The position numbers were made by a program, and so were the translations under genes. A stretch of DNA of 59,065 bases, taken from NCBI GenBank assembly GCA_027062325.1, contig JAMOTN010000003.1:1-59065 (forward strand), given 5' to 3'. The notes beneath the pieces were generated by a model that was given only the letters and a program-made list of their open reading frames with translations, did not search any database and was not told where the DNA came from. This stretch comes from a bacterium. GTDB taxonomy: Bacteria > JAMOTN01. Shown here one piece after another: positions 1 to 59,065 of the stretch (positions are counted from its first letter, which is position 1; each line of letters starts with the position of its first letter).

Positions 1-59
1 TAAACAACATCAGCTTTTATCTCTCCTGCTGCTATTTTGCAGAATATGCACTCCGGCAT
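1..59 (-). CDS. HIT-family protein, N-terminal fragment (gene runs off the window)
   Basis: The minus strand starts with ATG at 59-57 and reads MPECIFCKIAAGEIKADVV before leaving the window. This matches the N-terminus of histidine-triad nucleotide-binding (Hint-type) proteins, which begin with a CIFCKI..GEIP motif. A good ribosome binding site (AGGGAGG, around 68-74) lies upstream of this ATG. The histidine triad itself is outside the window, so only the family is called. Known members hydrolyse nucleoside phosphoramidates or adenylates in the cytoplasm. Confidence 0.8.
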   Translation of the reverse strand, partial: MPECIFCKIAAGEIKADVV

Positions 60-399
60 TAGATCAACCTCCCTTTTACAAAATACCTTTTAAAATTTAA
101 CCTATTAATTCATGTACCTGCGCCTAACCACTCTTTTAAACTTCGAATAACTACATAAATTCAATACATACAAATTTAGCGCTCCATTAATTGCACACTT
201 CCTCAACTACCAAACTCACATCCATTATATGGTTGCATATCCGATTGCTATTATCAAACAATTCAATGTTTTCAACTTCGCCTACATTAGAGTGACGGCG
301 CCTCTCTTCTCTTTTTTTCTCTTCTCTTCTCTTCTCTTCCCTTATTATTCCCTCCATCTATCGTCCTAACTCCCCTCTAAAGAGTGAGTCGGAAGAAAT
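60..399. other. Intergenic stretch with a polypyrimidine tract
   Basis: No gene is supported here. It lies between ilvE and the downstream HIT gene, both on the minus strand. Positions 300-345 are an almost pure CT tract built from TCTTC/CTTCT units, so the minus-strand RNA would be a GA-rich purine run downstream of ilvE. I see no hairpin followed by a T-run that would make a standard terminator. Confidence 0.6.
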
Positions 400-1278
400 T
401 TAATTTATTGGAGTTCCCTCACTTTGAACAAGCTTCTTAAACTCTTCACGCAATTTCAAAGTCCACTTACCAGGCTTTCCATTACCTATCTTTCTCCCAT
501 CAAGTTCAACAAGAGGCATAATCTCAGCTGCACTACCAGTCAAGAAGCACTCATCTGCCGTGTACACATCGTAACGACCAAACAACTCCTCCTTAACCTC
601 CATTCCAACCTTACGTGCAATATCCATCACAGTGTTACGTGTAATCCCCTCAAGGATTCCTATGTACTTTGGAGGCGTTGTAAGGGTATTTCCTTTTATA
701 ATGAACACGTTATCTGCTGTACACTCAGTTACATACCCCTCAGCATTCAACATTATAGCCTCAAGGTAATCTCCGTGAGTTATTGCCTCAATCTTCGCCA
801 TTATGTTGTTCAAGTAATTAAGCGACTTAATACGAGGTGAAAACATTTCAGGATTCATACGGCGCGTAGGAACAGTTATTGCTTTTATTCCTTCTTCGTA
901 AAACTTCTCAGGGTAAAGTTTTATTGTGTCTGTGATTATGATAACTGTAGGTTTGGGACATTTTCTCGGATCCAATCCAAGATCTCCAACTCCTCTTGTC
1001 ACAACAAGTCGAATATAACCATCGTTTAAGTTGTTCTCGCGCAACGTCTCAATAACTGCCTTCTTCATCTCCTCTTTGGTCATTGGAATCTCAAGCCATA
1101 TAGCATGTGCAGAATCGTATAGTCTATCTATATGCTCATCCAGCTTGAATACCCTTCCATTATAAACTCTTATACCTTCAAAAACACCATCTCCATACAA
1201 AAGCCCATGATCGTAAACACTAATCTTTGCCTCCTCCTTTGGATAAAATTTGCCATCAATCCAAACTTTTAAAGACAT
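400..1278 (-). CDS. ilvE: Branched-chain amino acid aminotransferase
   Basis: A 292-residue fold-type IV (class IV) PLP aminotransferase that interconverts Val, Leu and Ile with their 2-oxo acids using glutamate/2-oxoglutarate. The N-terminal [17 protein letters not shown] stretch (residues 21-37) is the family signature. The PLP lysine is K151 in [12 protein letters not shown]. The [13 protein letters not shown] segment near 180-192 binds cofactor phosphate in relatives, and [11 protein letters not shown] near 207-217 is also typical. The length is normal for bacterial IlvE. The start is supported by AAAGGAGGG just upstream. D-amino-acid transaminase or aminodeoxychorismate lyase are relatives, but the overall match is to IlvE. 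The gene stands alone, divergent from the protease at 1720. Confidence 0.93.
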
Positions 1279-1719
1279 ATCAAATCCCTCCTTTGAAAGG
1301 TTATCTAACTCCTCATCCTAAAGTTTTCAAAACTCCCCTATTATCCAGGCACATTAAAATTCCAACTTCAACAAAGCTTATACTAATCCTTTATATATTT
1401 TAGCAAAAACACCTTTTTCGTCTAATCACTTTTTTATCATCACTGATCACTTATTCACCAATTCTCTTTTGATAAAACTAGTATGCAAAACCATGAGGTA
1501 TCACTAATCATTTATATGCCACATTAAACATTATTTGAACAAAATTTGACACCTAACCTAAAATCAGTATATAATAATATCTTACAGTCATTTGGAACAA
1601 CCAGTAATTTTTACATTAAAATTGAAGTATGCAGGACAGTAGCAGGAAGAATATTGAGGTAAAGCGTTAGGTTACACTTGCTAAATTTTAGGGAGAATGT
1701 AGGTAGGAGGGTGAGGAGT
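1279..1719. other. Divergent intergenic region, ilvE / clostripain-like gene
   Basis: About 440 bases without a gene. It holds the ilvE ribosome binding site (near 1285-1295), the strong plus-strand promoter at 1546-1575, and a leader of roughly 137 nt for the protease gene. No stable long hairpin was recognised in the leader. Confidence 0.6.
1546..1575 (+). promoter_or_regulatory. Sigma-70-type promoter of the clostripain-like gene
   Basis: TTGACA (1546-1551) and TATAAT (1570-1575) are both perfect consensus hexamers, separated by 18 bases. Transcription should start near 1582, giving a 5' leader of roughly 137 nt before the ATG at 1720. Confidence 0.8.
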
Positions 1720-2898
1720 ATGAAGAAGTATGTTGTTAGCTTGCTTTCCTTAGTGATGCTTTTGTATTTTAGTGCAGCTGCTCAAACAGCAGAATGGACA
1801 TGGGTCGTATTTATTAACGCTGACAACAACCTTGAAGGCGCAGGACTTGATGATTTGAATGAAATGGAAATCGCAGGTAGCACCGATCAAGTTAACATTG
1901 TCGTTCTTTTGGACAGAGCAAGAGGCTACTCCTATGACGAGGGTAACTGGACAGGAACACGCCTTTTCTATGTTCAAAAAGACCCAAATATGAAAAAGAT
2001 TAATTCTACTCTTCTGAAAGACTATGGCGAACTTGACATGGGAGATTGGAGAGTCCTTGCAAAAGTATTTAAAGATGTAGTTGCTCAGTATCCTGCAAAG
2101 AGATACGCAGTTGTTCTCTGGAACCACGGTTCTGGATGGAAGAAAAAGGACAATCCTCTTTTGAAAGGAATTTCTTACGACGATCAAAGTGGTAATCATA
2201 TCAAATCTTGGGAGCTTCATGAATTTGGAGCAGAGCTTGTCAAGATTGCCGGTAAAAAAATTGATCTTTTTGGAATGGACGCATGCTTGATGGGAATGCT
2301 TGAAGTTGCGTACGAACTCAAGGATTATGCAGATTACCTCGTTTACAGCGAGCAGACAGAACCTTGGGACGGCTGGCCACACGATGACATCCTTACAAAA
2401 CTCGTAGAAAATCCAACAATATCTACTCGCGATTTGGCAGCTTTTATGGCAAAAGCATTCGTTGATTCTTACAACTACGGTTCACAGGGTCATGAGCCAG
2501 ACGTTACTCAAAGTGCCATAGATCTTTCAAAGATCGATGCTCTTGCAGATGAACTCGATGAGGTTGCAAAGGATGTTATAAACCTTGAAGACAAGAAGGA
2601 ACTCCTTAGAACTATGAAGTATTCACCAAACTTCTATTACACCGACTACAAAGACTTAGGAACTCTCTTAAAGCGCATGGATAAGTTTGTAGATACAGAC
2701 AAAGCACTTGAGGCTTACAAAGCTGCCGTAGTTGCAGCTCACACCAATTCAACCAGATTAAAAGTCACCGGCATGTCCATCTGGGTTCCAAAATATGCTT
2801 CTTACTTGATGGATAAATACGGTAAGCTTCAGTTCTCCCAAGATCACCTGTGGGATGACATGCTGGCTGATCTCTTCTCTAAGAGGCTAGCTGAGTAA
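1720..2898 (+). CDS. Secreted clostripain-family (C11) cysteine peptidase
   Basis: Predicted 392-residue exported cysteine protease. The N-terminus (MKKYVVSLLSLVMLLYFSAA) is a classic signal peptide, and the start at 1720 is chosen because GGAGG and GAGGAG lie just upstream; an upstream TTG at 1678 would bury the signal peptide. The peptidase C11 hallmarks are the catalytic His in VVLWNHGSGW (H136) and catalytic Cys in GMDACLMGMLEV (C189). An N-terminal INADNNLE motif is also typical. Clostripain family enzymes usually cleave after Arg or Lys and are activated by autoprocessing. The gene is a single transcription unit with its own strong promoter and rho-independent terminator, suggesting high expression. 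The specific substrate cannot be inferred. Confidence 0.88.
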   Translation: MKKYVVSLLSLVMLLYFSAAAQTAEWTWVVFINADNNLEGAGLDDLNEMEIAGSTDQVNIVVLLDRARGYSYDEGNWTGTRLFYVQKDPNMKKINSTLLKDYGELDMGDWRVLAKVFKDVVAQYPAKRYAVVLWNHGSGWKKKDNPLLKGISYDDQSGNHIKSWELHEFGAELVKIAGKKIDLFGMDACLMGMLEVAYELKDYADYLVYSEQTEPWDGWPHDDILTKLVENPTISTRDLAAFMAKAFVDSYNYGSQGHEPDVTQSAIDLSKIDALADELDEVAKDVINLEDKKELLRTMKYSPNFYYTDYKDLGTLLKRMDKFVDTDKALEAYKAAVVAAHTNSTRLKVTGMSIWVPKYASYLMDKYGKLQFSQDHLWDDMLADLFSKRLAE

Positions 2899-2931
2899 TC
2901 CCTGAAGGGGTTAAATTACCAATAATGCGTG

Positions 2932-2969
2932 GCCCTGCTCTCGATTGATGAGGGCAGGGCTTTTTTTTT
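2932..2969 (+). terminator. Rho-independent terminator after the C11 peptidase
   Basis: An 11-bp stem with one G-U pair (2932-2942 with 2950-2960), a 7-nt loop, and nine T residues at 2961-2969. It sits 34 bases after the peptidase stop codon. Confidence 0.92.
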
Positions 2970-3001
2970 ATAATATTTACGCTCAATACTAAAAACGGGA
3001 T

Positions 3002-3613
3002 GTGGTAGGGATGAGCGACGAAATGCTTTTGGAAGACTTTAAAGACACTACAAAGAAGAAAAACCAACGTATCCCAAAACCATCTGAAATTCTTACTTCT
3101 GGCACCTGTGTTCGCATATTCCAAGACGGTCAAGATTGGATTGTTCAATCCCCAACTTTGTATCCTCAAAAGACAATCTATATCTTATGGGGAGTAAGTG
3201 GTTTTCTAGGTTTTCTAGGTTTAATCTGTCTGTTTAAAATTTTCTCAAATTTCATACTATTTACCTCACTTGCTGCAGCATTTTTGCTGAGCGCCGCATA
3301 TCTTTTCTTACAAACACGTATTAAGTGGCAGATTAGATTTTCATACGACTTCGTTGAAATTACTAAGGAACAAATAGGAACTTCTGTTTACAAAGTTGAG
3401 TTCCCTCAATACAAAAGAGCTGAAATTTTACGTGAAGATCTCCCTGATATATTCGGTTATCCTGTAGCTGTCATAACAGAAGAGGATAGATTTATAATAA
3501 GGGTTCCAGATCAAGAATCTCAACAAACTCTCTACAACGCTCTTCAAGCTTGCTGGCACTACTTCAAGCAGAAAAGATACGAAGCGGGTGAGCTGGAGAT
3601 TGAAGCATCGTAA
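3002..3613 (+). CDS. Membrane protein with two helices and a C-terminal soluble domain, function unknown
   Basis: A 203-residue protein. After a charged N-terminus, two adjacent hydrophobic helices (about residues 57-75 and 82-103) are followed by about 100 polar, beta-rich residues. This arrangement, with a short N-terminal segment and a helical hairpin, resembles bacterial PH-like (bPH2/YcxB-like) membrane proteins, but that is only a topology guess. The start is a GTG at 3002; an ATG at 3011 would have almost no spacing to its ribosome binding site. Its end overlaps the start of the ECF-type gene by about 26 bases, so the two genes and trmFO appear to be co-transcribed. Confidence 0.65.
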   Translation: MVGMSDEMLLEDFKDTTKKKNQRIPKPSEILTSGTCVRIFQDGQDWIVQSPTLYPQKTIYILWGVSGFLGFLGLICLFKIFSNFILFTSLAAAFLLSAAYLFLQTRIKWQIRFSYDFVEITKEQIGTSVYKVEFPQYKRAEILREDLPDIFGYPVAVITEEDRFIIRVPDQESQQTLYNALQACWHYFKQKRYEAGELEIEAS

Positions 3614-4103
3614 AGCAAATTTAAAAGCCCGAGTAGTTCCAGCAGCAGCAGTTGGTACAGTTGCTTTTCTGGTAATGTTATTCGAGTTTCCAGTTATTCC
3701 AGCAGCCCCTTATCTAAAGGTGGATTTATCTGCAGTTGTATTAGCCACTTTCGCAATTTTAAAGGGTAATTGGGTATCAGCTCTATTTATAAAGGACTTT
3801 TTATTTTTCCTGATGCGTCCAGATCCTATAGGAGTTGCTGTTGACTTTACTCTTAATTCCATATTTTTAAGCTCAGTCTACTTAACTCAGCATTTCCTTT
3901 TATCATCAGTTCTAACCGTCATTAGCGGAATAATTGTAGGTTCTATTGCTGTCAAATTTTACACAGGGCATTTAGATAGCACAATGTTTTTCATTATTCT
4001 ACAATTTAATGTGATAAAGTGGAGCCTTATAGGAATTGTATCCTATTGGATTGTTAGACATAACAAAAGAATTGTGGTGAGACTATGGCAGAAGTTGCGC
4101 TAA
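3588..4103 (+). CDS. ECF transporter S component-like membrane protein (RibU-like)
   Basis: A 171-residue protein with five or six hydrophobic helices and a positively charged C-terminus. The segment FPVIPAAPYLKVDLSAVVLA near residues 34-53 resembles the RibU-type pattern (P-x-P-x-L-K-x-D-x-S-D-V-P) of energy-coupling factor substrate-binding subunits. In that family the S component binds a vitamin (riboflavin for RibU) and needs the shared EcfT/EcfA module, which is not in this window. The substrate is unproven. The start is GTG 3588, overlapping the preceding gene; a TTG at 3600 with an upstream GAGCTGGAG is an alternative. It overlaps trmFO by 19 bases. A flavin link would fit, because TrmFO is a flavoprotein. 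Confidence 0.6.
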   Translation: MSWRLKHRKANLKARVVPAAAVGTVAFLVMLFEFPVIPAAPYLKVDLSAVVLATFAILKGNWVSALFIKDFLFFLMRPDPIGVAVDFTLNSIFLSSVYLTQHFLLSSVLTVISGIIVGSIAVKFYTGHLDSTMFFIILQFNVIKWSLIGIVSYWIVRHNKRIVVRLWQKLR

Positions 4104-5368
4104 TTGGTCTGGGACTTGCAGGATCCGAATTTGCTCTTAAACTTGCAAGTTTTGGCATAGAAGTCGATGCTTTTGAGAAGCAAGACAAGTTCGCCTATCT
4201 AATATGCAGCAATTCATTGCGAGGCACATCACTTAAAACTGCGGCAGGTATTCTAAAAGCAGAGCTTCTTGCACTCTCAAGTCCGTTGATAACAACAGCT
4301 TACGAGTGTGCAATCTCTAAAGAAGGAGCTTTAACAGTTGACAGAGAAGTGTTTTCCCAAAAGATAACTGCTATGATAAATGAAACTCCTTTGATAAACG
4401 TTATAAAAAAGGAAATAACCTCTTTTGAAGAACTATCTTCTTACAAACTGATAATCTGTGCAGCAGGCCCACTAGTTGACGGAAAGCTTGCCGAAGAGAT
4501 AAAAAAACTATCAGGTGGCTTTTTTCACTTCTGGGATGCCATAGCTCCAGTTGTCTGGGATTATTCACTTGATAAAAGCAAAATGTTTTTTGCTAATAGG
4601 CACGTTCCTCATGCAAAAGACTACCTCAATATTCCTCTAACAGAAGAGGAGTATTTTTCACTTGTAGAAGACCTAAAGAGTGCAGAAACAGTTGAACTTC
4701 ATGATCATGATAAAAATTTTTTTGAGGGATGCCTTCCTATTGAAGAGATGGCAAAGCGCGGAGATTTGACTTTAAAATACGGTCCGCTATCTCCCAAAGG
4801 CTTAGTGGATCCAAAAACAGGAAAAGAGCCGTTTGCAGTAGTGCAACTTCGTCAAGAAGATTTTGAGCAGAAAGCATGGGGGCTTGTTGGATTTCAAACT
4901 CGCCTCAAATGGGGGGAACAAAAACGAATCCTTCGAAAACTTCCGGGTATGGAAAAAGCAGAATTTGTCAGACTGGGGGTAATACATCGAAATTCATACA
5001 TTAACGCTCCAAAAGTGCTGGATGAAAAACTACAGATAAAAGGTACAAACATAGCAATTCTGGGCCAACTTTCTGGAATTGAAGGATATATTGAAGCCAT
5101 TGCCACAGGAATGCTTGCAAGCATATTTACCGCAAACTCCATAAAAAAACGTTTTTTACACGAGGAAATCCTTCCCCCTCAAAATACAATGCTTCGCGGA
5201 ATTTACGAGTGGTTAACCGTTCCAAAGAAAAAATTTTATCCAATGAATGTTTCTTTTGCTCTCATAAAAGCAAAAGTAAAACGGAAAAATCGCGAAGAGT
5301 TTGGTAAATCTTCTGTAAACAAAATAAAAGAGTATGCTGCATATCTCAAAAAGTTAATGCCAACTTAA
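4085..5368 (+). CDS. trmFO: Methylenetetrahydrofolate-tRNA (uracil-5-)-methyltransferase TrmFO
   Basis: A 427-residue FAD- and folate-dependent enzyme that makes 5-methyluridine at position 54 in the T loop of tRNA. The N-terminal dinucleotide-binding motif is GLGLAGSEFA (residues 7-16). Family-specific blocks include FFEGCLPIEEMAKRGDLTL near 215, AVVQLRQEDFEQ near 255, GFQTRLKWGEQKRI near 271 and NSYINAPKVL near 304. The length is normal for TrmFO. Its ATG lies inside the end of the ECF-type gene. The stop codon overlaps the stop of the convergent MurJ-like gene within a TTAA (5365-5368). Together with TtuA at 30330 it suggests that U54 is converted to 5-methyl-2-thiouridine. Confidence 0.93.
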   Translation: MAEVALIGLGLAGSEFALKLASFGIEVDAFEKQDKFAYLICSNSLRGTSLKTAAGILKAELLALSSPLITTAYECAISKEGALTVDREVFSQKITAMINETPLINVIKKEITSFEELSSYKLIICAAGPLVDGKLAEEIKKLSGGFFHFWDAIAPVVWDYSLDKSKMFFANRHVPHAKDYLNIPLTEEEYFSLVEDLKSAETVELHDHDKNFFEGCLPIEEMAKRGDLTLKYGPLSPKGLVDPKTGKEPFAVVQLRQEDFEQKAWGLVGFQTRLKWGEQKRILRKLPGMEKAEFVRLGVIHRNSYINAPKVLDEKLQIKGTNIAILGQLSGIEGYIEAIATGMLASIFTANSIKKRFLHEEILPPQNTMLRGIYEWLTVPKKKFYPMNVSFALIKAKVKRKNREEFGKSSVNKIKEYAAYLKKLMPT

Positions 5369-6771
5369 TTTTTCTTTTTAAAAATTCTACTAATCCTAAA
5401 ATTTGCAGGTAATTCGTAAAATTGTTCAAACAAAACGTAAGCAATTGGTGTAATAAAAGCAACAATTGCCAATAAACTTATACCCCTTATCCCCATAAAT
5501 TTAAGTGGCAAAAACAAAACTCCATTCAAAGTAAAAGTTTTCAAAATATTAAAAAAAAGCACGCTTATATCAAATCCTTCCTTGACAAGAATATAAGACA
5601 CAACTACAAAACCTACCACACTCGTTCCAAAATATACACCTACTATTCCATAATCCTTCACCAACAAGTAATCAGCTATAACATTTGCTATTATACTCAT
5701 CCAACTCAACTCCCAATAAGCCTGTGGTCTTCCCACAAGTTGAAAATATCTAACCAAATATATCCACTGCATTCCCACTACTAATCTCTGAATAACACTA
5801 ACCCTTAACGCTTCCGAAAATGATATTAAATTAATACTAGCCGGCATCCAGTTAGCAACCACTCTGACAATGTCTGCAGAAAAAAGGTATATAATTACGC
5901 TCACAGGACCTGCTACATAAAAAACCAAATCCGTAAATTTTCTGTACATCCCAAGGTAATACTCCTTACCCTTTTTTGAAAACTCTATGCTTGCTCTCAT
6001 AAACAAAGATTTAATAGCAGAAAAAATTCCCCCCAACATCAGGTTAGTATACTGACCAATAGTAACACTAACGTGATACATCATCATAAAAAAGTAATCA
6101 ACCAAGGCGTATATTTTATTTGCACTAACCTTCAAAATTACTCCCTTAATATTCAACACAAAAATTTTGAATGCTCTATCAAACGTAACTTTTGGAAAAC
6201 TCTCCACTATAGGAGCTATCTTAAACATGTAAAAAGCATATTCTACAAACAAAGTCACAATAGCAGGTAACAAAAACATGTATACCAAAGTCACAACACC
6301 ACTTTTTCCGAAAAATGCCACCAAAAACATGCTAATTGAAAAAACCAATCTCAAAACATTTATAAGCCAGTAGTAACCCGAATAACTTATCTGCACTTCT
6401 AGGTGTACCATCGCTATCTCAACCAAAAAATACAATATTAACAACAACTTCCAAAAAGTCATATACCCTGTAAAAAACACTAGCGTTACTGCGGTTAAAG
6501 TTGCATATCCCATAAATATGAACTCAGACAAAAGCAATAGCTTAAAACCTAAATTTTTCCTACTCTTTCCCAAAAACATAAAAGATCCTTCAAGTGAAGA
6601 AGATATTAGATGCAATCCAAGAGACAACACATTAAAAAACATCCAAAACTTATCATAAGATTGGGATACACCAAATTTTCTAAGTAAAACTATAGTTCTC
6701 GCAAATCCAAAAATTTTTGATAAAAAGAAAGCCGTCAGGTGAACAACACTTTTAAACACTAATCCTTTCAT
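5365..6771 (-). CDS. MurJ/MviN-like MOP-superfamily lipid flippase
   Basis: A 468-residue integral membrane protein with about 12-14 hydrophobic helices. The N-terminus (LSKIFGFARTIVLLRKFGVS, residues 18-37) follows the MurJ/MviN pattern S-R-x-x-G-F-x-R-x-x-x-x-x-x-x-F-G. MurJ flips lipid II; other members export O-antigen or exopolysaccharide precursors. The sequence is divergent and lacks the long MurJ C-terminal extension, so it could serve a surface polysaccharide instead of peptidoglycan. No glycan gene cluster is adjacent. It is followed closely upstream by a two-helix membrane protein. Family placement is fairly sure; the substrate is not. Confidence 0.7.
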   Translation of the reverse strand: MKGLVFKSVVHLTAFFLSKIFGFARTIVLLRKFGVSQSYDKFWMFFNVLSLGLHLISSSLEGSFMFLGKSRKNLGFKLLLLSEFIFMGYATLTAVTLVFFTGYMTFWKLLLILYFLVEIAMVHLEVQISYSGYYWLINVLRLVFSISMFLVAFFGKSGVVTLVYMFLLPAIVTLFVEYAFYMFKIAPIVESFPKVTFDRAFKIFVLNIKGVILKVSANKIYALVDYFFMMMYHVSVTIGQYTNLMLGGIFSAIKSLFMRASIEFSKKGKEYYLGMYRKFTDLVFYVAGPVSVIIYLFSADIVRVVANWMPASINLISFSEALRVSVIQRLVVGMQWIYLVRYFQLVGRPQAYWELSWMSIIANVIADYLLVKDYGIVGVYFGTSVVGFVVVSYILVKEGFDISVLFFNILKTFTLNGVLFLPLKFMGIRGISLLAIVAFITPIAYVLFEQFYELPANFRISRIFKKKN

Positions 6772-6825
6772 ACACCATTATCTTAACAACTCAACCCTTG
6801 GATAGGCTATTTTTTAAGCAACAAA

Positions 6826-7476
6826 CTACTTCTTCTTACGTCCTTTACTTGTCTTTTTAGCAGACTTTGAACTTTTTCCAGTCCTTGATTTAGTCCCTTT
6901 CTTCTTTTTCTTTTGAGTCTCCTCATCTTCTATGAAACTGTTAAACAATAAGCTAACGAACGAAACAGTACTGACAAATAGAAACCCAAAAACAAACAAA
7001 CCAAATAGTAAAAACAATAGGTCCTGTAAGTATTGCCCAAAACTCAAACTCTGGCCCTTTTTCACCCATGAGGTTGAAAGAAATGGCTTCACTACAATAT
7101 CCCCATTGTTTAAACTAGCGTAAAAGTCAGCAGTAACAGTCTCAGTTATAGGCATCCCCTTATCTGGCTGAATACGAATCTGATACGTTGCCACAGTCGT
7201 CCCAGGTATAGTCTGAGGTGGAAATTTGAACACCTTTCCCTCTATATGAGTGAAAAACTTTCCTACATCAAACAACCTCACGTACATGTAGCCAACCAAA
7301 ACACCTATGACTACTAAAAATATGATCTGAGATGCAAATAAAAAACGGCTCTTTTTATAAGTCCTTTTTAACGAATCTATTGGATAGTTAAACACCATCT
7401 TTATAAATTCTATAAATTCACGTACCTCTTCTTTAAATTCCCTCTCCTCCTGAATCTTCCTACCACTTGCTGGCAT
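6826..7476 (-). CDS. Two-helix membrane protein with a lysine-rich tail, unknown function
   Basis: A 216-residue protein. A charged N-terminus is followed by a first hydrophobic helix (about 46-68), a roughly 75-residue polar loop (probably extracytoplasmic), a second helix (about 150-178), and a strongly basic tail (about 190-216, alternating K with S/T/G). The tail resembles nucleic-acid or acidic-lipid binding tails, but this is inference. A GGGGGGAG ribosome binding site precedes the ATG. No family is recognised. It lies between ftsK and the MurJ-like gene on the same strand. Confidence 0.65.
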   Translation of the reverse strand: MPASGRKIQEEREFKEEVREFIEFIKMVFNYPIDSLKRTYKKSRFLFASQIIFLVVIGVLVGYMYVRLFDVGKFFTHIEGKVFKFPPQTIPGTTVATYQIRIQPDKGMPITETVTADFYASLNNGDIVVKPFLSTSWVKKGQSLSFGQYLQDLLFLLFGLFVFGFLFVSTVSFVSLLFNSFIEDEETQKKKKKGTKSRTGKSSKSAKKTSKGRKKK

Positions 7477-7584
7477 AAAACTCCCCCCTGATAAACTGTA
7501 GTACCGTCTATATCATACCAAATAGGCTATAAACTGCCAATACAAGCCTTTTTCAAGGTTTATCAATTTTTATTTTCATCTTAC

Positions 7585-9762
7585 TCATCCAACATCATCA
7601 ATCAGCTGCTCAATTTTATCCTCGGCTATCCCAAGTCTACTCAATATACGCGATGCCCCTTCCAAATCCACCAGTACTTTTCTAGGCTTCTTATCTTCAA
7701 ATGGCCCTACAGCCCCAACTTTCTCAAGCTGCTCCATCAAATACATTGCACGTGTATGTCCTATTTTAAAAAGACGTTGAAAATTGGCAACAGAGGCTTT
7801 ACCAGTCTTTGCAACAAGTACCAATGCTTCTGGAAGTAACGGATCAAATTCTTCAAGTTTTTCACCTTCAAATATCACAGTCTCCATCTCTAATGCTTCT
7901 TGAGTATCCCCCCTCCACTTATCAGTAATTTGAATTATTTCTTTTTCCGCTAGGAAAGGTGCTTGAATACGAAGTGGAGTATTGCTGCCAATTGGTTTGT
8001 ATAGCATATCTCCCTTTCCAAGCAAACTCTCTGCACCTTTTGCATCCAAAATAACGCGTGAGTCAGTTGCTGAAGAAACAGAAAAGGCAACGCGCGAAGG
8101 TAAATTCGCCTTTATCACACCTGTGAGCACGTCCACAGAGGGACGCTGAGTAGCAATAACAAGGTGTATACCAATTGCACGGGCTTTCTGCGAGAGACGT
8201 GCAATCGACAACTCAACCTCGTTTCTGGCAACCATCATAAGATCCGCAAGCTCATCAACTACAACCACTATGTAGGGCATCTTCTCTTCTGCCACAGCAT
8301 TATACGCCTCTATATCTTTGACTTTGTAGCGCGTAAGAAGTTCATACCTCTTCTCCATCTCGTCCACTGCCCACTTGAGAGCCCTTGAGGCCTTTCTCAC
8401 ATCAACCACTGGTGGTATGAGTAGATAACGTGATCCTTCGTAAAGCGAAAACTCAACCATCTTAGGATCAACAAGTATGAACTTAACCACATCTGGCGTC
8501 GCCTTGGTCATTATTCCACATATTACAGAATGTAAAAATACACTCTTTCCAGATCCTGTAGTTCCAGCAACGAGAAGATGTGGCATTTTTCTTAAATCAT
8601 CTATTCTTACTCGTCCTGTTATATCAACTCCAAGTAAAAGTGGAAGGGGAGTAGGAGTACGTCTGAAGGTTTTAGAGGAGACAAGCTTTTTAAATAACAC
8701 TGTCTGGCGTTTTTTTCGTGGTAACTCTATTCCCACCGTATCTTTCCCTTCCAATGGCGCAACTATCCTGATTCTACCCGCTGCCAATTTTACCGCTAAA
8801 TCATCTGATAAATTCGTAAGCTTATTCAACCTAACTCCCTTATCCAGCTTTACCTCATACATAACAACAGATGGTCCCGCTTGATAATTGACAACCGTTG
8901 ACTTGACTCCAAATTCCTGAAGTGCCTCTTGTAACTCCTCTTTCAAAGCCTCTAAATCTTCCTCATTTTCCTCAAACTCAACAGTTTCCACTTCATCTTC
9001 AAATTCAAACTCTTCCACACCATCAGCTACAGAACTAGACGACTCCTCTCGAAAAGAATCTTGCACTTCCTTTTTCCCATTCTCCTCAATATCATATGAA
9101 CCTTCCTTCTCAATAACCTCTTCTTCTTTTCCAGTAATTCTTTCTTCAGAAGCACTATCCTCGCTTCTACGAATGTCCCAGATAAACACATTTTTTTTCA
9201 TAAAACTCCACAAATTCAAAATAAAATTGCCAACCCTATCCAGTAAAGCACGTAACACATCCCTTGAAAACGTATAAGCTTTTGACACTCCATCTTCCAA
9301 TAAATCATCATCAATTTCTGTAAACAATACTAACAGCAATACACTGAACGCCAACGCCAAAGTAAATGTATATCCGAAAGCATATTGCAGGAAAAATACC
9401 ATCTTAAATCCAATACTACCGCCATCACCAAAAATTTGCTCAGCCACAAATGGACTTGAAGCAAGAAAAAGCAACCATGGAGCCCAACGCACCCCATCCA
9501 TATGCTCTCTTTGAAAATCTACAACTCTGGAACTATCAACATCATTAATATTCTCCGCTTTTTCAGAAGGAATTGAGATACTTTCTATAGGTTCAGCGGC
9601 CACTTCTTCCAATTCAAGTGCAACTTTCAACAAAAAAATCGAAAACAATAGTGGGGAATACCCGAGTAAATGCCTTATCTCCTTGATAAGCTCTCCAGAT
9701 GAGAGATACGAAATCCATACAAGAAAAACAACTACCCATATAAATCCTTTTATGACCTTCAT
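7585..9762 (-). CDS. ftsK: FtsK/SpoIIIE DNA translocase
   Basis: A 725-residue membrane-anchored DNA pump that clears chromosomes from the division septum in known members. Four hydrophobic helices lie in the first 150 residues (about 6-22, 34-50, 94-110, 122-148). An acidic linker (about 200-280) leads to the RecA-like motor with Walker A GTTGSGKS (about 400-407) and a Walker B segment VVVVDELADL near 500. A C-terminal winged-helix gamma domain (about 655-720, containing FKIGHTRAMYLMEQLE) reads polar KOPS-type sites. The linker is short, so the protein is closer to SpoIIIE in size than to E. coli FtsK. ATG 9762 is preferred to a TTG three bases upstream; neither has a clear ribosome binding site. 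Confidence 0.93.
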   Translation of the reverse strand: MKVIKGFIWVVVFLVWISYLSSGELIKEIRHLLGYSPLLFSIFLLKVALELEEVAAEPIESISIPSEKAENINDVDSSRVVDFQREHMDGVRWAPWLLFLASSPFVAEQIFGDGGSIGFKMVFFLQYAFGYTFTLALAFSVLLLVLFTEIDDDLLEDGVSKAYTFSRDVLRALLDRVGNFILNLWSFMKKNVFIWDIRRSEDSASEERITGKEEEVIEKEGSYDIEENGKKEVQDSFREESSSSVADGVEEFEFEDEVETVEFEENEEDLEALKEELQEALQEFGVKSTVVNYQAGPSVVMYEVKLDKGVRLNKLTNLSDDLAVKLAAGRIRIVAPLEGKDTVGIELPRKKRQTVLFKKLVSSKTFRRTPTPLPLLLGVDITGRVRIDDLRKMPHLLVAGTTGSGKSVFLHSVICGIMTKATPDVVKFILVDPKMVEFSLYEGSRYLLIPPVVDVRKASRALKWAVDEMEKRYELLTRYKVKDIEAYNAVAEEKMPYIVVVVDELADLMMVARNEVELSIARLSQKARAIGIHLVIATQRPSVDVLTGVIKANLPSRVAFSVSSATDSRVILDAKGAESLLGKGDMLYKPIGSNTPLRIQAPFLAEKEIIQITDKWRGDTQEALEMETVIFEGEKLEEFDPLLPEALVLVAKTGKASVANFQRLFKIGHTRAMYLMEQLEKVGAVGPFEDKKPRKVLVDLEGASRILSRLGIAEDKIEQLIDDVG

Positions 9763-9848
9763 CAAATCATTTTCGGGCAGAAACGGTATATCTTTAAATG
9801 AACCTTACTCAATAAACAAACTTCAGTTAAACTGCTTTTTCTAATGGT

Positions 9849-11912
9849 TTATTCCTCTAACATCAACCTTCTCATAAACAACTCTTTATTTTGAGACGTT
9901 CTCTGGCTAGTAACTCTTCCATTGATCATTCTATCCTCAGTAATTTTATTCTTCTGAACACTGCTAAAACGCTTCCCCACTCCTGCCAATTGATCCATTA
10001 TCCATTCAACCTCTTTTTCATTCCACCGACCATTTATTTTTTTGTAGCTGTTCATATCACGTCCCACTACCCAAGAGGCAACTATTAAAGGTCTCCTCTT
10101 ACTCCACACCTCAACAACGTATGGTTTACTAACCTCTTGCGCATCACCTGCTCCATCCTCATCGAAATGTTCAGCAGCCCCCGGTAAAACATAAGGAACA
10201 AAATAATCAGCTGTATTCAGCAAAGTAGCAGCCCCCATCACCACAATTTCTCCAGTCATATCAAGGGCAGGCGAAAATTCATTGGCAATGATAACAGCAT
10301 AACTTCCACTTTTGACAGTATCACTGTTTATACGAACACTCTCTCCCAGCTTTTCTAACAAACCATTTAAAACCTTATTTCCATTCAACCATTTCCAATC
10401 ACTCGCTCCCCACATTACAAGAGCACCCTTGTAGTACTTTGTGATGGCGTTTACCTCCCACTTGCTGTAGCGCTTTTTAGGATTAGATATAAGGAGCACA
10501 TCTACACCTCTCAAGTCAGACAAACTTTCAAGCTCAACATAGTTAAATATCTTTGAAAACTTTTTCTTGAACATATCAAGTTTTTTTACATAAATATTCT
10601 TATGCCCCACATCAATAGCTAAACGTGCTTTTTTGGCCTTCACCCACCAATAAGCCGAACCAACCTTAATCTTCTGCCATCCCTCTTTTTTAGGTTTAAC
10701 AGTAACTTTCTCGCCGCTTGTAAAAAGTAGTTCATTTTTCCATTCAACATAAACTTTTGTCCTTGCAACACCAATTCCCTGAGCCGGCGGTAAATCTTGT
10801 GCTACCCACTCGATCTTTATCTTTTTAAACCTCTCGTTATAATTAATAATTTGAATTTTATCCCCGTTTTTAACTCCTGCTTCTGCAAGATAGAGAAGCG
10901 GCAAGCGATGCACCGGTTTTAACTCATCATCCTCATATAAAACTTTTCCGTTCCACAAAACCTTGAAACTTGATGCAAGGCGAGTCTGCCAAACCAAAAA
11001 ATTTCCTCCTTTATACTCTTCAACAACTGGCCCGTATATAACCCCATCTTTGAAGCCTGTGAATACTTCAACAGTATCCTCTCTCATCACAAATGTTATT
11101 GTTCCAACATCCTTTGTCATCCACACTCGCCCATACTTTTTCAATCTCCTTACAGTATCAGGATTTGGATGTCCATAGTCGTTATACTTTCCCACAGAAA
11201 TAGCAATGTAAGAAGGCTTGATAGCATTCAAAAACTCATAAGAGGAAGAAGTTGATGAACCGTGATGCCCCGCCTTTAATATAGTAAATTCACCAGTATC
11301 ATACTCTCCAATTTCTTTCAAATGCTCAACTACTCTCTGCTCTGCAGGAGTTTCCGCATCACCCGTCAACAAAATTCTCCTCCCAGCATATTCAAGCAAC
11401 AAAACTATTGAGTAGTTATTGTAATTATCCTGATATTCAGCATCACATCCATCATAGGGATTAAGCACCCAAATTTTAACACCATCTATTTCAAACTTAT
11501 CTGGCCATTTCCATTTTACTATGGGGGTCTTAGAAGCCTTAACTTGCTTTATCAACTCTTTATAAGCAATGTTAACTCGCGGCTCTTTGTACTCAATAAA
11601 AGTACCAACTTTGAGATACTTCCAGTTATAAACCAACGTTCCAAAGTGATCAATATGAGGATGTGTCACAACAACCCAATCAAGTTTAGTGGCATCTTGA
11701 TGCCTCAGAAAGCTTATAACATCTTCTTTGGCAAATGTATCACCTGCATCAATAAGCATTTTCTTACCACTTGGAAATTCTATTAATATGGAATCCCCCT
11801 GGCCAACATTTATGACGTGAACAATTAAACTCCCCAGCGCAAAAATCCGAACCCCTAGTATCAAAATGCAGAGACTCAAAACCTTAACTCCTAACATTAC
11901 TTCCCTCTTCAT
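9849..11912 (-). CDS. Exported ComEC-type metallo-beta-lactamase with a C-terminal DUF4350/IFT52-like domain
   Basis: A 687-residue protein. Start at 11912 is chosen because a signal-peptide-like N-terminus (residues 1-28) and AGAGGG site fit it, while the GTG at 12005 has neither. A metallo-beta-lactamase domain (about 30-280) carries HPHIDH (84-89), LLTGDAE (about 181-187) and GHHGSS (215-220). These match the stand-alone and C-terminal domains of ComEC relatives, some of which are nucleases. A middle beta-rich region (about 290-420) is unassigned. The region about 428-570 (AIDVGH..., VDVLLISNPKKRY, GALVMWGASD) resembles GldG/DUF4350 glutamine-amidotransferase-like domains. The substrate is unknown; a secreted nuclease or hydrolase is possible. 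Confidence 0.75.
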   Translation of the reverse strand: MKREVMLGVKVLSLCILILGVRIFALGSLIVHVINVGQGDSILIEFPSGKKMLIDAGDTFAKEDVISFLRHQDATKLDWVVVTHPHIDHFGTLVYNWKYLKVGTFIEYKEPRVNIAYKELIKQVKASKTPIVKWKWPDKFEIDGVKIWVLNPYDGCDAEYQDNYNNYSIVLLLEYAGRRILLTGDAETPAEQRVVEHLKEIGEYDTGEFTILKAGHHGSSTSSSYEFLNAIKPSYIAISVGKYNDYGHPNPDTVRRLKKYGRVWMTKDVGTITFVMREDTVEVFTGFKDGVIYGPVVEEYKGGNFLVWQTRLASSFKVLWNGKVLYEDDELKPVHRLPLLYLAEAGVKNGDKIQIINYNERFKKIKIEWVAQDLPPAQGIGVARTKVYVEWKNELLFTSGEKVTVKPKKEGWQKIKVGSAYWWVKAKKARLAIDVGHKNIYVKKLDMFKKKFSKIFNYVELESLSDLRGVDVLLISNPKKRYSKWEVNAITKYYKGALVMWGASDWKWLNGNKVLNGLLEKLGESVRINSDTVKSGSYAVIIANEFSPALDMTGEIVVMGAATLLNTADYFVPYVLPGAAEHFDEDGAGDAQEVSKPYVVEVWSKRRPLIVASWVVGRDMNSYKKINGRWNEKEVEWIMDQLAGVGKRFSSVQKNKITEDRMINGRVTSQRTSQNKELFMRRLMLEE

Positions 11913-12042
11913 TCTCCACACCCTCTTTAAATTAATATATACACACCACATCATATCTCCATTCTCTGGTTTTAATTTTAATAAATCATCTCCTTTTTGT
12001 ATCACAAAATTTAAAGTGCCAGCTGCCTTTTCTGTTAAATTA

Positions 12043-13068
12043 TCAACGTTCTATAACTTCAAGCGTCCTATCAAATATGGCTTTATAAGGATTAACTATT
12101 CCAAACTTTTCGAACTCCTCTTCATTCCACACCCTACCTTTTAGCCTATCACAAGCAGGACCAGAGGGAGCTGAAAAACGATATACAGGGAGCCCCGCTG
12201 TCTCTTCAACAAGTGTAGAGTAGTGAGCCCCCTTCAAATAAGGAAGCCACTGATCGTGATAAAGAGAAACGTAAAGCTCAGCATCAAACCAAAAAGCAGT
12301 ATCTGCAGCCTTTATCCCCAAAAATTCAAAGCCATATTGTACTGCCATACTTTTCAGTCTATCTTTTAAAACTAAATCTTCATTTCCAAAAGCGTCTCCT
12401 TCTGAAGCGTGTGGATTAAGCCCCAAAACAACAGTCCTTTTCCCAGCAAGGTAAGAAAACGCTGCTACTTTAAAAAATGCCTGCCATCTCTCAAAATCCA
12501 TCACTAAATCAGGAACTTTTCGCAGCGCAACATGGCGTGTAAACAAAGCAGCGTATAAACGCTTTTTGGCTTCTCCAAACGTCTTCTTCCAAGAAAACGT
12601 CATCAAGCCTTCCTTTTCAAAATATGCCTCTAAAAGCTCCGTTTGCCCCGCAATAACTTCACAATCACCCACTCCAGAGGCACTACCATTAACTTTTAAC
12701 CACATCTTAACCTTTTTTAAAAGCTCTCTTCCTTCCAGCTGCTGAGCTAACCCCCTGTAAAAACGTACTTTGTAAACAGGTCCAGTGATCAAAATAACTT
12801 TTCTTTTTCCCTGTTCTCTCTTTGCCAACTCAACTCCCTTTAAAAAAGCCACCGCTCCACTCTCTTCTTCAGTAGGCACAACTTCAAAAGCACTTACCTT
12901 CTCAAAAGGCCCAATCAAAACTATCTCAGCTCTCTTGCTCAAGCTCTCTAATTTTTCAAACTGCGCTACAACTCCCCAGTAACCAATCCCCGTACTTTCT
13001 CCAGATGTGACAATAATAAGGTTTTTTTTAGGATTTTTATCGAGTTTTTTTAGTGTAAGCTCATTCAT
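12043..13068 (-). CDS. Divergent PdxA-family dehydrogenase (4-phospho-hydroxythreonine dehydrogenase-like)
   Basis: A 341-residue protein of the PdxA family, which oxidises 4-phosphohydroxy-L-threonine with NAD in pyridoxal phosphate synthesis. The three metal-binding histidines are visible: RHVALRKVPD (near 178), GLNPHASEGD (near 214) and YHDQWLPYLK (near 264). The N-terminal TSGESTGIGYWG loosely matches the usual T-x-G-E-P-x-G-I-G-P. The usual C-terminal SPDHGTA block is replaced by APSGPACDRLKG, so substrate handling may differ, as in PdxA2-type enzymes for other hydroxy-acid phosphates. GGGGAG precedes the ATG. It is divergently arranged from gltX. Confidence 0.7.
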   Translation of the reverse strand: MNELTLKKLDKNPKKNLIIVTSGESTGIGYWGVVAQFEKLESLSKRAEIVLIGPFEKVSAFEVVPTEEESGAVAFLKGVELAKREQGKRKVILITGPVYKVRFYRGLAQQLEGRELLKKVKMWLKVNGSASGVGDCEVIAGQTELLEAYFEKEGLMTFSWKKTFGEAKKRLYAALFTRHVALRKVPDLVMDFERWQAFFKVAAFSYLAGKRTVVLGLNPHASEGDAFGNEDLVLKDRLKSMAVQYGFEFLGIKAADTAFWFDAELYVSLYHDQWLPYLKGAHYSTLVEETAGLPVYRFSAPSGPACDRLKGRVWNEEEFEKFGIVNPYKAIFDRTLEVIER

Positions 13069-13176
13069 CGAAACAACTCCCCATCCTACATTTTTCCCAT
13101 CAAAACATACATCCCTCTTTTTATCTTATGATAAATTGGCTAAAATTTAAAAGATAAGGTATAAGGAGGGATCAAG

Positions 13177-14619
13177 ATGTTGACCGTAAGATTTGCACCA
13201 TCTCCCACAGGATACCTTCACGTCGGAGGTGCAAGAACTGCTCTCTTTAACTGGCTTCTTGCTCAAAAGCACGGTGGAAAATTCATCCTACGCATAGAAG
13301 ATACAGACAGAGAACGCAGCAAAGAAGAATACACTCGTCAAATCTTAGAGGACATAAAATGGTTGGGCCTTGTGCCATTTGAAGGTCCATTTTTTCAAAC
13401 CCAACGTCTTGAGCGCTACCGTGAAGTGGCATTTGATCTGCTCAATAAGGGACTGGCATATCGTTGCTTCTGTTCTCCAGAAAAATTGGAAGAGGAGAGA
13501 AAGAGAGCATACAAAGCTGGGAAAGCCTTCAAATACCCCGGCTACTGTGCTAATCTATCAGAAGAAGAGATAAAGAAGCGTATAGAAAATGGCGAGAAGT
13601 TTGCAATAAGAATAAGAATGCCAAAAAACGAAGACCTTTCATTTGAAGACAAGGTGCGGGGCAAAATCAACTTTTCATCAAGCGAGTTTGATGACTTCGT
13701 AATACTCAAATCAGATGGCATGCCAACATACAATTTTGCTGTGGTAATAGATGATCACGATATGAAAGTCAACCTTGTTGTGCGTGGTGAAGATCACATC
13801 ACCAACACTGCTAAGCAGATAGCCATTTATAAAATCCTTGGGTGGGAAATTCCAGAGTTTGCCCACATTCCGCTCATCCTTGGCCCAGATAAAAAACGCC
13901 TTTCAAAGCGTCATGGAGCAAGAGCAGTAGGAGAATGGCGGCGAGAGGGAATTCTACCTGAAGCTATGATGAATTTTTTAGCACTGCTCGGTTGGAGTTG
14001 GGACGATAAGCAGCAGATATTTACACAGGAAGAGCTTGTCGAGAAGTTTTCTCTTGAACGAGTTAGCAAGAACCCAGCCGTTTTTGACGTTGATAAACTC
14101 ATTTGGATCAATTCCGAGCACCTAAAGAAGAAAGCGGACGAGGAAAAGGCAGAACTTGTAATTCCATTTCTTGTAGAAGCTGGACTTGTGGAATCAGAAG
14201 AAAGTATAGACAGAGCTTGGCTGATAGAAGTGATTAAAATAGTTGGAGATAGACTCAAAAAACTCACTGATATAGTCGCGTACGCGGACTTTTTATTCAA
14301 AGAAGATGAGGACATAATATACACTTCAGAAGACGCAAAGAAAGCAATCAAGGGAGATGGAGTAGTAGAAGTTGTTGAGGAGATAAATAAAGTTCTAAAG
14401 GAACTCGACAAATGGGATAGAACAGAGATTGAAAAAGTTATTCGCGATAAAGCAAGCGAGCACAATTTGGGAGCCTCAAAGCCAATTCGTGCAATAAGAT
14501 ACGCAATAAGCGCCAAGTTTGTGACTCCAGGCTTATTCGAGAGCATGGAGTTACTTGGAAAAATCCGCACTATAAATCGCATTAATAAATTCCTAGAGTT
14601 TGTAAAAGCTAACAAATAA
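13177..14619 (+). CDS. gltX: Glutamyl-tRNA synthetase
   Basis: A 480-residue class I aminoacyl-tRNA synthetase that charges tRNA-Glu in the cytoplasm. HIGH-like motif is PSPTGYLHVGG (residues 8-18) and KMSKS-like motif is KKRLSKRHGA (near 242-251). CFCSPEKL...PGYC (about 97-127) has the cysteines typical of the inserted zinc-knuckle region, followed by the all-helical anticodon-binding domain. The length is typical. Start ATG 13177 has AAGGAGGG eight bases upstream. The cognate tRNA-Glu(TTC) is present in the tRNA cluster at 58010. Whether it also charges tRNA-Gln (non-discriminating form) cannot be told from this window. Confidence 0.96.
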   Translation: MLTVRFAPSPTGYLHVGGARTALFNWLLAQKHGGKFILRIEDTDRERSKEEYTRQILEDIKWLGLVPFEGPFFQTQRLERYREVAFDLLNKGLAYRCFCSPEKLEEERKRAYKAGKAFKYPGYCANLSEEEIKKRIENGEKFAIRIRMPKNEDLSFEDKVRGKINFSSSEFDDFVILKSDGMPTYNFAVVIDDHDMKVNLVVRGEDHITNTAKQIAIYKILGWEIPEFAHIPLILGPDKKRLSKRHGARAVGEWRREGILPEAMMNFLALLGWSWDDKQQIFTQEELVEKFSLERVSKNPAVFDVDKLIWINSEHLKKKADEEKAELVIPFLVEAGLVESEESIDRAWLIEVIKIVGDRLKKLTDIVAYADFLFKEDEDIIYTSEDAKKAIKGDGVVEVVEEINKVLKELDKWDRTEIEKVIRDKASEHNLGASKPIRAIRYAISAKFVTPGLFESMELLGKIRTINRINKFLEFVKANK

Positions 14620-14669
14620 CATTTTGCTTGGTTATGAACTAAATATCAGCCATCCGGGAGGGCATAAGA

Positions 14670-15422
14670 TTGCAAACAGTTTTAAAATTTATATTTGCTG
14701 TGGTGCTCATTGTTGCATCAATTATTTTTTATAGATGGTTTGTGGTACTTCAACGTTCACAACTTGCAGTCTCCATTGCTGAAGATGCTATAACCACTCT
14801 CAACTTTAACTCAGCAATAAAAACCGTAGAACGCATAAGAGAAGAGATTGATTCACCATTAAATAACCTGACCTTGTCAATTATTCCTTCTTTTGACAGG
14901 GTTAAATTTATGCTGCGCCTGATACATGCCAAACTTTTATTCGCAAAGGGTTTATCCACGAATGACGAAAATAGTTTGAAGTTGGCACTGCTTCTTTTAA
15001 AAGACATTCCTAACAAGAATTGGCCTGAGGTGAAGCGTGCCCAAAACATCAGAGGTGATTTACAGCTAGTGCTAAATAACTTCAAAGACTATGTTGTCAT
15101 ATCAAATTTTAGCAGTGAATGTCCTAAGTATTTGATAAAGCTGCGCAAATTTTCAGATTGGACAGAAGGACTATTGAAAGAATTTCTCGACCTTTATACA
15201 AAAACAGCAGAAATTCAATCAAAAATAAGCGTATTTGAAAACTTCAAAACTGAAACACTGAGCAATCAAATGGAGAAACTCGCTATTAAAATCAATGCTC
15301 TTGCAAATGCTCTTCAGTTGATGAAGCAAGAGTTAAAACTTAATATGAAAAAACTTGAAGCATCCCAGGATAAGGCAATTAAAAAAGTCTTATCTCAAAT
15401 CAAAGAAACATTTGGATGGTAA
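14670..15422 (+). CDS. N-terminally anchored coiled-coil protein, unknown function
   Basis: A 250-residue protein. An N-terminal hydrophobic helix (about residues 5-25) is followed by an all-helical soluble part with a strong coiled-coil stretch at the C-terminus (about 180-245). It looks like a membrane-tethered, probably extracytoplasmic helical protein. No family was recognised. The start is TTG 14670, supported by GGGAGGGC just upstream. It follows gltX by 50 bases and may be read from the same transcript. Confidence 0.65.
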   Translation: MQTVLKFIFAVVLIVASIIFYRWFVVLQRSQLAVSIAEDAITTLNFNSAIKTVERIREEIDSPLNNLTLSIIPSFDRVKFMLRLIHAKLLFAKGLSTNDENSLKLALLLLKDIPNKNWPEVKRAQNIRGDLQLVLNNFKDYVVISNFSSECPKYLIKLRKFSDWTEGLLKEFLDLYTKTAEIQSKISVFENFKTETLSNQMEKLAIKINALANALQLMKQELKLNMKKLEASQDKAIKKVLSQIKETFGW

Positions 15423-15885
15423 TTAAATGGAGGATATAACTAAAGAAGTAAAAATACCGATTAACAAGGACCAATTACTTATTCAACATTCAACAATATC
15501 TAGCTAGCATGCTCAAAACTGCTCCAATAGTTAATACAGCATTCGCAGCAGGATTTAAAATAATGATTTTTATTAATCATAACCACGTAATTATTCTTTT
15601 TCCTCTTTTTTATTACCTCTTTTACCACAACTTTCAAACATGGTAAAAATTTCAAGCTAGCAATCACAATACATAACATTACAAATTCCTAAAATTTCTA
15701 AAAGAACTACATTCACCTGTTATTTTTATTCAACAATTATTGTTTTACTGTTTTTGCTTTCATTAAACAAACATTTGAAGGGGCCCATTATAGCATATTA
15801 TTTCATTTCACGTAAAAACAAATGCAAATAAAAACCCCGGGAGCATCTGCCCCCGGGGCCATTTTAAACCAGCTTTCAGCCAGCT
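15423..15885. other. Intergenic region between convergent genes
   Basis: About 460 AT-rich bases between the coiled-coil gene (plus) and the porin (minus). Apart from the porin terminator at 15829-15858, I see only a 26-codon reading frame just after 15427, which is not supported by other evidence. No repeats, RNA gene or mobile element was seen. Confidence 0.5.
15829..15858 (-). terminator. Rho-independent terminator of the porin gene
   Basis: On the minus strand a 10-bp GC-rich stem with one G-U pair (15858-15849 with 15844-15835) encloses a 4-nt loop and is followed by a T-run (A-run on the plus strand before 15835). It lies 27 bases beyond the porin stop. Confidence 0.9.
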
Positions 15886-17526
15886 TTAGAAGTTCACGAC
15901 AACTTCGCAGCGTACATCGGTGTAATCCTGTCCCTGATCTCCACCGCTTGCGTCATCGTCGAAGGTGTAGTTTCTTACTTTAAGCTTCAAGTTGACGTGC
16001 TTGCTGTACTTGTAAGTTACGATTCCCTGGAATGCGTCGTGCTCTGCATTCAAGAATGCCTTGCTGTCGCTATCGTTGTTTTCAAGGCTTACGTAATCCA
16101 AACGAAGGTCGCACCTATCGTTTATCTTCTTAATAACTGTTACGTCATGTGCCTTGATGTTTGTGAGGTAGTCAACGTAGTTGTAACCTGCTGCAGTGTG
16201 TACCAAGTAGTAGCTCATAAGAAGATCATCGTTCTGAGCAGACTCGTGGTGAAGTCTGTAATCAGCTGATCCACCAGTCATATCAAGCCCGAAGTGCTTG
16301 TCACTCTTTGCAAAGTAATACTGGAACTTCCAATCGTCCTTGTAGTTTGCACGGAATCCAATCTTGAACATGTTACCCTCATCAACGTCACCAGATGCAA
16401 GCCCTGTAAGGTTTCCTTTAACAGTGGCAACCTCTGCATTCATGTAATCAGCATACTCTCTCTCATCAACATTCTCCTTGATAAAGCTTCCGAACAAAGT
16501 AAAGTTGTAATTATCACTTGCCTTCAATTCAAAGTCCAAACCAGCGTAATTTGGGCTAATTCTCTCATTGCTGGTATGATCATCTATTCTTGCAAAGTAG
16601 TAACCTCTGATGAAGTACTTCTCTCCTTCCTTGCTCAAAGCTGCGTAGTATGCATCAAACATGTTGTTGTCTGGATTAGAGATTGCTAATTTCTCGTCCA
16701 TTCTAATTGCTGCCAAGGTAAGACCAAGCTTATCTGCATTTGGCTTATTCTTGAACTCAACCACAAAATCTGGACGGTTTGCAAACAACGTTCCATCACC
16801 AATTCTGTAAATCCAGCGTCCAAGTTTTAAACTACCCCAGCCAAAAATCTCCTTAAGGTTAATGTATGCATCCAACATAGTAAATTCTTTGCTAACACTA
16901 TCCTCATCCATCATACCGCTCCAGAACTGATCTTTCAAGTTGTCGTCAAAGTTTCCGTTGGAAACATATCCGCTTACACATACATCAGTTTTCTCATCCA
17001 GATCTTTCTTAACCTTCAAGGTCCAGTCAATCATTGCACCCTGAAGAGTTGGCTCATCTACAGTCCCACCCTGAACCTTCTTACCATCAAAGCTTCTTGT
17101 AAGGAATACTGCTCTGACTCTGTGCTTAAACTCTGCTCCACCGGTTCCGCCAACTTTCATCTTTGCAACATCTTTCTTCAAGTTTGCAAGCTCATCTTCC
17201 AAAGTGCTTACCTTAACACCCAAAAGGCTAAGCTCGTCTGCAAGCTCAACAGTAAGTTTTTGAATAGTTGCATAATCCTCATCACTCAACTTAATCTCGC
17301 CACTTTTTACCTCATCAAGAACTTTTACCAAAATCTTTGCCAACTCGAAACGGGTAACTGGCTTATTACCCTTGAAAGTACCATCAGGATAACCCTTCAT
17401 GATACCCTTCTTAGCAAGCTCCATAACTGCTTTGTAAGCCCAGTGACTTGCTGGGACATCTCTGTAACCTGCACCAAACGTGACAGCTGCAAACATAAGC
17501 AAGACTACCAAAACCAGCTTCTTCAT
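15886..17526 (-). CDS. SLH-domain outer-membrane porin
   Basis: A 546-residue protein with a signal peptide (MKKLVLVVLLMFAAVTFGAG), one SLH domain (about 20-82, with YRDVPASHWAYKAV and KGYPDGTFKGNKPVTRFE), a coiled-coil spacer (about 95-125), and a long region rich in aromatic and charged beta strands ending in VVVNF. A terminal aromatic residue and this layout are typical of Omp-alpha/SLH porins of diderms such as cyanobacteria, Synergistota and Thermotogota. The SLH domain binds peptidoglycan or its attached polymer and the barrel lies in the outer membrane. Start 17526 is chosen for the signal peptide and an AAAGGAGGT site. It is a single-gene unit with its own terminator and a structured 5' leader, consistent with abundant expression. 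Confidence 0.88.
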   Translation of the reverse strand: MKKLVLVVLLMFAAVTFGAGYRDVPASHWAYKAVMELAKKGIMKGYPDGTFKGNKPVTRFELAKILVKVLDEVKSGEIKLSDEDYATIQKLTVELADELSLLGVKVSTLEDELANLKKDVAKMKVGGTGGAEFKHRVRAVFLTRSFDGKKVQGGTVDEPTLQGAMIDWTLKVKKDLDEKTDVCVSGYVSNGNFDDNLKDQFWSGMMDEDSVSKEFTMLDAYINLKEIFGWGSLKLGRWIYRIGDGTLFANRPDFVVEFKNKPNADKLGLTLAAIRMDEKLAISNPDNNMFDAYYAALSKEGEKYFIRGYYFARIDDHTSNERISPNYAGLDFELKASDNYNFTLFGSFIKENVDEREYADYMNAEVATVKGNLTGLASGDVDEGNMFKIGFRANYKDDWKFQYYFAKSDKHFGLDMTGGSADYRLHHESAQNDDLLMSYYLVHTAAGYNYVDYLTNIKAHDVTVIKKINDRCDLRLDYVSLENNDSDSKAFLNAEHDAFQGIVTYKYSKHVNLKLKVRNYTFDDDASGGDQGQDYTDVRCEVVVNF

Positions 17527-17554
17527 AAAAGAAGCCACCTCCTTTGCTGGTTTT

Positions 17555-17609
17555 GGAGCCCTGCCGTCCGGTAAGCCGTCCTCGGTTTTCCTTACCAGAC
17601 GCGAGCTCC
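17555..17609 (-). promoter_or_regulatory. Structured 5' leader RNA of the porin
   Basis: On the minus strand an outer 5-bp stem (17605-17609 with 17555-17559) and an inner 10-bp stem with one G-U pair (17591-17600 with 17566-17575) are separated by an asymmetric internal loop (4 and 6 nt). The 15-nt terminal loop can form a further CCG/CGG mini-stem. No T-run follows, so it is not a terminator. It ends about 28 bases before the start codon. I could not match it to a named riboswitch class. It may control translation or stabilise the message. Confidence 0.55.
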
Positions 17610-17693
17610 TTTTTTCATCAGTTAGTTTAGCCAAAACTCGTTCCTTTTGCAAGTGTGCCACTTCCCAAAATAGCAACTTTTCATATTAGATTT

Positions 17694-17708
17694 GATCTAT
17701 TCAAGATC
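17694..17708. repeat. Short inverted repeat in the porin promoter region
   Basis: GATCT and AGATC arms flank a 5-base spacer, upstream of the porin leader. It could be an operator, but it may also be chance. Confidence 0.3.
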
Positions 17709-17774
17709 TTTTCATAAAAAAACAGCATCTTCTTTTCCTTTACAAATTGGTAAAAATATTGGTAAAATTTTTAT

Positions 17775-17802
17775 TTGCAAGCGTTCTACACTAATTTATA
17801 TC
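17775..17802 (+). promoter_or_regulatory. Probable promoter of the 17859 gene
   Basis: TTGCAA (17775-17780) and TATATC (17797-17802) with a 16-base spacer. The match is moderate. Confidence 0.4.
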
Positions 17803-17858
17803 GCCCTAGTAGATTTTCATTTTACCTCAATTTTCGCTTTAATTTTTAGGAGGAAAAA

Positions 17859-19322
17859 ATGCAGGGAGTAGTAAAGAGGGTTACAATCCACGACAAGCAA
17901 AATATAGAGGTGAAATTTGAATACCTTTCAAACCTTGTAACAAACAAAGATACTTACCGCATAGATATGTTTTTCTTTATTCCCAAGCAACTTGAGGTAA
18001 ATGAATCAACTTATCCATCCTCTACTTTCTACAACGACACAAAAACCTATACTCGATTAAAAGAACCCGTTTTAGCCCTTGACAGAGTTGCAGATAAAAA
18101 CTGTAAATTTTCTCCGCTCGCTCGTCTTCATGAAATATTAGAATATCCGAACAGCTTTGATCCCAAGATAATAACAAAGGAAGTTAAGCTTTACGGAGTA
18201 ATAGTCAAAGCAAGATTGAGAGAACTAGAAGACACCGTGTTAGATGAATTGCTTCCAAAGGGAAAAGAGTCCACAATTCTTCATATAATTGAAGAGACAT
18301 TTGAAAATTACATGAAAGCCTCTCGTGAATTCCGTAATTTAAAGGACCTATTTTCATCACAGTACCCGCTATACTCCGGCGAAGTACAAGAGGCCTTTGA
18401 AATTGTTGACGACTACACAAGTGCTATAGCAGAGGGTGTCTTCGCAAAACTAGCCAAATATCTATCAAAATCAGAAAAATTTTACGGTATATTCAGTCAA
18501 ATTGCCGATTTCTTTCAGAAAGAAGACACCTATAGGCGTAGTAAAAATTATAAACTCATAAAACCCTCAAACCCCAAACAAGCTGAAAATTACACTCACA
18601 TCTTAAGCGTGTATAAAAAGTACATATCTTCAGTTTTATTCTTAGATACTCAGCAGAATCAAAAGTACGCAGGATTTATCCACCTTATTGCTGCAGTGGC
18701 AGCAGCCCTTGCCATGCTTGCATACCTTGTGATAACTCTTCCTTACTCTGGAAGTAGTGCAGCTGTGTTGACAATTCTAACTCTGAGTTACGTACTAAAA
18801 GACAGAATCAAAGAAGTTGTGCGCCTTAAACTGTCACCCTACTTACTACGCTACTTTCCAGATCACGAAGTAAAAGTTTTAGATCAGCAAACCTCAAGCG
18901 TAGTGGCAGTTTGCCAAGAAAAGATAAAATTCTTAAACTTTGAAGAGCTGGAAGAAGCTATTAAAGCCGCGCGACAACCATTTTTGACAGCATCTCAAAT
19001 TCAACTTCAAGAGGAGATTATGCAATTCTCAAGGCGTATTACCGTATTCACAAAAAAGATTTTCCAGATACATTCTCGCACTGTAACTTTAACAGACATA
19101 ATTCGCTACAACTTCAGAAAATTTTTGTACAAGATGGACGAACCAGTCGATATTCTGCACTTCTTTGATAAAAATAAGAAAACTCCTACTCAAATCACCG
19201 CCCCACGTGTTTACTTTGTGGATCTCGTACTCAAAATCTCCTCTCACGACCAAACAGTTGTGGAAGTTTACAGAGTGGTACTTGATAAAAAAGGAATAAA
19301 AACTGTTAAGAAGTTATCGTAA
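17859..19322 (+). CDS. Large conserved-looking protein with a central helical hairpin, unknown function
   Basis: A 487-residue protein. An N-terminal polar region (about 1-260) is followed by two adjacent hydrophobic helices (about 271-289 and 295-311), then a mostly helical, charged C-terminal region. The start ATG has TAGGAGG upstream. It ends two bases before the stop of the convergent pseudokinase gene. No catalytic motif or named domain was recognised. The monotopic or two-pass layout suggests a cytoplasmic-facing membrane protein. It is transcribed divergently from the porin. Confidence 0.65.
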   Translation: MQGVVKRVTIHDKQNIEVKFEYLSNLVTNKDTYRIDMFFFIPKQLEVNESTYPSSTFYNDTKTYTRLKEPVLALDRVADKNCKFSPLARLHEILEYPNSFDPKIITKEVKLYGVIVKARLRELEDTVLDELLPKGKESTILHIIEETFENYMKASREFRNLKDLFSSQYPLYSGEVQEAFEIVDDYTSAIAEGVFAKLAKYLSKSEKFYGIFSQIADFFQKEDTYRRSKNYKLIKPSNPKQAENYTHILSVYKKYISSVLFLDTQQNQKYAGFIHLIAAVAAALAMLAYLVITLPYSGSSAAVLTILTLSYVLKDRIKEVVRLKLSPYLLRYFPDHEVKVLDQQTSSVVAVCQEKIKFLNFEELEEAIKAARQPFLTASQIQLQEEIMQFSRRITVFTKKIFQIHSRTVTLTDIIRYNFRKFLYKMDEPVDILHFFDKNKKTPTQITAPRVYFVDLVLKISSHDQTVVEVYRVVLDKKGIKTVKKLS

Positions 19323-19324
19323 AA

Positions 19325-20455
19325 TCAAAAGAAAAGTATCCACATCAAGGCGAATAAAATTGCAACCCCACTTCCCAACAAGATGAGCAAAATTTTATCA
19401 AATGCTGAATTCTCTGAAGAAGATATAGTTATACCACCAGAACTGCCCCTTGCACTTTCCTTCCTTTTTCCTGCTTCTTTTTTTTCAGTATTCAACCTGG
19501 CAATTTGACCTTCTTTAGCACTATTTTCTAAAGATTGTGAATTTCTAGGGGGAGCAGATAGTGTAATCGAAGTATTCTCCCGACCACTTATCCCTTTATT
19601 TACTCCTTTATTTACTCCTTGTTCATTCATCTCTCCTTTAAATTCCATGTTTACTTTTTCTTTTTTTTCAAAGTTTTTATTTGGAGTTTTACTTGACTGA
19701 AGAGCTTGATGGCTGCTCTTTGCTCTTTGCTCTTCTCTTACTTCTTCAACCTCTGCCATCTCAACTATTTGAAATGCCATATCCTTTAACTTTGAATAAT
19801 CAAATTCATCCGAGTACCTATCAAAAAAAGCCACAACATCTTCTAACTTCTTACCACCTTCAACAGCTTCAACTACAAACTTCTTCCACCTATTAAAGTG
19901 CACCCCCAGCTTTCCCTTTAGAAAATCCAAACCTTCTAAAACCTCATTTCTCCTAACCACAAGTTTTCCGCTCATCAAACTAACAACAACTGCAGTAGTA
20001 AAAAAAACAACTCCTTCTTCACTCTCTTCATCTTCTGAAAATTTCAACACTTTTAAATTTAAGTGAGTATCAAAAAATACATCCTCCATCTTTACAGCTC
20101 GAAGTTTATTCTTATCTCTTAAAGCTTGGAAAAGAGATGCAAGTTGTCGTCCCACACGAGCTGCAATAAGCGGAGCAAATTCTTCCCCTTCTGAAAGAAC
20201 CGAAAAGAGATTTTCACCTTCAAATGGAAGCAGCACAACATAGGGAACCTTAGCACGTGCAACTTTTACCACTTCTACAACCGAAGGATGCTTTATCTCT
20301 GCAGTAATTTCAAACTCCCGCAAAATCTTCTCGCGCATCTTATCAGATAGAAAATTTTGAAGAAAGAGTATCAAAACATTTGAATCTCCAAATTTTCCTT
20401 CGTGCCATACAAACCTATCGTCAACTGCTACCTTTTTACCGACTTTAAATTTCAT
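19325..20455 (-). CDS. Membrane-anchored pseudokinase (degenerate Ser/Thr kinase fold)
   Basis: A 376-residue protein with a kinase-like N-terminal region, a low-complexity Ser/Lys/Asn linker (about 240-345), and a C-terminal transmembrane helix (about 355-372). EFEITAEIKHPSVVEVV resembles the helix C/HPNIV region, and LRAVKMEDVFFD sits where HRDIKPENIL is expected, followed by LKVLKFSEDEE where the DFG loop is expected. The catalytic Asp, the DFG Asp and the ATP-binding Lys are not seen, so activity is unlikely. It lies directly after a PASTA protein and rlmN, where many bacteria encode PknB. Start at 20455 (ATG) is preferred, with GGAGGA about 13 bases upstream; GTG 20476 is an alternative. 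Confidence 0.65.
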   Translation of the reverse strand: MKFKVGKKVAVDDRFVWHEGKFGDSNVLILFLQNFLSDKMREKILREFEITAEIKHPSVVEVVKVARAKVPYVVLLPFEGENLFSVLSEGEEFAPLIAARVGRQLASLFQALRDKNKLRAVKMEDVFFDTHLNLKVLKFSEDEESEEGVVFFTTAVVVSLMSGKLVVRRNEVLEGLDFLKGKLGVHFNRWKKFVVEAVEGGKKLEDVVAFFDRYSDEFDYSKLKDMAFQIVEMAEVEEVREEQRAKSSHQALQSSKTPNKNFEKKEKVNMEFKGEMNEQGVNKGVNKGISGRENTSITLSAPPRNSQSLENSAKEGQIARLNTEKKEAGKRKESARGSSGGITISSSENSAFDKILLILLGSGVAILFALMWILFF

Positions 20456-20495
20456 ATTACGATCAAATTCCTCCACTCTAGAAATTAGCTACTCC

Positions 20496-21458
20496 TTACT
20501 CACTTATCCTCTTTTCCTGAACAAGAATACCATCCACATAAACAAGTATCGTGCAACTTCCAGAGTATTTAATATCAACAGCTATGCTCTCCGATGGATC
20601 TCTAACCGAATCGTATATAACTTTTACTCCATTATCATCAACTTTGAGTATCTTAACTTCTTTAGGAAGAGAGCCAGATGGCACTGTAAAAGTGAAGTGA
20701 TAAACTTTACCACGTGCAATTTGTTTACCCGCAACAACAACATCCACTGCGGAATTTTGCTGTAAAATTGTCTTCGCCTCTGGCATCTGAGCAAGTACCA
20801 TTCCTTCAGGATACCTATCGGTTTTTTGATAAAGAATTCGTCCAAGTTTTAAATCCAAGTTCTTCAACTTTTCTGTAGCTTCAGATAACATAGTGCCTAT
20901 TAGATTTGGAACAGCAACAAGATACGGGGGATAATCACTCGCTACAAGTAAGTCAACGCTCTCTCCCTCATAAACCTTGGATCCAGGCTTTGCCGACATG
21001 GCAATAACACTTTGATCAGGATACTTGTTGCGCCATATGTTATCAGTTTTAAGATAAGTTATATTTCCAACCTTTAAACCAAGTGAGTTCAATTTCTTTA
21101 CAGCATAAGACAAAAGTTTTCCACGTAGATCTGGAACAAGTGCTTTTTCTAATCCTTTTGAAAGGACCACAAAAACACGCCTTCCCTTTTTTACTTCTCG
21201 TGAAGCCTCAGGATACTGCTTTATCACCACACCTTTTGGATACTTGTCATTGTACTCCTCTCCTTTAAAGACGAAATTAAGGCCAATGGAATTCAAACGC
21301 TGAGCTGCCTCCTTCCAGTAAAGTCCCACCAAATCCGGCACCAACACTTTTGCAGGGCTAAAAAATGCATCTAGAAAGTACTTTGCAGTTACGAAAGACA
21401 ATTGAAGAGTTATCAAAAGAAGCAGAAAGTACTTTATTATGGCATAAAATTCTCGCAA
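20496..21458 (-). CDS. Single-pass PASTA-domain protein
   Basis: A 320-residue protein with one N-terminal transmembrane helix (about 8-28) and three PASTA repeats (each starting VPDLVG / VPDLRG / VPNLIG, at about residues 40, 109 and 183), then a beta-rich C-terminal domain (about 250-320). PASTA domains bind peptidoglycan stem peptides or beta-lactams and are usually on the outside part of PknB kinases or of penicillin-binding proteins. Here they lack a kinase or transpeptidase domain. Start is TTG 21458 because a strong GAGAGGTGG site precedes it; GTG 21467 is an alternative. It is co-oriented with rlmN (13-base gap) and the pseudokinase gene. Confidence 0.85.
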   Translation of the reverse strand: MREFYAIIKYFLLLLITLQLSFVTAKYFLDAFFSPAKVLVPDLVGLYWKEAAQRLNSIGLNFVFKGEEYNDKYPKGVVIKQYPEASREVKKGRRVFVVLSKGLEKALVPDLRGKLLSYAVKKLNSLGLKVGNITYLKTDNIWRNKYPDQSVIAMSAKPGSKVYEGESVDLLVASDYPPYLVAVPNLIGTMLSEATEKLKNLDLKLGRILYQKTDRYPEGMVLAQMPEAKTILQQNSAVDVVVAGKQIARGKVYHFTFTVPSGSLPKEVKILKVDDNGVKVIYDSVRDPSESIAVDIKYSGSCTILVYVDGILVQEKRISE

Positions 21459-21471
21459 AGTTACCACCTCT

Positions 21472-22521
21472 CTAGTTTTTCCCTCTCTTCCATGCAAGCT
21501 GTCCGCACGCCAGGTTTTCACTCTTTCCCTGCGACCAACGTATAGTAACATTTAACCCCGCCTTTTTTAGAATATTTGCAAAAGTTTTAATAGTGCTGTA
21601 ACCCGGAGCCTTTAAATCTACCCCAGGGACAGGATTATAGGGAATTAAATTAACGTGCACATCCTCAAAGAACCGCAACAAACTCACAAGGCGCCCTGCA
21701 TCATCCGGAGTAGAATTTACTCCTGCTCCAAATAAAATGTATTCAATAGACACACGACGCGAGGTCTCCATGTAATAATCATAAGCTGCATCTAACACAT
21801 CCTTTATTGAAGCACGGACTCCCGGCATGAACGAACGACGCATTTCATCACTCGTAAAGTGCAAAGAAACAGCGAGGCGTGGCTTTACACCACTTCTTGC
21901 AAGCTGTCTTATTTTTGAAGGAATCCCAACAGTTGACAACGTCACATGTCTCATACTGATTCCACAATTTTTCTTAAGTTTTTTTAAAAAGTCCACAGTT
22001 TCAGAGTAATTCAAAAGTGGCTCTCCCATTCCCATTAAAACTACGTTTTTTAACTTATTCCCCACAATCCTTTTGGCAATCAAAAAACTTTGTATAATTT
22101 CCGAAGAAGTCAAATTTCTTTTGAATCTCTTACCAGAAGCACAGAATATGCACCCAACTGGACAACCAACCTGTGTTGAAAGACAAACAGTAGCATAATT
22201 TCTCCTCTCTAAAATCGGAACTTCAAACAAATAACCGTCAGGAGTCTCAAGAAGCAACTTTTTTGTCTGCTCAGCAACATCCACACAGTCTTTAACTTCA
22301 AGAGTGTAGATAGTGAGCTTCTCCCTCAAAATTCTACGCAACTCCTTCGACAAGTCTGTCATAACGTCAAAATTATCTGCAAGCTTTTCATATATCCATT
22401 TTCTAATCTGGCGCATGCGATAAGCTTCATTATGGCACTTGAAGCATTCCTCAATATCCTCTTCTGCTGCGAAAAAGTTAAGCGCTCCTCTTTCTTCTAA
22501 ACACTGCAACAAAGTATCCAT
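21472..22521 (-). CDS. rlmN: 23S rRNA A2503 / tRNA A37 C2-methyltransferase RlmN
   Basis: A 349-residue radical-SAM enzyme that methylates C2 of A2503 in 23S rRNA and A37 in some tRNAs. The radical-SAM cluster motif is CPVGCIFC (C, C and C, about residues 119-126). The two enzyme cysteines that take part in methyl transfer appear consistent with ECFKCHNEA near the N-terminus and a Cys close to the C-terminus. ALNFFAAEEDIEE and NLIPYNPVPG are family-typical. ATG 22521 has GGAGGAGAT upstream and overlaps the end of rsmB by 44 bases. The operon order (fmt, DUF116, rsmB, rlmN) is shared with many bacteria. Confidence 0.95.
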   Translation of the reverse strand: MDTLLQCLEERGALNFFAAEEDIEECFKCHNEAYRMRQIRKWIYEKLADNFDVMTDLSKELRRILREKLTIYTLEVKDCVDVAEQTKKLLLETPDGYLFEVPILERRNYATVCLSTQVGCPVGCIFCASGKRFKRNLTSSEIIQSFLIAKRIVGNKLKNVVLMGMGEPLLNYSETVDFLKKLKKNCGISMRHVTLSTVGIPSKIRQLARSGVKPRLAVSLHFTSDEMRRSFMPGVRASIKDVLDAAYDYYMETSRRVSIEYILFGAGVNSTPDDAGRLVSLLRFFEDVHVNLIPYNPVPGVDLKAPGYSTIKTFANILKKAGLNVTIRWSQGKSENLACGQLAWKRGKN

Positions 22522-23788
22522 CCCAATCTCCTCCCGGGAATACTCTGACCCAATTTACTCCAAACTCTGCCAAAGCAAATTCTGTAGGATCCTTCAAAAA
22601 TTTCAAATTTTTCTCGAAATTAACAGGTATAAAATCGGCATTTTCTCTTAAAAACTCCGAACATACTGCAATTGTCTCCTCTCTCAACATACTACAAACT
22701 ATGTAAAATAGCACACCAGAAGGTTTCACTAACTTTGAAGCCGCTTTAAGCATCTCAAGTTGAGAGGCAGCCGCACTATTTACCAAACCACGTGTTATTT
22801 TATATTTAACCTCTGGATGTCTTCTCACAAATCCAGCATGAGTGCATGGCAAATCTGCAATGACCACATCAAATTTAGCTTTCAAAGGAAGTTTTTGGGC
22901 ATCAGAGCAGATAATATAAGCATTATCAATTCCATAATTTTTAAAATTTCTCTTCAACACAAAGCACTTTTCAAACTTGTTGTCGTTTGAAAAAACATGG
23001 GATACATATTCAGAAGCTATCATACTCTTACCACCTGGAGATGCTGCAATATCCAACACATTTGAACTATCATCCAAGAAACGATCAAATAAACGTTCCA
23101 CAATGTAAGTTGACAAACTGGTTATGTAATATCCAGAGTTTGCAATTTTTTCAACACTATAACCTCTCTCAACTTTTCTAGAAAATTTCACTCTATACCA
23201 ACCCGAAAAGACCTCTGTCAAAGCCCCAGTATGCGCTAAATCAACAGAATTTTTCATTTTCCTTGCAAATACAGGAATCTCCTCGTTAAACTGTCTTAAT
23301 ATCTTATCTCGGTTATTCTCAAAAAACGCATCACTTTTTAAAACATCCAAAAAAGGTTGAGGAATACTGTAGAATACACTATCATCAAACTCTTTCTCTA
23401 AATCTTCCAAGTTCAGGGCAGAAGCACGTCTCAATACAGCATTGAAAAACGATGTTAACCATATCCAGCGCCCTTTTACTATGCTCACTGCAACATTTGT
23501 AACGTGCACAGCCTTAAAGCGCGCAAATAACATCAACCACATTGCAACTTTCAAAAGCATTCGAGCAACTCTTTTTATCCTAACCTTTCCACGCTTACTC
23601 AACCTTTTGATAAGCACATCAAGAAGAATACTATTTCTCAAAACACCGTAAAAAATTGAGACAACCAAACCTTTATCCCACTCACCATCTTTTAATCTAT
23701 GGCGTAAAAACAAATTAGAGAAACCTTTTTTTTCATCAAACTCAGCTAATAATTCAGCTGCTTTTAACATAGTACTCTCAAGCTTCAC
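22478..23788 (-). CDS. rsmB: 16S rRNA m5C967 methyltransferase RsmB (Sun)
   Basis: A 436-residue SAM-dependent methyltransferase that modifies cytosine 967 of 16S rRNA. An N-terminal NusB-like helical domain (about 1-150) is followed by the Rossmann methyltransferase. SAM-binding motif: VLDIAASPGGKS near 244-255. Motif IV is DLPCTHAGFVRRHPEVK near 315-331 with its Cys, and the catalytic Cys is in IVCSMLREE near 369-377. Start is GTG 23788 with GGGGGGAT upstream; an ATG at 23770 is possible. Overlaps DUF116 by 11 bases and rlmN by 44, so translation is probably coupled. Confidence 0.93.
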   Translation of the reverse strand: MKLESTMLKAAELLAEFDEKKGFSNLFLRHRLKDGEWDKGLVVSIFYGVLRNSILLDVLIKRLSKRGKVRIKRVARMLLKVAMWLMLFARFKAVHVTNVAVSIVKGRWIWLTSFFNAVLRRASALNLEDLEKEFDDSVFYSIPQPFLDVLKSDAFFENNRDKILRQFNEEIPVFARKMKNSVDLAHTGALTEVFSGWYRVKFSRKVERGYSVEKIANSGYYITSLSTYIVERLFDRFLDDSSNVLDIAASPGGKSMIASEYVSHVFSNDNKFEKCFVLKRNFKNYGIDNAYIICSDAQKLPLKAKFDVVIADLPCTHAGFVRRHPEVKYKITRGLVNSAAASQLEMLKAASKLVKPSGVLFYIVCSMLREETIAVCSEFLRENADFIPVNFEKNLKFLKDPTEFALAEFGVNWVRVFPGGDWDGYFVAVFRRKRSA

Positions 23789-24488
23789 TCACATCCCCCC
23801 TACTATGCTCTGGGGAATTGGACAAATCCTCAACCTCTACAACATCTTTTAAAATTTTTTCAATCTCTTCTACATCCACAATAGTATTGATACACGGCCC
23901 CTCCGGCCTTTCATTAATAACTCCGTATACCGGTATTTGCAAGACATCTGCCATTCCAGAAGCAAGATCTCGCTCACAAGCAACGGCAACTATTAATTTG
24001 GGACGTGTGGCTTTAACAACATTTCTTGCAGCAGTTCCACCAGAAACTATGGCGCACAAAATATTATACCTCTCAACCACTTTTCTTAAAGCCGATACAT
24101 CACACTTCCCACAGTGAGCACAGTTTGATAAATCCGGCTTTAAACGAATAGTACAAAAACTCTTTTGCAAACAATGCGGAAGTAGTAACAGAACTTCATG
24201 GGGCTTGAACTTCTTTCCTCTTATTCTTTCAAGAGTTATCTGATTAATTTTTTCTATAAAAAACTTTTCTCCCTTCTCACCAAGTACTAATCGCAACACA
24301 TGATAAGCAGCCGAGAACATAATAACATCAAATTTGCTAAACTTCTCACTCTTAACAGAAAAAAACACCTTGAACGGTGCAAACACAACAAGAGCAAGTA
24401 AAATCCTGTAAAGCTTTCTGAACAATAAAACCGCCAATATGAGAGGTGCAAATACTACTATAAAAAAGGTAATTCTAGAAAACTCCAT
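23778..24488 (-). CDS. DUF116 protein
   Basis: A 236-residue DUF116 protein with an N-terminal hydrophobic region (about 5-45) and a cysteine-rich segment (LSNCAHCGKCDV, about residues 127-138) that could bind metal, followed by GGTAARNVVKATRPKLIVAVACERDL near 155-180. The function is unknown, but DUF116 genes commonly sit with fmt, rsmB and rlmN, as here. GGAGG precedes the ATG. It is predicted to be membrane-associated. Confidence 0.85.
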   Translation of the reverse strand: MEFSRITFFIVVFAPLILAVLLFRKLYRILLALVVFAPFKVFFSVKSEKFSKFDVIMFSAAYHVLRLVLGEKGEKFFIEKINQITLERIRGKKFKPHEVLLLLPHCLQKSFCTIRLKPDLSNCAHCGKCDVSALRKVVERYNILCAIVSGGTAARNVVKATRPKLIVAVACERDLASGMADVLQIPVYGVINERPEGPCINTIVDVEEIEKILKDVVEVEDLSNSPEHSRGDVSEA

Positions 24489-24520
24489 CTAATCCTCCTT
24501 TAAATAAACAGTTTATTAGT

Positions 24521-25582
24521 TCAGTCTCGGCTTCTAAAACTTTCGAATTTATCACCAACTTGTACTCTGTATCCATTGATAAAGTCAAGAGATTTTAGCG
24601 CTTTTTTACCCTCAGGTAAAACCTCCATAAACTTTAAAAAACCACGTTTACAAGCAACTATAAGTCCCCTTTTTTTGTCAGCAGCAATAACTCGGCCGGG
24701 CTCGCTGCTTTTTTCTGTTATTCCTTCAACCTCTTTCAATGCCACCGCTTTCAAAACTTTTAAAAGTTTTCCCTTGTAATTGGTGCGCGCCCATAAACTA
24801 CCGTAAAATGCCCTAATAATTCTCTCATCTTGCGCAGCATCCTCAAAGCGTAAATAAGCATCCTCTTTTACATACTTGTAGCAGAAGGTTGGCTCCCCAA
24901 TCTGAGGCTTCAAGTCAAATTTACCCTTGCTGTAACCTTTTAAACACTCAGCCACTTCTTCAAAGGTATCTTTGGTAAGCTCTTGAATTTTAACTCTCAA
25001 ATCAAGAGCAGTCCAATAAGGCAATATATCAAATTCTTTTCTGTAGAGAATATCTCCCGCATCAAGCTCCTTCACCATTTTAAATACACAAAGCTCGCTT
25101 CTATCAAAACCTTGAAGGATCGAAGTCTCTATCGGCGTGGCCCCCCTGAGAAGAGGAAGCGGTGATGGATGCCAGTTGAACCACCCGAATTTCACCGCAT
25201 TTAAGAAGCGATTTGGTATAAGCTTTCCGAACGAAAAGACAAACACAAAATCGAGCTTTGTAAAGTCTACTACTTTCTTAATTTGAGCATTTGAAAGAAT
25301 GGGGGGGAACTTTAACTTTTTATCAGTGTTTTTTAGTTCCTCTATATCAAACGCCGCAAATTCTGATGGACTTTTTTTCTTAAAAGTGTCAACAAATACC
25401 ACATCAACTTTTTTTTCAACTGCAGCCTGTGTTAACTCTGTAGGCCTTAATTTCTTACCACGCCCCGCAGGCTTGGGAGGTGCTGTTAATACAAATTCAA
25501 TGTTAAAGTCAGGATGATTATACACAGCTTCAAACAGAGCAACCGATAAAGAACAACTCCCCGCAACAGCAACCTTATACAC
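24521..25582 (-). CDS. fmt: Methionyl-tRNA formyltransferase
   Basis: About 353 residues. Formylates initiator Met-tRNA using 10-formyltetrahydrofolate. The N-terminal region (AVAGSCSLSVALFEAV) and the folate/formyl core NWHPSPLPLLRGATPIETSI (about residues 139-158) contain the conserved Asn-His pair, and the downstream DAGDIL segment supplies the usual Asp. The C-terminal OB-fold domain starts near residue 220. The start is GTG 25582, chosen because AAGGAG lies eight bases upstream; GTG 25591 would overlap the site. It overlaps def by eight bases, the usual def-fmt arrangement. Confidence 0.94.
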   Translation of the reverse strand: MYKVAVAGSCSLSVALFEAVYNHPDFNIEFVLTAPPKPAGRGKKLRPTELTQAAVEKKVDVVFVDTFKKKSPSEFAAFDIEELKNTDKKLKFPPILSNAQIKKVVDFTKLDFVFVFSFGKLIPNRFLNAVKFGWFNWHPSPLPLLRGATPIETSILQGFDRSELCVFKMVKELDAGDILYRKEFDILPYWTALDLRVKIQELTKDTFEEVAECLKGYSKGKFDLKPQIGEPTFCYKYVKEDAYLRFEDAAQDERIIRAFYGSLWARTNYKGKLLKVLKAVALKEVEGITEKSSEPGRVIAADKKRGLIVACKRGFLKFMEVLPEGKKALKSLDFINGYRVQVGDKFESFRSRD

Positions 25583-26108
25583 TACCTTCACTCCTTAAAT
25601 ACTCTTCAAGCTTTCCATCAAGGTAGAGTCTCAACAACTTTTCTTTCTTTTCAGACCACTTGTCAGAAACCCTATCTATAAATACTATGCCATCAAGATG
25701 ATCTATTTCGTGGCAGAATGCACGTGCATCAAAGCCTTCTGCCCGCAAAAATATCTCCTTACCACTCAAATCCATTGCTTGAACTTCAACTGCAACAGGA
25801 CGTTCTACCGGCAAAAATAAATTTGGAAAACTCAAACAGCCCTCCTCTTCCTCTTCCACTTCATTTGAAGCCCATATTATCTGAGGATTCAAAAAAGCGT
25901 GTATCACTCCCCTGTCATCCTCCACAAGAATCAATCTCTTGTGCACACCAACTTGAACAGCTGCAAGCCCCTTTCCCCTTTCCCTGACCATTATCTTAGC
26001 CATCTCATCAGCCAAACGCCTCATCTCATCCAGTTCAAAAGAGTAAACAGGCTCACTTGGAGTTTTAAGTCGCTCATCTGGCCATTTTACTATCTCTAAG
26101 TATTTCAT
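25575..26108 (-). CDS. def: Peptide deformylase
   Basis: A 177-residue metalloenzyme that removes the formyl group from nascent N-termini. Motif 1 GLAAVQVG (family consensus GxGLAAPQVG), motif 2 EGCLSFP (metal Cys) and motif 3 HEIDHLDG (two metal His and catalytic Glu) are all present. Start ATG 26108 has GGAGGG six bases upstream; ATG 26114 has none. Overlaps the upstream glycosylase gene by 35 bases and fmt by eight. Confidence 0.96.
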   Translation of the reverse strand: MKYLEIVKWPDERLKTPSEPVYSFELDEMRRLADEMAKIMVRERGKGLAAVQVGVHKRLILVEDDRGVIHAFLNPQIIWASNEVEEEEEGCLSFPNLFLPVERPVAVEVQAMDLSGKEIFLRAEGFDARAFCHEIDHLDGIVFIDRVSDKWSEKKEKLLRLYLDGKLEEYLRSEGSV

Positions 26109-26640
26109 ATACATCCCTCCAGTCGCTACATTTCAAACGAAGCTTTAAATCATCTTTCACTCCAACTCTTCTAATCAACTCCACCTTAACACTTGAAGGG
26201 CGAACTCGCAAGCACTTCAAGTCTAAAATTTCAGACGTTCTAATCCCTGTATGCTCCGGCTTAATTCCTACAATTTCAGATATTGCAGACGGTCCCAACT
26301 TCACCGGTTTATAGTGCTCCTTATTGTTCAACAAATAACCTGCTCTTACAAATATAAAAACATTTCTATCAATGCTTTTTACAAAAACTGTGAAGTTTGT
26401 ACACACTGCCCTAAATATTGAGTAGGCATATATTACACTGTGGGCTGTTTTCAGAAGTTTTTTAGCTTGCTTTCTTTTAAGGTGATGTGAAGAAGGATCA
26501 CCGTCAAAGCCATAAAATTCAAGTTCCGTTAAAAGAATTTTCTCATTTAAAATTAGAGGGACTCGTGAAGAGAAAAACTCAAGTACTGCACGCTCATCGT
26601 CAAAACCTGCATCAATTAACAAGGGCTTAAGTACATTCAT
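26074..26640 (-). CDS. Divergent alkyladenine (3-methyladenine) DNA glycosylase, AAG/MPG family
   Basis: A 188-residue protein. The segment LTELEFYGFDGDPSSHH (residues 37-53) resembles the AAG signature IVETEAYLGxxDPASHA, including the Glu that activates water. HSVIYAYSIFRAVCTNFTVF (residues 67-86) matches GHAYVYxIYGMHYCLNVV, and a C-terminal GPSAISEIVGI block resembles the GPGKLCQALGI block. The family excises alkylated purines and is normally about 190-210 residues, so the length fits. The match is degenerate in places, so activity is inferred. It heads the def-fmt operon. Confidence 0.65.
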   Translation of the reverse strand: MNVLKPLLIDAGFDDERAVLEFFSSRVPLILNEKILLTELEFYGFDGDPSSHHLKRKQAKKLLKTAHSVIYAYSIFRAVCTNFTVFVKSIDRNVFIFVRAGYLLNNKEHYKPVKLGPSAISEIVGIKPEHTGIRTSEILDLKCLRVRPSSVKVELIRRVGVKDDLKLRLKCSDWRDVYEILRDSKMAR

Positions 26641-26686
26641 TGCAGTGCTTGATACCTCTATTCTTATATCCTCATCTACTTATAAA

Positions 26687-27574
26687 TTACCCCTTCAAAC
26701 CGCTCCTTGCAATCCCAGCTATGAACCAGCGCTGTGCCAAGAAGTAACCTATAACAAGCGGCAGGATTGTAAAAGTACTCGCTGCCATCAAAAGTTCCCA
26801 CTCAGTGCATTCACTCGTTGCAAAGTAAGCAAGCCCAACTTGGACAGTGCGCATCTCCGTAGAATTTGTCACAATCAATGGCCATATAAATGCGTTCCAG
26901 TTTGCAACAAATGAAAAAACACCCATAGTTATCATAGGAGGAACACTCAGGGGCAAAAGTATTTGCCAATAAAATCTAAAGTTTGAACATCCATCAATTT
27001 TTGCAGCCTCATATAGGTCTTTTGGAATTGAACGGAAAAACTGTCTGAAGAAAAATATGCTATACACACTTGCAAGCCACGGCACTATCAAAGCCTTATA
27101 TGTATTAATCCAACCAAGTTTGGCAAGCGTTGCATAGTTTGGAATAAGTAAAACCTGAGGTGGAAACATCATAGCAAGCAACAATAACCAAAATAACTTA
27201 TCGCGTCCCGGAAAATTCAAGAACACAAAAGCAAACGCTGCCAACGACGAAAATATCAGCTGTCCTGCTGTAGTCACCACTGCAACAATAGCACTATTTA
27301 AAAAGTAACGTGCAAACGGTTGGGCATTCCAAGCCTGTATGTAGTTGTCAAACAAATACTTTATAGCCGTCAAAATTCCCTTACCACCTTTTATCATAGC
27401 CCATGCAATAGAGAAGCGCTCTGATATCCACTTTGGTGGAAAAACAAAAACCTCACTAGGAAGTTTGAAGGAAGTCGAAATCATCCACAAGAAGGGTAAA
27501 ACCATTGCAATAGCACCAATACTTAGTAGAACATAAGTCGATATTTTCAGTGCTAAGCTTTCCCTTCTCAACAC
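26687..27574 (-). CDS. ABC transporter permease, MalG-type (carbohydrate uptake family)
   Basis: About 295 residues with six hydrophobic helices. The EAA motif that contacts the ATPase is EAAKIDGCSNFRFYWQILLP (near 193-212). The family (CUT1, UgpE/MalG-like) imports sugars or glycerol phosphate. Only this one inner-membrane subunit is in the window; the partner permease, binding protein and ATPase are not next to it. The start is among overlapping GTG/TTG codons after AAGGAG, and GTG 27574 is chosen for spacing. The orphan status is unusual. Confidence 0.85.
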   Translation of the reverse strand: MLRRESLALKISTYVLLSIGAIAMVLPFLWMISTSFKLPSEVFVFPPKWISERFSIAWAMIKGGKGILTAIKYLFDNYIQAWNAQPFARYFLNSAIVAVVTTAGQLIFSSLAAFAFVFLNFPGRDKLFWLLLLAMMFPPQVLLIPNYATLAKLGWINTYKALIVPWLASVYSIFFFRQFFRSIPKDLYEAAKIDGCSNFRFYWQILLPLSVPPMITMGVFSFVANWNAFIWPLIVTNSTEMRTVQVGLAYFATSECTEWELLMAASTFTILPLVIGYFLAQRWFIAGIARSGLKG

Positions 27575-27653
27575 CACCAACTCCTTACGAATAAGCTTAA
27601 AAAACAGAACACACTTTCTATAATTTTAGACCACAAGCACCGAGGGTGCAAAT

Positions 27654-28958
27654 CTAAAAGACACTCAAAATTTCTTCCGTGAACTCCTCCGCATCTTTGT
27701 AAATCACATTTTTAAGCACTTCGTTATCACTTTTACCCTTAGCATACTCCTCCAACATCTGCACAAACACGTAATCTCCCCAGTTATCCTTTAAATATCT
27801 CCCCAGCAGCAAAGAGGCACTGTAAGCCGCTGCCGCAAGTCGAGCATTTGACGTTTTAAACACACCACTTAAAGCTCCAAATCCTTTCTTCAAATACCCA
27901 TCTTTCAAAAGTTTTTTCAACAACAGCTTTGCCAGTTTAATTCTTGCTGATGTCAACTCCTTTGGTTCTGCAAGTTGAGCCAACGCCTCGTGAATCCAAG
28001 TTGGCGCTCTACCAGAGCTTTTCAAATAAACCAAAACATGCATATACTCGTGTCGCAAAACTCTCCTCAGCTCATTTTTTCCCTGACCACGTGATAAATA
28101 CCAAAGTGGAATTCTAATTCTGCCATCAAAAAATCCACCTGACCAATCAGGAACAATTCCTCTACTTGCTTTTGAAAAATCGCTCCCAGCATAGAGGACG
28201 ACCTCAACCTGTGGAGGATAAACATCCAACCAACCACCAAATTCGTAATAAGCCTCCTGCAAAACCTTCTGAGCCCATCTCTTAGCTTCAGAAGATAGCG
28301 AAAACTTGGGTGGAAACTTAAAACGAAACACTCCGTAATAATCTTCTCCGTAATTCTGTTCTACCTTCTTTGCTCTCTTCCAACGCTCATCTCCATACGT
28401 TGCCGCCGTTGTAACATCTCCTGCTCTACCAGCAGCTTCAGCAAGTAGCATTTTAAAACGTTCATCAGGATACTTACCTATCCAATTAGATAGGTACTCC
28501 TGGCAAGCTGAGTACTCCCCTAATTGAAAATAAGCCATAGCAATATAGTAAACTACCAACTTTTCACTATTCCCAAACTCATTTTCCCTTCCTAAGAAAC
28601 GATTAAGTACCTGCTGCCAATACCCAGCCTTAGCCATGGCAGACAAAAGATTCAACTCTATTACCGGTGAGGGATACTCCTCATAAGCGTCATAAAGATT
28701 GCTAACAGCCTCTTCAACTCGCCCAGAGCGCAAATTCTGAACACCAAGCTGATTCAAACAGTAAGATAACGCCTTCTTTCTAGCCTTCTCATCAATCTCT
28801 CCAGACAAGTTATTCAAAACTTCAACGCAACTTTCCCAATCCTGCCGAGCAATCGCATCCTTGTAATCTTGCCAACTATAAGCACATGCACTAAACGAGT
28901 ATATCAATAATAGAAGAAGAGTTGCCAGCCCATTCAAAATCCTCATTGTCATCTGCAT
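27654..28958 (-). CDS. TPR-containing membrane or secreted metalloprotease (MA-type, HExxH)
   Basis: A 434-residue protein. After a signal peptide or N-terminal anchor (about residues 5-27, ending in a possible cleavage ACAYS), TPR-like helical repeats occupy about 30-190. A zincin motif HEYMHVLVYL (near 307) is followed by ATWIHEALAQLAEP, where the second helix supplies the third ligand (Glu) in the M1/peptidase MA pattern. The protein is likely a periplasmic or surface peptidase with a TPR partner-binding region. Start ATG 28958 has AAGAGG six bases upstream; several other Met codons are close. It overlaps the preceding charged protein gene. Confidence 0.75.
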   Translation of the reverse strand: MQMTMRILNGLATLLLLLIYSFSACAYSWQDYKDAIARQDWESCVEVLNNLSGEIDEKARKKALSYCLNQLGVQNLRSGRVEEAVSNLYDAYEEYPSPVIELNLLSAMAKAGYWQQVLNRFLGRENEFGNSEKLVVYYIAMAYFQLGEYSACQEYLSNWIGKYPDERFKMLLAEAAGRAGDVTTAATYGDERWKRAKKVEQNYGEDYYGVFRFKFPPKFSLSSEAKRWAQKVLQEAYYEFGGWLDVYPPQVEVVLYAGSDFSKASRGIVPDWSGGFFDGRIRIPLWYLSRGQGKNELRRVLRHEYMHVLVYLKSSGRAPTWIHEALAQLAEPKELTSARIKLAKLLLKKLLKDGYLKKGFGALSGVFKTSNARLAAAAYSASLLLGRYLKDNWGDYVFVQMLEEYAKGKSDNEVLKNVIYKDAEEFTEEILSVF

Positions 28959-29211
28959 TTTCATCCTCTTCACCCTTAGTAAATACCTCTCCTCCTGAGA
29001 ACCCCTTCTTCTCCTTTTCATCATCCTTAATTTTTCGAGTAGCACTCTCCTTAGTATCTTCTACCTTTAATCTATCCTCCTCTTCTTTCATTTGCTGCCT
29101 TACCAAATCTTCTTTCACTCGCTCTGCCGCTGCTCTTTCTTGAAGCTGTAAATTTTGAGCCTGCTCCGAAACTTTGGCTAAACTTTGAAAATCAACGGGT
29201 CGCAGCTCCAT
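28891..29211 (-). CDS. Small highly charged helical protein, unknown function
   Basis: A 106-residue, Glu/Lys/Asp-rich protein, probably a coiled coil (about 20-80) with an acidic tail. ATG 29211 has AGGGGTGAT upstream. It overlaps the start of the metalloprotease gene by 68 bases. No family or function was recognised. Confidence 0.6.
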   Translation of the reverse strand: MELRPVDFQSLAKVSEQAQNLQLQERAAAERVKEDLVRQQMKEEEDRLKVEDTKESATRKIKDDEKEKKGFSGGEVFTKGEEDENADDNEDFEWAGNSSSIIDILV

Positions 29212-29329
29212 AAAAATCACCCCTTTACAGGGACACTCCCCCTTACTTAATAGTTTAGACGCATAAATCAAACGTGCAATAAACAAAGTCAAAGTTACTC
29301 GACAACTCAACAATAAATTTCTTTAAAAC

Positions 29330-30259
29330 CTACCTTCCAACTAATTCATACATTCTATCTATGCTTCTTTTAGCAAGTTCTGAAAACTCACCTGGCGGTA
29401 AAACTCTATTCTCCTCAGGTAAATTTTTTACAACCTCATACAACTTCTTCAAACTGCTCATTTTCATCTGATAACATATTGCATCTTCCCGCGCCGGAAC
29501 AAAATTTAACTCTGGAAAAAGCATCTTCAAACTTGTTGCCATATCAATCTCTGTTCCAACTATGAATGTGTCGACATAAGCTCTATTCTTCTCCACATAC
29601 TTTATCATTCCACCAGTGCCTCCAACAAAATCTGCAACCTCCCAACATGCAGGATCCGCTTCTGGATGCACCATAACTTTAGCCTCCGGATACACTTCCT
29701 TTTTTTCTAGTATGTGCTCCGGTTTTATCTGACGATGCACATAACAACTACCATTCCATTTAACGTACTCCTTACCAAGCCTTTCCTCAACAAAACGCGC
29801 CAAATTATAATCAGGAACAAATATCATCTCGTCAAAGTTTTTCAAAACTTCAACTGCAGCAGCACTGGTTACAACAACATCAGCTTCTGCTTTGACATCA
29901 GCATAGGTGTTGACGTAAACTGCAACTTCCTTTTCTGGATTCTCCCCCTTCAAGTTTCTCAGCTGATGGGCAGTTATACTCTCTGCCAAGCCACATCCTG
30001 CCTTAGGATTCACTATGTAAACTTCTTTCCCCAAATCCGAAGCATATATCGAAGCAGTCTCTGCCATGAAGTAAACAGTTGCAAATACTCCTATTTTCCT
30101 CTTATCATCTTTAAAGTATTTGACAAGTTGGAGCGAGTCTCCCACGTAATGAGCTACCTCTTTTATCTCCCGCCTTTGATAGTGATGTGCAAGTATAACT
30201 ATTCCTTTTTTTTCCGCCTCTTCCTTCACCTTTTCCTGTAGGAGCTTTATATCCTCCAT
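29330..30259 (-). CDS. nadA: Quinolinate synthase A
   Basis: A 309-residue [4Fe-4S] enzyme that condenses iminoaspartate with dihydroxyacetone phosphate to make quinolinate for NAD synthesis. Family blocks seen are LAHHYQRREIKEVAHYVGDS near 23-42, NPKAGCGLAES near 83-93, YVHRQIKP and MVHPEADPACWEVADFVGGTGGM. Cluster cysteines lie in KAGCG, WNGSC or PACW, and EDAICYQM. AGGAGGTG precedes ATG 30259. The partner aspartate oxidase NadB is encoded at 40717, ten kilobases away. NadC was not found in the window. Confidence 0.95.
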   Translation of the reverse strand: MEDIKLLQEKVKEEAEKKGIVILAHHYQRREIKEVAHYVGDSLQLVKYFKDDKRKIGVFATVYFMAETASIYASDLGKEVYIVNPKAGCGLAESITAHQLRNLKGENPEKEVAVYVNTYADVKAEADVVVTSAAAVEVLKNFDEMIFVPDYNLARFVEERLGKEYVKWNGSCYVHRQIKPEHILEKKEVYPEAKVMVHPEADPACWEVADFVGGTGGMIKYVEKNRAYVDTFIVGTEIDMATSLKMLFPELNFVPAREDAICYQMKMSSLKKLYEVVKNLPEENRVLPPGEFSELAKRSIDRMYELVGR

Positions 30260-30329
30260 TGCTGCACCTCCTACTACAAATTTAAGCTAAAATTATAATA
30301 ACACAACTGAGAAAAAAGGGGGCAAAAAT

Positions 30330-31256
30330 ATGCCTAAGTGCAAACTCTGTTCCGCTCAAAGTGTAATCTGGCTAAGAGATCAAAACAGAGGCCTCTGTCA
30401 AAAACACTTTGAAGAGTACTTTCTAAGCCGTGTAAAAAGAGCAATTTCAAAGTATAAAATGCTAAAAAAAAGCGAAAAGGTTGTAGTAGGTTTATCAGGT
30501 GGAAAAGATTCCTTAGTAACCGCATGGAGTTTAAAAAAACTTGGTTATAATGTTGAAGGAGTTTTTATAGATCTAGGCTTCAAGCACTATTCAGAAGCTT
30601 CATTCAAAGCAGTAGAAAACTTTTGTAAAAGATTCAACATACCCTTCGAAAGAGTGGATATGAAAAACAAATTTGGAGTCACAGTTCCTGAACTACTTTC
30701 TGCCAACCGTAGGAAGAGTTGCAGCCTGTGCGGCAGCGTAAAAAGGTATGTTTTAAACAAAATAGCGCTAGAGAAAAACGCAATTCTTGCAACAGGTCAT
30801 CACCTCAGCGATGAGATAAGTCAACTTATTGGAAATTTTCTAAACCTCCAGCACGAATACTTATGGCGTCAATCCCCAATTCTACCAGAAGAGGAGGGAA
30901 TGGCAAGAAAAATAAAACCTCTTTGCCTTCTCAGAGAAGAGGAGATAGAGAAAATAGCAGAGATTCTGCAAATCCAACCAGTGAGAGAAAAATGTCCATT
31001 TTCTAAGGGAGCTACAACATTCAAAAACAGAAAACTTGCAAAAGAAATTGAAAACATATTTCCCGGAGCATCTTATAGGTTATATACACAATTTCTAGAA
31101 AAAAAAGAGGAAATTTTCAAGCCGCATGAAGTAGAACTAAAGCGTTGTAAAATTTGTGGTTATAAGACCATTTTGGATATCTGCAACTTTTGCCGTTGGA
31201 AGATGAAGTGGGAGGAAAAATCTGGAAAATTAAAAGTTAAGAGCCACAACATTTGA
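30330..31256 (+). CDS. ttuA: tRNA-5-methyluridine(54) 2-sulfurtransferase, TtuA family
   Basis: A 308-residue PP-loop ATPase that 2-thiolates tRNA. N-terminal zinc finger uses C4, C7, C23 and H26. The ATP-binding PP-loop is SGGKDS (56-61). Catalytic/cluster cysteines C131 and C134 in RRKSCSLCGSVKR and C222 in EKCPFSK match TtuA/Ncs6. A C-terminal zinc finger (CKICG...CNFC) is also present. In Thermus and Thermotoga TtuA makes 5-methyl-2-thiouridine at position 54, which stabilises tRNA at high temperature. TrmFO, which makes the methylated precursor, is encoded at 4085. The Ncs6/CTU1 subfamily for U34 is an alternative but the spacing fits TtuA. Confidence 0.88.
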   Translation: MPKCKLCSAQSVIWLRDQNRGLCQKHFEEYFLSRVKRAISKYKMLKKSEKVVVGLSGGKDSLVTAWSLKKLGYNVEGVFIDLGFKHYSEASFKAVENFCKRFNIPFERVDMKNKFGVTVPELLSANRRKSCSLCGSVKRYVLNKIALEKNAILATGHHLSDEISQLIGNFLNLQHEYLWRQSPILPEEEGMARKIKPLCLLREEEIEKIAEILQIQPVREKCPFSKGATTFKNRKLAKEIENIFPGASYRLYTQFLEKKEEIFKPHEVELKRCKICGYKTILDICNFCRWKMKWEEKSGKLKVKSHNI

Positions 31257-32195
31257 AGAGTTCAAGCCATATATTCCTATGAATTTACAAACTCCTGCAG
31301 CAGCCTTTAGAACCAGCTGGAGCGTTGCATTATCTTTCACTGCAGAACCATCAACCAACAACATCAATTTTTCAACAGGCACAGTTTGCGCCACTGTTGT
31401 CACATCATCCACACTATCAACAATAACCGCTACAAAATCAAATACATCGTACAACCAACTATACTTTGCCACATCATCTGCCTTTACTACAAATACAACA
31501 GGCACCTCCTGCAAGCTATTTGCAACCTCTATAACAAACTGCTTAACACTGTTTTTTATCCACTCATCTACTTCAGCTGCAGAAGCCGCTTTTATGTCTT
31601 TTGCATATTCCTTGTAAAATGCTGCCATAGAATACTCTGAAAATGCCGTTTCAATCGGAGGCACTATTTCATCTGTGAAAGCAACTGCAGACACTGAAAG
31701 CTTTTTCAAATCTGCAAGATACCCCTTTACAATTTCAAGAAAGTCAGGATTCCACATGTCAAACACGTGCAAGTCATTTCCATCCGCGTCCTTGGCCATA
31801 AGTTGCTCATACCCTTCAACTTTTGGATTCAAACTGACAGTCTTTACAACGGGAATAACCCCCATTCCATTCTGCAAAGCTCCAGTTACAACAGCAGAAA
31901 GTGTGGTAACCCCTGCAACCTTTAAAACTTGAGTTGGGAATAGAGCATAATCTCCCGAAAACGCCTCAGCAAACACAAACTTACTTGCAGTGAAAATTTC
32001 AGGCTGGGCGGTAAATTCTCCCACACTTGAGGACGGTAGATATCCTATCTTAGTAATAGTCGCCTCAAGAGACTGTAAGGGTTCGACTAACTGATTACAT
32101 CCCGCAAAAAATACTGCTGCAAACAGCGTAACAAATAACTTAGCCAGCATCCTTTTTGATGGACTTTGAATGTATATAAACCCCCTTCTTCTCAT
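31230..32195 (-). CDS. Putative lipoprotein with TIM-barrel-like glycosidase-related fold
   Basis: A 321-residue protein with a lipobox (LFAAVFFAG|C, Cys near residue 31) after a basic N-region. The rest has the alternating pattern expected of a beta/alpha barrel: GMGVIPVVKTVS, MWNPDFLEIVKGYLADLKKL and VSAVAFTDEIVPP resemble regions of putative glycoside-hydrolase-like (GHL) lipoproteins, but no catalytic pair is certain. ATG 32195 has GGGGTGG upstream. Its last 27 bases overlap the 3' end of ttuA on the opposite strand. A terminator-like structure lies upstream at 32228-32283, so it is probably transcribed separately. Confidence 0.6.
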   Translation of the reverse strand: MRRRGFIYIQSPSKRMLAKLFVTLFAAVFFAGCNQLVEPLQSLEATITKIGYLPSSSVGEFTAQPEIFTASKFVFAEAFSGDYALFPTQVLKVAGVTTLSAVVTGALQNGMGVIPVVKTVSLNPKVEGYEQLMAKDADGNDLHVFDMWNPDFLEIVKGYLADLKKLSVSAVAFTDEIVPPIETAFSEYSMAAFYKEYAKDIKAASAAEVDEWIKNSVKQFVIEVANSLQEVPVVFVVKADDVAKYSWLYDVFDFVAVIVDSVDDVTTVAQTVPVEKLMLLVDGSAVKDNATLQLVLKAAAGVCKFIGIYGLNSSNVVALNF

Positions 32196-32227
32196 ATACA
32201 CCACCCCTTTTCATACATTGCATCGAC

Positions 32228-32283
32228 AAAAAAAAAGGAGATTTTAGTAAGAAAAGGTAGTAGTGGATGAAGACACTAAAATC
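32228..32283 (-). terminator. Probable terminator between two minus-strand genes
   Basis: A perfect 9-bp inverted repeat (32240-32248 with 32275-32283) with a 26-nt loop is followed on the minus strand by TCC and nine T (A-run 32228-32236). The loop is long for a terminator. Confidence 0.5.
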
Positions 32284-32307
32284 AGTACTAGAATCCAAAA
32301 CTCAATA

Positions 32308-33030
32308 CTAATCAGCTTTTACAAAGAGGAAAACTTTAGAATCAAACTTTAAATTTTCAAATAAATCGTAATCAATCCTCACCCAAAAATCAGTACATTC
32401 AACCTTAACTCCATCTTTTAAAACCACATTTATTAAAAGGCTCTTTCTATAACCGGAATACTCAATCACCTTTTTATCTTTAACTTTAGCAACAAACACA
32501 TTCCAACCAGGCTCTTTGTAGTCAGTTTGCGAAACAAAAATCTCACTCATAGCCACAGCTTTACCATCAAGCCATCCACTAATAGCAGTTTCCAAGCGCA
32601 CGCTCAAAGGTGTAAAGTCAAGAAGCTTTACCAACTGTTTCAAATCCTTTGAATCCAGCTTCAAATCTAAACTCTCTAACCAAGTTTTAGCACTTTCAAG
32701 ATCTACCCTCTGGGGAAAACTTCTAAAATCGCATTTTCCAAAAAAGGCCAACTTTAACTTTTTAGAATCAAATACTCGAGCTATAAAATCCTTTACAATA
32801 ATGTGTAAATTCCCATAAAATTTAGCAGTTCTCAACCAATCCAACAAGTAACTTTCAAACTCCACACTCCACTCAAATAACCTCAGATCAACTACAGGAA
32901 AAGCTAATCTACTAAAAAAAATGGGGGCTGCCCGATCAGGAACAACCTCAAGCACTTCCAACCCGGACAGCCCTCCCAACTTACCTAAATCTAATCTAAC
33001 AACCTTTGGCAAATACCAAAACTCCACCAT
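32308..33030 (-). CDS. Unknown protein
   Basis: A 240-residue protein with AAGGCGGCGAT upstream of ATG 33030. It has no transmembrane helix or signal peptide, and alternating beta-strand and helix segments. No family was recognised. It directly follows (17 bases) the large HEAT-repeat gene, so the two may be functionally linked. Confidence 0.6.
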   Translation of the reverse strand: MVEFWYLPKVVRLDLGKLGGLSGLEVLEVVPDRAAPIFFSRLAFPVVDLRLFEWSVEFESYLLDWLRTAKFYGNLHIIVKDFIARVFDSKKLKLAFFGKCDFRSFPQRVDLESAKTWLESLDLKLDSKDLKQLVKLLDFTPLSVRLETAISGWLDGKAVAMSEIFVSQTDYKEPGWNVFVAKVKDKKVIEYSGYRKSLLINVVLKDGVKVECTDFWVRIDYDLFENLKFDSKVFLFVKAD

Positions 33031-33046
33031 ATCGCCGCCTTACACA

Positions 33047-36000
33047 TCACAACTTATTTTTCTGATAAATCTTTTTCAAAGCCTCCGAAGCCTTCTGTCG
33101 TACAAGCCTACTCTTATCCTTTAAAGCCGCTCTAAGCGGCACAATGGCAGCCACATCTCCAATTTCACCCAAACTCCAAGCCGCAGTAGCCCTCACCTGT
33201 TTACTCCTGTCGTTGAGCAACATTGCCAATCCATCAACAGCCTCTCTGGCCCTCATGAGTCCAAGTGCTTTTGATGCAGCTTCTCTAGCATATCGCGACG
33301 GTTCACTTAACATATCTATGAGAAGCGGTACAGCTTCAGGATACTTAAACTTTGCAAGAACCTCTACTGCCTTTTGTCTTATAACCTCCCTCTCATCACG
33401 CAGAGCCGCAACTAAAGGCTTCACTATACTCTTACCCATACGACGCAACACTTCAACGACCTTTCCCTTAAGCTTAGGATCTGGATCATCTAGCATAACC
33501 GTAAGTGGAACAACTGCTCTTATATCTCCTATCTTACCCAGAGCCTCAACAGCAGCAACGCGCACCTCCACATCCTCATCCTTTAGCATTCCTATCAACT
33601 TATCTACCACCTCTTCACTGTTGAGTTCCCCGAGCTTTTCACAAGCAAGCGCTCTTACTTTTGCTGAAGTATCTTCAAGAGCCGACAATAAAATCACAAC
33701 TGCCCTTGAATCTTCTATTTGAGCTATAGCCCTCACAGCTTCCATTCTAACTTCTTCATTCTCATCCTTGAGCATTAAAGCAAGCTGCTCTACATGAGAA
33801 ACTTCTCCAACTTTTCCCAGCACTTTAATTGCCTCTCTTCTAACCGAAGCATCGCTATCCTTCAAAGCAAGCAACAATCTCTTTGCCACATCAGAAGCAG
33901 CCTCTCCTGTTGCCATCTCACCAAGTGCCTTCACAACCTCAAATCTAACAGCATCATCTGGATCCCCCAACAAATTTGCAAGTGCACCAATTGCTTCAGG
34001 ATTTTTCATCTTCCCAAGCAGTCTTATTATAGAAATTCTATTTTCAGCAGCTCCCAAAGCCACAACAAGTTTTCCAACTAACTCTGGATTTTTGCGAGCC
34101 AACAAAGCTTTTTCAACCCATTCTTCACTAACTTTTTCACGTCCCTCTATTAAGTAAGAGAGCAACTTATCCTCCGCATCTTTTAAACGGCTTTTTCCAA
34201 GAGTGTATATGAACCACTTTATTGTTCCCTCATCAGAGTAATCTATCTCCTCATCAATTCTTTTAACCAATTCAGAAAGATTAAAACCTCCAGCTACATT
34301 GGCTACCTGCCTTCTCATTGCCTCAAGAGACTCTCTCAACACCTTCTGAAGGGTGTAATCATATTCTTGAGCTGCTTCCTCAACATTTACCGTATCCCTT
34401 ATCAAACTAAGGAATATCTCAACAGATCTAATATCTCCATTATCCCCCATCAACTCCATCACATCTTTTCTTACCCAGGCCCAATCAAGTGAGTACGACG
34501 GCTTCAAGCTCTCTGTTCTCAAAAAGTGTTCATCTATATCCCACAGAGCATCCAAAAGCTCTTGAGTAACACCTCTTCTCTCTGCCAGCTCCATCAAAGC
34601 CTCTGCAGCCCTTACATCCCTTATCCTGCCAAGAGTTTTTATCAATTCAGTTCTAACCTCATCGTCCACTACATCTAACCTCGAAATTATAGGAATAACA
34701 GCCGGTTCTCCTATCTCAACCAAAGACCAAAGGATTTTCTCGACTAATACTCCTTTTTTTTCACGTTCAATCAAAGCAAGAAGTGGCTCTATTGCTTCTG
34801 CAACCTTTATCTTTCCTAGAGCATTCACAGCTGCAATTCTGACGTCAACCGAAGGATCCTCCAAAAGCTCAATGAGTATTTCAGAAGCTTTCTTAAGCCC
34901 AAGCTCTCCTAAACTCCAACTTGCTGCCTCTCTTACTTCTGGATCAGGATCAAAAGCAGTCTTTGCCAGTGCATCAAACGCCTCCTCATCCTTTATCATT
35001 CCAAGTGCCCTTACTAAACGTATCTTTATCTCTCCCTCAACCTCTTCAAGCTTTCTTACAAGAAACTCCACTGCTTTAGGATCAGCAATTCTTCCAAGTG
35101 CATCAATTGCTCTTAAAACAACCTCTTCATCCTCATCATCTAAAAGTGAAATCAATCCCTCAGTAGCAAGGGGAGACGCAATCTTTCCAAGCGCCTCTGC
35201 AATTGTTCTTCTAAGGTAAAGTCCAGCAGTTGGTAAAACTCTCAAAAGTGGTGTAACTGCCTCTTCCAAACCAAGCTCCCCCAAAGCAGCTGCAGCTGCT
35301 TCTACAACTTCCTGATCCTCATCTTCCAAAAGCTCAATCAACGTTTGTAACGCTTCAGTATCCTTGATCAAGCCAAGACTCTCTGCTACAGCTGCCCTCA
35401 CCATTGGCGACATATCAGAAGCAAGACGGCAAAGATGCGGCACAGCCTCAGTCGCACGTAATAATCCCAAACTCTTAGCAGCAATATATCGTAGATCTTC
35501 ACTCGCCTCTTCCAACATAAGGACAAGCTTTTCTACTGCTTTAGTCTCACCAATCTTTCCTAGTGCTTCTGCAGCTACATAAACTAGATCATCATTTTCA
35601 TTATCCAAGAATTTCATCAACAACTCAGAACTCGCAGGAGAACCTATTTCTCCCAAAGCCTGTATTATTAAGTAACAGGTGTCTTCATCAGTCTCACGCT
35701 TTAATAACTCCATCAAAGGCTGTACAGCCCTGTCATCTTTGATCTTTCCCAGAGCTTCAACAACTGCATCTTTTATATCCTTTTGCGGAACTGAAAGTTT
35801 CTCAATCAAAGCCTCTACAGCCTCTGTTAGGCGCAACTCGCCCGCTTTTAAAATAGCCTCATAAGCTTCATCTTCGTTTTCAGAATTTATAGCTTCAATT
35901 ATACGAGCAGCAATATTTTCTTCTTTTTCTTGAGGTACATATACAACAACATTGTCAAGCACATCTTCCGAGGCTGCTTCTCCAGACTCTTCAACTTCCT

Positions 36001-37513
36001 CTTTAAACTTACTTCGCGTTCTCTCAATAAGCGGTATAACTTCTCCACCCTTCTCTTTAGAACTTTCAGGATCCTCGCTTACAAGCTCTGCCTCAACCTC
36101 TTCAACAATTTCTTCACCCAATTCCTCCTTAGATTCATCTGCTTCCTTTACAACCTCACCTGCGTTTTCTTCTACTAAAATAGCCTCGCTGCTACTTTCA
36201 CCTTCTACTTGTCCTGGCTCCTTACCTGTGTGAGCCTCCGTTTCTTCAACACTTACTCCTTCCTTTTGCTGTATAAACTCAAGCAAATCCTCCCCTGCCT
36301 CTTCGGTAAACTCTAACTCCTCAAAACCAGAATCAGGTTCATTGGGAAGCTCAACAGATTCTTCACCACTCATCTCAGAGCTATCATCAACAAGCAGTTC
36401 CAGTTCCTCTCCTGATGAATCCCCAGAAGCACTTGTCTCTTCTAAGGATAAAACTTCAGCATCTGAACTCTCCTCTAACATCAACTCTTCTCCAGCATCC
36501 AGTGACAACTCAAGTTCTGCTCCCTCATCTGCCTTTTCATCACTTAAAGTTTCCCCACTTAGCAACTCTAAATCTTCTCCTAAATCTCCCACGCCAGCAT
36601 CCGAGACCGTTTGCTTAGTCTCCTCTTCTCCAAGTTTTTCTAAATCAAGCTCCTCTGCACCATCTAAAGACAATTCAAGTTCACTAGAATCCAATTCCAA
36701 ACTTAAATCTTCACCACTTGGGGAGTCGGAAGCATTCTCTTCTCCATCAACAGTTAACTTAACTTCATCTCCACCAAGATCCCCAAGATCCAACTCACCA
36801 TCTAAAGATATCTCTTCTATTCCATGACCTTCACCTGTTTGGCTATCACTTCCTTCCAACTCAAGCCCTAAGTCCCCACCTTCAACATCCAAATCAAGGC
36901 TTATATCTCCTTCACTCAATCCATCATCCGTCAGTTCAAGCTCTATCACTTCTTCAGATGAACTTGAAGCTCCCTCCTGCTCAGTCGCCTCATTTTCCCC
37001 CGATAAATCAAGCTCAACCTCTTCCATTCCCAAATCTGAAATATCCATATCACCAACATCCAAATCCAACTCTATTACATCTTCACCTAAACTTTCAGAA
37101 GCTTGAGCTGTCGACTTTGCCGACTGATCATCTGAGCCTTCACCAGCCTCAACCTTAGTATCTTCTGCGCCAACATCCACATCTAAACCATCAAGTTCAA
37201 GATCACCTAAATCCAAATCAGCATCCAAATCTATTTCTATCTCATCAGTTCCTTCAGAGGCTGCTTCTCCACTCGCCTGTTTTGCGGAAAGCTGATCAGT
37301 AGAACTCTCTGTTCCCACTCCTGCTGAAGTAGCAGAGTCCGCAGCTGTGCCGTCATCTAATCCATCCATTCCTAAATCCAATTCCAAATCTAGATCATCA
37401 ACATCAAGATCCAAATCCAACTCAAGATCTAAATCTCCTCCCAAATCAGCCCCGCATTTTTCACACTTTTTAGCACCTTCCGGATTCTCAGCTCCACACT
37501 TAGGACACTTCAT
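33047..37513 (-). CDS. Zinc-ribbon, acidic and HEAT-repeat protein of 1488 residues
   Basis: Three regions are seen. Residues 1-25 are a double-zinc-knuckle ribbon (CPKCG and CEKCG). Residues about 26-520 are a very acidic low-complexity region of LD/DL/EL/SE repeats, which probably stays disordered. Residues about 520-1480 are tandem HEAT/PBS-lyase-type repeats (AVEALGKIGD-like units of about 31 residues). The HEAT part would form a long superhelix for protein binding. The ATG has GGAGGG upstream and overlaps the PtsI-like gene by 14 bases. No enzyme domain is visible; a scaffold role is likely. The function is unknown. Confidence 0.85.
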   Translation of the reverse strand: MKCPKCGAENPEGAKKCEKCGADLGGDLDLELDLDLDVDDLDLELDLGMDGLDDGTAADSATSAGVGTESSTDQLSAKQASGEAASEGTDEIEIDLDADLDLGDLELDGLDVDVGAEDTKVEAGEGSDDQSAKSTAQASESLGEDVIELDLDVGDMDISDLGMEEVELDLSGENEATEQEGASSSSEEVIELELTDDGLSEGDISLDLDVEGGDLGLELEGSDSQTGEGHGIEEISLDGELDLGDLGGDEVKLTVDGEENASDSPSGEDLSLELDSSELELSLDGAEELDLEKLGEEETKQTVSDAGVGDLGEDLELLSGETLSDEKADEGAELELSLDAGEELMLEESSDAEVLSLEETSASGDSSGEELELLVDDSSEMSGEESVELPNEPDSGFEELEFTEEAGEDLLEFIQQKEGVSVEETEAHTGKEPGQVEGESSSEAILVEENAGEVVKEADESKEELGEEIVEEVEAELVSEDPESSKEKGGEVIPLIERTRSKFKEEVEESGEAASEDVLDNVVVYVPQEKEENIAARIIEAINSENEDEAYEAILKAGELRLTEAVEALIEKLSVPQKDIKDAVVEALGKIKDDRAVQPLMELLKRETDEDTCYLIIQALGEIGSPASSELLMKFLDNENDDLVYVAAEALGKIGETKAVEKLVLMLEEASEDLRYIAAKSLGLLRATEAVPHLCRLASDMSPMVRAAVAESLGLIKDTEALQTLIELLEDEDQEVVEAAAAALGELGLEEAVTPLLRVLPTAGLYLRRTIAEALGKIASPLATEGLISLLDDEDEEVVLRAIDALGRIADPKAVEFLVRKLEEVEGEIKIRLVRALGMIKDEEAFDALAKTAFDPDPEVREAASWSLGELGLKKASEILIELLEDPSVDVRIAAVNALGKIKVAEAIEPLLALIEREKKGVLVEKILWSLVEIGEPAVIPIISRLDVVDDEVRTELIKTLGRIRDVRAAEALMELAERRGVTQELLDALWDIDEHFLRTESLKPSYSLDWAWVRKDVMELMGDNGDIRSVEIFLSLIRDTVNVEEAAQEYDYTLQKVLRESLEAMRRQVANVAGGFNLSELVKRIDEEIDYSDEGTIKWFIYTLGKSRLKDAEDKLLSYLIEGREKVSEEWVEKALLARKNPELVGKLVVALGAAENRISIIRLLGKMKNPEAIGALANLLGDPDDAVRFEVVKALGEMATGEAASDVAKRLLLALKDSDASVRREAIKVLGKVGEVSHVEQLALMLKDENEEVRMEAVRAIAQIEDSRAVVILLSALEDTSAKVRALACEKLGELNSEEVVDKLIGMLKDEDVEVRVAAVEALGKIGDIRAVVPLTVMLDDPDPKLKGKVVEVLRRMGKSIVKPLVAALRDEREVIRQKAVEVLAKFKYPEAVPLLIDMLSEPSRYAREAASKALGLMRAREAVDGLAMLLNDRSKQVRATAAWSLGEIGDVAAIVPLRAALKDKSRLVRQKASEALKKIYQKNKL

Positions 37514-39035
37514 ACTCTTCCCTCCAACGTTTTATTTCACTTTTTATCCTTTCAATAATTCTATACGAAAGCGGCTTCGAAGCCCATCCTTCTATAATTC
37601 TCTTCGGCACTTTTGATAAAAATGAACAAACTCTTTCAGCAGCAGACAGCTCCACACTTATGTAATCAACCCCTGTAACAAGACACAGGACTGCCCCTTC
37701 AGGATCAGAAGCCAACTGTCCACAAACTCCAACCTCTTTTCCCGATCGTTTAGCAGCATTTACAATTCTCTTGATAGCCATAACAACTGCAGGATTCTTA
37801 TCATTAAAGTAAAGCTCTCCTTCTGGATCTCTCCTATCAGCCGCAAATAAAAGAGTCGTTAAATCATTTGTTCCAACACTGACAAAATCAGCAAACTCCA
37901 GCCATGATAAATCCACCACCAAAGCAGGCACTTCGACCAAAACTCCTACCTCACAACTCACATTGTATCTTCTAATGACACTCCTTACCTCGGCAACTTC
38001 CCACGCCTCAGACACGAATGGCACCAAAATTTTAAAATTATCGTATCCTCTCCTTTGAAGTTCACGAAAAGCTAAAAGTTGATTCACTCTCAACCTTTCA
38101 TCCTTTAACCATCTTCTAACTCCTCTAAAGTAAGGGGAACTTCCATCTCCTGCTAAAACTTTATCACCACCTACATCAGCTAATCTAAGTATCACATCAT
38201 CAAACTCTACAAGCAAACTCTCATAAAATTCTAACTGTTCCTCCACACTCCACTTTCCTTTAAGATAAAGAAATTCAGTCCTAACCAAACCAATTTTTTT
38301 AAACCCAACTTTTTGGGCTTTATCAACGTCAACCTGTGAATTAATATTAACCCTCATAATACAATTCTCACTTAACCGTCCCGAACACATTTCTTTAAAA
38401 TCTCTGGTATAGCGCCGCTTACCAATCTCGACTACCATCTTCTCAGTATCAAATCCTAAATATTCTTTTCCTTCCAACTCAGATACATCCGATACCACAA
38501 AGTAAGGTATGCCGTAAGAGCGCAAAATCAGGGCTAGATGAGAATGCTCATTCGCCCTCTCAACACAAACCCCCTTCACCTTACTTAAATCAAATCTGGC
38601 AATCAAATCTATACCAACTTCAGGAGCTATTACTACAACTTCCTCATCAACCTTTTGCCAACCACTCAACCAATCAATTAAAAACTTAGTAGCAAAGGCT
38701 AGATCGTTTATCCGAACTTTTATAAAAGGATCTGTAAACTCAGAAAGTTTTTTCACAGTATTATAAGTTGCCCTTTTCAGAGCTTCTATCACATCACCTG
38801 TTGATAAGTACTCTTTATAGAGAAGCTCATTGAACTCTTCATCTCCCTCTATAAGAGAAGCTAGGTATTCATAAGCCTCTCCACCTTGCTTTAAACATTC
38901 ACTTATAAGCTGACTACGCCTTCTTTGAAACTCCTCCCAGCTAATTTTTTTACGAACAGGTTCTTTGAAAAAAAATGCCCTTCCACTCCCACGCCCCGGC
39001 ACTATTACTCTTTCTATTTTCAGAATTGTAGCCAC
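37500..39035 (-). CDS. PtsI-like PEP-utilising protein (enzyme I homologue)
   Basis: A 511-residue homologue of PTS enzyme I/PEP-utilising enzymes. A phosphohistidine site is in EHSHLALILRSYGIP (near 183-197). PEP-barrel blocks include GLVRTEFLYL, LRLADVGGDK, YFRGVR and SVGTNDLTTLLFAADR. The C-terminal GVCGQLASD retains the catalytic Cys but has Gln where enzyme I has Glu. No HPr, EII or IIA gene is nearby. It may have a non-sugar role, as with PtsP-type homologues. Start GTG 39035, with GGGGGAG upstream. Length is shorter than E. coli PtsI (575). Confidence 0.78.
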   Translation of the reverse strand: MATILKIERVIVPGRGSGRAFFFKEPVRKKISWEEFQRRRSQLISECLKQGGEAYEYLASLIEGDEEFNELLYKEYLSTGDVIEALKRATYNTVKKLSEFTDPFIKVRINDLAFATKFLIDWLSGWQKVDEEVVVIAPEVGIDLIARFDLSKVKGVCVERANEHSHLALILRSYGIPYFVVSDVSELEGKEYLGFDTEKMVVEIGKRRYTRDFKEMCSGRLSENCIMRVNINSQVDVDKAQKVGFKKIGLVRTEFLYLKGKWSVEEQLEFYESLLVEFDDVILRLADVGGDKVLAGDGSSPYFRGVRRWLKDERLRVNQLLAFRELQRRGYDNFKILVPFVSEAWEVAEVRSVIRRYNVSCEVGVLVEVPALVVDLSWLEFADFVSVGTNDLTTLLFAADRRDPEGELYFNDKNPAVVMAIKRIVNAAKRSGKEVGVCGQLASDPEGAVLCLVTGVDYISVELSAAERVCSFLSKVPKRIIEGWASKPLSYRIIERIKSEIKRWREEYEVS

Positions 39036-39056
39036 CTGTCTCCCCCTTGTGCTGTA

Positions 39057-39536
39057 TTACTCTTCTTCATCATTTCCTGAAAACTCAGGAGTAACCCACT
39101 TCTCTATGTCTCGTTTTACAGAATATATCTCCTCATCTGTAAAGAAAATACTCATCTCACGCCTTGCACTCTCTTGAGAATCAGAAGCATGAACAACATT
39201 ATAAGTTACGAAAACCGAAAAATCTCCCCTTATACTACCCGGAGTACTACCATCTGGAGATGTTGCTCCTATTAACTTTCTTACAATTTTTACAACTTCA
39301 GGTCCTTCCCAGACCATCAACATAACGGGGGAGGAAGTAACAAAATTTACTAGCTTTTCATAGAAAGTTTTCCCCTTGTGTACTTTGTAAAGCTCTTGAG
39401 CCTCTTCCCTGGTCAACCGCTTGAACTTGGCAGCTATAAGACGCAATCCTGCCTTCTCAAGACGGGATATAACCTCCCCTATAAGCCCCCTCTGATATGC
39501 ATCAGGTTTTGTCATAACAAAGGTTCTCTCTATCAT
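39057..39536 (-). CDS. ndk: Nucleoside-diphosphate kinase
   Basis: A 159-residue enzyme that transfers the gamma-phosphate from ATP to NDPs. The active-site histidine is in NVVHASDSQESA (His near 117). TKPDAYQRGLIGEVI near 9-23 is typical. ATG 39536 has GGGGGTGG upstream; an earlier GTG is possible. The C-terminus has an acidic tail not seen in most Ndk. It follows the acetyltransferase gene closely (13 bases). Confidence 0.95.
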   Translation of the reverse strand: MIERTFVMTKPDAYQRGLIGEVISRLEKAGLRLIAAKFKRLTREEAQELYKVHKGKTFYEKLVNFVTSSPVMLMVWEGPEVVKIVRKLIGATSPDGSTPGSIRGDFSVFVTYNVVHASDSQESARREMSIFFTDEEIYSVKRDIEKWVTPEFSGNDEEE

Positions 39537-39549
39537 AAAAGCCACCCCC

Positions 39550-40029
39550 TTAATCCTTCATTTCAAGGCGCATTATCCATCGATCTTCTCCTTCACCGTA
39601 CAAATTCTCAACAAACTTCTCTTTTTCAAATCCAAAACTCTCATACAGTTTTATTGCAATATCATTCTTAGGAGAAACTGTCAGTTTTACCCTCTTTACT
39701 CCCCACTTTTTCAAATCCTTCAACACCACATCCAATAAAAATTTTCCTAAACCCTTCGATTGATAATCTGGGTGTATGGATATTGCAAATAGATGCGCTT
39801 CCTCTGCTTGCCACGCTCTGAATATCTCACAGCTTCCGATAACAAACCCAAACTCATCAACTAATGCATAAACTCTTCCAAACTCTATAAATGGGGCAAG
39901 GATCCACCTGTTAACAGCAGCATCTTTGAAGGTAATTTTTTCAAGTTCCTCTATCCCTCTTATTATCTCCTCATCTTCTAAGCCAACTATAACTACACTT
40001 TTTCCGCTATGAGTATCGAGTACGTCCAA
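39550..40029 (-). CDS. RimI-like GNAT N-acetyltransferase
   Basis: A 159-residue GNAT protein. The acetyl-CoA-binding motif A is HPDYQSKGLGKFLLDVVL (about residues 86-103), preceded by LFAISI, and motif B is NDIAIKLYESFGFEKEK. This layout resembles RimI, which acetylates ribosomal protein S18 or other N-terminal Ala/Ser, but the substrate is not sure. The start is TTG 40029 with AGGAGGTG upstream, overlapping the methyltransferase gene by 37 bases. Confidence 0.82.
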   Translation of the reverse strand: MDVLDTHSGKSVVIVGLEDEEIIRGIEELEKITFKDAAVNRWILAPFIEFGRVYALVDEFGFVIGSCEIFRAWQAEEAHLFAISIHPDYQSKGLGKFLLDVVLKDLKKWGVKRVKLTVSPKNDIAIKLYESFGFEKEKFVENLYGEGEDRWIMRLEMKD

Positions 40030-40703
40030 AGATAAAACACCTCCTCAGGAAAATCACGCTTGATACCACTTTTTATCTTCTCAATCTCTTTATCACTCAG
40101 CAATTCAAATGTAGTGAAAATTCTCTTATCTATGCGCTCTATTATTCTACTTGTCTTCTCTCTCAAGTGCTTACACTTTCCAATGTATGAGAAGTTGTCA
40201 AACCCCACTTCCTCCAGAAGAGCATGTATATCTGGTAAATCAGGAATCCTCTCTTCATCCTTCTTTCTGTACTCATCGCTGTAAGCGGAAAACAAACTAT
40301 TCGCTATATCCTCATGTGACAACGTAACAATGAGAATTATTCCACCTTTTTTCAAAACGCGCCAAAACTCTTTTGCTGCTTTAAAAGGATGCTGAAGGTG
40401 ATGCCACACAAACGAAACCAACACAACATTAAAGCTTCCTTCAGCAAATGGAATATTATGAGCATCTGCGCATACCAAATTTCTCGTGTATTTTTTGCTT
40501 TTCTCCAACATTGAAAAACTTAGATCCATTCCAACAGTCCAATTTCTCTTCACCAGTTCCTGAAGGGCTCTTCCGCTCCCGCATCCAACATCCAAAACCC
40601 TGGCTCCCATTGGGATAAATCCAAACACATCAGGGGGATAGTCATTCAAAATATTGTAGTAATCAGCTTTTTTCTCAAAGAACTCCTTTGTATCAAGCGA
40701 CAC
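39993..40703 (-). CDS. SAM-dependent methyltransferase (class I)
   Basis: About 236 residues. The SAM-binding motif is VLDVGCGSGRALQELVKR (motif I, about 36-53), VGMDLSFSMLEKSK is the acidic loop, and VLVSFVWHHLQHP the post-motif region, as in UbiE/Methyltransf_11 proteins. The substrate is unknown. GTG 40703 is chosen because AGGAGG lies nine bases upstream; a TTG at 40730 would overlap nadB. It overlaps the acetyltransferase gene. Confidence 0.8.
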   Translation of the reverse strand: MSLDTKEFFEKKADYYNILNDYPPDVFGFIPMGARVLDVGCGSGRALQELVKRNWTVGMDLSFSMLEKSKKYTRNLVCADAHNIPFAEGSFNVVLVSFVWHHLQHPFKAAKEFWRVLKKGGIILIVTLSHEDIANSLFSAYSDEYRKKDEERIPDLPDIHALLEEVGFDNFSYIGKCKHLREKTSRIIERIDKRIFTTFELLSDKEIEKIKSGIKRDFPEEVFYLWTYSILIAEKV

Positions 40704-40716
40704 AGAAAATCTCCTC

Positions 40717-42072
40717 CTAGGCACATCCAATCCTTTTCAAATGACTGGCTACTATTAAATTTTGCCAAAAATCAGCTCTCTTTTCCAAAAAGTCTCGAGC
40801 CCATCTCAATACTTTTTCCGTATGCATTTCTAACAAGAGCATCTGCATCATTTTCAAATCGTAAAAGTCATAGAGCAAACTTTTAATAGGAGCAGTAAAC
40901 TTGTAATCTTCTACCTCTACGTCAACTCTACTTTTATTCGCCACCACAACATCCCCTACACCAACCTCAACCCCCATCTTAGCACTTCCACCGTTAACCA
41001 ACGAATTTGCTACCACCCACGCGGAGTAAAAACATTCAAGTAACGAATTGGAAGCAAGCCTGTTTTTCCCATGAAAACCTGAGTACACAAGCTCCCCTGC
41101 AGCATAGACATCAGCTAAAATTCCACCCACTGAAACAACTCTAAAATCACTATCAACTTTTACTCCACCCATAGTGTAGTGAGCAACCGGAGTAATTGGA
41201 ACTTTCTCTTTAGGAATAGAAAATTTTTCTAAAAAAGACAAAACTTGTGGAAAATTATCTAAATCAACTCTACTCAAATCAAGATACGCTTTTTTACCAG
41301 AAATTTCAATTTCTAATATCGCTCGCGACACGTTAAAACGATTATCCAATGGATCCACAAACTCCACTCCATCATCATCAACAAGGCGCGCCCCCTCTCC
41401 TCTCAATGCCTCAGTCAAAAGCGGCAATGGAGTAACACCAACGCTCAAAGCAGTAGGATGAAATTGTATCCAATCTAAATTTGAGAAAACCACTCCTTTT
41501 AAGGCTGTATGCAATAAAGCAGGATAAAAATCATTAGTGGTTGAAGCAAATGAACTTGCATAACCTCCAAAAGCCAGCACTAACTTATCAGCCACTAACA
41601 CAAAAGATGGAGTTAGAACCGCTCGATTTTCTAAATCAACTCCTTCCACTCTCGAAACAAAAAATCTGACATTCTCAAAGCGCCTCACATAGTTAAAAAG
41701 CAGTGAAGTAATCTTTAACCCCGTATAATCTTTATATGCCCAAATTCTACGCCTGCGGTGTCCACCTTCTCTCCTTTTTTCAGTAGCAGTAAACCCTATC
41801 TCTTCAAATGTTTCCTTTAAAACAGGTGTAAAGCCAATAACCTCTTTAAGTAAATCTATGTCAGCTGTAAAAAAAGAGGCCTTTAGTGTATCCGACACCC
41901 ACTCCTGATCTTCAGGTACAACTATCCCTCCTTGCGCTTTCTTGCTCTGCGAATCTGGAAGTCCAACAAGGCATATTCTCAAAGAGCAATCATTTTTTAA
42001 GAGAAAATAGGCAGTTGCCAACGCTGAAACACCCATTCCAACAACAATCACATCAAAGGTTAATTTTTCCAT
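40717..42072 (-). CDS. nadB: L-aspartate oxidase NadB
   Basis: A 451-residue FAD enzyme that oxidises aspartate to iminoaspartate, the substrate of NadA. FAD-binding VVGMGVSALATAYFLL (about 10-25), QFHPTALS near 206, LLTEALRGEGARLVD near 220, PVAHYTMGGV near 300 and GFHGKNRLASNSLLE near 338 are family blocks. The length is a little short of E. coli NadB (540) and the C-terminal capping region is reduced. GGAGG precedes the ATG. Fumarate can be the electron acceptor in anaerobes. The neighbours are unrelated genes. Confidence 0.88.
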   Translation of the reverse strand: MEKLTFDVIVVGMGVSALATAYFLLKNDCSLRICLVGLPDSQSKKAQGGIVVPEDQEWVSDTLKASFFTADIDLLKEVIGFTPVLKETFEEIGFTATEKRREGGHRRRRIWAYKDYTGLKITSLLFNYVRRFENVRFFVSRVEGVDLENRAVLTPSFVLVADKLVLAFGGYASSFASTTNDFYPALLHTALKGVVFSNLDWIQFHPTALSVGVTPLPLLTEALRGEGARLVDDDGVEFVDPLDNRFNVSRAILEIEISGKKAYLDLSRVDLDNFPQVLSFLEKFSIPKEKVPITPVAHYTMGGVKVDSDFRVVSVGGILADVYAAGELVYSGFHGKNRLASNSLLECFYSAWVVANSLVNGGSAKMGVEVGVGDVVVANKSRVDVEVEDYKFTAPIKSLLYDFYDLKMMQMLLLEMHTEKVLRWARDFLEKRADFWQNLIVASHLKRIGCA

Positions 42073-42086
42073 TTAAACCTCCAAAA

Positions 42087-42680
42087 TCATTCGAACTTGA
42101 AAGTTTCGGCTACCTGTTCGGAATTTATTGCTCCCTCTCTTAACACTTCAAAACTAACACTTTCTCCTTCAACAATCAACTTCACCACAGTTGAAGCCTC
42201 TTTTAAAAGACAGCGCCCCATCAAAACGACATCAGCCGCTTCCAAAAATGGTCTCGGTATCTCATCCCACCTGATCACTTCCGGTTCTCCAGAAACATTT
42301 AAACTCGTTCCCCAAACAGGCCCCGCCCAATCAACAAATTCCCAAAATACAGGCATATCAGGACACCTTAGTCCCAGAAAACCGGTAGAAGTCATCTTAG
42401 GATACTCTCTGCAAAACTTCTCACTAGGCTTAACTAAAATTGTGAGAGGCCCCGGCCAAAAATTCTTAGCAAAGCTAACTAAATATGGTCTTGCAATCTC
42501 TAAGTAATCCTCATCTATCAACTCCATGTAATCAACTGATGGGGAAATATGGAGTGAAAATGGTTTGTTATAATCTCTTCCCTTTAGTTCATAAATTTTA
42601 TCTACTCCTACCATATCATCAAAAGTTGCTCCAACGCCATAAACTGTCTCTGTTGGAAATATTACTATCACTTTAATCAA
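42087..42680 (-). CDS. Threonylcarbamoyl-AMP synthase (TsaC/Sua5 family)
   Basis: A 197-residue YrdC-domain protein that makes threonylcarbamoyl-adenylate for the t6A37 modification of ANN-reading tRNAs. FPTETVYGVGA (residues 8-18), KGRDYNKP, WPGPLTILVKP and TSLNVSGEP are the family motifs. The lack of the extra Sua5 domain suggests TsaC type. Start is TTG 42680 or GTG 42671 (GGGGGTTGAT upstream); the N-terminus is short for the family in either case. TsaB, TsaD and TsaE are not in the window. Confidence 0.9.
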   Translation of the reverse strand: MIKVIVIFPTETVYGVGATFDDMVGVDKIYELKGRDYNKPFSLHISPSVDYMELIDEDYLEIARPYLVSFAKNFWPGPLTILVKPSEKFCREYPKMTSTGFLGLRCPDMPVFWEFVDWAGPVWGTSLNVSGEPEVIRWDEIPRPFLEAADVVLMGRCLLKEASTVVKLIVEGESVSFEVLREGAINSEQVAETFKFE

Positions 42681-42709
42681 CCCCCAAGGAGTTGCACTTA
42701 TTCAGAGCA

Positions 42710-44260
42710 TTATTTTTTACCCTCAAAATTGCTTTCAGAAAAGACAAGAGCTTCAAATGCATAAAGTTGGGTATCCTTATCCTGCCATGCATCCGGAGGA
42801 AGCCCTGCTTTGAAACACACGTGTTGCAAAAACTCCTCTCTATCCCACCCCCACTCAACCGGCACTTGCGGCAATAACAATCCAGACTTCCAACCCTTCT
42901 TTATATACAACCCATGCTTTCCCACAATAACCTCTTCAGGACTTATAGGATAAAGAGGAGTAAGAACGGATATTTCTACTTCCAAAGAGGGAAGCTCATC
43001 CAAGGTCACAGGCGGAAAGCGTGGATCGTGAACAGCCGCTGCAATTGCTGCCTCCTGAACTGTTTTCCAAAGAGGTTGGGTTCCTATTATATAGCCTATA
43101 CATCCACGCAGTGCTTTTTCTTTAGGAACTGATCGCCTATTTAAAGTCACAAAAGCACCCGCCTTTTCAAGCACATTTGAACTGAGTTTACCTGCACGTA
43201 CAAGTTCTTCAACCTCTTCAGCAGCGTTGTAAACTTCTCGTGACGACAAATAAGCTTCTATCGTTTTTCTAGCAAGCTCTAAAAGATACCGCTTATCTTC
43301 ATCCGTTAAACTAAACATGGGCACCCTCCTTCCTTTAGCAGTGAATACCAATCCCGCATATCCTACAACACTTGTAGTATCACCAGTAGTATCAGCACTA
43401 GTAGCCGTTGCTACAACCTTTCCTTTACATCCATTGTACAACAATTTGAGTAACTTCAAAGCAACCAAAGTAGCATTTAAACCGCACATTTCAATCTCTC
43501 CAGAACGCGCCAACTTATATAATCCAACTTCATCTAGCTTAACTAGCTTTTCAAGTGCTCTATCATCCATTCTTCTTACAACAGAAAGGGGTTTATAATG
43601 AGCAAAATCACTGCTTATAACTATAAGAGCTCTTTCCTTCTCAAGTGCCTTATAAAGAGCACTTGCAACAACATAAGCCATTTCCAAATCCAACCAGCCT
43701 ACCAACAAAGGCAAAACCTCTATCTCACGCTTAGCCAAATACTGGATAAACGGCAACTCAACTTCAATCGCATGTTCCCTTTCTTCTGCAGGTCTTGCAG
43801 TGGTGAAGTAGCGTTTTCCATACAACCTAGAAGCCAGCCATCCTGCTACCTTAACTTTCCCAAGAGGAGTTGAGTAGTACTCAAATGTTGGCAAAGCCAC
43901 CCCTGTAAAATTTCCATAGTGAGATGGAGCAAGCAACACTACCACATTATACCTTTTCCAATTCACCTGTTTAAAGACTGCAGCAGCCACTTTGCCAGAA
44001 TACACCCAACCAGCATGCGGCACTAAAGCACCTACTATCTTGTCCTTGAAGGTTAGAATTTTAGCACGTGAGGCAAAATCTTCAAGTGCCTTTTCTAGAA
44101 CATCTTTGTCTTTGGGATAAAACATGCCAGCAACAGCAGAGGATCGAGTATTAGATTGGAATACATTACAAGCTGCAAACACTTGAGCAGAGATCACAAA
44201 CTGCAAAACTGCAAAAACTAAAAATATTTTAACTATAAATTTACCTTTATCAACATTCAA
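42710..44260 (-). CDS. Exported Memo-AMMECR1 fusion protein
   Basis: A 516-residue fusion. A signal peptide (about 8-30) precedes a Memo-family domain (about 35-305, with VGALVPHAGWVYSGK, LLAPSHYGN and ISSDFAHY) and an AMMECR1 domain (about 315-510, with CIGYIIGTQPLWKTVQEAA and FPPVTLDELPSLEVEISVL). Memo and AMMECR1 genes are frequently found with a radical-SAM gene (AmmeMemoRadiSam), whose function is not settled. Here both are in one exported polypeptide, and the radical-SAM partner is not in the window. TTG 44260 is the start, with GGTGATGAGAG upstream. Confidence 0.85.
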   Translation of the reverse strand: MNVDKGKFIVKIFLVFAVLQFVISAQVFAACNVFQSNTRSSAVAGMFYPKDKDVLEKALEDFASRAKILTFKDKIVGALVPHAGWVYSGKVAAAVFKQVNWKRYNVVVLLAPSHYGNFTGVALPTFEYYSTPLGKVKVAGWLASRLYGKRYFTTARPAEEREHAIEVELPFIQYLAKREIEVLPLLVGWLDLEMAYVVASALYKALEKERALIVISSDFAHYKPLSVVRRMDDRALEKLVKLDEVGLYKLARSGEIEMCGLNATLVALKLLKLLYNGCKGKVVATATSADTTGDTTSVVGYAGLVFTAKGRRVPMFSLTDEDKRYLLELARKTIEAYLSSREVYNAAEEVEELVRAGKLSSNVLEKAGAFVTLNRRSVPKEKALRGCIGYIIGTQPLWKTVQEAAIAAAVHDPRFPPVTLDELPSLEVEISVLTPLYPISPEEVIVGKHGLYIKKGWKSGLLLPQVPVEWGWDREEFLQHVCFKAGLPPDAWQDKDTQLYAFEALVFSESNFEGKK

Positions 44261-44342
44261 CTCTCATCACCCTCAAAAATTTTATCAAATTAGCGATATT
44301 ATGTGAGAGAAGTGCAAGTAAACTTGAAAAGGAGGAATAAAC

Positions 44343-44480
44343 ATGGCAAAAGTTTTGATCCCCACAGTAATATTCCTAATTCAGCTTACTCTAAGTTTCC
44401 TCTCAATAAAGCTTGCAATCAAAATCATATCGCACTACAGCAATTCCAAAAAATCAGCAGAACTTCACAGCAAAAATTAA
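44343..44480 (+). CDS. 45-residue single-pass membrane peptide
   Basis: A short open reading frame (MAKVLIPTVIFLIQLTLSFL and a further hydrophobic stretch, then a basic/polar tail ending HSKN). One transmembrane helix is predicted (about residues 4-29). An excellent AAGGAGG site sits seven bases upstream of the ATG, which is the strongest evidence that it is translated. It lies alone on the plus strand between minus-strand genes, and its stop is six bases from the stop of radA. No known family was recognised. It could be a small membrane regulator. Confidence 0.6.
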   Translation: MAKVLIPTVIFLIQLTLSFLSIKLAIKIISHYSNSKKSAELHSKN

Positions 44481-44485
44481 TCAAA

Positions 44486-45670
44486 CTAAACCATATCTAT
44501 CAAATCCCCCACCTTTTTCACTACAAAGTCTGCCTCACCAAGACAAGAAGCAACTTTGAACCCCAAGCTATGAGCAAACTCTAAGCGTACCACCTCATCA
44601 GGAGAAGGCAATATCTCTCCTGCTGGGGTAACATTTCCCAAAAAAACCACCCGTTCCTTTAACCTATCTCCAACTAAAGCTGCTGCAAACAGAGAGAGTA
44701 ATCCCCCAGAATCTTGAAGGGTGTAAGGATGAGCAAAGAAGACTCCGCCCTTGACATTTTTGTAACGCTTAACAACCTTTAAAAAATAAGTTGCTAATCT
44801 TAAATCAACCATGTTGGTAACTACACCATAACCTGCCCTGACATCAACCTTCAACACGTTCAATTTTTCATCAACCGTATATATCCCTCTGCCAAAATCT
44901 ACACTTCCCTCAACCAATTTGCCCTCCTGCCATTCAAGAACCTTAGCCTCAAGCGGAGCAAATCTATTTTTCAAAGCCTTTACAACTACACGCCGATAAG
45001 TGTACCAACTCATTGATACCACTACATCCACTATGTGCTCTAGAAATTTTGGACCTGCACTTTGCCCAGCTTTTGTTATATGATCTGTAATAACTAACAC
45101 CTTATTCTCCTTCCGCACAAGAGCAACAAGAGAGTTTATTACATCCGCAAACTCCCTTGAGATACTCGGCTTCAAAAGAGCAGGAAGAGAATCAAGTACT
45201 ACAAAGTCATAATCTGAAATTAGTGAGAAAACCTCCTCCACATCACTTGCAAATACAAACTCAACTTCTCCATTAATCCTCTCAAGCTTTTGAGCTATTC
45301 TATCCTCGCTTTCTTCAGAAGATATAAAGAGTGTTTTTATCAAAGCTTGGTTTGAATATGTTGGAGTACGGGATACGCGCACCGCAATATCAAGAAGCAA
45401 AGTAGTCTTTCCAACGCCCGGCTCACCGTAGAATAGATACACCGCACCTTTTAAAAACCCTCCCAACAGCTCATCGATAGCAGCAAAGCCGGTCATTATC
45501 TTATCCTGAGTCTTTTTAGGCTTTAACCTTGTCGCTTTAAGACGCTTCTTTCTAGGAGCATCCGCCTCTTCTCTCACCTCTTCAAATGTATCCCATTCAC
45601 CACACTCCGGGCACTTTCCATACCACTTTATGCTGCGAAATCCACACTTATTGCACACGTAATAAGCCAT
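44486..45670 (-). CDS. radA: DNA repair protein RadA
   Basis: A 394-residue RecA-related ATPase that helps branch migration in recombination. An N-terminal zinc finger (CNKCGFRSIKWYGKCPECGEW) is followed by Walker A GEPGVGKTT (about residues 77-85) and the RadA-specific KNRFAPLE motif (usually KNRFG). The C-terminal Lon-like domain includes the CQ... type GGVFFAHPYTLQDSGG region. Start ATG 45670 has GAGGAGG about 12 bases upstream. Overlaps the upstream 45648 gene. The Ala for Gly change in KNRFG is unusual. Confidence 0.93.
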   Translation of the reverse strand: MAYYVCNKCGFRSIKWYGKCPECGEWDTFEEVREEADAPRKKRLKATRLKPKKTQDKIMTGFAAIDELLGGFLKGAVYLFYGEPGVGKTTLLLDIAVRVSRTPTYSNQALIKTLFISSEESEDRIAQKLERINGEVEFVFASDVEEVFSLISDYDFVVLDSLPALLKPSISREFADVINSLVALVRKENKVLVITDHITKAGQSAGPKFLEHIVDVVVSMSWYTYRRVVVKALKNRFAPLEAKVLEWQEGKLVEGSVDFGRGIYTVDEKLNVLKVDVRAGYGVVTNMVDLRLATYFLKVVKRYKNVKGGVFFAHPYTLQDSGGLLSLFAAALVGDRLKERVVFLGNVTPAGEILPSPDEVVRLEFAHSLGFKVASCLGEADFVVKKVGDLIDMV

Positions 45671-46364
45671 AGTAATCCCGTGCCTCCTCAATTTCTTTCC
45701 AATAAAACTTTTTAAATTCTCGCCACGAAGTAAAATTAAAGGTGGAAGCTAGCTTCAATAACCTCCTAGCTTCAGCATTCTTTATCAACATAAACTTAAA
45801 ATCTGGAACGAGTGAGCTGACTTTTTCGATTTTGGCTGGTAAGCTCTCTTTCACAATCAAGACAAGAATTCTTCTCATCTGATAAGGCATCTCAACAACC
45901 ATTGGAAACATCTGAAATCCTACTAACTTTGCTCTAAGCATACCAAAGTACGCAGCAACCCACTGCGGTGTAACATCCGGACTTCCTATATCCACAATAG
46001 CAGCTTCAAAAGTAGCTGATAATTCACGATAAAGTCTAGCAGGCTCTAACAATTCAGAATCAACTGGATCAGCAGGACACACAACCAGCACCTTCAAAAG
46101 ATGGCCAGCGGCAGCTTTACCCTCTTCATACCACGGCGAATCCACAAACACTAGTTCATATCCCTTTCTATGGGCAAGCTTAGCAGCAAGATCCGCCAGT
46201 TTCTCCACCCAGTACAACTCAACATTTGAATCTGCAAGAGTACCCCATCTTTTGGTATCCACGACCACCGCTACCTCAACACTTGGCAAAAAGTACATTG
46301 CAAACGGTAGCAAAAATACAAATATGAACAACACAATCTGCCAAAATCTCCAAGCTTTTCCCAT
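45648..46364 (-). CDS. Membrane-anchored unknown protein upstream of radA
   Basis: A 238-residue protein. One N-terminal transmembrane helix (about 9-28), then a soluble alpha/beta domain (about 30-230) with a pattern like a Rossmann or periplasmic-binding fold. AAGGAT precedes the ATG. It overlaps radA by 23 bases. No named family was recognised. Confidence 0.65.
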   Translation of the reverse strand: MGKAWRFWQIVLFIFVFLLPFAMYFLPSVEVAVVVDTKRWGTLADSNVELYWVEKLADLAAKLAHRKGYELVFVDSPWYEEGKAAAGHLLKVLVVCPADPVDSELLEPARLYRELSATFEAAIVDIGSPDVTPQWVAAYFGMLRAKLVGFQMFPMVVEMPYQMRRILVLIVKESLPAKIEKVSSLVPDFKFMLIKNAEARRLLKLASTFNFTSWREFKKFYWKEIEEARDYYGLLRVQ

Positions 46365-46455
46365 TTTTTCAATCCTTATATCACCATCTTCAAAGCAAAT
46401 TAATTTAGATTCGCAAACTCAAGCCGCCAAACTAACGTTATTAGTTGAAGCATGA

Positions 46456-46995
46456 CTAACTCGCAGGATAAACCTCAACCTCTTCCTGAAGTAGAGGCCT
46501 TCCCTCTGCAACTTCGTAAACTCCCTCTTTCCAATCTTCCATAACTATCAGATACTCACCCTTTTCATCTTCCCATTCCCAGTACTCAACCATCTGCCTT
46601 CCCTGAGCTCCTTCTGGACCATAAATCGTAGCCTCAGCTATTCCATGCTCAACAAGACTGAATTTTTTTCCCTCAGCTTCAAACTTTTCTGGCAAAAGTT
46701 TCGTAGCAGGCTTTTGCTCCTCATACAGTGCAAGCTCCCATTCACCATCTTCAAAAGCAGCAGAAAACCAGTACTTTTTCTTATCCCCCGGCCTTACTAA
46801 GCGATAATCATACCATATCCAACCAGATTCGTAGTAAACTATACGAGCTGTAACTTGATAATCTACTCCTTCAATTTCGATCATATCCCCCACATTTATC
46901 TTGTCCCAAGGATACTTGGCATAAGAAGTTCCAGTCCCAGTTGTAGCATCAGAAGTGCTGTGCGAATCACCAAAAAATTTATCAACTATTCCCAT
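46456..46995 (-). CDS. DUF4178 protein
   Basis: A 179-residue protein. A DUF4178-like core, GDMIEIEGVDYQVTARIVYYESGW (about 37-60) and KKYWFSAAFEDGEWELALYEE (about 73-93), is followed by a VEHGIAEATIYG repeat. Members are often found with tellurium-resistance/membrane-stress gene sets but the function is unknown. GGGGGGATGAGG precedes the ATG. The Gly/Ser/Thr-rich N-terminus has no signal peptide. Confidence 0.72.
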   Translation of the reverse strand: MGIVDKFFGDSHSTSDATTGTGTSYAKYPWDKINVGDMIEIEGVDYQVTARIVYYESGWIWYDYRLVRPGDKKKYWFSAAFEDGEWELALYEEQKPATKLLPEKFEAEGKKFSLVEHGIAEATIYGPEGAQGRQMVEYWEWEDEKGEYLIVMEDWKEGVYEVAEGRPLLQEEVEVYPAS

Positions 46996-47038
46996 ACCTC
47001 ATCCCCCCTACAACTATCTCACCCAGGGCATTTTAGGT

Positions 47039-47545
47039 TTAAATCTCAATCCACTCTGTCTCCTGAGTCTCCACATCCAACACCATAACACTGTTTTTAT
47101 CCTTCGCAATAGCACACGACGACGGATTCAACACTCTTATTCCATTTACTACCTCATCTCTTCTCTGGTGAGTATGTCCATGAACGAACATATCAGCTGC
47201 ATAAGCTTTGGCTATCTCAATTTTTTCCGGCTCATGAGCTGCAACGATAGTTTTATCTCCAACTTTTAATACTAAAAACGGAGCAAGTTTAACTTCTAAA
47301 ACAGACTCATCAACATCTGAGTCGCAATTTCCTTTAACCAGTAAAAGCCTGCCTCTCCTCATCTTCTCCTTGATGAATTCTGCCAACTCCATCGGAGCAT
47401 AAGTGTCCAAAATTGGATTACGCGGCCCGTGATTTAGAATATCCCCAAGATGAACTACAAAGTCCACCTGCTCTATTAATTTTTCAAACCCCCTCTTAAA
47501 TTGTTCGTAATTCCCGTGCGAATCAGATATAAAACCCACTTTCAT
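47039..47545 (-). CDS. YfcE/MJ0936-type metallophosphoesterase
   Basis: A 168-residue phosphodiesterase. Metal-binding motifs are DSHG (7-10), GDILNHG (about 33-39), GNCDSD (about 71-76), H in AAHEP and GHTHQR (about 122-127). Related YfcE and MJ0936 hydrolyse phosphodiesters of unknown physiological nature. The ATG has AAGAGGTG upstream. It stands alone between the DUF4178 gene and the divergent promoter at 47658. Confidence 0.88.
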   Translation of the reverse strand: MKVGFISDSHGNYEQFKRGFEKLIEQVDFVVHLGDILNHGPRNPILDTYAPMELAEFIKEKMRRGRLLLVKGNCDSDVDESVLEVKLAPFLVLKVGDKTIVAAHEPEKIEIAKAYAADMFVHGHTHQRRDEVVNGIRVLNPSSCAIAKDKNSVMVLDVETQETEWIEI

Positions 47546-47657
47546 ATTTCAACACCTCTTTAAAATTACTTGTTTTAATTTTAATCTCCCTCACCTTTAA
47601 TTTTACTACTCCTCACTCATATTCCGTAAAACAACACCAAAATTTGCTTTTTTAGAA

Positions 47658-47686
47658 TTGATACCAGTAGCTCCATCAGGTAAAAT
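47658..47686 (+). promoter_or_regulatory. Promoter of the DUF1858-ferredoxin-waaA operon
   Basis: TTGATA (47658-47663) and TAAAAT (47681-47686) with the ideal 17-base spacer. The predicted start near 47693 is about 22 bases before the DUF1858 ATG. Confidence 0.72.
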
Positions 47687-47714
47687 TAACGTTAGAGTAA
47701 AGGGAGGGATTTGT

Positions 47715-47915
47715 ATGAGCACTGAAATAGAGATAAGACCAGATATGACAATTCGCGAAGTACTCGAGGCAAAGCCACAAGCTGCCCGTGTTCTTCTATC
47801 AATGGGTATGCACTGCCTAGGCTGTGCCATAGCAAACTCTGAAACTTTGGAAGAAGCAGCAATGGTACATGGTGTCGATATAAACAAGTTAATTGAAGAT
47901 ATAAAAAATTGTTGA
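47715..47915 (+). CDS. DUF1858 redox-disulfide domain protein
   Basis: A 66-residue protein with the DUF1858 core: MTIREVLEAKPQAARVLLSMGMHCLGCA. Cysteines in the MHCLGC motif form a redox pair or thiol site in the family, which includes ScdA/hybrid-cluster-protein-associated domains. AGGGAGGG precedes ATG 47715. It precedes the ferredoxin gene, so a redox role is inferred. Confidence 0.88.
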   Translation: MSTEIEIRPDMTIREVLEAKPQAARVLLSMGMHCLGCAIANSETLEEAAMVHGVDINKLIEDIKNC

Positions 47916-47969
47916 TACTCTTTTCAGTGAGTAATAATCCCCATAACTTCAGTAAAGGAGGCGGTAGAT

Positions 47970-48149
47970 ATGGCAATCAAGATTGACAAGGATTGTTGCG
48001 TAGGATGTGCGGCATGCGTAGATGCATGTCCAGTAGGAGTAATCGAAATGGTAGATGGTAAAGCAGATCCTGTGAGAAATGACGACTGCACCAGCTGTGG
48101 TGTATGCGTTGAAACATGCCCAGTAAACTGCATCGAGTTGGCAGACTAA
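47970..48149 (+). CDS. 2[4Fe-4S] ferredoxin
   Basis: A 59-residue low-potential electron carrier of clostridial type. Two CxxCxxCxxxCP motifs: CVGCAACVDACP and CTSCGVCVETCP. AAGGAGG precedes ATG 47970, so this short frame is a real gene. It lies between DUF1858 and waaA in the same operon. It could provide electrons to fermentation or to radical-SAM enzymes such as RlmN. Confidence 0.94.
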   Translation: MAIKIDKDCCVGCAACVDACPVGVIEMVDGKADPVRNDDCTSCGVCVETCPVNCIELAD

Positions 48150-48174
48150 CGATTCAGGTAGGCTTGAAGAAGCT

Positions 48175-49521
48175 ATGTCAGAGGACCTAGGTAAGCCTAT
48201 AATATCATCACATTCTAGTTTTATATGGAAGCTTTACGGGGGAGTTGCTAGAGTGGCAGAGATAGCAGCTCCCCTTTTTCGTTTATTCGGCAAAGAGTTA
48301 ATTTATCCTCTTCCCGATATACAACAGGGTAAAATTGACATTCTCTTTCACGCAGTCTCAGTTGGAGAAGTTAAGCTGATTTCTCCACTTGTGGAAGAAT
48401 TATCCAAAACCTTCAAATGTGCAATTCAGATTGGCACAGACACAGGTCTTGAATTTGCAAAAAAACTCTTTCCAAAACTTCCCGTTTGGAGATACAAATT
48501 GGATCTTCCCTCTTCCCTAAAGCGAATCAAAATAATTAATCCCAAACTCATAGTGGCAGCTGAATCGGAAATTTGGCCTCTCTTGATGCTTGAAGCTGAA
48601 AAGCTCAAAATTCCATACGTTCTTGTATCCGCACGCATAACAGAACGGGCATTATGTAGATGGCGTGTAGCAACAATTTTCAAAGCTGTACGTCAAATCT
48701 TCTCGATCCCCACAATACTAGCCAAAGACCTAGAAGACGCATATTCATTTAGGGAGTTAGGAGCGAATAAGATAGCCGTCGTTGGAAATCTCAAATTCAG
48801 CTTTGTTAAGAATAAAACGAGGAGCCAATCGGATAGAAACTTTAAGCCCAATCTTCCTGTAATATCAATAATCAGCACGCATGATTCCGAAGAAAAATTG
48901 ATAGTGAAATCAATTTTAGAAGTTGCACCTTCTCCTCTTCCAAAACTTATAATAATACCTCGCCATCCAGAGCGAGCTAGAGCTGTTCAAGGAGAACTTC
49001 AAAAGCTTGGTCTCAATATTCCTCTTCTCTCCAGACTAGAAGACGCCGAATTAAAGGAAGCTCACACATTAGTTAACTTTGTAAAACGTAACAACGCCAT
49101 CATAGTTGATAAAATCGGACTTGTAAAAGAAGCTTTACAACTCTCAGACCTTGCACTTGTGGGAGGCTCATTCACTCCAATAGGAGGCCACAACTTCTTA
49201 GAACCACTTGAATTCGCTGTGCCCACAATAACTGGACCATTTCTTTCGAACTTTAAAGATGTTTTACAAGAGGTGCAATTTCTAACATCCAAACTCTCCT
49301 TGAAGCCAAAACCTCTAATAGTAACTGACGAAGCCGAGTTGGGTAATACTATAAAATTCGTTATGGCAACCCTTTCTTCTTTCAAAAAAAGTGCACTGAA
49401 ACTCTCACAAAACTTATACATGATTGACAAAACCTCAACCTATATAGCAATACTGCGAAAACTATTATCACAAATTTCTCCTCAAGCAGAATCACTCTAC
49501 AAGAGAGGGGAAGTAAATTGA
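48175..49521 (+). CDS. waaA: 3-deoxy-D-manno-octulosonic acid (Kdo) transferase
   Basis: A 448-residue glycosyltransferase (GT30) that adds Kdo to lipid A. HAVSVGEVKLISPL (about 59-72), ESEIWPLL near 124, RHPERARAV near 262 and the GGSFTPIGGHNFLEP motif near 325 are hallmarks. It is normally membrane-associated and membrane-anchored at the N-terminus. The residues are not strongly hydrophobic at the N-terminus here. Its presence shows that the organism makes LPS and therefore has an outer membrane. Stop overlaps the rtcB start by 3 or 4 bases. The ribosome binding site is weak (GAAGAAG). Confidence 0.93.
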   Translation: MSEDLGKPIISSHSSFIWKLYGGVARVAEIAAPLFRLFGKELIYPLPDIQQGKIDILFHAVSVGEVKLISPLVEELSKTFKCAIQIGTDTGLEFAKKLFPKLPVWRYKLDLPSSLKRIKIINPKLIVAAESEIWPLLMLEAEKLKIPYVLVSARITERALCRWRVATIFKAVRQIFSIPTILAKDLEDAYSFRELGANKIAVVGNLKFSFVKNKTRSQSDRNFKPNLPVISIISTHDSEEKLIVKSILEVAPSPLPKLIIIPRHPERARAVQGELQKLGLNIPLLSRLEDAELKEAHTLVNFVKRNNAIIVDKIGLVKEALQLSDLALVGGSFTPIGGHNFLEPLEFAVPTITGPFLSNFKDVLQEVQFLTSKLSLKPKPLIVTDEAELGNTIKFVMATLSSFKKSALKLSQNLYMIDKTSTYIAILRKLLSQISPQAESLYKRGEVN

Positions 49522-50939
49522 CAAGCCTCCTTGAAAAAATACACGATTACATTTTTCGTGTAAAAAGAACCTCCTCAATGAAAGTTGACGCTTATGTAGT
49601 AAAGCATCCTACCATGTCGATTGAACTAGACGCACTGAAGCAACTTATAGATACCGCATCCCTACCGCACATTTTCAAACACATTGTTTCAACTCCCGAC
49701 ATTCACAAAGGCTTTGGATGTCCTATAGGCACAGTAATTGCGTCGAAACAAATAGTTGTTCCCGCAGCTGTCGGATACGATATAAACTGTGGTGTCAGGC
49801 TGATGCTTCTCCCACTCCCCATAAAAGAAGTTGAAAAACGCTCTGAAACCTTACTAAGCCGTATCTGGCGTGAAATTCCTGCGGGAGAAGGCGAGGAAAA
49901 CATACAAGTTGATGAGTTCACCTTAAAAGAAGTGTGCGAGAAAGGGTTACGCTTTTCCTCTTACTCATCTACCAGCTGGTTTAAAAAATACACCTCTTTT
50001 ATTGAGCCAGAAGAATTGGATTGGCGTGTGGATGCTGACGAAAGCTCAAGCACCCTTTCTGCTGCAGACTTCAAACGTGTCTCATATCGTGCAATTGAAC
50101 GTGGTAGCTCGCAACTTGCAACACTCGGAGGAGGTAATCACTTCATAGAAATCGGCTACATCAAAGAAGTTTTCAACATTTCAGGCGATTTGAAGCGCTG
50201 GGCAAGTGAGTTTTTCACACCTGAGAAAGAACTGACTTACATCATGATTCACTCTGGTTCGCGTGGCTTTGGTCATCAAATAGGCGATGACTATATGAAG
50301 CCTGCGAAGAGTATGCGCAAACGAGAAGGTATTTTACCCAACCAAGGACTAGGATTCTTTTACAAAAGCGAAGATTGGTATGAAGCATACCTGGGAGCGA
50401 TGGCGTGTGCTGCAAATTTTGCTTATGTCAACAGAGCTTTGATGGGGGCTATAATTCGAAAGATCTTTGTAGAAACTTTAGGCGTAGAGCCAATTTTAGT
50501 TCGCGATATCTCACACAACATAGCCCGCTTTGAAAAATTTGGAAAGCAAACAGTTCTTGTTCACAGAAAAGGCGCTGTATCTGCTCGCAAAGGAAAAATA
50601 GTGCTACTTCCCGGTTCTATGGGAACAAATAGCTTTGTTTTGCTTGGAGAAGAAGAAAAACATGCTTCCTTAACCTTCTTCTCCTCTGCCCACGGAGCAG
50701 GGCGCGTTATGGGAAGACGAGAAGCAGCTGGGAAAAGAGGACGCCCTGGAAAAGTATCATGGGAAGAGTTTGAAAAGAGTATGGAAGGCATCAAGTGGAA
50801 GACAAAAAGCAAGCGCAGCGCACTTGAAGAAGCCCCCATGTGCTACAAAGATGTGAACTTAGTCGTAGAGACAACGGAGAAAGCAGGGATAGCTTCTCGC
50901 GCACTCGAACTCAAGCCCAAACTGGTCATAAAGGGGTGA
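49518..50939 (+). CDS. rtcB: RNA ligase RtcB
   Basis: A 473-residue GTP- and Mn-dependent ligase that joins 2',3'-cyclic phosphate RNA ends with 5'-OH ends. Motifs: TPDIHKGFGCPIG (near 59), YDINCGVR, TLGGGNHFIE (with guanylylation-site neighbours), HSGSRGFGHQ, HNIARFEKFG, HRKGAVS and PGSMGT, and the nucleophile-type SSAHGAGRVMGR. All key blocks seem intact. It starts at TTG 49518, overlapping the waaA stop. In bacteria RtcB is used for RNA repair (for example after tRNA or 16S damage), usually with RtcA or RtcR, which are absent here. Its co-transcription with waaA is odd. Confidence 0.95.
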   Translation: MTSLLEKIHDYIFRVKRTSSMKVDAYVVKHPTMSIELDALKQLIDTASLPHIFKHIVSTPDIHKGFGCPIGTVIASKQIVVPAAVGYDINCGVRLMLLPLPIKEVEKRSETLLSRIWREIPAGEGEENIQVDEFTLKEVCEKGLRFSSYSSTSWFKKYTSFIEPEELDWRVDADESSSTLSAADFKRVSYRAIERGSSQLATLGGGNHFIEIGYIKEVFNISGDLKRWASEFFTPEKELTYIMIHSGSRGFGHQIGDDYMKPAKSMRKREGILPNQGLGFFYKSEDWYEAYLGAMACAANFAYVNRALMGAIIRKIFVETLGVEPILVRDISHNIARFEKFGKQTVLVHRKGAVSARKGKIVLLPGSMGTNSFVLLGEEEKHASLTFFSSAHGAGRVMGRREAAGKRGRPGKVSWEEFEKSMEGIKWKTKSKRSALEEAPMCYKDVNLVVETTEKAGIASRALELKPKLVIKG

Positions 50940-50944
50940 ACAAG

Positions 50945-51649
50945 TTGATAGGTTTAGATCGACACAAGAAATTTTGGAAAACGTGGCAAGCGTTGAAAGA
51001 GGCTCGCAAGTACAAAAAAGAGATGAAAAAGTATCAAACTGAGCTTGCCTCTTTGCAAGAGAGAATAAAAAATTTAGAAAACACAGTTGAGAAGAAACGC
51101 GCATCATTAAAAGAAGCTGAGCTAAAGCAGATGAACATTGAAGACAAAATAAAGCAGCTTGATGAAGAGAAAGAAAAGCTCTCCAGCCTTACAAAGGCCA
51201 ATTGGCAAGAGATTGAGGAGAAGATAGTCCACATAGACAACGAGATCGCTTCACTTGAAGAAGAAGGAATTGAACTACTTCAGGACATAGAAACTTTACG
51301 AGCTGAACTTGCTTCACTCACTCAAAACCTAGAGGAAGCTATGAAAGTTTTTGAAGAAAAGAAACCCATACTACAAGAAAAAATTTCTGAAGTCGGAGAA
51401 AACTACAGGGAAGCACTTGAAAAATACAAAGTTTATTTAAAAGAGTTAGACGACATAGCACGTGAAAAATGGGAAAGGCACAAAAAACTAAAGGTAGTGG
51501 TTGCAAAGTTGCTCGATGGACGCTGTTCAAACTGTTCAACAGAGCTCTTTAAATCGGATCTTGATAAGCTCTCCGATCCTGACTCAATAGTGATATGTTC
51601 AAAGTGCAAGGCACTTCTTGTAAACCCAAAATTTTGCGATCAGGATTAA
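50945..51649 (+). CDS. Coiled-coil protein with C4 zinc ribbon (COG1579 type)
   Basis: A 234-residue protein. A long coiled coil (about 15-185) leads to a zinc ribbon at the C-terminus, GRCSNCSTEL...VICSKCKALL (about 192-225). This is the architecture of COG1579, a possibly nucleic-acid-binding family. Start TTG 50945 has AAGGGGTGA upstream; a GTG nine bases upstream is possible. It follows rtcB by only five bases, so the pair is co-transcribed, consistent with an RNA role. Confidence 0.8.
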   Translation: MIGLDRHKKFWKTWQALKEARKYKKEMKKYQTELASLQERIKNLENTVEKKRASLKEAELKQMNIEDKIKQLDEEKEKLSSLTKANWQEIEEKIVHIDNEIASLEEEGIELLQDIETLRAELASLTQNLEEAMKVFEEKKPILQEKISEVGENYREALEKYKVYLKELDDIAREKWERHKKLKVVVAKLLDGRCSNCSTELFKSDLDKLSDPDSIVICSKCKALLVNPKFCDQD

Positions 51650-51750
51650 TGAGTAAACCTGATCTGAATTTTCTAGTAATATGCTAGCTTTTGTTAAAAT
51701 AGCACTTAGAGGTGTAGTGGTCAGAGACAACTTTAAAGGAGGGGTAAGCC

Positions 51751-52665
51751 GTGAAGAGTTTTTCTGAAATTTTGCAAAAGCTTCAAGACATTACTGAAAA
51801 GGAGATTCTGGCAGTCGCAGGTGCTGCCGATGAAGAAGTTTTAAAGGCGGTAAAAAAAGCAAGTGACGAAGGAATTGCAGAGGCAATTCTGGTAGGAGAT
51901 GAGGAGAAGATCAAAGAAATTGCACCATCAATTGGAATGGAGCTATCTAAGTTTGAGATAGTCAATGAACCAGATCCTCGCCAAGCATGTAAAAAAGCTG
52001 TCGAACTTGTGAGAGAAGGTAAAGCCAATATGCTCATGAAGGGATTGGTGCAGACAGCCGACTATCTGCGGGCAATTCTCGACAAGGAAAAAGGATTGAG
52101 AACAAATTCTCTAATGTCTCACATAGCTTTTTTTGAGTTGGAGCACTATCCAAAGCTTCTGGGAGTCACAGATGCAGCAATGAATATCGCGCCAACTCTT
52201 GAAGAAAAAGTTAAAATCGTTCAAAATGCAATAAATGCAGCGCGTGCAATTGGGATTGAAGAGCCAAAAGTGGCACTCCTTGCAGCAGTAGAAACGGTAA
52301 ATCCTAAGATGCCAGCAACTCTTGATGCTGCAGCAATTGCAAAGATGGCAGCACGCAATCAAATCAAAGGCGGAATAGTTGATGGACCTCTTGCACTTGA
52401 TAATGCAGTAAGTGAAGAGGCAGCAAAACATAAAAAAATAGAAAGTCCGGTTGCAGGTAAGGCTGACATTCTCGTAACTCCAGATATAGAAGCAGGAAAT
52501 GTCCTTTACAAAGCTTTAGGCTTTCTTGCAAAGGGTAAAGTCGGAGCTGTTCTTGTGGGTGCGAAAGTTCCGGTTGTGTTGACTTCCCGTGCAGATTCAG
52601 ATGAAGCAAAACACTTGTCAATTGCTCTTGCAGCAGTCATGTCAAAGGGGATGCAAAATCTCTAA
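51751..52665 (+). CDS. ptb: Phosphate butyryltransferase (first paralogue)
   Basis: A 304-residue phosphotransbutyrylase/phosphotransacetylase-family enzyme that converts butyryl-CoA to butyryl phosphate. A family core MLMKGLVQTADYLRAIL, GLRTNSLMSHIAFFE, VALLAAVETVNPKMPAT and GPLALDNAVSEEAA are visible. AGGAGGGG precedes GTG 51751. The second paralogue starts 29 bases downstream. Substrate could be branched-chain acyl-CoA as well as butyryl-CoA. Buk is downstream at 54994, but a ClC gene on the opposite strand separates them. Confidence 0.88.
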   Translation: MKSFSEILQKLQDITEKEILAVAGAADEEVLKAVKKASDEGIAEAILVGDEEKIKEIAPSIGMELSKFEIVNEPDPRQACKKAVELVREGKANMLMKGLVQTADYLRAILDKEKGLRTNSLMSHIAFFELEHYPKLLGVTDAAMNIAPTLEEKVKIVQNAINAARAIGIEEPKVALLAAVETVNPKMPATLDAAAIAKMAARNQIKGGIVDGPLALDNAVSEEAAKHKKIESPVAGKADILVTPDIEAGNVLYKALGFLAKGKVGAVLVGAKVPVVLTSRADSDEAKHLSIALAAVMSKGMQNL

Positions 52666-52693
52666 GCTTCTAAATTAGTGAGAGGTGGATATC

Positions 52694-53557
52694 ATGTTTT
52701 TCTGGAAAGATCTGGAGGAGAAAGCACGCGGTAAAAAATTCATCGTATCTGTGGCTGCTATTAACTCTTCTTCTTTTGAAGCACTAAAAAATGCAAAAGA
52801 TAAAGGAATTGTTGAAAAAGTTATAGCAACAGCAATTGGAGAAGTAGATTTTGAAGTACCAAGCTGGATAGAGATAATAAAAGTTGAAGATGAAAAACAG
52901 GCCGCCAAGATAGCTGTATCTAAAGTACGCAACAAGGAAGCCGGCGCAATAATGAAAGGTAAGGTACAAACTTCGACTTTTATGAAGGCAATACTTGATA
53001 AGGAAGAGGGACTACGCACAGGACGTCTTCTCTCTCACATTTTGGCAGTTGAGCATACAGAAAAGGGAATCATGTTCATAACAGACGGTGGAATCAACAT
53101 CGAGCCAACCCTAGAAGAGAAAGCTCAAATAATTGAAAACGCTGTTGAATCATGGCTCAAGATAGAGGATAATATGCCGAAAGTTGCTGTTGTAGCAGCA
53201 GTTGAAACTGTTAATCCAAAAATGAATGCCACTCTTGAAGCAGCAAGTCTCACCCAAATGGCAATTCGTCGTCAGATAAAGGCAATAGTTGATGGTCCCC
53301 TTGCACTCGATAACGCAGTAAGTAAAGAGGCAGCTCTTCATAAAAAGATCACAAGTTTTGTAGCGGGGGAAGCCAATATCATAATTGTTCCAGACATAGA
53401 AGCAGGAAATATACTTGGAAAAGCGTGCATATACCTTGCTGGAATGAAGGCAGGCGGTATAGTTGCCGGAGCATCAGCTCCTATTATAATGCTTTCTAGA
53501 GCAGACACAGAAGTTGAGAAGTACAACTCAATAGTTTTAGCCGCAGCTATTTCATAA
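52694..53557 (+). CDS. ptb: Phosphate butyryltransferase (second paralogue)
   Basis: A 287-residue paralogue of the preceding gene with the same blocks: IMKGKVQTSTFMKAILD, GLRTGRLLSHILAVE, VAVVAAVETVNPKMNATLEA and GPLALDNAVSKEAALHK. GAGAGGTGG precedes ATG 52694. The N-terminal part is 17 residues shorter than that of the first paralogue and diverges. The tandem arrangement could give a heteromeric enzyme or two substrate preferences. Confidence 0.87.
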   Translation: MFFWKDLEEKARGKKFIVSVAAINSSSFEALKNAKDKGIVEKVIATAIGEVDFEVPSWIEIIKVEDEKQAAKIAVSKVRNKEAGAIMKGKVQTSTFMKAILDKEEGLRTGRLLSHILAVEHTEKGIMFITDGGINIEPTLEEKAQIIENAVESWLKIEDNMPKVAVVAAVETVNPKMNATLEAASLTQMAIRRQIKAIVDGPLALDNAVSKEAALHKKITSFVAGEANIIIVPDIEAGNILGKACIYLAGMKAGGIVAGASAPIIMLSRADTEVEKYNSIVLAAAIS

Positions 53558-53602
53558 ACTGAACATCAAATCATTCAAATTATTCTGATTAAATATACTA
53601 GG

Positions 53603-53629
53603 GCCCGGAGGTTTCTCAAGCCTTCGGGC
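53603..53629. terminator. Possible bidirectional terminator hairpin between ptb2 and the ClC gene
   Basis: A 9-bp stem with one G-U pair (53603-53611 with 53621-53629) and a 9-nt loop, overlapping the ClC stop codon. No strong T-run follows on either strand, so efficiency is doubtful. Confidence 0.4.
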
Positions 53630-54890
53630 GCTGGTTCTTTAGTATCGAATTACCAAACACTAGGTTATCCCTGGCAAACATCATTGTAAAAACAAATGAA
53701 AGTATCACATAAGGTGCAAGTTCTATCCTTCCCGTTAACTCCAATGAAAATATCAACATAGAAATAGGTGCTTGAAAAACAAAACTAAACATCCCAGCAA
53801 TTCCTACAACGAAAAACATATCTGGTTTCAAATCAAACAATAAAGCATAGCTAACACCTAACAAACCACCTATTACCAGAGTGGGCGCAACTATACCAGC
53901 GGGAACTCCAATACCAGCAACCATTGAAATAATAAGTAACTCCACTCCAAAAGCCACCAACGCTTCCCTCAACCCCAATGTTATTTTTCCCGACAGAAAC
54001 ATCTGCAACTTTCTCAAGAAAAATTCGGAACTAGAAAAAGCTGCATCTGTCAAACCAACTCCAAAAGCTGCTAATACTCCAACTCCAATTAGCACAGCAA
54101 CATATAACCCCTCTTTATATACCAATTTTTCTCTTAACCTCAAAAAATACGAAAACAACCTGATAAACACACTTCCTACAACGGCAATCAAAATGCCAAA
54201 AGATATCAAATGAATCGCATATACAGAATTGAAGGATATCTTATCTGAATCAATAACTCCTAAAAATGTGTAAGTTTGAAAATCCAACTTCGCTCTTACA
54301 AAGTATCCGGTAAACGCAGCCGCAAAAGCAGGCATAACGTACTCTTCCGCAATTCCCTTTTTAAAGAAGATTTCAACAGCAATCAATGCCGCAGCTATAG
54401 GGGTTTTAAACATCCAGGCAAACGAGGAAGCTACTGCCATAGTATAAAGATACCTATAGTCCTTTATCATATAACTTCCCATCAATGCAGCCACAATACA
54501 CGCCAAAAACATTGCAGGGCCAGTCTTCCCAGCAGCTATTCCCACACCGCTCACAATAAATACTGCAAAGGCATCAACTAAATTATCAATTCCAAGTTTT
54601 TTGTTTATATGATACGCATAAATTGCAGTATCAAAACTACTAAACGCCCTATCTATCCCCAAGATCCACCTCTTCATCCACACAACAAATACAGTAACAA
54701 ACGGGTAGAGTAAAAAAATCCAGTGATAATTTTTCCTCAACACAGTATAGCTCCAAATTGAAAAGTTATACGATCCAATAACAAAAGCTGAAACAACAAG
54801 GGCAGTAATACTACCAATAAGCACTGGCAAAACCAGCGAATAAAACAAACGATATAAAATTCTCAAAACCCTTGCTTTGAAAACTTCCAT
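53616..54890 (-). CDS. ClC-family chloride channel/transporter, lacking the gating glutamate
   Basis: A 424-residue protein with about ten or more hydrophobic helices. The anion-pore segments correspond to SGVGIAAGKTGPAMFL (residues 114-129, where ClC exchangers have G-S-G-I-P and G-R/K-E-G-P) and GVPAGIVAPTLVIGG (about 329-343, for G-x-F-x-P). T123 takes the place of the external gating glutamate, which makes proton coupling unlikely, so it may be a channel or a fluoride-type variant. TAGGAGTG precedes the ATG. It is convergent with the ptb genes and lies between them and buk. Confidence 0.85.
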   Translation of the reverse strand: MEVFKARVLRILYRLFYSLVLPVLIGSITALVVSAFVIGSYNFSIWSYTVLRKNYHWIFLLYPFVTVFVVWMKRWILGIDRAFSSFDTAIYAYHINKKLGIDNLVDAFAVFIVSGVGIAAGKTGPAMFLACIVAALMGSYMIKDYRYLYTMAVASSFAWMFKTPIAAALIAVEIFFKKGIAEEYVMPAFAAAFTGYFVRAKLDFQTYTFLGVIDSDKISFNSVYAIHLISFGILIAVVGSVFIRLFSYFLRLREKLVYKEGLYVAVLIGVGVLAAFGVGLTDAAFSSSEFFLRKLQMFLSGKITLGLREALVAFGVELLIISMVAGIGVPAGIVAPTLVIGGLLGVSYALLFDLKPDMFFVVGIAGMFSFVFQAPISMLIFSLELTGRIELAPYVILSFVFTMMFARDNLVFGNSILKNQRPKA

Positions 54891-54993
54891 AAAAGCTACA
54901 CTCCTATCTGCTAACTGTTATAACAAAATTTATAAAACTCATCATTTTTTTTATACTAAAACTTAGAAACTCCAAAGCAAAGAGGTGATAAGT

Positions 54994-56061
54994 ATGCCAA
55001 AGCTAATTTTAGCAATAAATCCCGGATCAACTTCAACAAAAGCAGCTATTTTTAAAGGAAGTGGAGAAGAGGTGGAGCTTCTTCACGCTAAAACGATTCG
55101 CCATTCTACTGATTCACTTCCTGATGATTTATTTAAGCAACTTCCTATAAGAACACAGCTCGTTTTAGAGTTTCTCAAAGAAAACAACGTAAAATTGGAA
55201 GATATTGATATATTCATTGGGAGAGGTGGACCAATAATCCCACTTGAGTCAGGAACTTATGTGGTTGATGAGAATATGGTAGAAATTCTCAAAACCAAAT
55301 ACACCGCTTATCATCCTTCACTACTTGGTGGACTAATCGCAAAAGAACTAGCTGATAAAGTAGGGAAGATGGCTTTTATAGCAGACCCAGTTTCTGTTGA
55401 TGAAATGTGGGATTGGGCACGCTTTTCCGGCCTCAAAGAAATCGAGAGAAAAAGCCTTGCTCACGCTCTAAATATCAAAGCAGTTATAAGAAGATTTTGC
55501 AAAAACAAAAACCTAAATTACAAAGACCTTAAGTTGGTAGTAGCACATCTAGGAGGCGGAATATCCGTCACCGCTCACGTCAGAGGTCAAATGGTTGACG
55601 TAAATAACGCAAACGACGAAGGTCCATTCAGTCCAGAAAGAACCGGGACTCTTCCTGTCACGCAACTGGTGCAGCTTTGCTACAGCGGCAAATACTCAGA
55701 AAAAGAGATGCTGAAATTGATAACTAAAAAAGGTGGTCTAGTTTCTTACCTTGGAACAAACGATGGAAAACTAATAGAAGATGAAATAAAAAAAGGCAAC
55801 AAAGAGTGGCAACTTGTATACGAAGCAATGTGTTACCAAATCAGCAAAGAAATAGGAGCCATGGCAGCAGCTGCAGGCGGAGTCGACTACATTATAATCA
55901 CCGGTGGACTGGCTCGTGATGAGTTTTTAATAAACTTTATAAAGAACCGCTGCTCATGGATAGCCCCAATCGAAGTCTATCCCGGCGAAGACGAGATGCT
56001 AGCACTCGCAGAAGCAGCATTCTTTGCTAGCAATAAAAAATCATACAAGACGCTGAATTAA
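54994..56061 (+). CDS. buk: Butyrate kinase
   Basis: A 355-residue ASKHA-fold kinase that converts butyryl phosphate plus ADP to butyrate plus ATP. N-terminal NPGSTSTKAAIFKG, GRGGPIIPLESG, AHLGGGISVTAHVRGQMVDVN and ITGGLARDEF are family blocks. Start ATG 54994 has AGAGGTGAT upstream. Together with the ptb pair it completes the substrate-level phosphorylation route from butyryl-CoA (or branched-chain acyl-CoA). Confidence 0.94.
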   Translation: MPKLILAINPGSTSTKAAIFKGSGEEVELLHAKTIRHSTDSLPDDLFKQLPIRTQLVLEFLKENNVKLEDIDIFIGRGGPIIPLESGTYVVDENMVEILKTKYTAYHPSLLGGLIAKELADKVGKMAFIADPVSVDEMWDWARFSGLKEIERKSLAHALNIKAVIRRFCKNKNLNYKDLKLVVAHLGGGISVTAHVRGQMVDVNNANDEGPFSPERTGTLPVTQLVQLCYSGKYSEKEMLKLITKKGGLVSYLGTNDGKLIEDEIKKGNKEWQLVYEAMCYQISKEIGAMAAAAGGVDYIIITGGLARDEFLINFIKNRCSWIAPIEVYPGEDEMLALAEAAFFASNKKSYKTLN

Positions 56062-56117
56062 AGTTTGTATAAAGTTAATAAACTGCGCCCTATAATCAAA
56101 TAAAAGAATTAAGTATA

Positions 56118-56906
56118 TCAATTGAGGGGTGGAGTGGTAATCGCTTTGTTAATTAATTTTTTCAGCTGCTCCACCTCTTTTTCTGTAAGATAACGCCACT
56201 CTCCCGGAAGCATTTTGCCAAGTTCGATATTGCCTATTCTTACCCTTAGAAGTTTTTTTATTTTCACACCTAAAGCAGCAAATGCCCTTCTTATAACTCT
56301 ATTTCTACCAAGCGTTATAACAAGTTTAAAAACCCAGTTATCTCCATCTTTAACTAATTCCACCCTGCATGGCTTAAACAAATATTCTCCTCTATCGTCT
56401 TTTAACCTCATTCCACACTTCAACCTTTCTAAAACTTTACTCACCAATCCTTTGCCCCGATATTTTTTCTTTAAGTCTGTCCAAACCCAATACTCCTTTT
56501 CAATACCAAAGTGTGGCTTTAACAGCTTCTGAGCCATATCTCCATCATTTGTAAAAAGCAATAAGCCTTCTGTATTGTAATCAAGCCTTCCTACTGGAAA
56601 AACCCTGGTTTGGAAATTTTTGAAGTAATCCATCACATTTTTTCTTTTATCCAAAATACTTCCTATTCGTTGGTTTCTAGTCGTTGTTAAAACTGCACGT
56701 GGTTTATAAAAAGCTATCCAGACACTTTCACCAATAGGCTCAACTCTTCTTCCATTAATTTCTACAATATCATCCTCACTAACATGGTAGGCTGGATTTA
56801 AAACTACCTCTCCGTTAACTTTGACTTTGCCCTTTAAAATATACTCTTTTTCTGCTCTTCTCCTTGACGCAACACCACATCTTGCCAAATAAAGATTAAG
56901 TCTCAT
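56118..56906 (-). CDS. RsuA/RluB-family rRNA pseudouridine synthase
   Basis: A 262-residue enzyme with an N-terminal S4 RNA-binding domain (MRLNLYLARCGVASRRRAEK...) and the catalytic motif GRLDYNTEGLLLFTNDG (Asp near 109). The C-terminal EGRNRQVRRM-equivalent is LGRNRVIRRAFAALG. Targets in relatives are 23S U2605 (RluB), U2457 (RluE), or 16S U516 (RsuA). The ATG has GAAGGTGAAGG upstream. Confidence 0.92.
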   Translation of the reverse strand: MRLNLYLARCGVASRRRAEKEYILKGKVKVNGEVVLNPAYHVSEDDIVEINGRRVEPIGESVWIAFYKPRAVLTTTRNQRIGSILDKRKNVMDYFKNFQTRVFPVGRLDYNTEGLLLFTNDGDMAQKLLKPHFGIEKEYWVWTDLKKKYRGKGLVSKVLERLKCGMRLKDDRGEYLFKPCRVELVKDGDNWVFKLVITLGRNRVIRRAFAALGVKIKKLLRVRIGNIELGKMLPGEWRYLTEKEVEQLKKLINKAITTPPLN

Positions 56907-56917
56907 TCCTTCACCTT

Positions 56918-57859
56918 CTAATTTAACTCTAAAATTTCAAAATCCAAATTGTAAATATCCTTTAAGTACTTTGAAAAATTATTAACAGTACTATTTTGTG
57001 GCAAAATCACACGCCTTAAGTTATCTTTAAATTTTAGCAACAGTATTTCTAAAGGAAGATTAACCTTCAACTCTTCTACATTTAAATCACGCAACTTAAA
57101 CAAATTCAATAATTCAGTTTTATTATTTCTTCTTTCTCGCGGATGAAATTTTACAAGAATTTTTTCTTCTGGCGGCAAATTCAGAAATATTTTTCTCACC
57201 AAATCATCTGATTTTCTCTCAGCTGTCATAAAAGGCAAAACAAGCAATGTTAAATTACCATTCAAAATATTATCTTCTCCCTCAAAAAATTTCAGCATAA
57301 AATCAAAATCACTCTTCGAATAAAAGTACACTTTTTGGCATCTAACCCATTTATTTGAAAAACTAAAAAATGGAAACATATAACACTCATCGTAAAACAT
57401 CCTAGTCCCTGGGGCAAATATATCCTTTCTCTCTTGATAAAGGCCATCACTACCTAAACAGTAAATTATCTTTCTTTTATAAAAAACCTTATTCAAAAAA
57501 ACACTCAAACAAACGGCTGCCAGTTGAGACATTACCCTATCGTTAAAAATAACAACCTTTGAAAAATTTCTCAACCTTTTAAAAGACTTGAGAAAATTTT
57601 TGAAGGTGAACTTTCTTATTTCAAAATTCAACCTTCTATTTAAAATTTCCAAAACCGTAAAAGTCGCTGTGAAATTTCGCCTATAAACTAAGATAGCAAG
57701 TTTAGCAGCAGTCATTTCACTTGCCGAAAGTATCAACGGAATTTGCAAAGCATGTAAGGGAGTTGAAATCAAAAAAAGATAATCAAAAAAAGAACCTGAA
57801 GACTCCACATCAACTTCTAAATTAGTAATTCCGATTTGCCGTTTCAATTCTTCCTTCAA
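56918..57859 (-). CDS. Glycosyltransferase-52/polysialyltransferase-like protein
   Basis: A 313-residue protein. LISTPLHALQIPLI near 31-44 resembles the N-terminal (V/I)-x-(T/N)-x-x-Q/H-x-(L/I)-N pattern of sialyl- and polysialyltransferase families. KILVKFHPRERRNN in the C-terminal half has the HPRE motif, and LPQNSTVNNFSKYLKD near the end is also plausible for CMP binding. Start is TTG 57859, because GGAGGA lies six bases upstream and the longer frame would run into the tRNA terminator. The acceptor is unknown; a lipooligosaccharide function would agree with waaA. Confidence 0.5.
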   Translation of the reverse strand: MKEELKRQIGITNLEVDVESSGSFFDYLFLISTPLHALQIPLILSASEMTAAKLAILVYRRNFTATFTVLEILNRRLNFEIRKFTFKNFLKSFKRLRNFSKVVIFNDRVMSQLAAVCLSVFLNKVFYKRKIIYCLGSDGLYQERKDIFAPGTRMFYDECYMFPFFSFSNKWVRCQKVYFYSKSDFDFMLKFFEGEDNILNGNLTLLVLPFMTAERKSDDLVRKIFLNLPPEEKILVKFHPRERRNNKTELLNLFKLRDLNVEELKVNLPLEILLLKFKDNLRRVILPQNSTVNNFSKYLKDIYNLDFEILELN

Positions 57860-57879
57860 AGCAATTCCTCCACAACAAT

Positions 57880-57910
57880 AAAAAAACCCGCACTTAAAAC
57901 TAAGTGCGGG
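57880..57910 (-). terminator. Rho-independent terminator of the tRNA operon
   Basis: A perfect 10-bp stem (57901-57910 with 57887-57896) with a 4-nt loop, then seven T residues on the minus strand (57880-57886). It follows tRNA-Val by 12 bases. Confidence 0.95.
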
Positions 57911-57922
57911 TATTATCGACAA

Positions 57923-57999
57923 TGGTAGGCGCGGGCGGACTTGAACCGCCGACCTCTTGCGCGTCAGGCAAGCGCTCTGACCAACTGAGCTACGCGCCT
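57923..57999 (-). tRNA. tRNA-Val (anticodon GAC)
   Basis: A 77-nt cloverleaf folds fully: 7-bp acceptor stem, D arm GCTC/GAGC, 5-bp anticodon stem (CTTGC/GCAAG) with loop CTGACGC, and T arm GGCGG/CCGCC with TTCAAGT. CCA is encoded (57923-57925). Confidence 0.95.
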
Positions 58000-58009
58000 A
58001 TATAAAGAG

Positions 58010-58082
58010 CGCTCCCGACGGGATTTGAACCCGTGCTGCCGGCTTGAAAGGCCGGTGTCCTAGACCCCTAGACGACGGGAGC
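58010..58082 (-). tRNA. tRNA-Glu (anticodon TTC)
   Basis: A 73-nt cloverleaf (acceptor GCTCCCG/CGGGAGC, anticodon stem CCGGC/GCCGG, loop CTTTCAA, T loop TTCAAAT). CCA is not encoded, so it must be added after transcription, unlike the two neighbours. Confidence 0.94.
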
Positions 58083-58098
58083 GCATCCCTTCCTCCGG

Positions 58099-58175
58099 TG
58101 GTGGGCCTGCCAGGACTCGAACCTGGAACCTACCGGTTATGAGCCGGGTGCTCTAGCCAATTGAGCTACAGGCCC
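58099..58175 (-). tRNA. tRNA with CAT anticodon (elongator Met or Ile2)
   Basis: A 77-nt cloverleaf with encoded CCA (58099-58101), acceptor GGGCCTG/CAGGCCC, anticodon loop CTCATAA and T arm CCAGG/CCTGG. Three G-C pairs of an initiator anticodon stem are absent and the first acceptor pair is normal, so it is not initiator. Without the C34 modification state, elongator Met and lysidine-modified Ile2 cannot be separated. Pair 27-43 is mismatched. Confidence 0.9.
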
Positions 58176-58187
58176 GCTGCACTTCAC

Positions 58188-58216
58188 ATTTTATACCAAT
58201 CATTTACCTTTGTCAA
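58188..58216 (-). promoter_or_regulatory. tRNA operon promoter
   Basis: On the minus strand TTGACA (58216-58211) and TAAAAT (58193-58188) with a 17-base spacer, so transcription should start a few bases before tRNA-CAT. Overlapping TATAAAAT strengthens the -10 element. Confidence 0.82.
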
Positions 58217-58338
58217 GCACCAAGCCATTTTTATTCTTCTCGCTTTTCTCAAACTTTTCTTTTAATCGCTGCCAAAACTCTTCAAATAGAAAACTTGCAG
58301 TTTCCACAGTATGCCAACCCACATGCTATAATTTGCGC

Positions 58339-58958
58339 ATGAGGAAGTTGAAAATTTGGTTTGTGTACTCATCGATTCATAAAAACCTCGCAATATCAAG
58401 TTGGTATCTGAAAACGCAAAGTTTTTGCTAAAAAGAGGGCATAATGTTTGGATTGGTAGGAGAAAAAACAAAAGATACATATTCTTTCCTTTCAAACCAC
58501 ATAATTTCCATTGGATCAGAAATCCCCTGCCACACTTTAAACACGTAACTCAAAAAAGCATTTGCATACCTTGTCAGAAACCTTTCACCAAATATCGCAA
58601 TCTTTGAAGGAGAACACACACTTTTTTTGTTTTTTCTCACTCACTTAGAAAAATATTACCCCAAAAAACTTATCATGCGCGCCCAGCTAAATTTTTACGG
58701 TTTGTTCAAAAGGTTCGACCATTATAACAGTCCGTCTCCATCAACATTCGAAGGACTAAACACCATAATTTTTCCATCACAAAACAGTAAATTCTACTGG
58801 GAACAAGCAATAAAACACGTAAACCCATTGTGCAAAACCTTCTTTTTGTCAATTCCACCGATGACTTGCAGCAAGGCGAGAAAAATCAGGCAAGATTTTA
58901 GTCTAGCTCCTACTTGGGGCACTCACAGCTTTCCCTATTTTTTCAAAAAAATAAAAAA
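58339..58958 (+). pseudogene. Decayed glycosyltransferase family 4-like gene
   Basis: An ATG at 58339 opens a frame beginning MRKLKIWFVYSSIHKNLAI, typical of GT4 enzymes. In the same frame stop codons occur at 58429-58431 and 58546-58548. Between them the expected A-K-x-L-x-x-R-G-H-x-V-x-I block (NAKFLLKRGHNVWIG) lies in another frame (58401 onward), and the first frame resumes with IGSEIPCHTL and then NIAIFEGEHTLFL, LIMRAQLNFYGLFKR and EGLNTIIFPS. So at least two frameshifts and two nonsense codons are needed. The frame then runs into the 5S rRNA gene, so the 3' end is truncated. An extended -10-like TGCTATAAT sits just upstream of the ATG. Confidence 0.65.
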
Positions 58959-59065
58959 GGGCTGGCGGACACCTATTTTTCCACCCCTTCCCGGCGGGGC
59001 AGTATCGTCGGCTGTAGGGGGCTTAACTTCCGGGTTCGGCATGGCTCCGGGTGTTTCCCCCCTCA
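58959..59065 (-). rRNA. 5S ribosomal RNA, 3' part (5' end outside the window)
   Basis: The minus strand reads ACACCCGGAGCCATGCCGAA, then ...GAAGTTAAGCCCCCT, the conserved loop A-C region of bacterial 5S rRNA, and ends near CCGCCAGCCC followed by a T-run. Only about 107 nt are in the window, and the 5' end is beyond 59065. The 16S and 23S genes would be expected farther out. Confidence 0.95.

Follow-up and report, generated by a model that had tools for sequence, protein, structure and literature searches.

Background

In many bacteria, sensing of the wall by kinases falls mainly to PASTA kinases. In the kinases already known, the PASTA domains bind fragments of peptidoglycan or lipid II. A locus that combines a PASTA sensor with a catalysis-free kinase fold, in a genome where nothing else matches a kinase, would allow sensing and docking to be told apart from phosphorylation, and would thereby bear on how far the role of PASTA kinases depends on catalysis.

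Kinase folds that have lost catalytic residues are also described from bacteria. A review that surveys pseudokinase families in bacteria, used here in excerpts (PMC12599244), defines a pseudokinase by the loss of at least one of the beta3 Lys, the Asp of HRD and the Asp of DFG. MviN and EssB/YukC are worked-out bacterial examples that act by recruitment, and the pseudokinase of MviN (ActPs3) has a role in wall synthesis (PMC12599244). In SidJ, the Lys that holds ATP and the Asp of DFG are named as repurposed (PMC12599244).

Here we describe a gene pair from a bacterial genome in which a PASTA protein without a kinase is followed by a separate, predicted tail-anchored pseudokinase. It lies in the window, by which we mean the whole stretch of 59,065 nucleotides that was analysed.

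Organisation of the locus

The genome (1.65 Mb in 81 contigs, 84% complete) is the only one of its phylum in our genome set. The minus strand of the window carries, in this order and tightly packed, def, fmt, DUF116, rsmB, rlmN, the PASTA gene and the pseudokinase gene. The genes from def to rlmN (21472..26114, minus strand; def and fmt named from sequence) are adjacent or overlapping. The PASTA gene (20496..21458, minus strand) starts with a TTG at 21458, the rlmN stop lying 13 nt before it, and the pseudokinase gene (19325..20476, minus strand) starts with a GTG 19 nt past the PASTA stop (an ATG at codon 8 is an alternative). The sequence-only reading from which this analysis started had proposed a PASTA ORF without a kinase and a separate kinase-like ORF after rlmN, and both are present as it described them. 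Because both ORFs are complete and the pseudokinase stop coincides with the end of its transmembrane (TM) helix, nothing suggests a frameshift artefact. The pseudokinase gene occupies the usual position of rpe, which is found here on a different contig.

Convergent with the pseudokinase gene is a plus-strand gene (17859-19322) whose product of 487 aa is hydrophobic in its middle section and has no Pfam or NCBIfam match. Promoter and terminator scans gave no more than chance. The window also encodes a protein of 1488 aa in which an N-terminal zinc ribbon is followed mostly by HEAT repeats (33047-37513, minus strand) and a 516-aa fusion of a Memo-like and an AMMECR1 domain (42710-44260, minus strand).

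The PASTA protein (320 aa) consists of an N-terminal TM segment (aa ~5-25), which is its single hydrophobic segment by hydropathy, three PASTA repeats (Pfam, E 2e-42; profile matches at 21156-21347, 20940-21137 and 20730-20918, minus strand) and a C-terminal domain of ~75 aa. An SLH-domain porin-like outer membrane protein is encoded at 15886-17676 (minus strand). This suggests a double-membrane envelope, in which case the PASTA repeats would sit in the periplasm. In a scan of a collection of genome contigs, the PASTA protein gave no matches, and RlmN gave only relatives at 37-40%, most of them named as Deltaproteobacteria. Only one other PASTA match in the window's genome is above the cut-off, a lone repeat that closes a long frame; this frame resembles a penicillin-binding protein and adjoins a murE-like gene (named from sequence only).

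Fold of the kinase-like protein

The product of the second gene (383 aa) was analysed using its ORF, Pfam, a PDB search, alignments, AF2 and VIA. It comprises a kinase-fold domain (aa ~10-226; 19799..20449, minus strand; AF2 with a kinase alignment, VIA), a charged juxtamembrane linker of low complexity (aa 227-359; 19400..19798, minus strand) and the C-terminal TM helix expected from the sequence-only reading (aa 361-383; 19328..19396, minus strand). The hydropathy of this helix reaches 2.67 over 19 residues at aa 362, and the protein ends directly after it.

Several searches place the N-terminal domain among the kinases. Pfam gives a Pkinase match at aa 45-146 (E 3e-5, under the gathering cut-off) and, with E values up to 1 admitted, returns only kinases and Dark_CARD, a chance match. 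The phmmer match in the PDB is the SNF1 kinase (E 1e-6). A profile of twelve bacterial kinases scores the protein at 49.7 bits, whereas among 2000 shuffled versions of its first 250 residues the highest score is 6.1 bits; the 49.7 bits are somewhat flattered, since the kinases in the profile were partly picked by the protein itself, but the margin is still wide.

Structure prediction, which had been proposed as a check, also yields a kinase fold, with PknB nearest, in a manner that depends on the alignment supplied. With 42 kinase rows, AF2 produced a bilobal fold (mean pLDDT 80, pTM 0.76), for which VIA ranked the PknB of M. tuberculosis first (Z 20.2, 2.9 Å over 213 residues). The model contains the N-lobe, alphaC, alphaE, the catalytic-loop strands and alphaF onward, and the activation segment is missing. 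In the linker, pLDDT is below 50 from residue 228 to residue 246, the end of the modelled part. This model is supportive and not independent, because the alignment was one of active kinases and the fold is partly built in. The single-sequence AF2 model (pLDDT 42) is too poor to bear weight; its top Foldseek matches are nearly all kinases, none with E <0.001. EssB and MviN are absent among the VIA structure matches listed, which rules out neither. Sequence and model together indicate a protein kinase-like fold.

Lost and retained active-site residues

In the alignments, the beta3 Lys that binds ATP is replaced by Leu37 (20366..20368, minus strand; VAIK becomes VLIL) and the Asp of HRD by Ala127 (20096..20098, minus strand). 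HRD-LKPEN of the kinases corresponds to R126-A127-VKMED, and the local sequence around the HRD place is KLRAV. The place of DFG is taken by Lys145-Phe146-Ser147 (20036..20044, minus strand), Lys145 standing for the Asp and Ser147 for the Gly. The alphaC Glu is kept as Glu54 (20315..20317, minus strand), as are HPSVVEV and the overall pattern of the catalytic loop. The alignments thus bear out both the three losses and the retained elements (helix C and HPSVVEV) that had been read directly from the sequence. The protein also has no glycine-rich loop and no activation loop or APE, and the activation segment is deleted, since alphaF comes almost directly after the place of DFG. The charged residues R126, K129 and D132 are still found in the catalytic loop, D132 at the position of the catalytic-loop Asn.

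As all three motifs of the usual definition (PMC12599244) are lost (L37, A127, K145), the protein is a pseudokinase. It is not a PASTA kinase of the PknB/PrkC type, which would be a single chain with intact catalytic motifs: here there are two ORFs, and the motifs are gone. With the beta3 Lys, the HRD Asp, the DFG Asp, the glycine loop and the activation loop all lost, its sequence indicates that it is most likely unable to phosphorylate and that it probably does not bind ATP.

An intact PknB encoded elsewhere would have altered the picture, and we looked for one. A profile search of the 84% complete genome found no other Pkinase match. Nor was there a match to the one PP2C model tried, PP2C_2 (PF13672), in agreement with the claim that the usual phosphatase is lacking, or to FHA. 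Classical phospho-signalling therefore seems absent, although a kinase or phosphatase could be missed at this level of completeness and with a single PP2C model.

The same locus in other bacteria

The PASTA protein has matches in 197 of 386 bacterial genomes. Among the best 29 loci elsewhere, rsmB, fmt or DUF116 lies upstream within a short flank in 20, the PASTA gene runs straight on to rpe without a kinase in 24, and a kinase signal is present in one. These counts speak against regarding a PASTA protein that lacks a kinase and follows rlmN as anything exceptional: since this form is common at the locus, the protein is not a PknB defect. Kinase-less PASTA proteins in this neighbourhood are a widespread family, and the window protein belongs to it by its TM segment, its three PASTA repeats, the shared C-terminal region and its neighbours.

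The single exception (L053/L172) is a gene directly after fmt. It encodes a single chain in which a degenerate kinase domain is followed by a TM segment, by three PASTA repeats and by the C-terminal region also seen in the window protein. Counting this one, several bacterial families have, at their fmt/rsmB-rpe locus, single-chain proteins in which a pseudokinase domain, a TM segment and three PASTA repeats are joined (L172:3351-5342, L174:5365-7362, L175:3861-5921 and L176:4610-6679; also L192 and L194). In place of HRD these read HGFL in L172, HNCL in L174, HGLL in L175 and HGQF in L176, and the HRD Asp is also missing in L192 and L194, from two more genomes. L175 and L176 have lost the HRD Asp and kept the other parts, whereas L172 and L174 are far more decayed. 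Active PASTA kinases are found at the same locus in L177 (with rlmN) and L179; across these active and fused forms, fmt or rsmB precedes the gene and rpe mostly follows it. A further set of PASTA proteins has a cytoplasmic N-terminal part of 150-230 aa (L182:161-1663, L183:3944-5440, L178:4406-5722 and L186:4816-6417, that of L183 after rlmN); these parts gave no kinase signal or profile match and, at a guess by eye, may be kinase remnants. The locus thus presents, in different genomes, an active kinase, a fused form without the HRD Asp, a more decayed fused form, a form with no kinase signal and PASTA alone.

These fused forms support the view that inactive kinase domains and PASTA repeats are connected at this locus. 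Between L175 and L176, identity is 51% in the inactive domain, 44% in the PASTA part and 24% in the linker, and from this we conclude that an inactive, PASTA-tied kinase domain has been kept by selection in that lineage.

For the window pseudokinase itself no ortholog was found in the 386 genomes sampled, and the gene may have arisen recently or be in decay. Ordinary kinases (20-35% identity) are the best matches of the protein, and no direct similarity to L172, the fused form compared, is detectable; its inactivation was thus probably independent.

Origin and possible working of the gene pair

The sequence-only reading saw a sensor kinase that had been split and inactivated. Inactivation is borne out by the loss of the motifs. 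A plain split of PknB does not fit, because the PASTA gene comes first and the pseudokinase gene second, and because each protein has a TM helix of its own. Simple fission of a kinase-TM-PASTA gene was rejected for these reasons. Tandem duplication of such a gene, with opposite halves lost from the two copies, or separate recruitment of the pseudokinase, would fit the order better.

We build on the genes themselves, on the fold as given by sequence and model, on the residues that are lost, on the locus and on the fused inactive forms that recur there. On this basis we propose that the pair constitutes a two-piece, catalysis-free PASTA receptor that signals, if at all, by binding; we give this proposal an even chance. 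The two genes would be co-transcribed and their products would act together. The PASTA protein, with a single predicted passage through the membrane, would hold its repeats outside, where they may bind wall fragments, while the pseudokinase would be held on the cytoplasmic side of the membrane by its C-terminal helix. The two proteins would associate in the membrane, and the kinase fold would offer a docking surface, or act as a dimerising scaffold, for a putative cytoplasmic or membrane partner, in the manner of the pseudokinase domains of MviN and EssB/YukC. The process in which that partner takes part, and to which a signal might be passed, could be wall synthesis or division.

The chief rival, which we regard as possible but on the unlikely side, is that the pseudokinase has no connection with the PASTA protein. 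It would then be a membrane-anchored scaffold whose gene was inserted where the operon ends, at the usual site of rpe, and it would serve some other membrane complex, as EssB/YukC does in type VII secretion. Its position is normally that of rpe, which here lies on another contig; most of the PASTA homologues have no kinase-like neighbour; and the TM helices of the two proteins share no sequence (by eye). Moreover, GLW, ActPs2 and ActPs3 are known bacterial pseudokinases with a C-terminal TM segment and no PASTA repeats (PMC12599244). The spacing of only 19 nt to the PASTA gene argues for a connection between the two, however, as does the fusion of inactive kinase domains to PASTA at this very locus in other genomes.

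Those other genomes bear also on an improbable reading, in which the pseudokinase no longer has any function and is what remains, in decay, of an earlier PASTA kinase. They show a graded loss of the kinase domain that ends in PASTA alone, and the window protein is an orphan in which every catalytic motif has gone. Its frame of 383 codons is nevertheless fully open and lies among the closely spaced genes of an operon, its hydrophobic anchor is complete, the AF2 model keeps both lobes, and in another lineage the inactive domain is well conserved at this locus. We consider it highly improbable that the kinase fold has kept or gained a different enzyme activity, such as the AMPylation known from SelO or the glutamylation known from SidJ, by means of R126, K129, D132 or E54. 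Some bacterial pseudokinases do catalyse other reactions (PMC12599244) and charged residues remain in the catalytic loop, but the Lys that holds ATP and the metal-binding Asp of DFG have both gone and there is no glycine loop.

Taking the two-piece receptor together with the fused forms, we tentatively suggest that phosphorylation-free PASTA receptors are a recurrent class. The kinase would have been inactivated independently in several lineages at one locus and kept as a binding module, and the window would represent a two-component wall sensor with a separate tail-anchored protein. As the fused inactive forms (L172, L174, L175 and L176) share the locus, the idea can be tested in more than one lineage.

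Comparison with known systems

Membrane-anchored bacterial pseudokinases and PASTA sensors are each already known. Compared with the open-licence literature searched, it is new that a tail-anchored pseudokinase stands as a separate protein beside a PASTA protein, and that the fmt-rsmB-rpe locus can carry PASTA pseudokinases in fused form: PASTA-linked pseudokinases were found neither in titles and abstracts of that literature nor by a word search of PMC12599244, and the fused forms are not listed in the excerpts of this review.

The kinase-less TM-PASTA proteins of the fmt-rsmB-(rlmN)-PASTA-rpe locus resemble the window protein over their full length, including the C-terminal ~75 aa, and have the same upstream genes; the next gene there is usually rpe, whereas here it is the pseudokinase gene. 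Among pseudokinases, the GLW group of Proteobacteria likewise has the beta3 Lys changed to Leu in a hydrophobic strand and a C-terminal TM segment (PMC12599244), but where that group has GLW for HRD the window protein reads LRA (in KLRAV). EssB/YukC shares with it a cytoplasmic pseudokinase, a degraded glycine loop, a short activation loop and a single TM segment (PMC12599244). Those proteins serve type VII secretion, while the window protein ends at its TM helix and finds only kinases and one chance match in Pfam. ActPs3/MviN of M. tuberculosis is similar, by its description (PMC12599244), in the degradation of all three motifs, the deletion in the activation loop and a TM segment nearby. ActPs3, however, is part of the actinobacterial MviN, and its working involves an FHA partner as well as phosphorylation by PknB; in the window genome neither FHA nor a further Pkinase gave a match.

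With PknB, PrkC and StkP the window shares the neighbourhood of fmt, rsmB and rlmN (L177, L179) and, as predicted here, PASTA repeats outside the membrane and a kinase fold inside. It differs in having two polypeptides, PASTA and then the kinase fold, each with a TM helix, in the loss of the catalytic residues and in giving no PP2C_2 match (one model, genome 84% complete). The fused forms L172, L174, L175 and L176 have likewise lost the HRD Asp and carry PASTA repeats of the same family at the same locus; they are single polypeptides, and the beta3 Lys that L172, L175 and L176 have kept is lost in the window.
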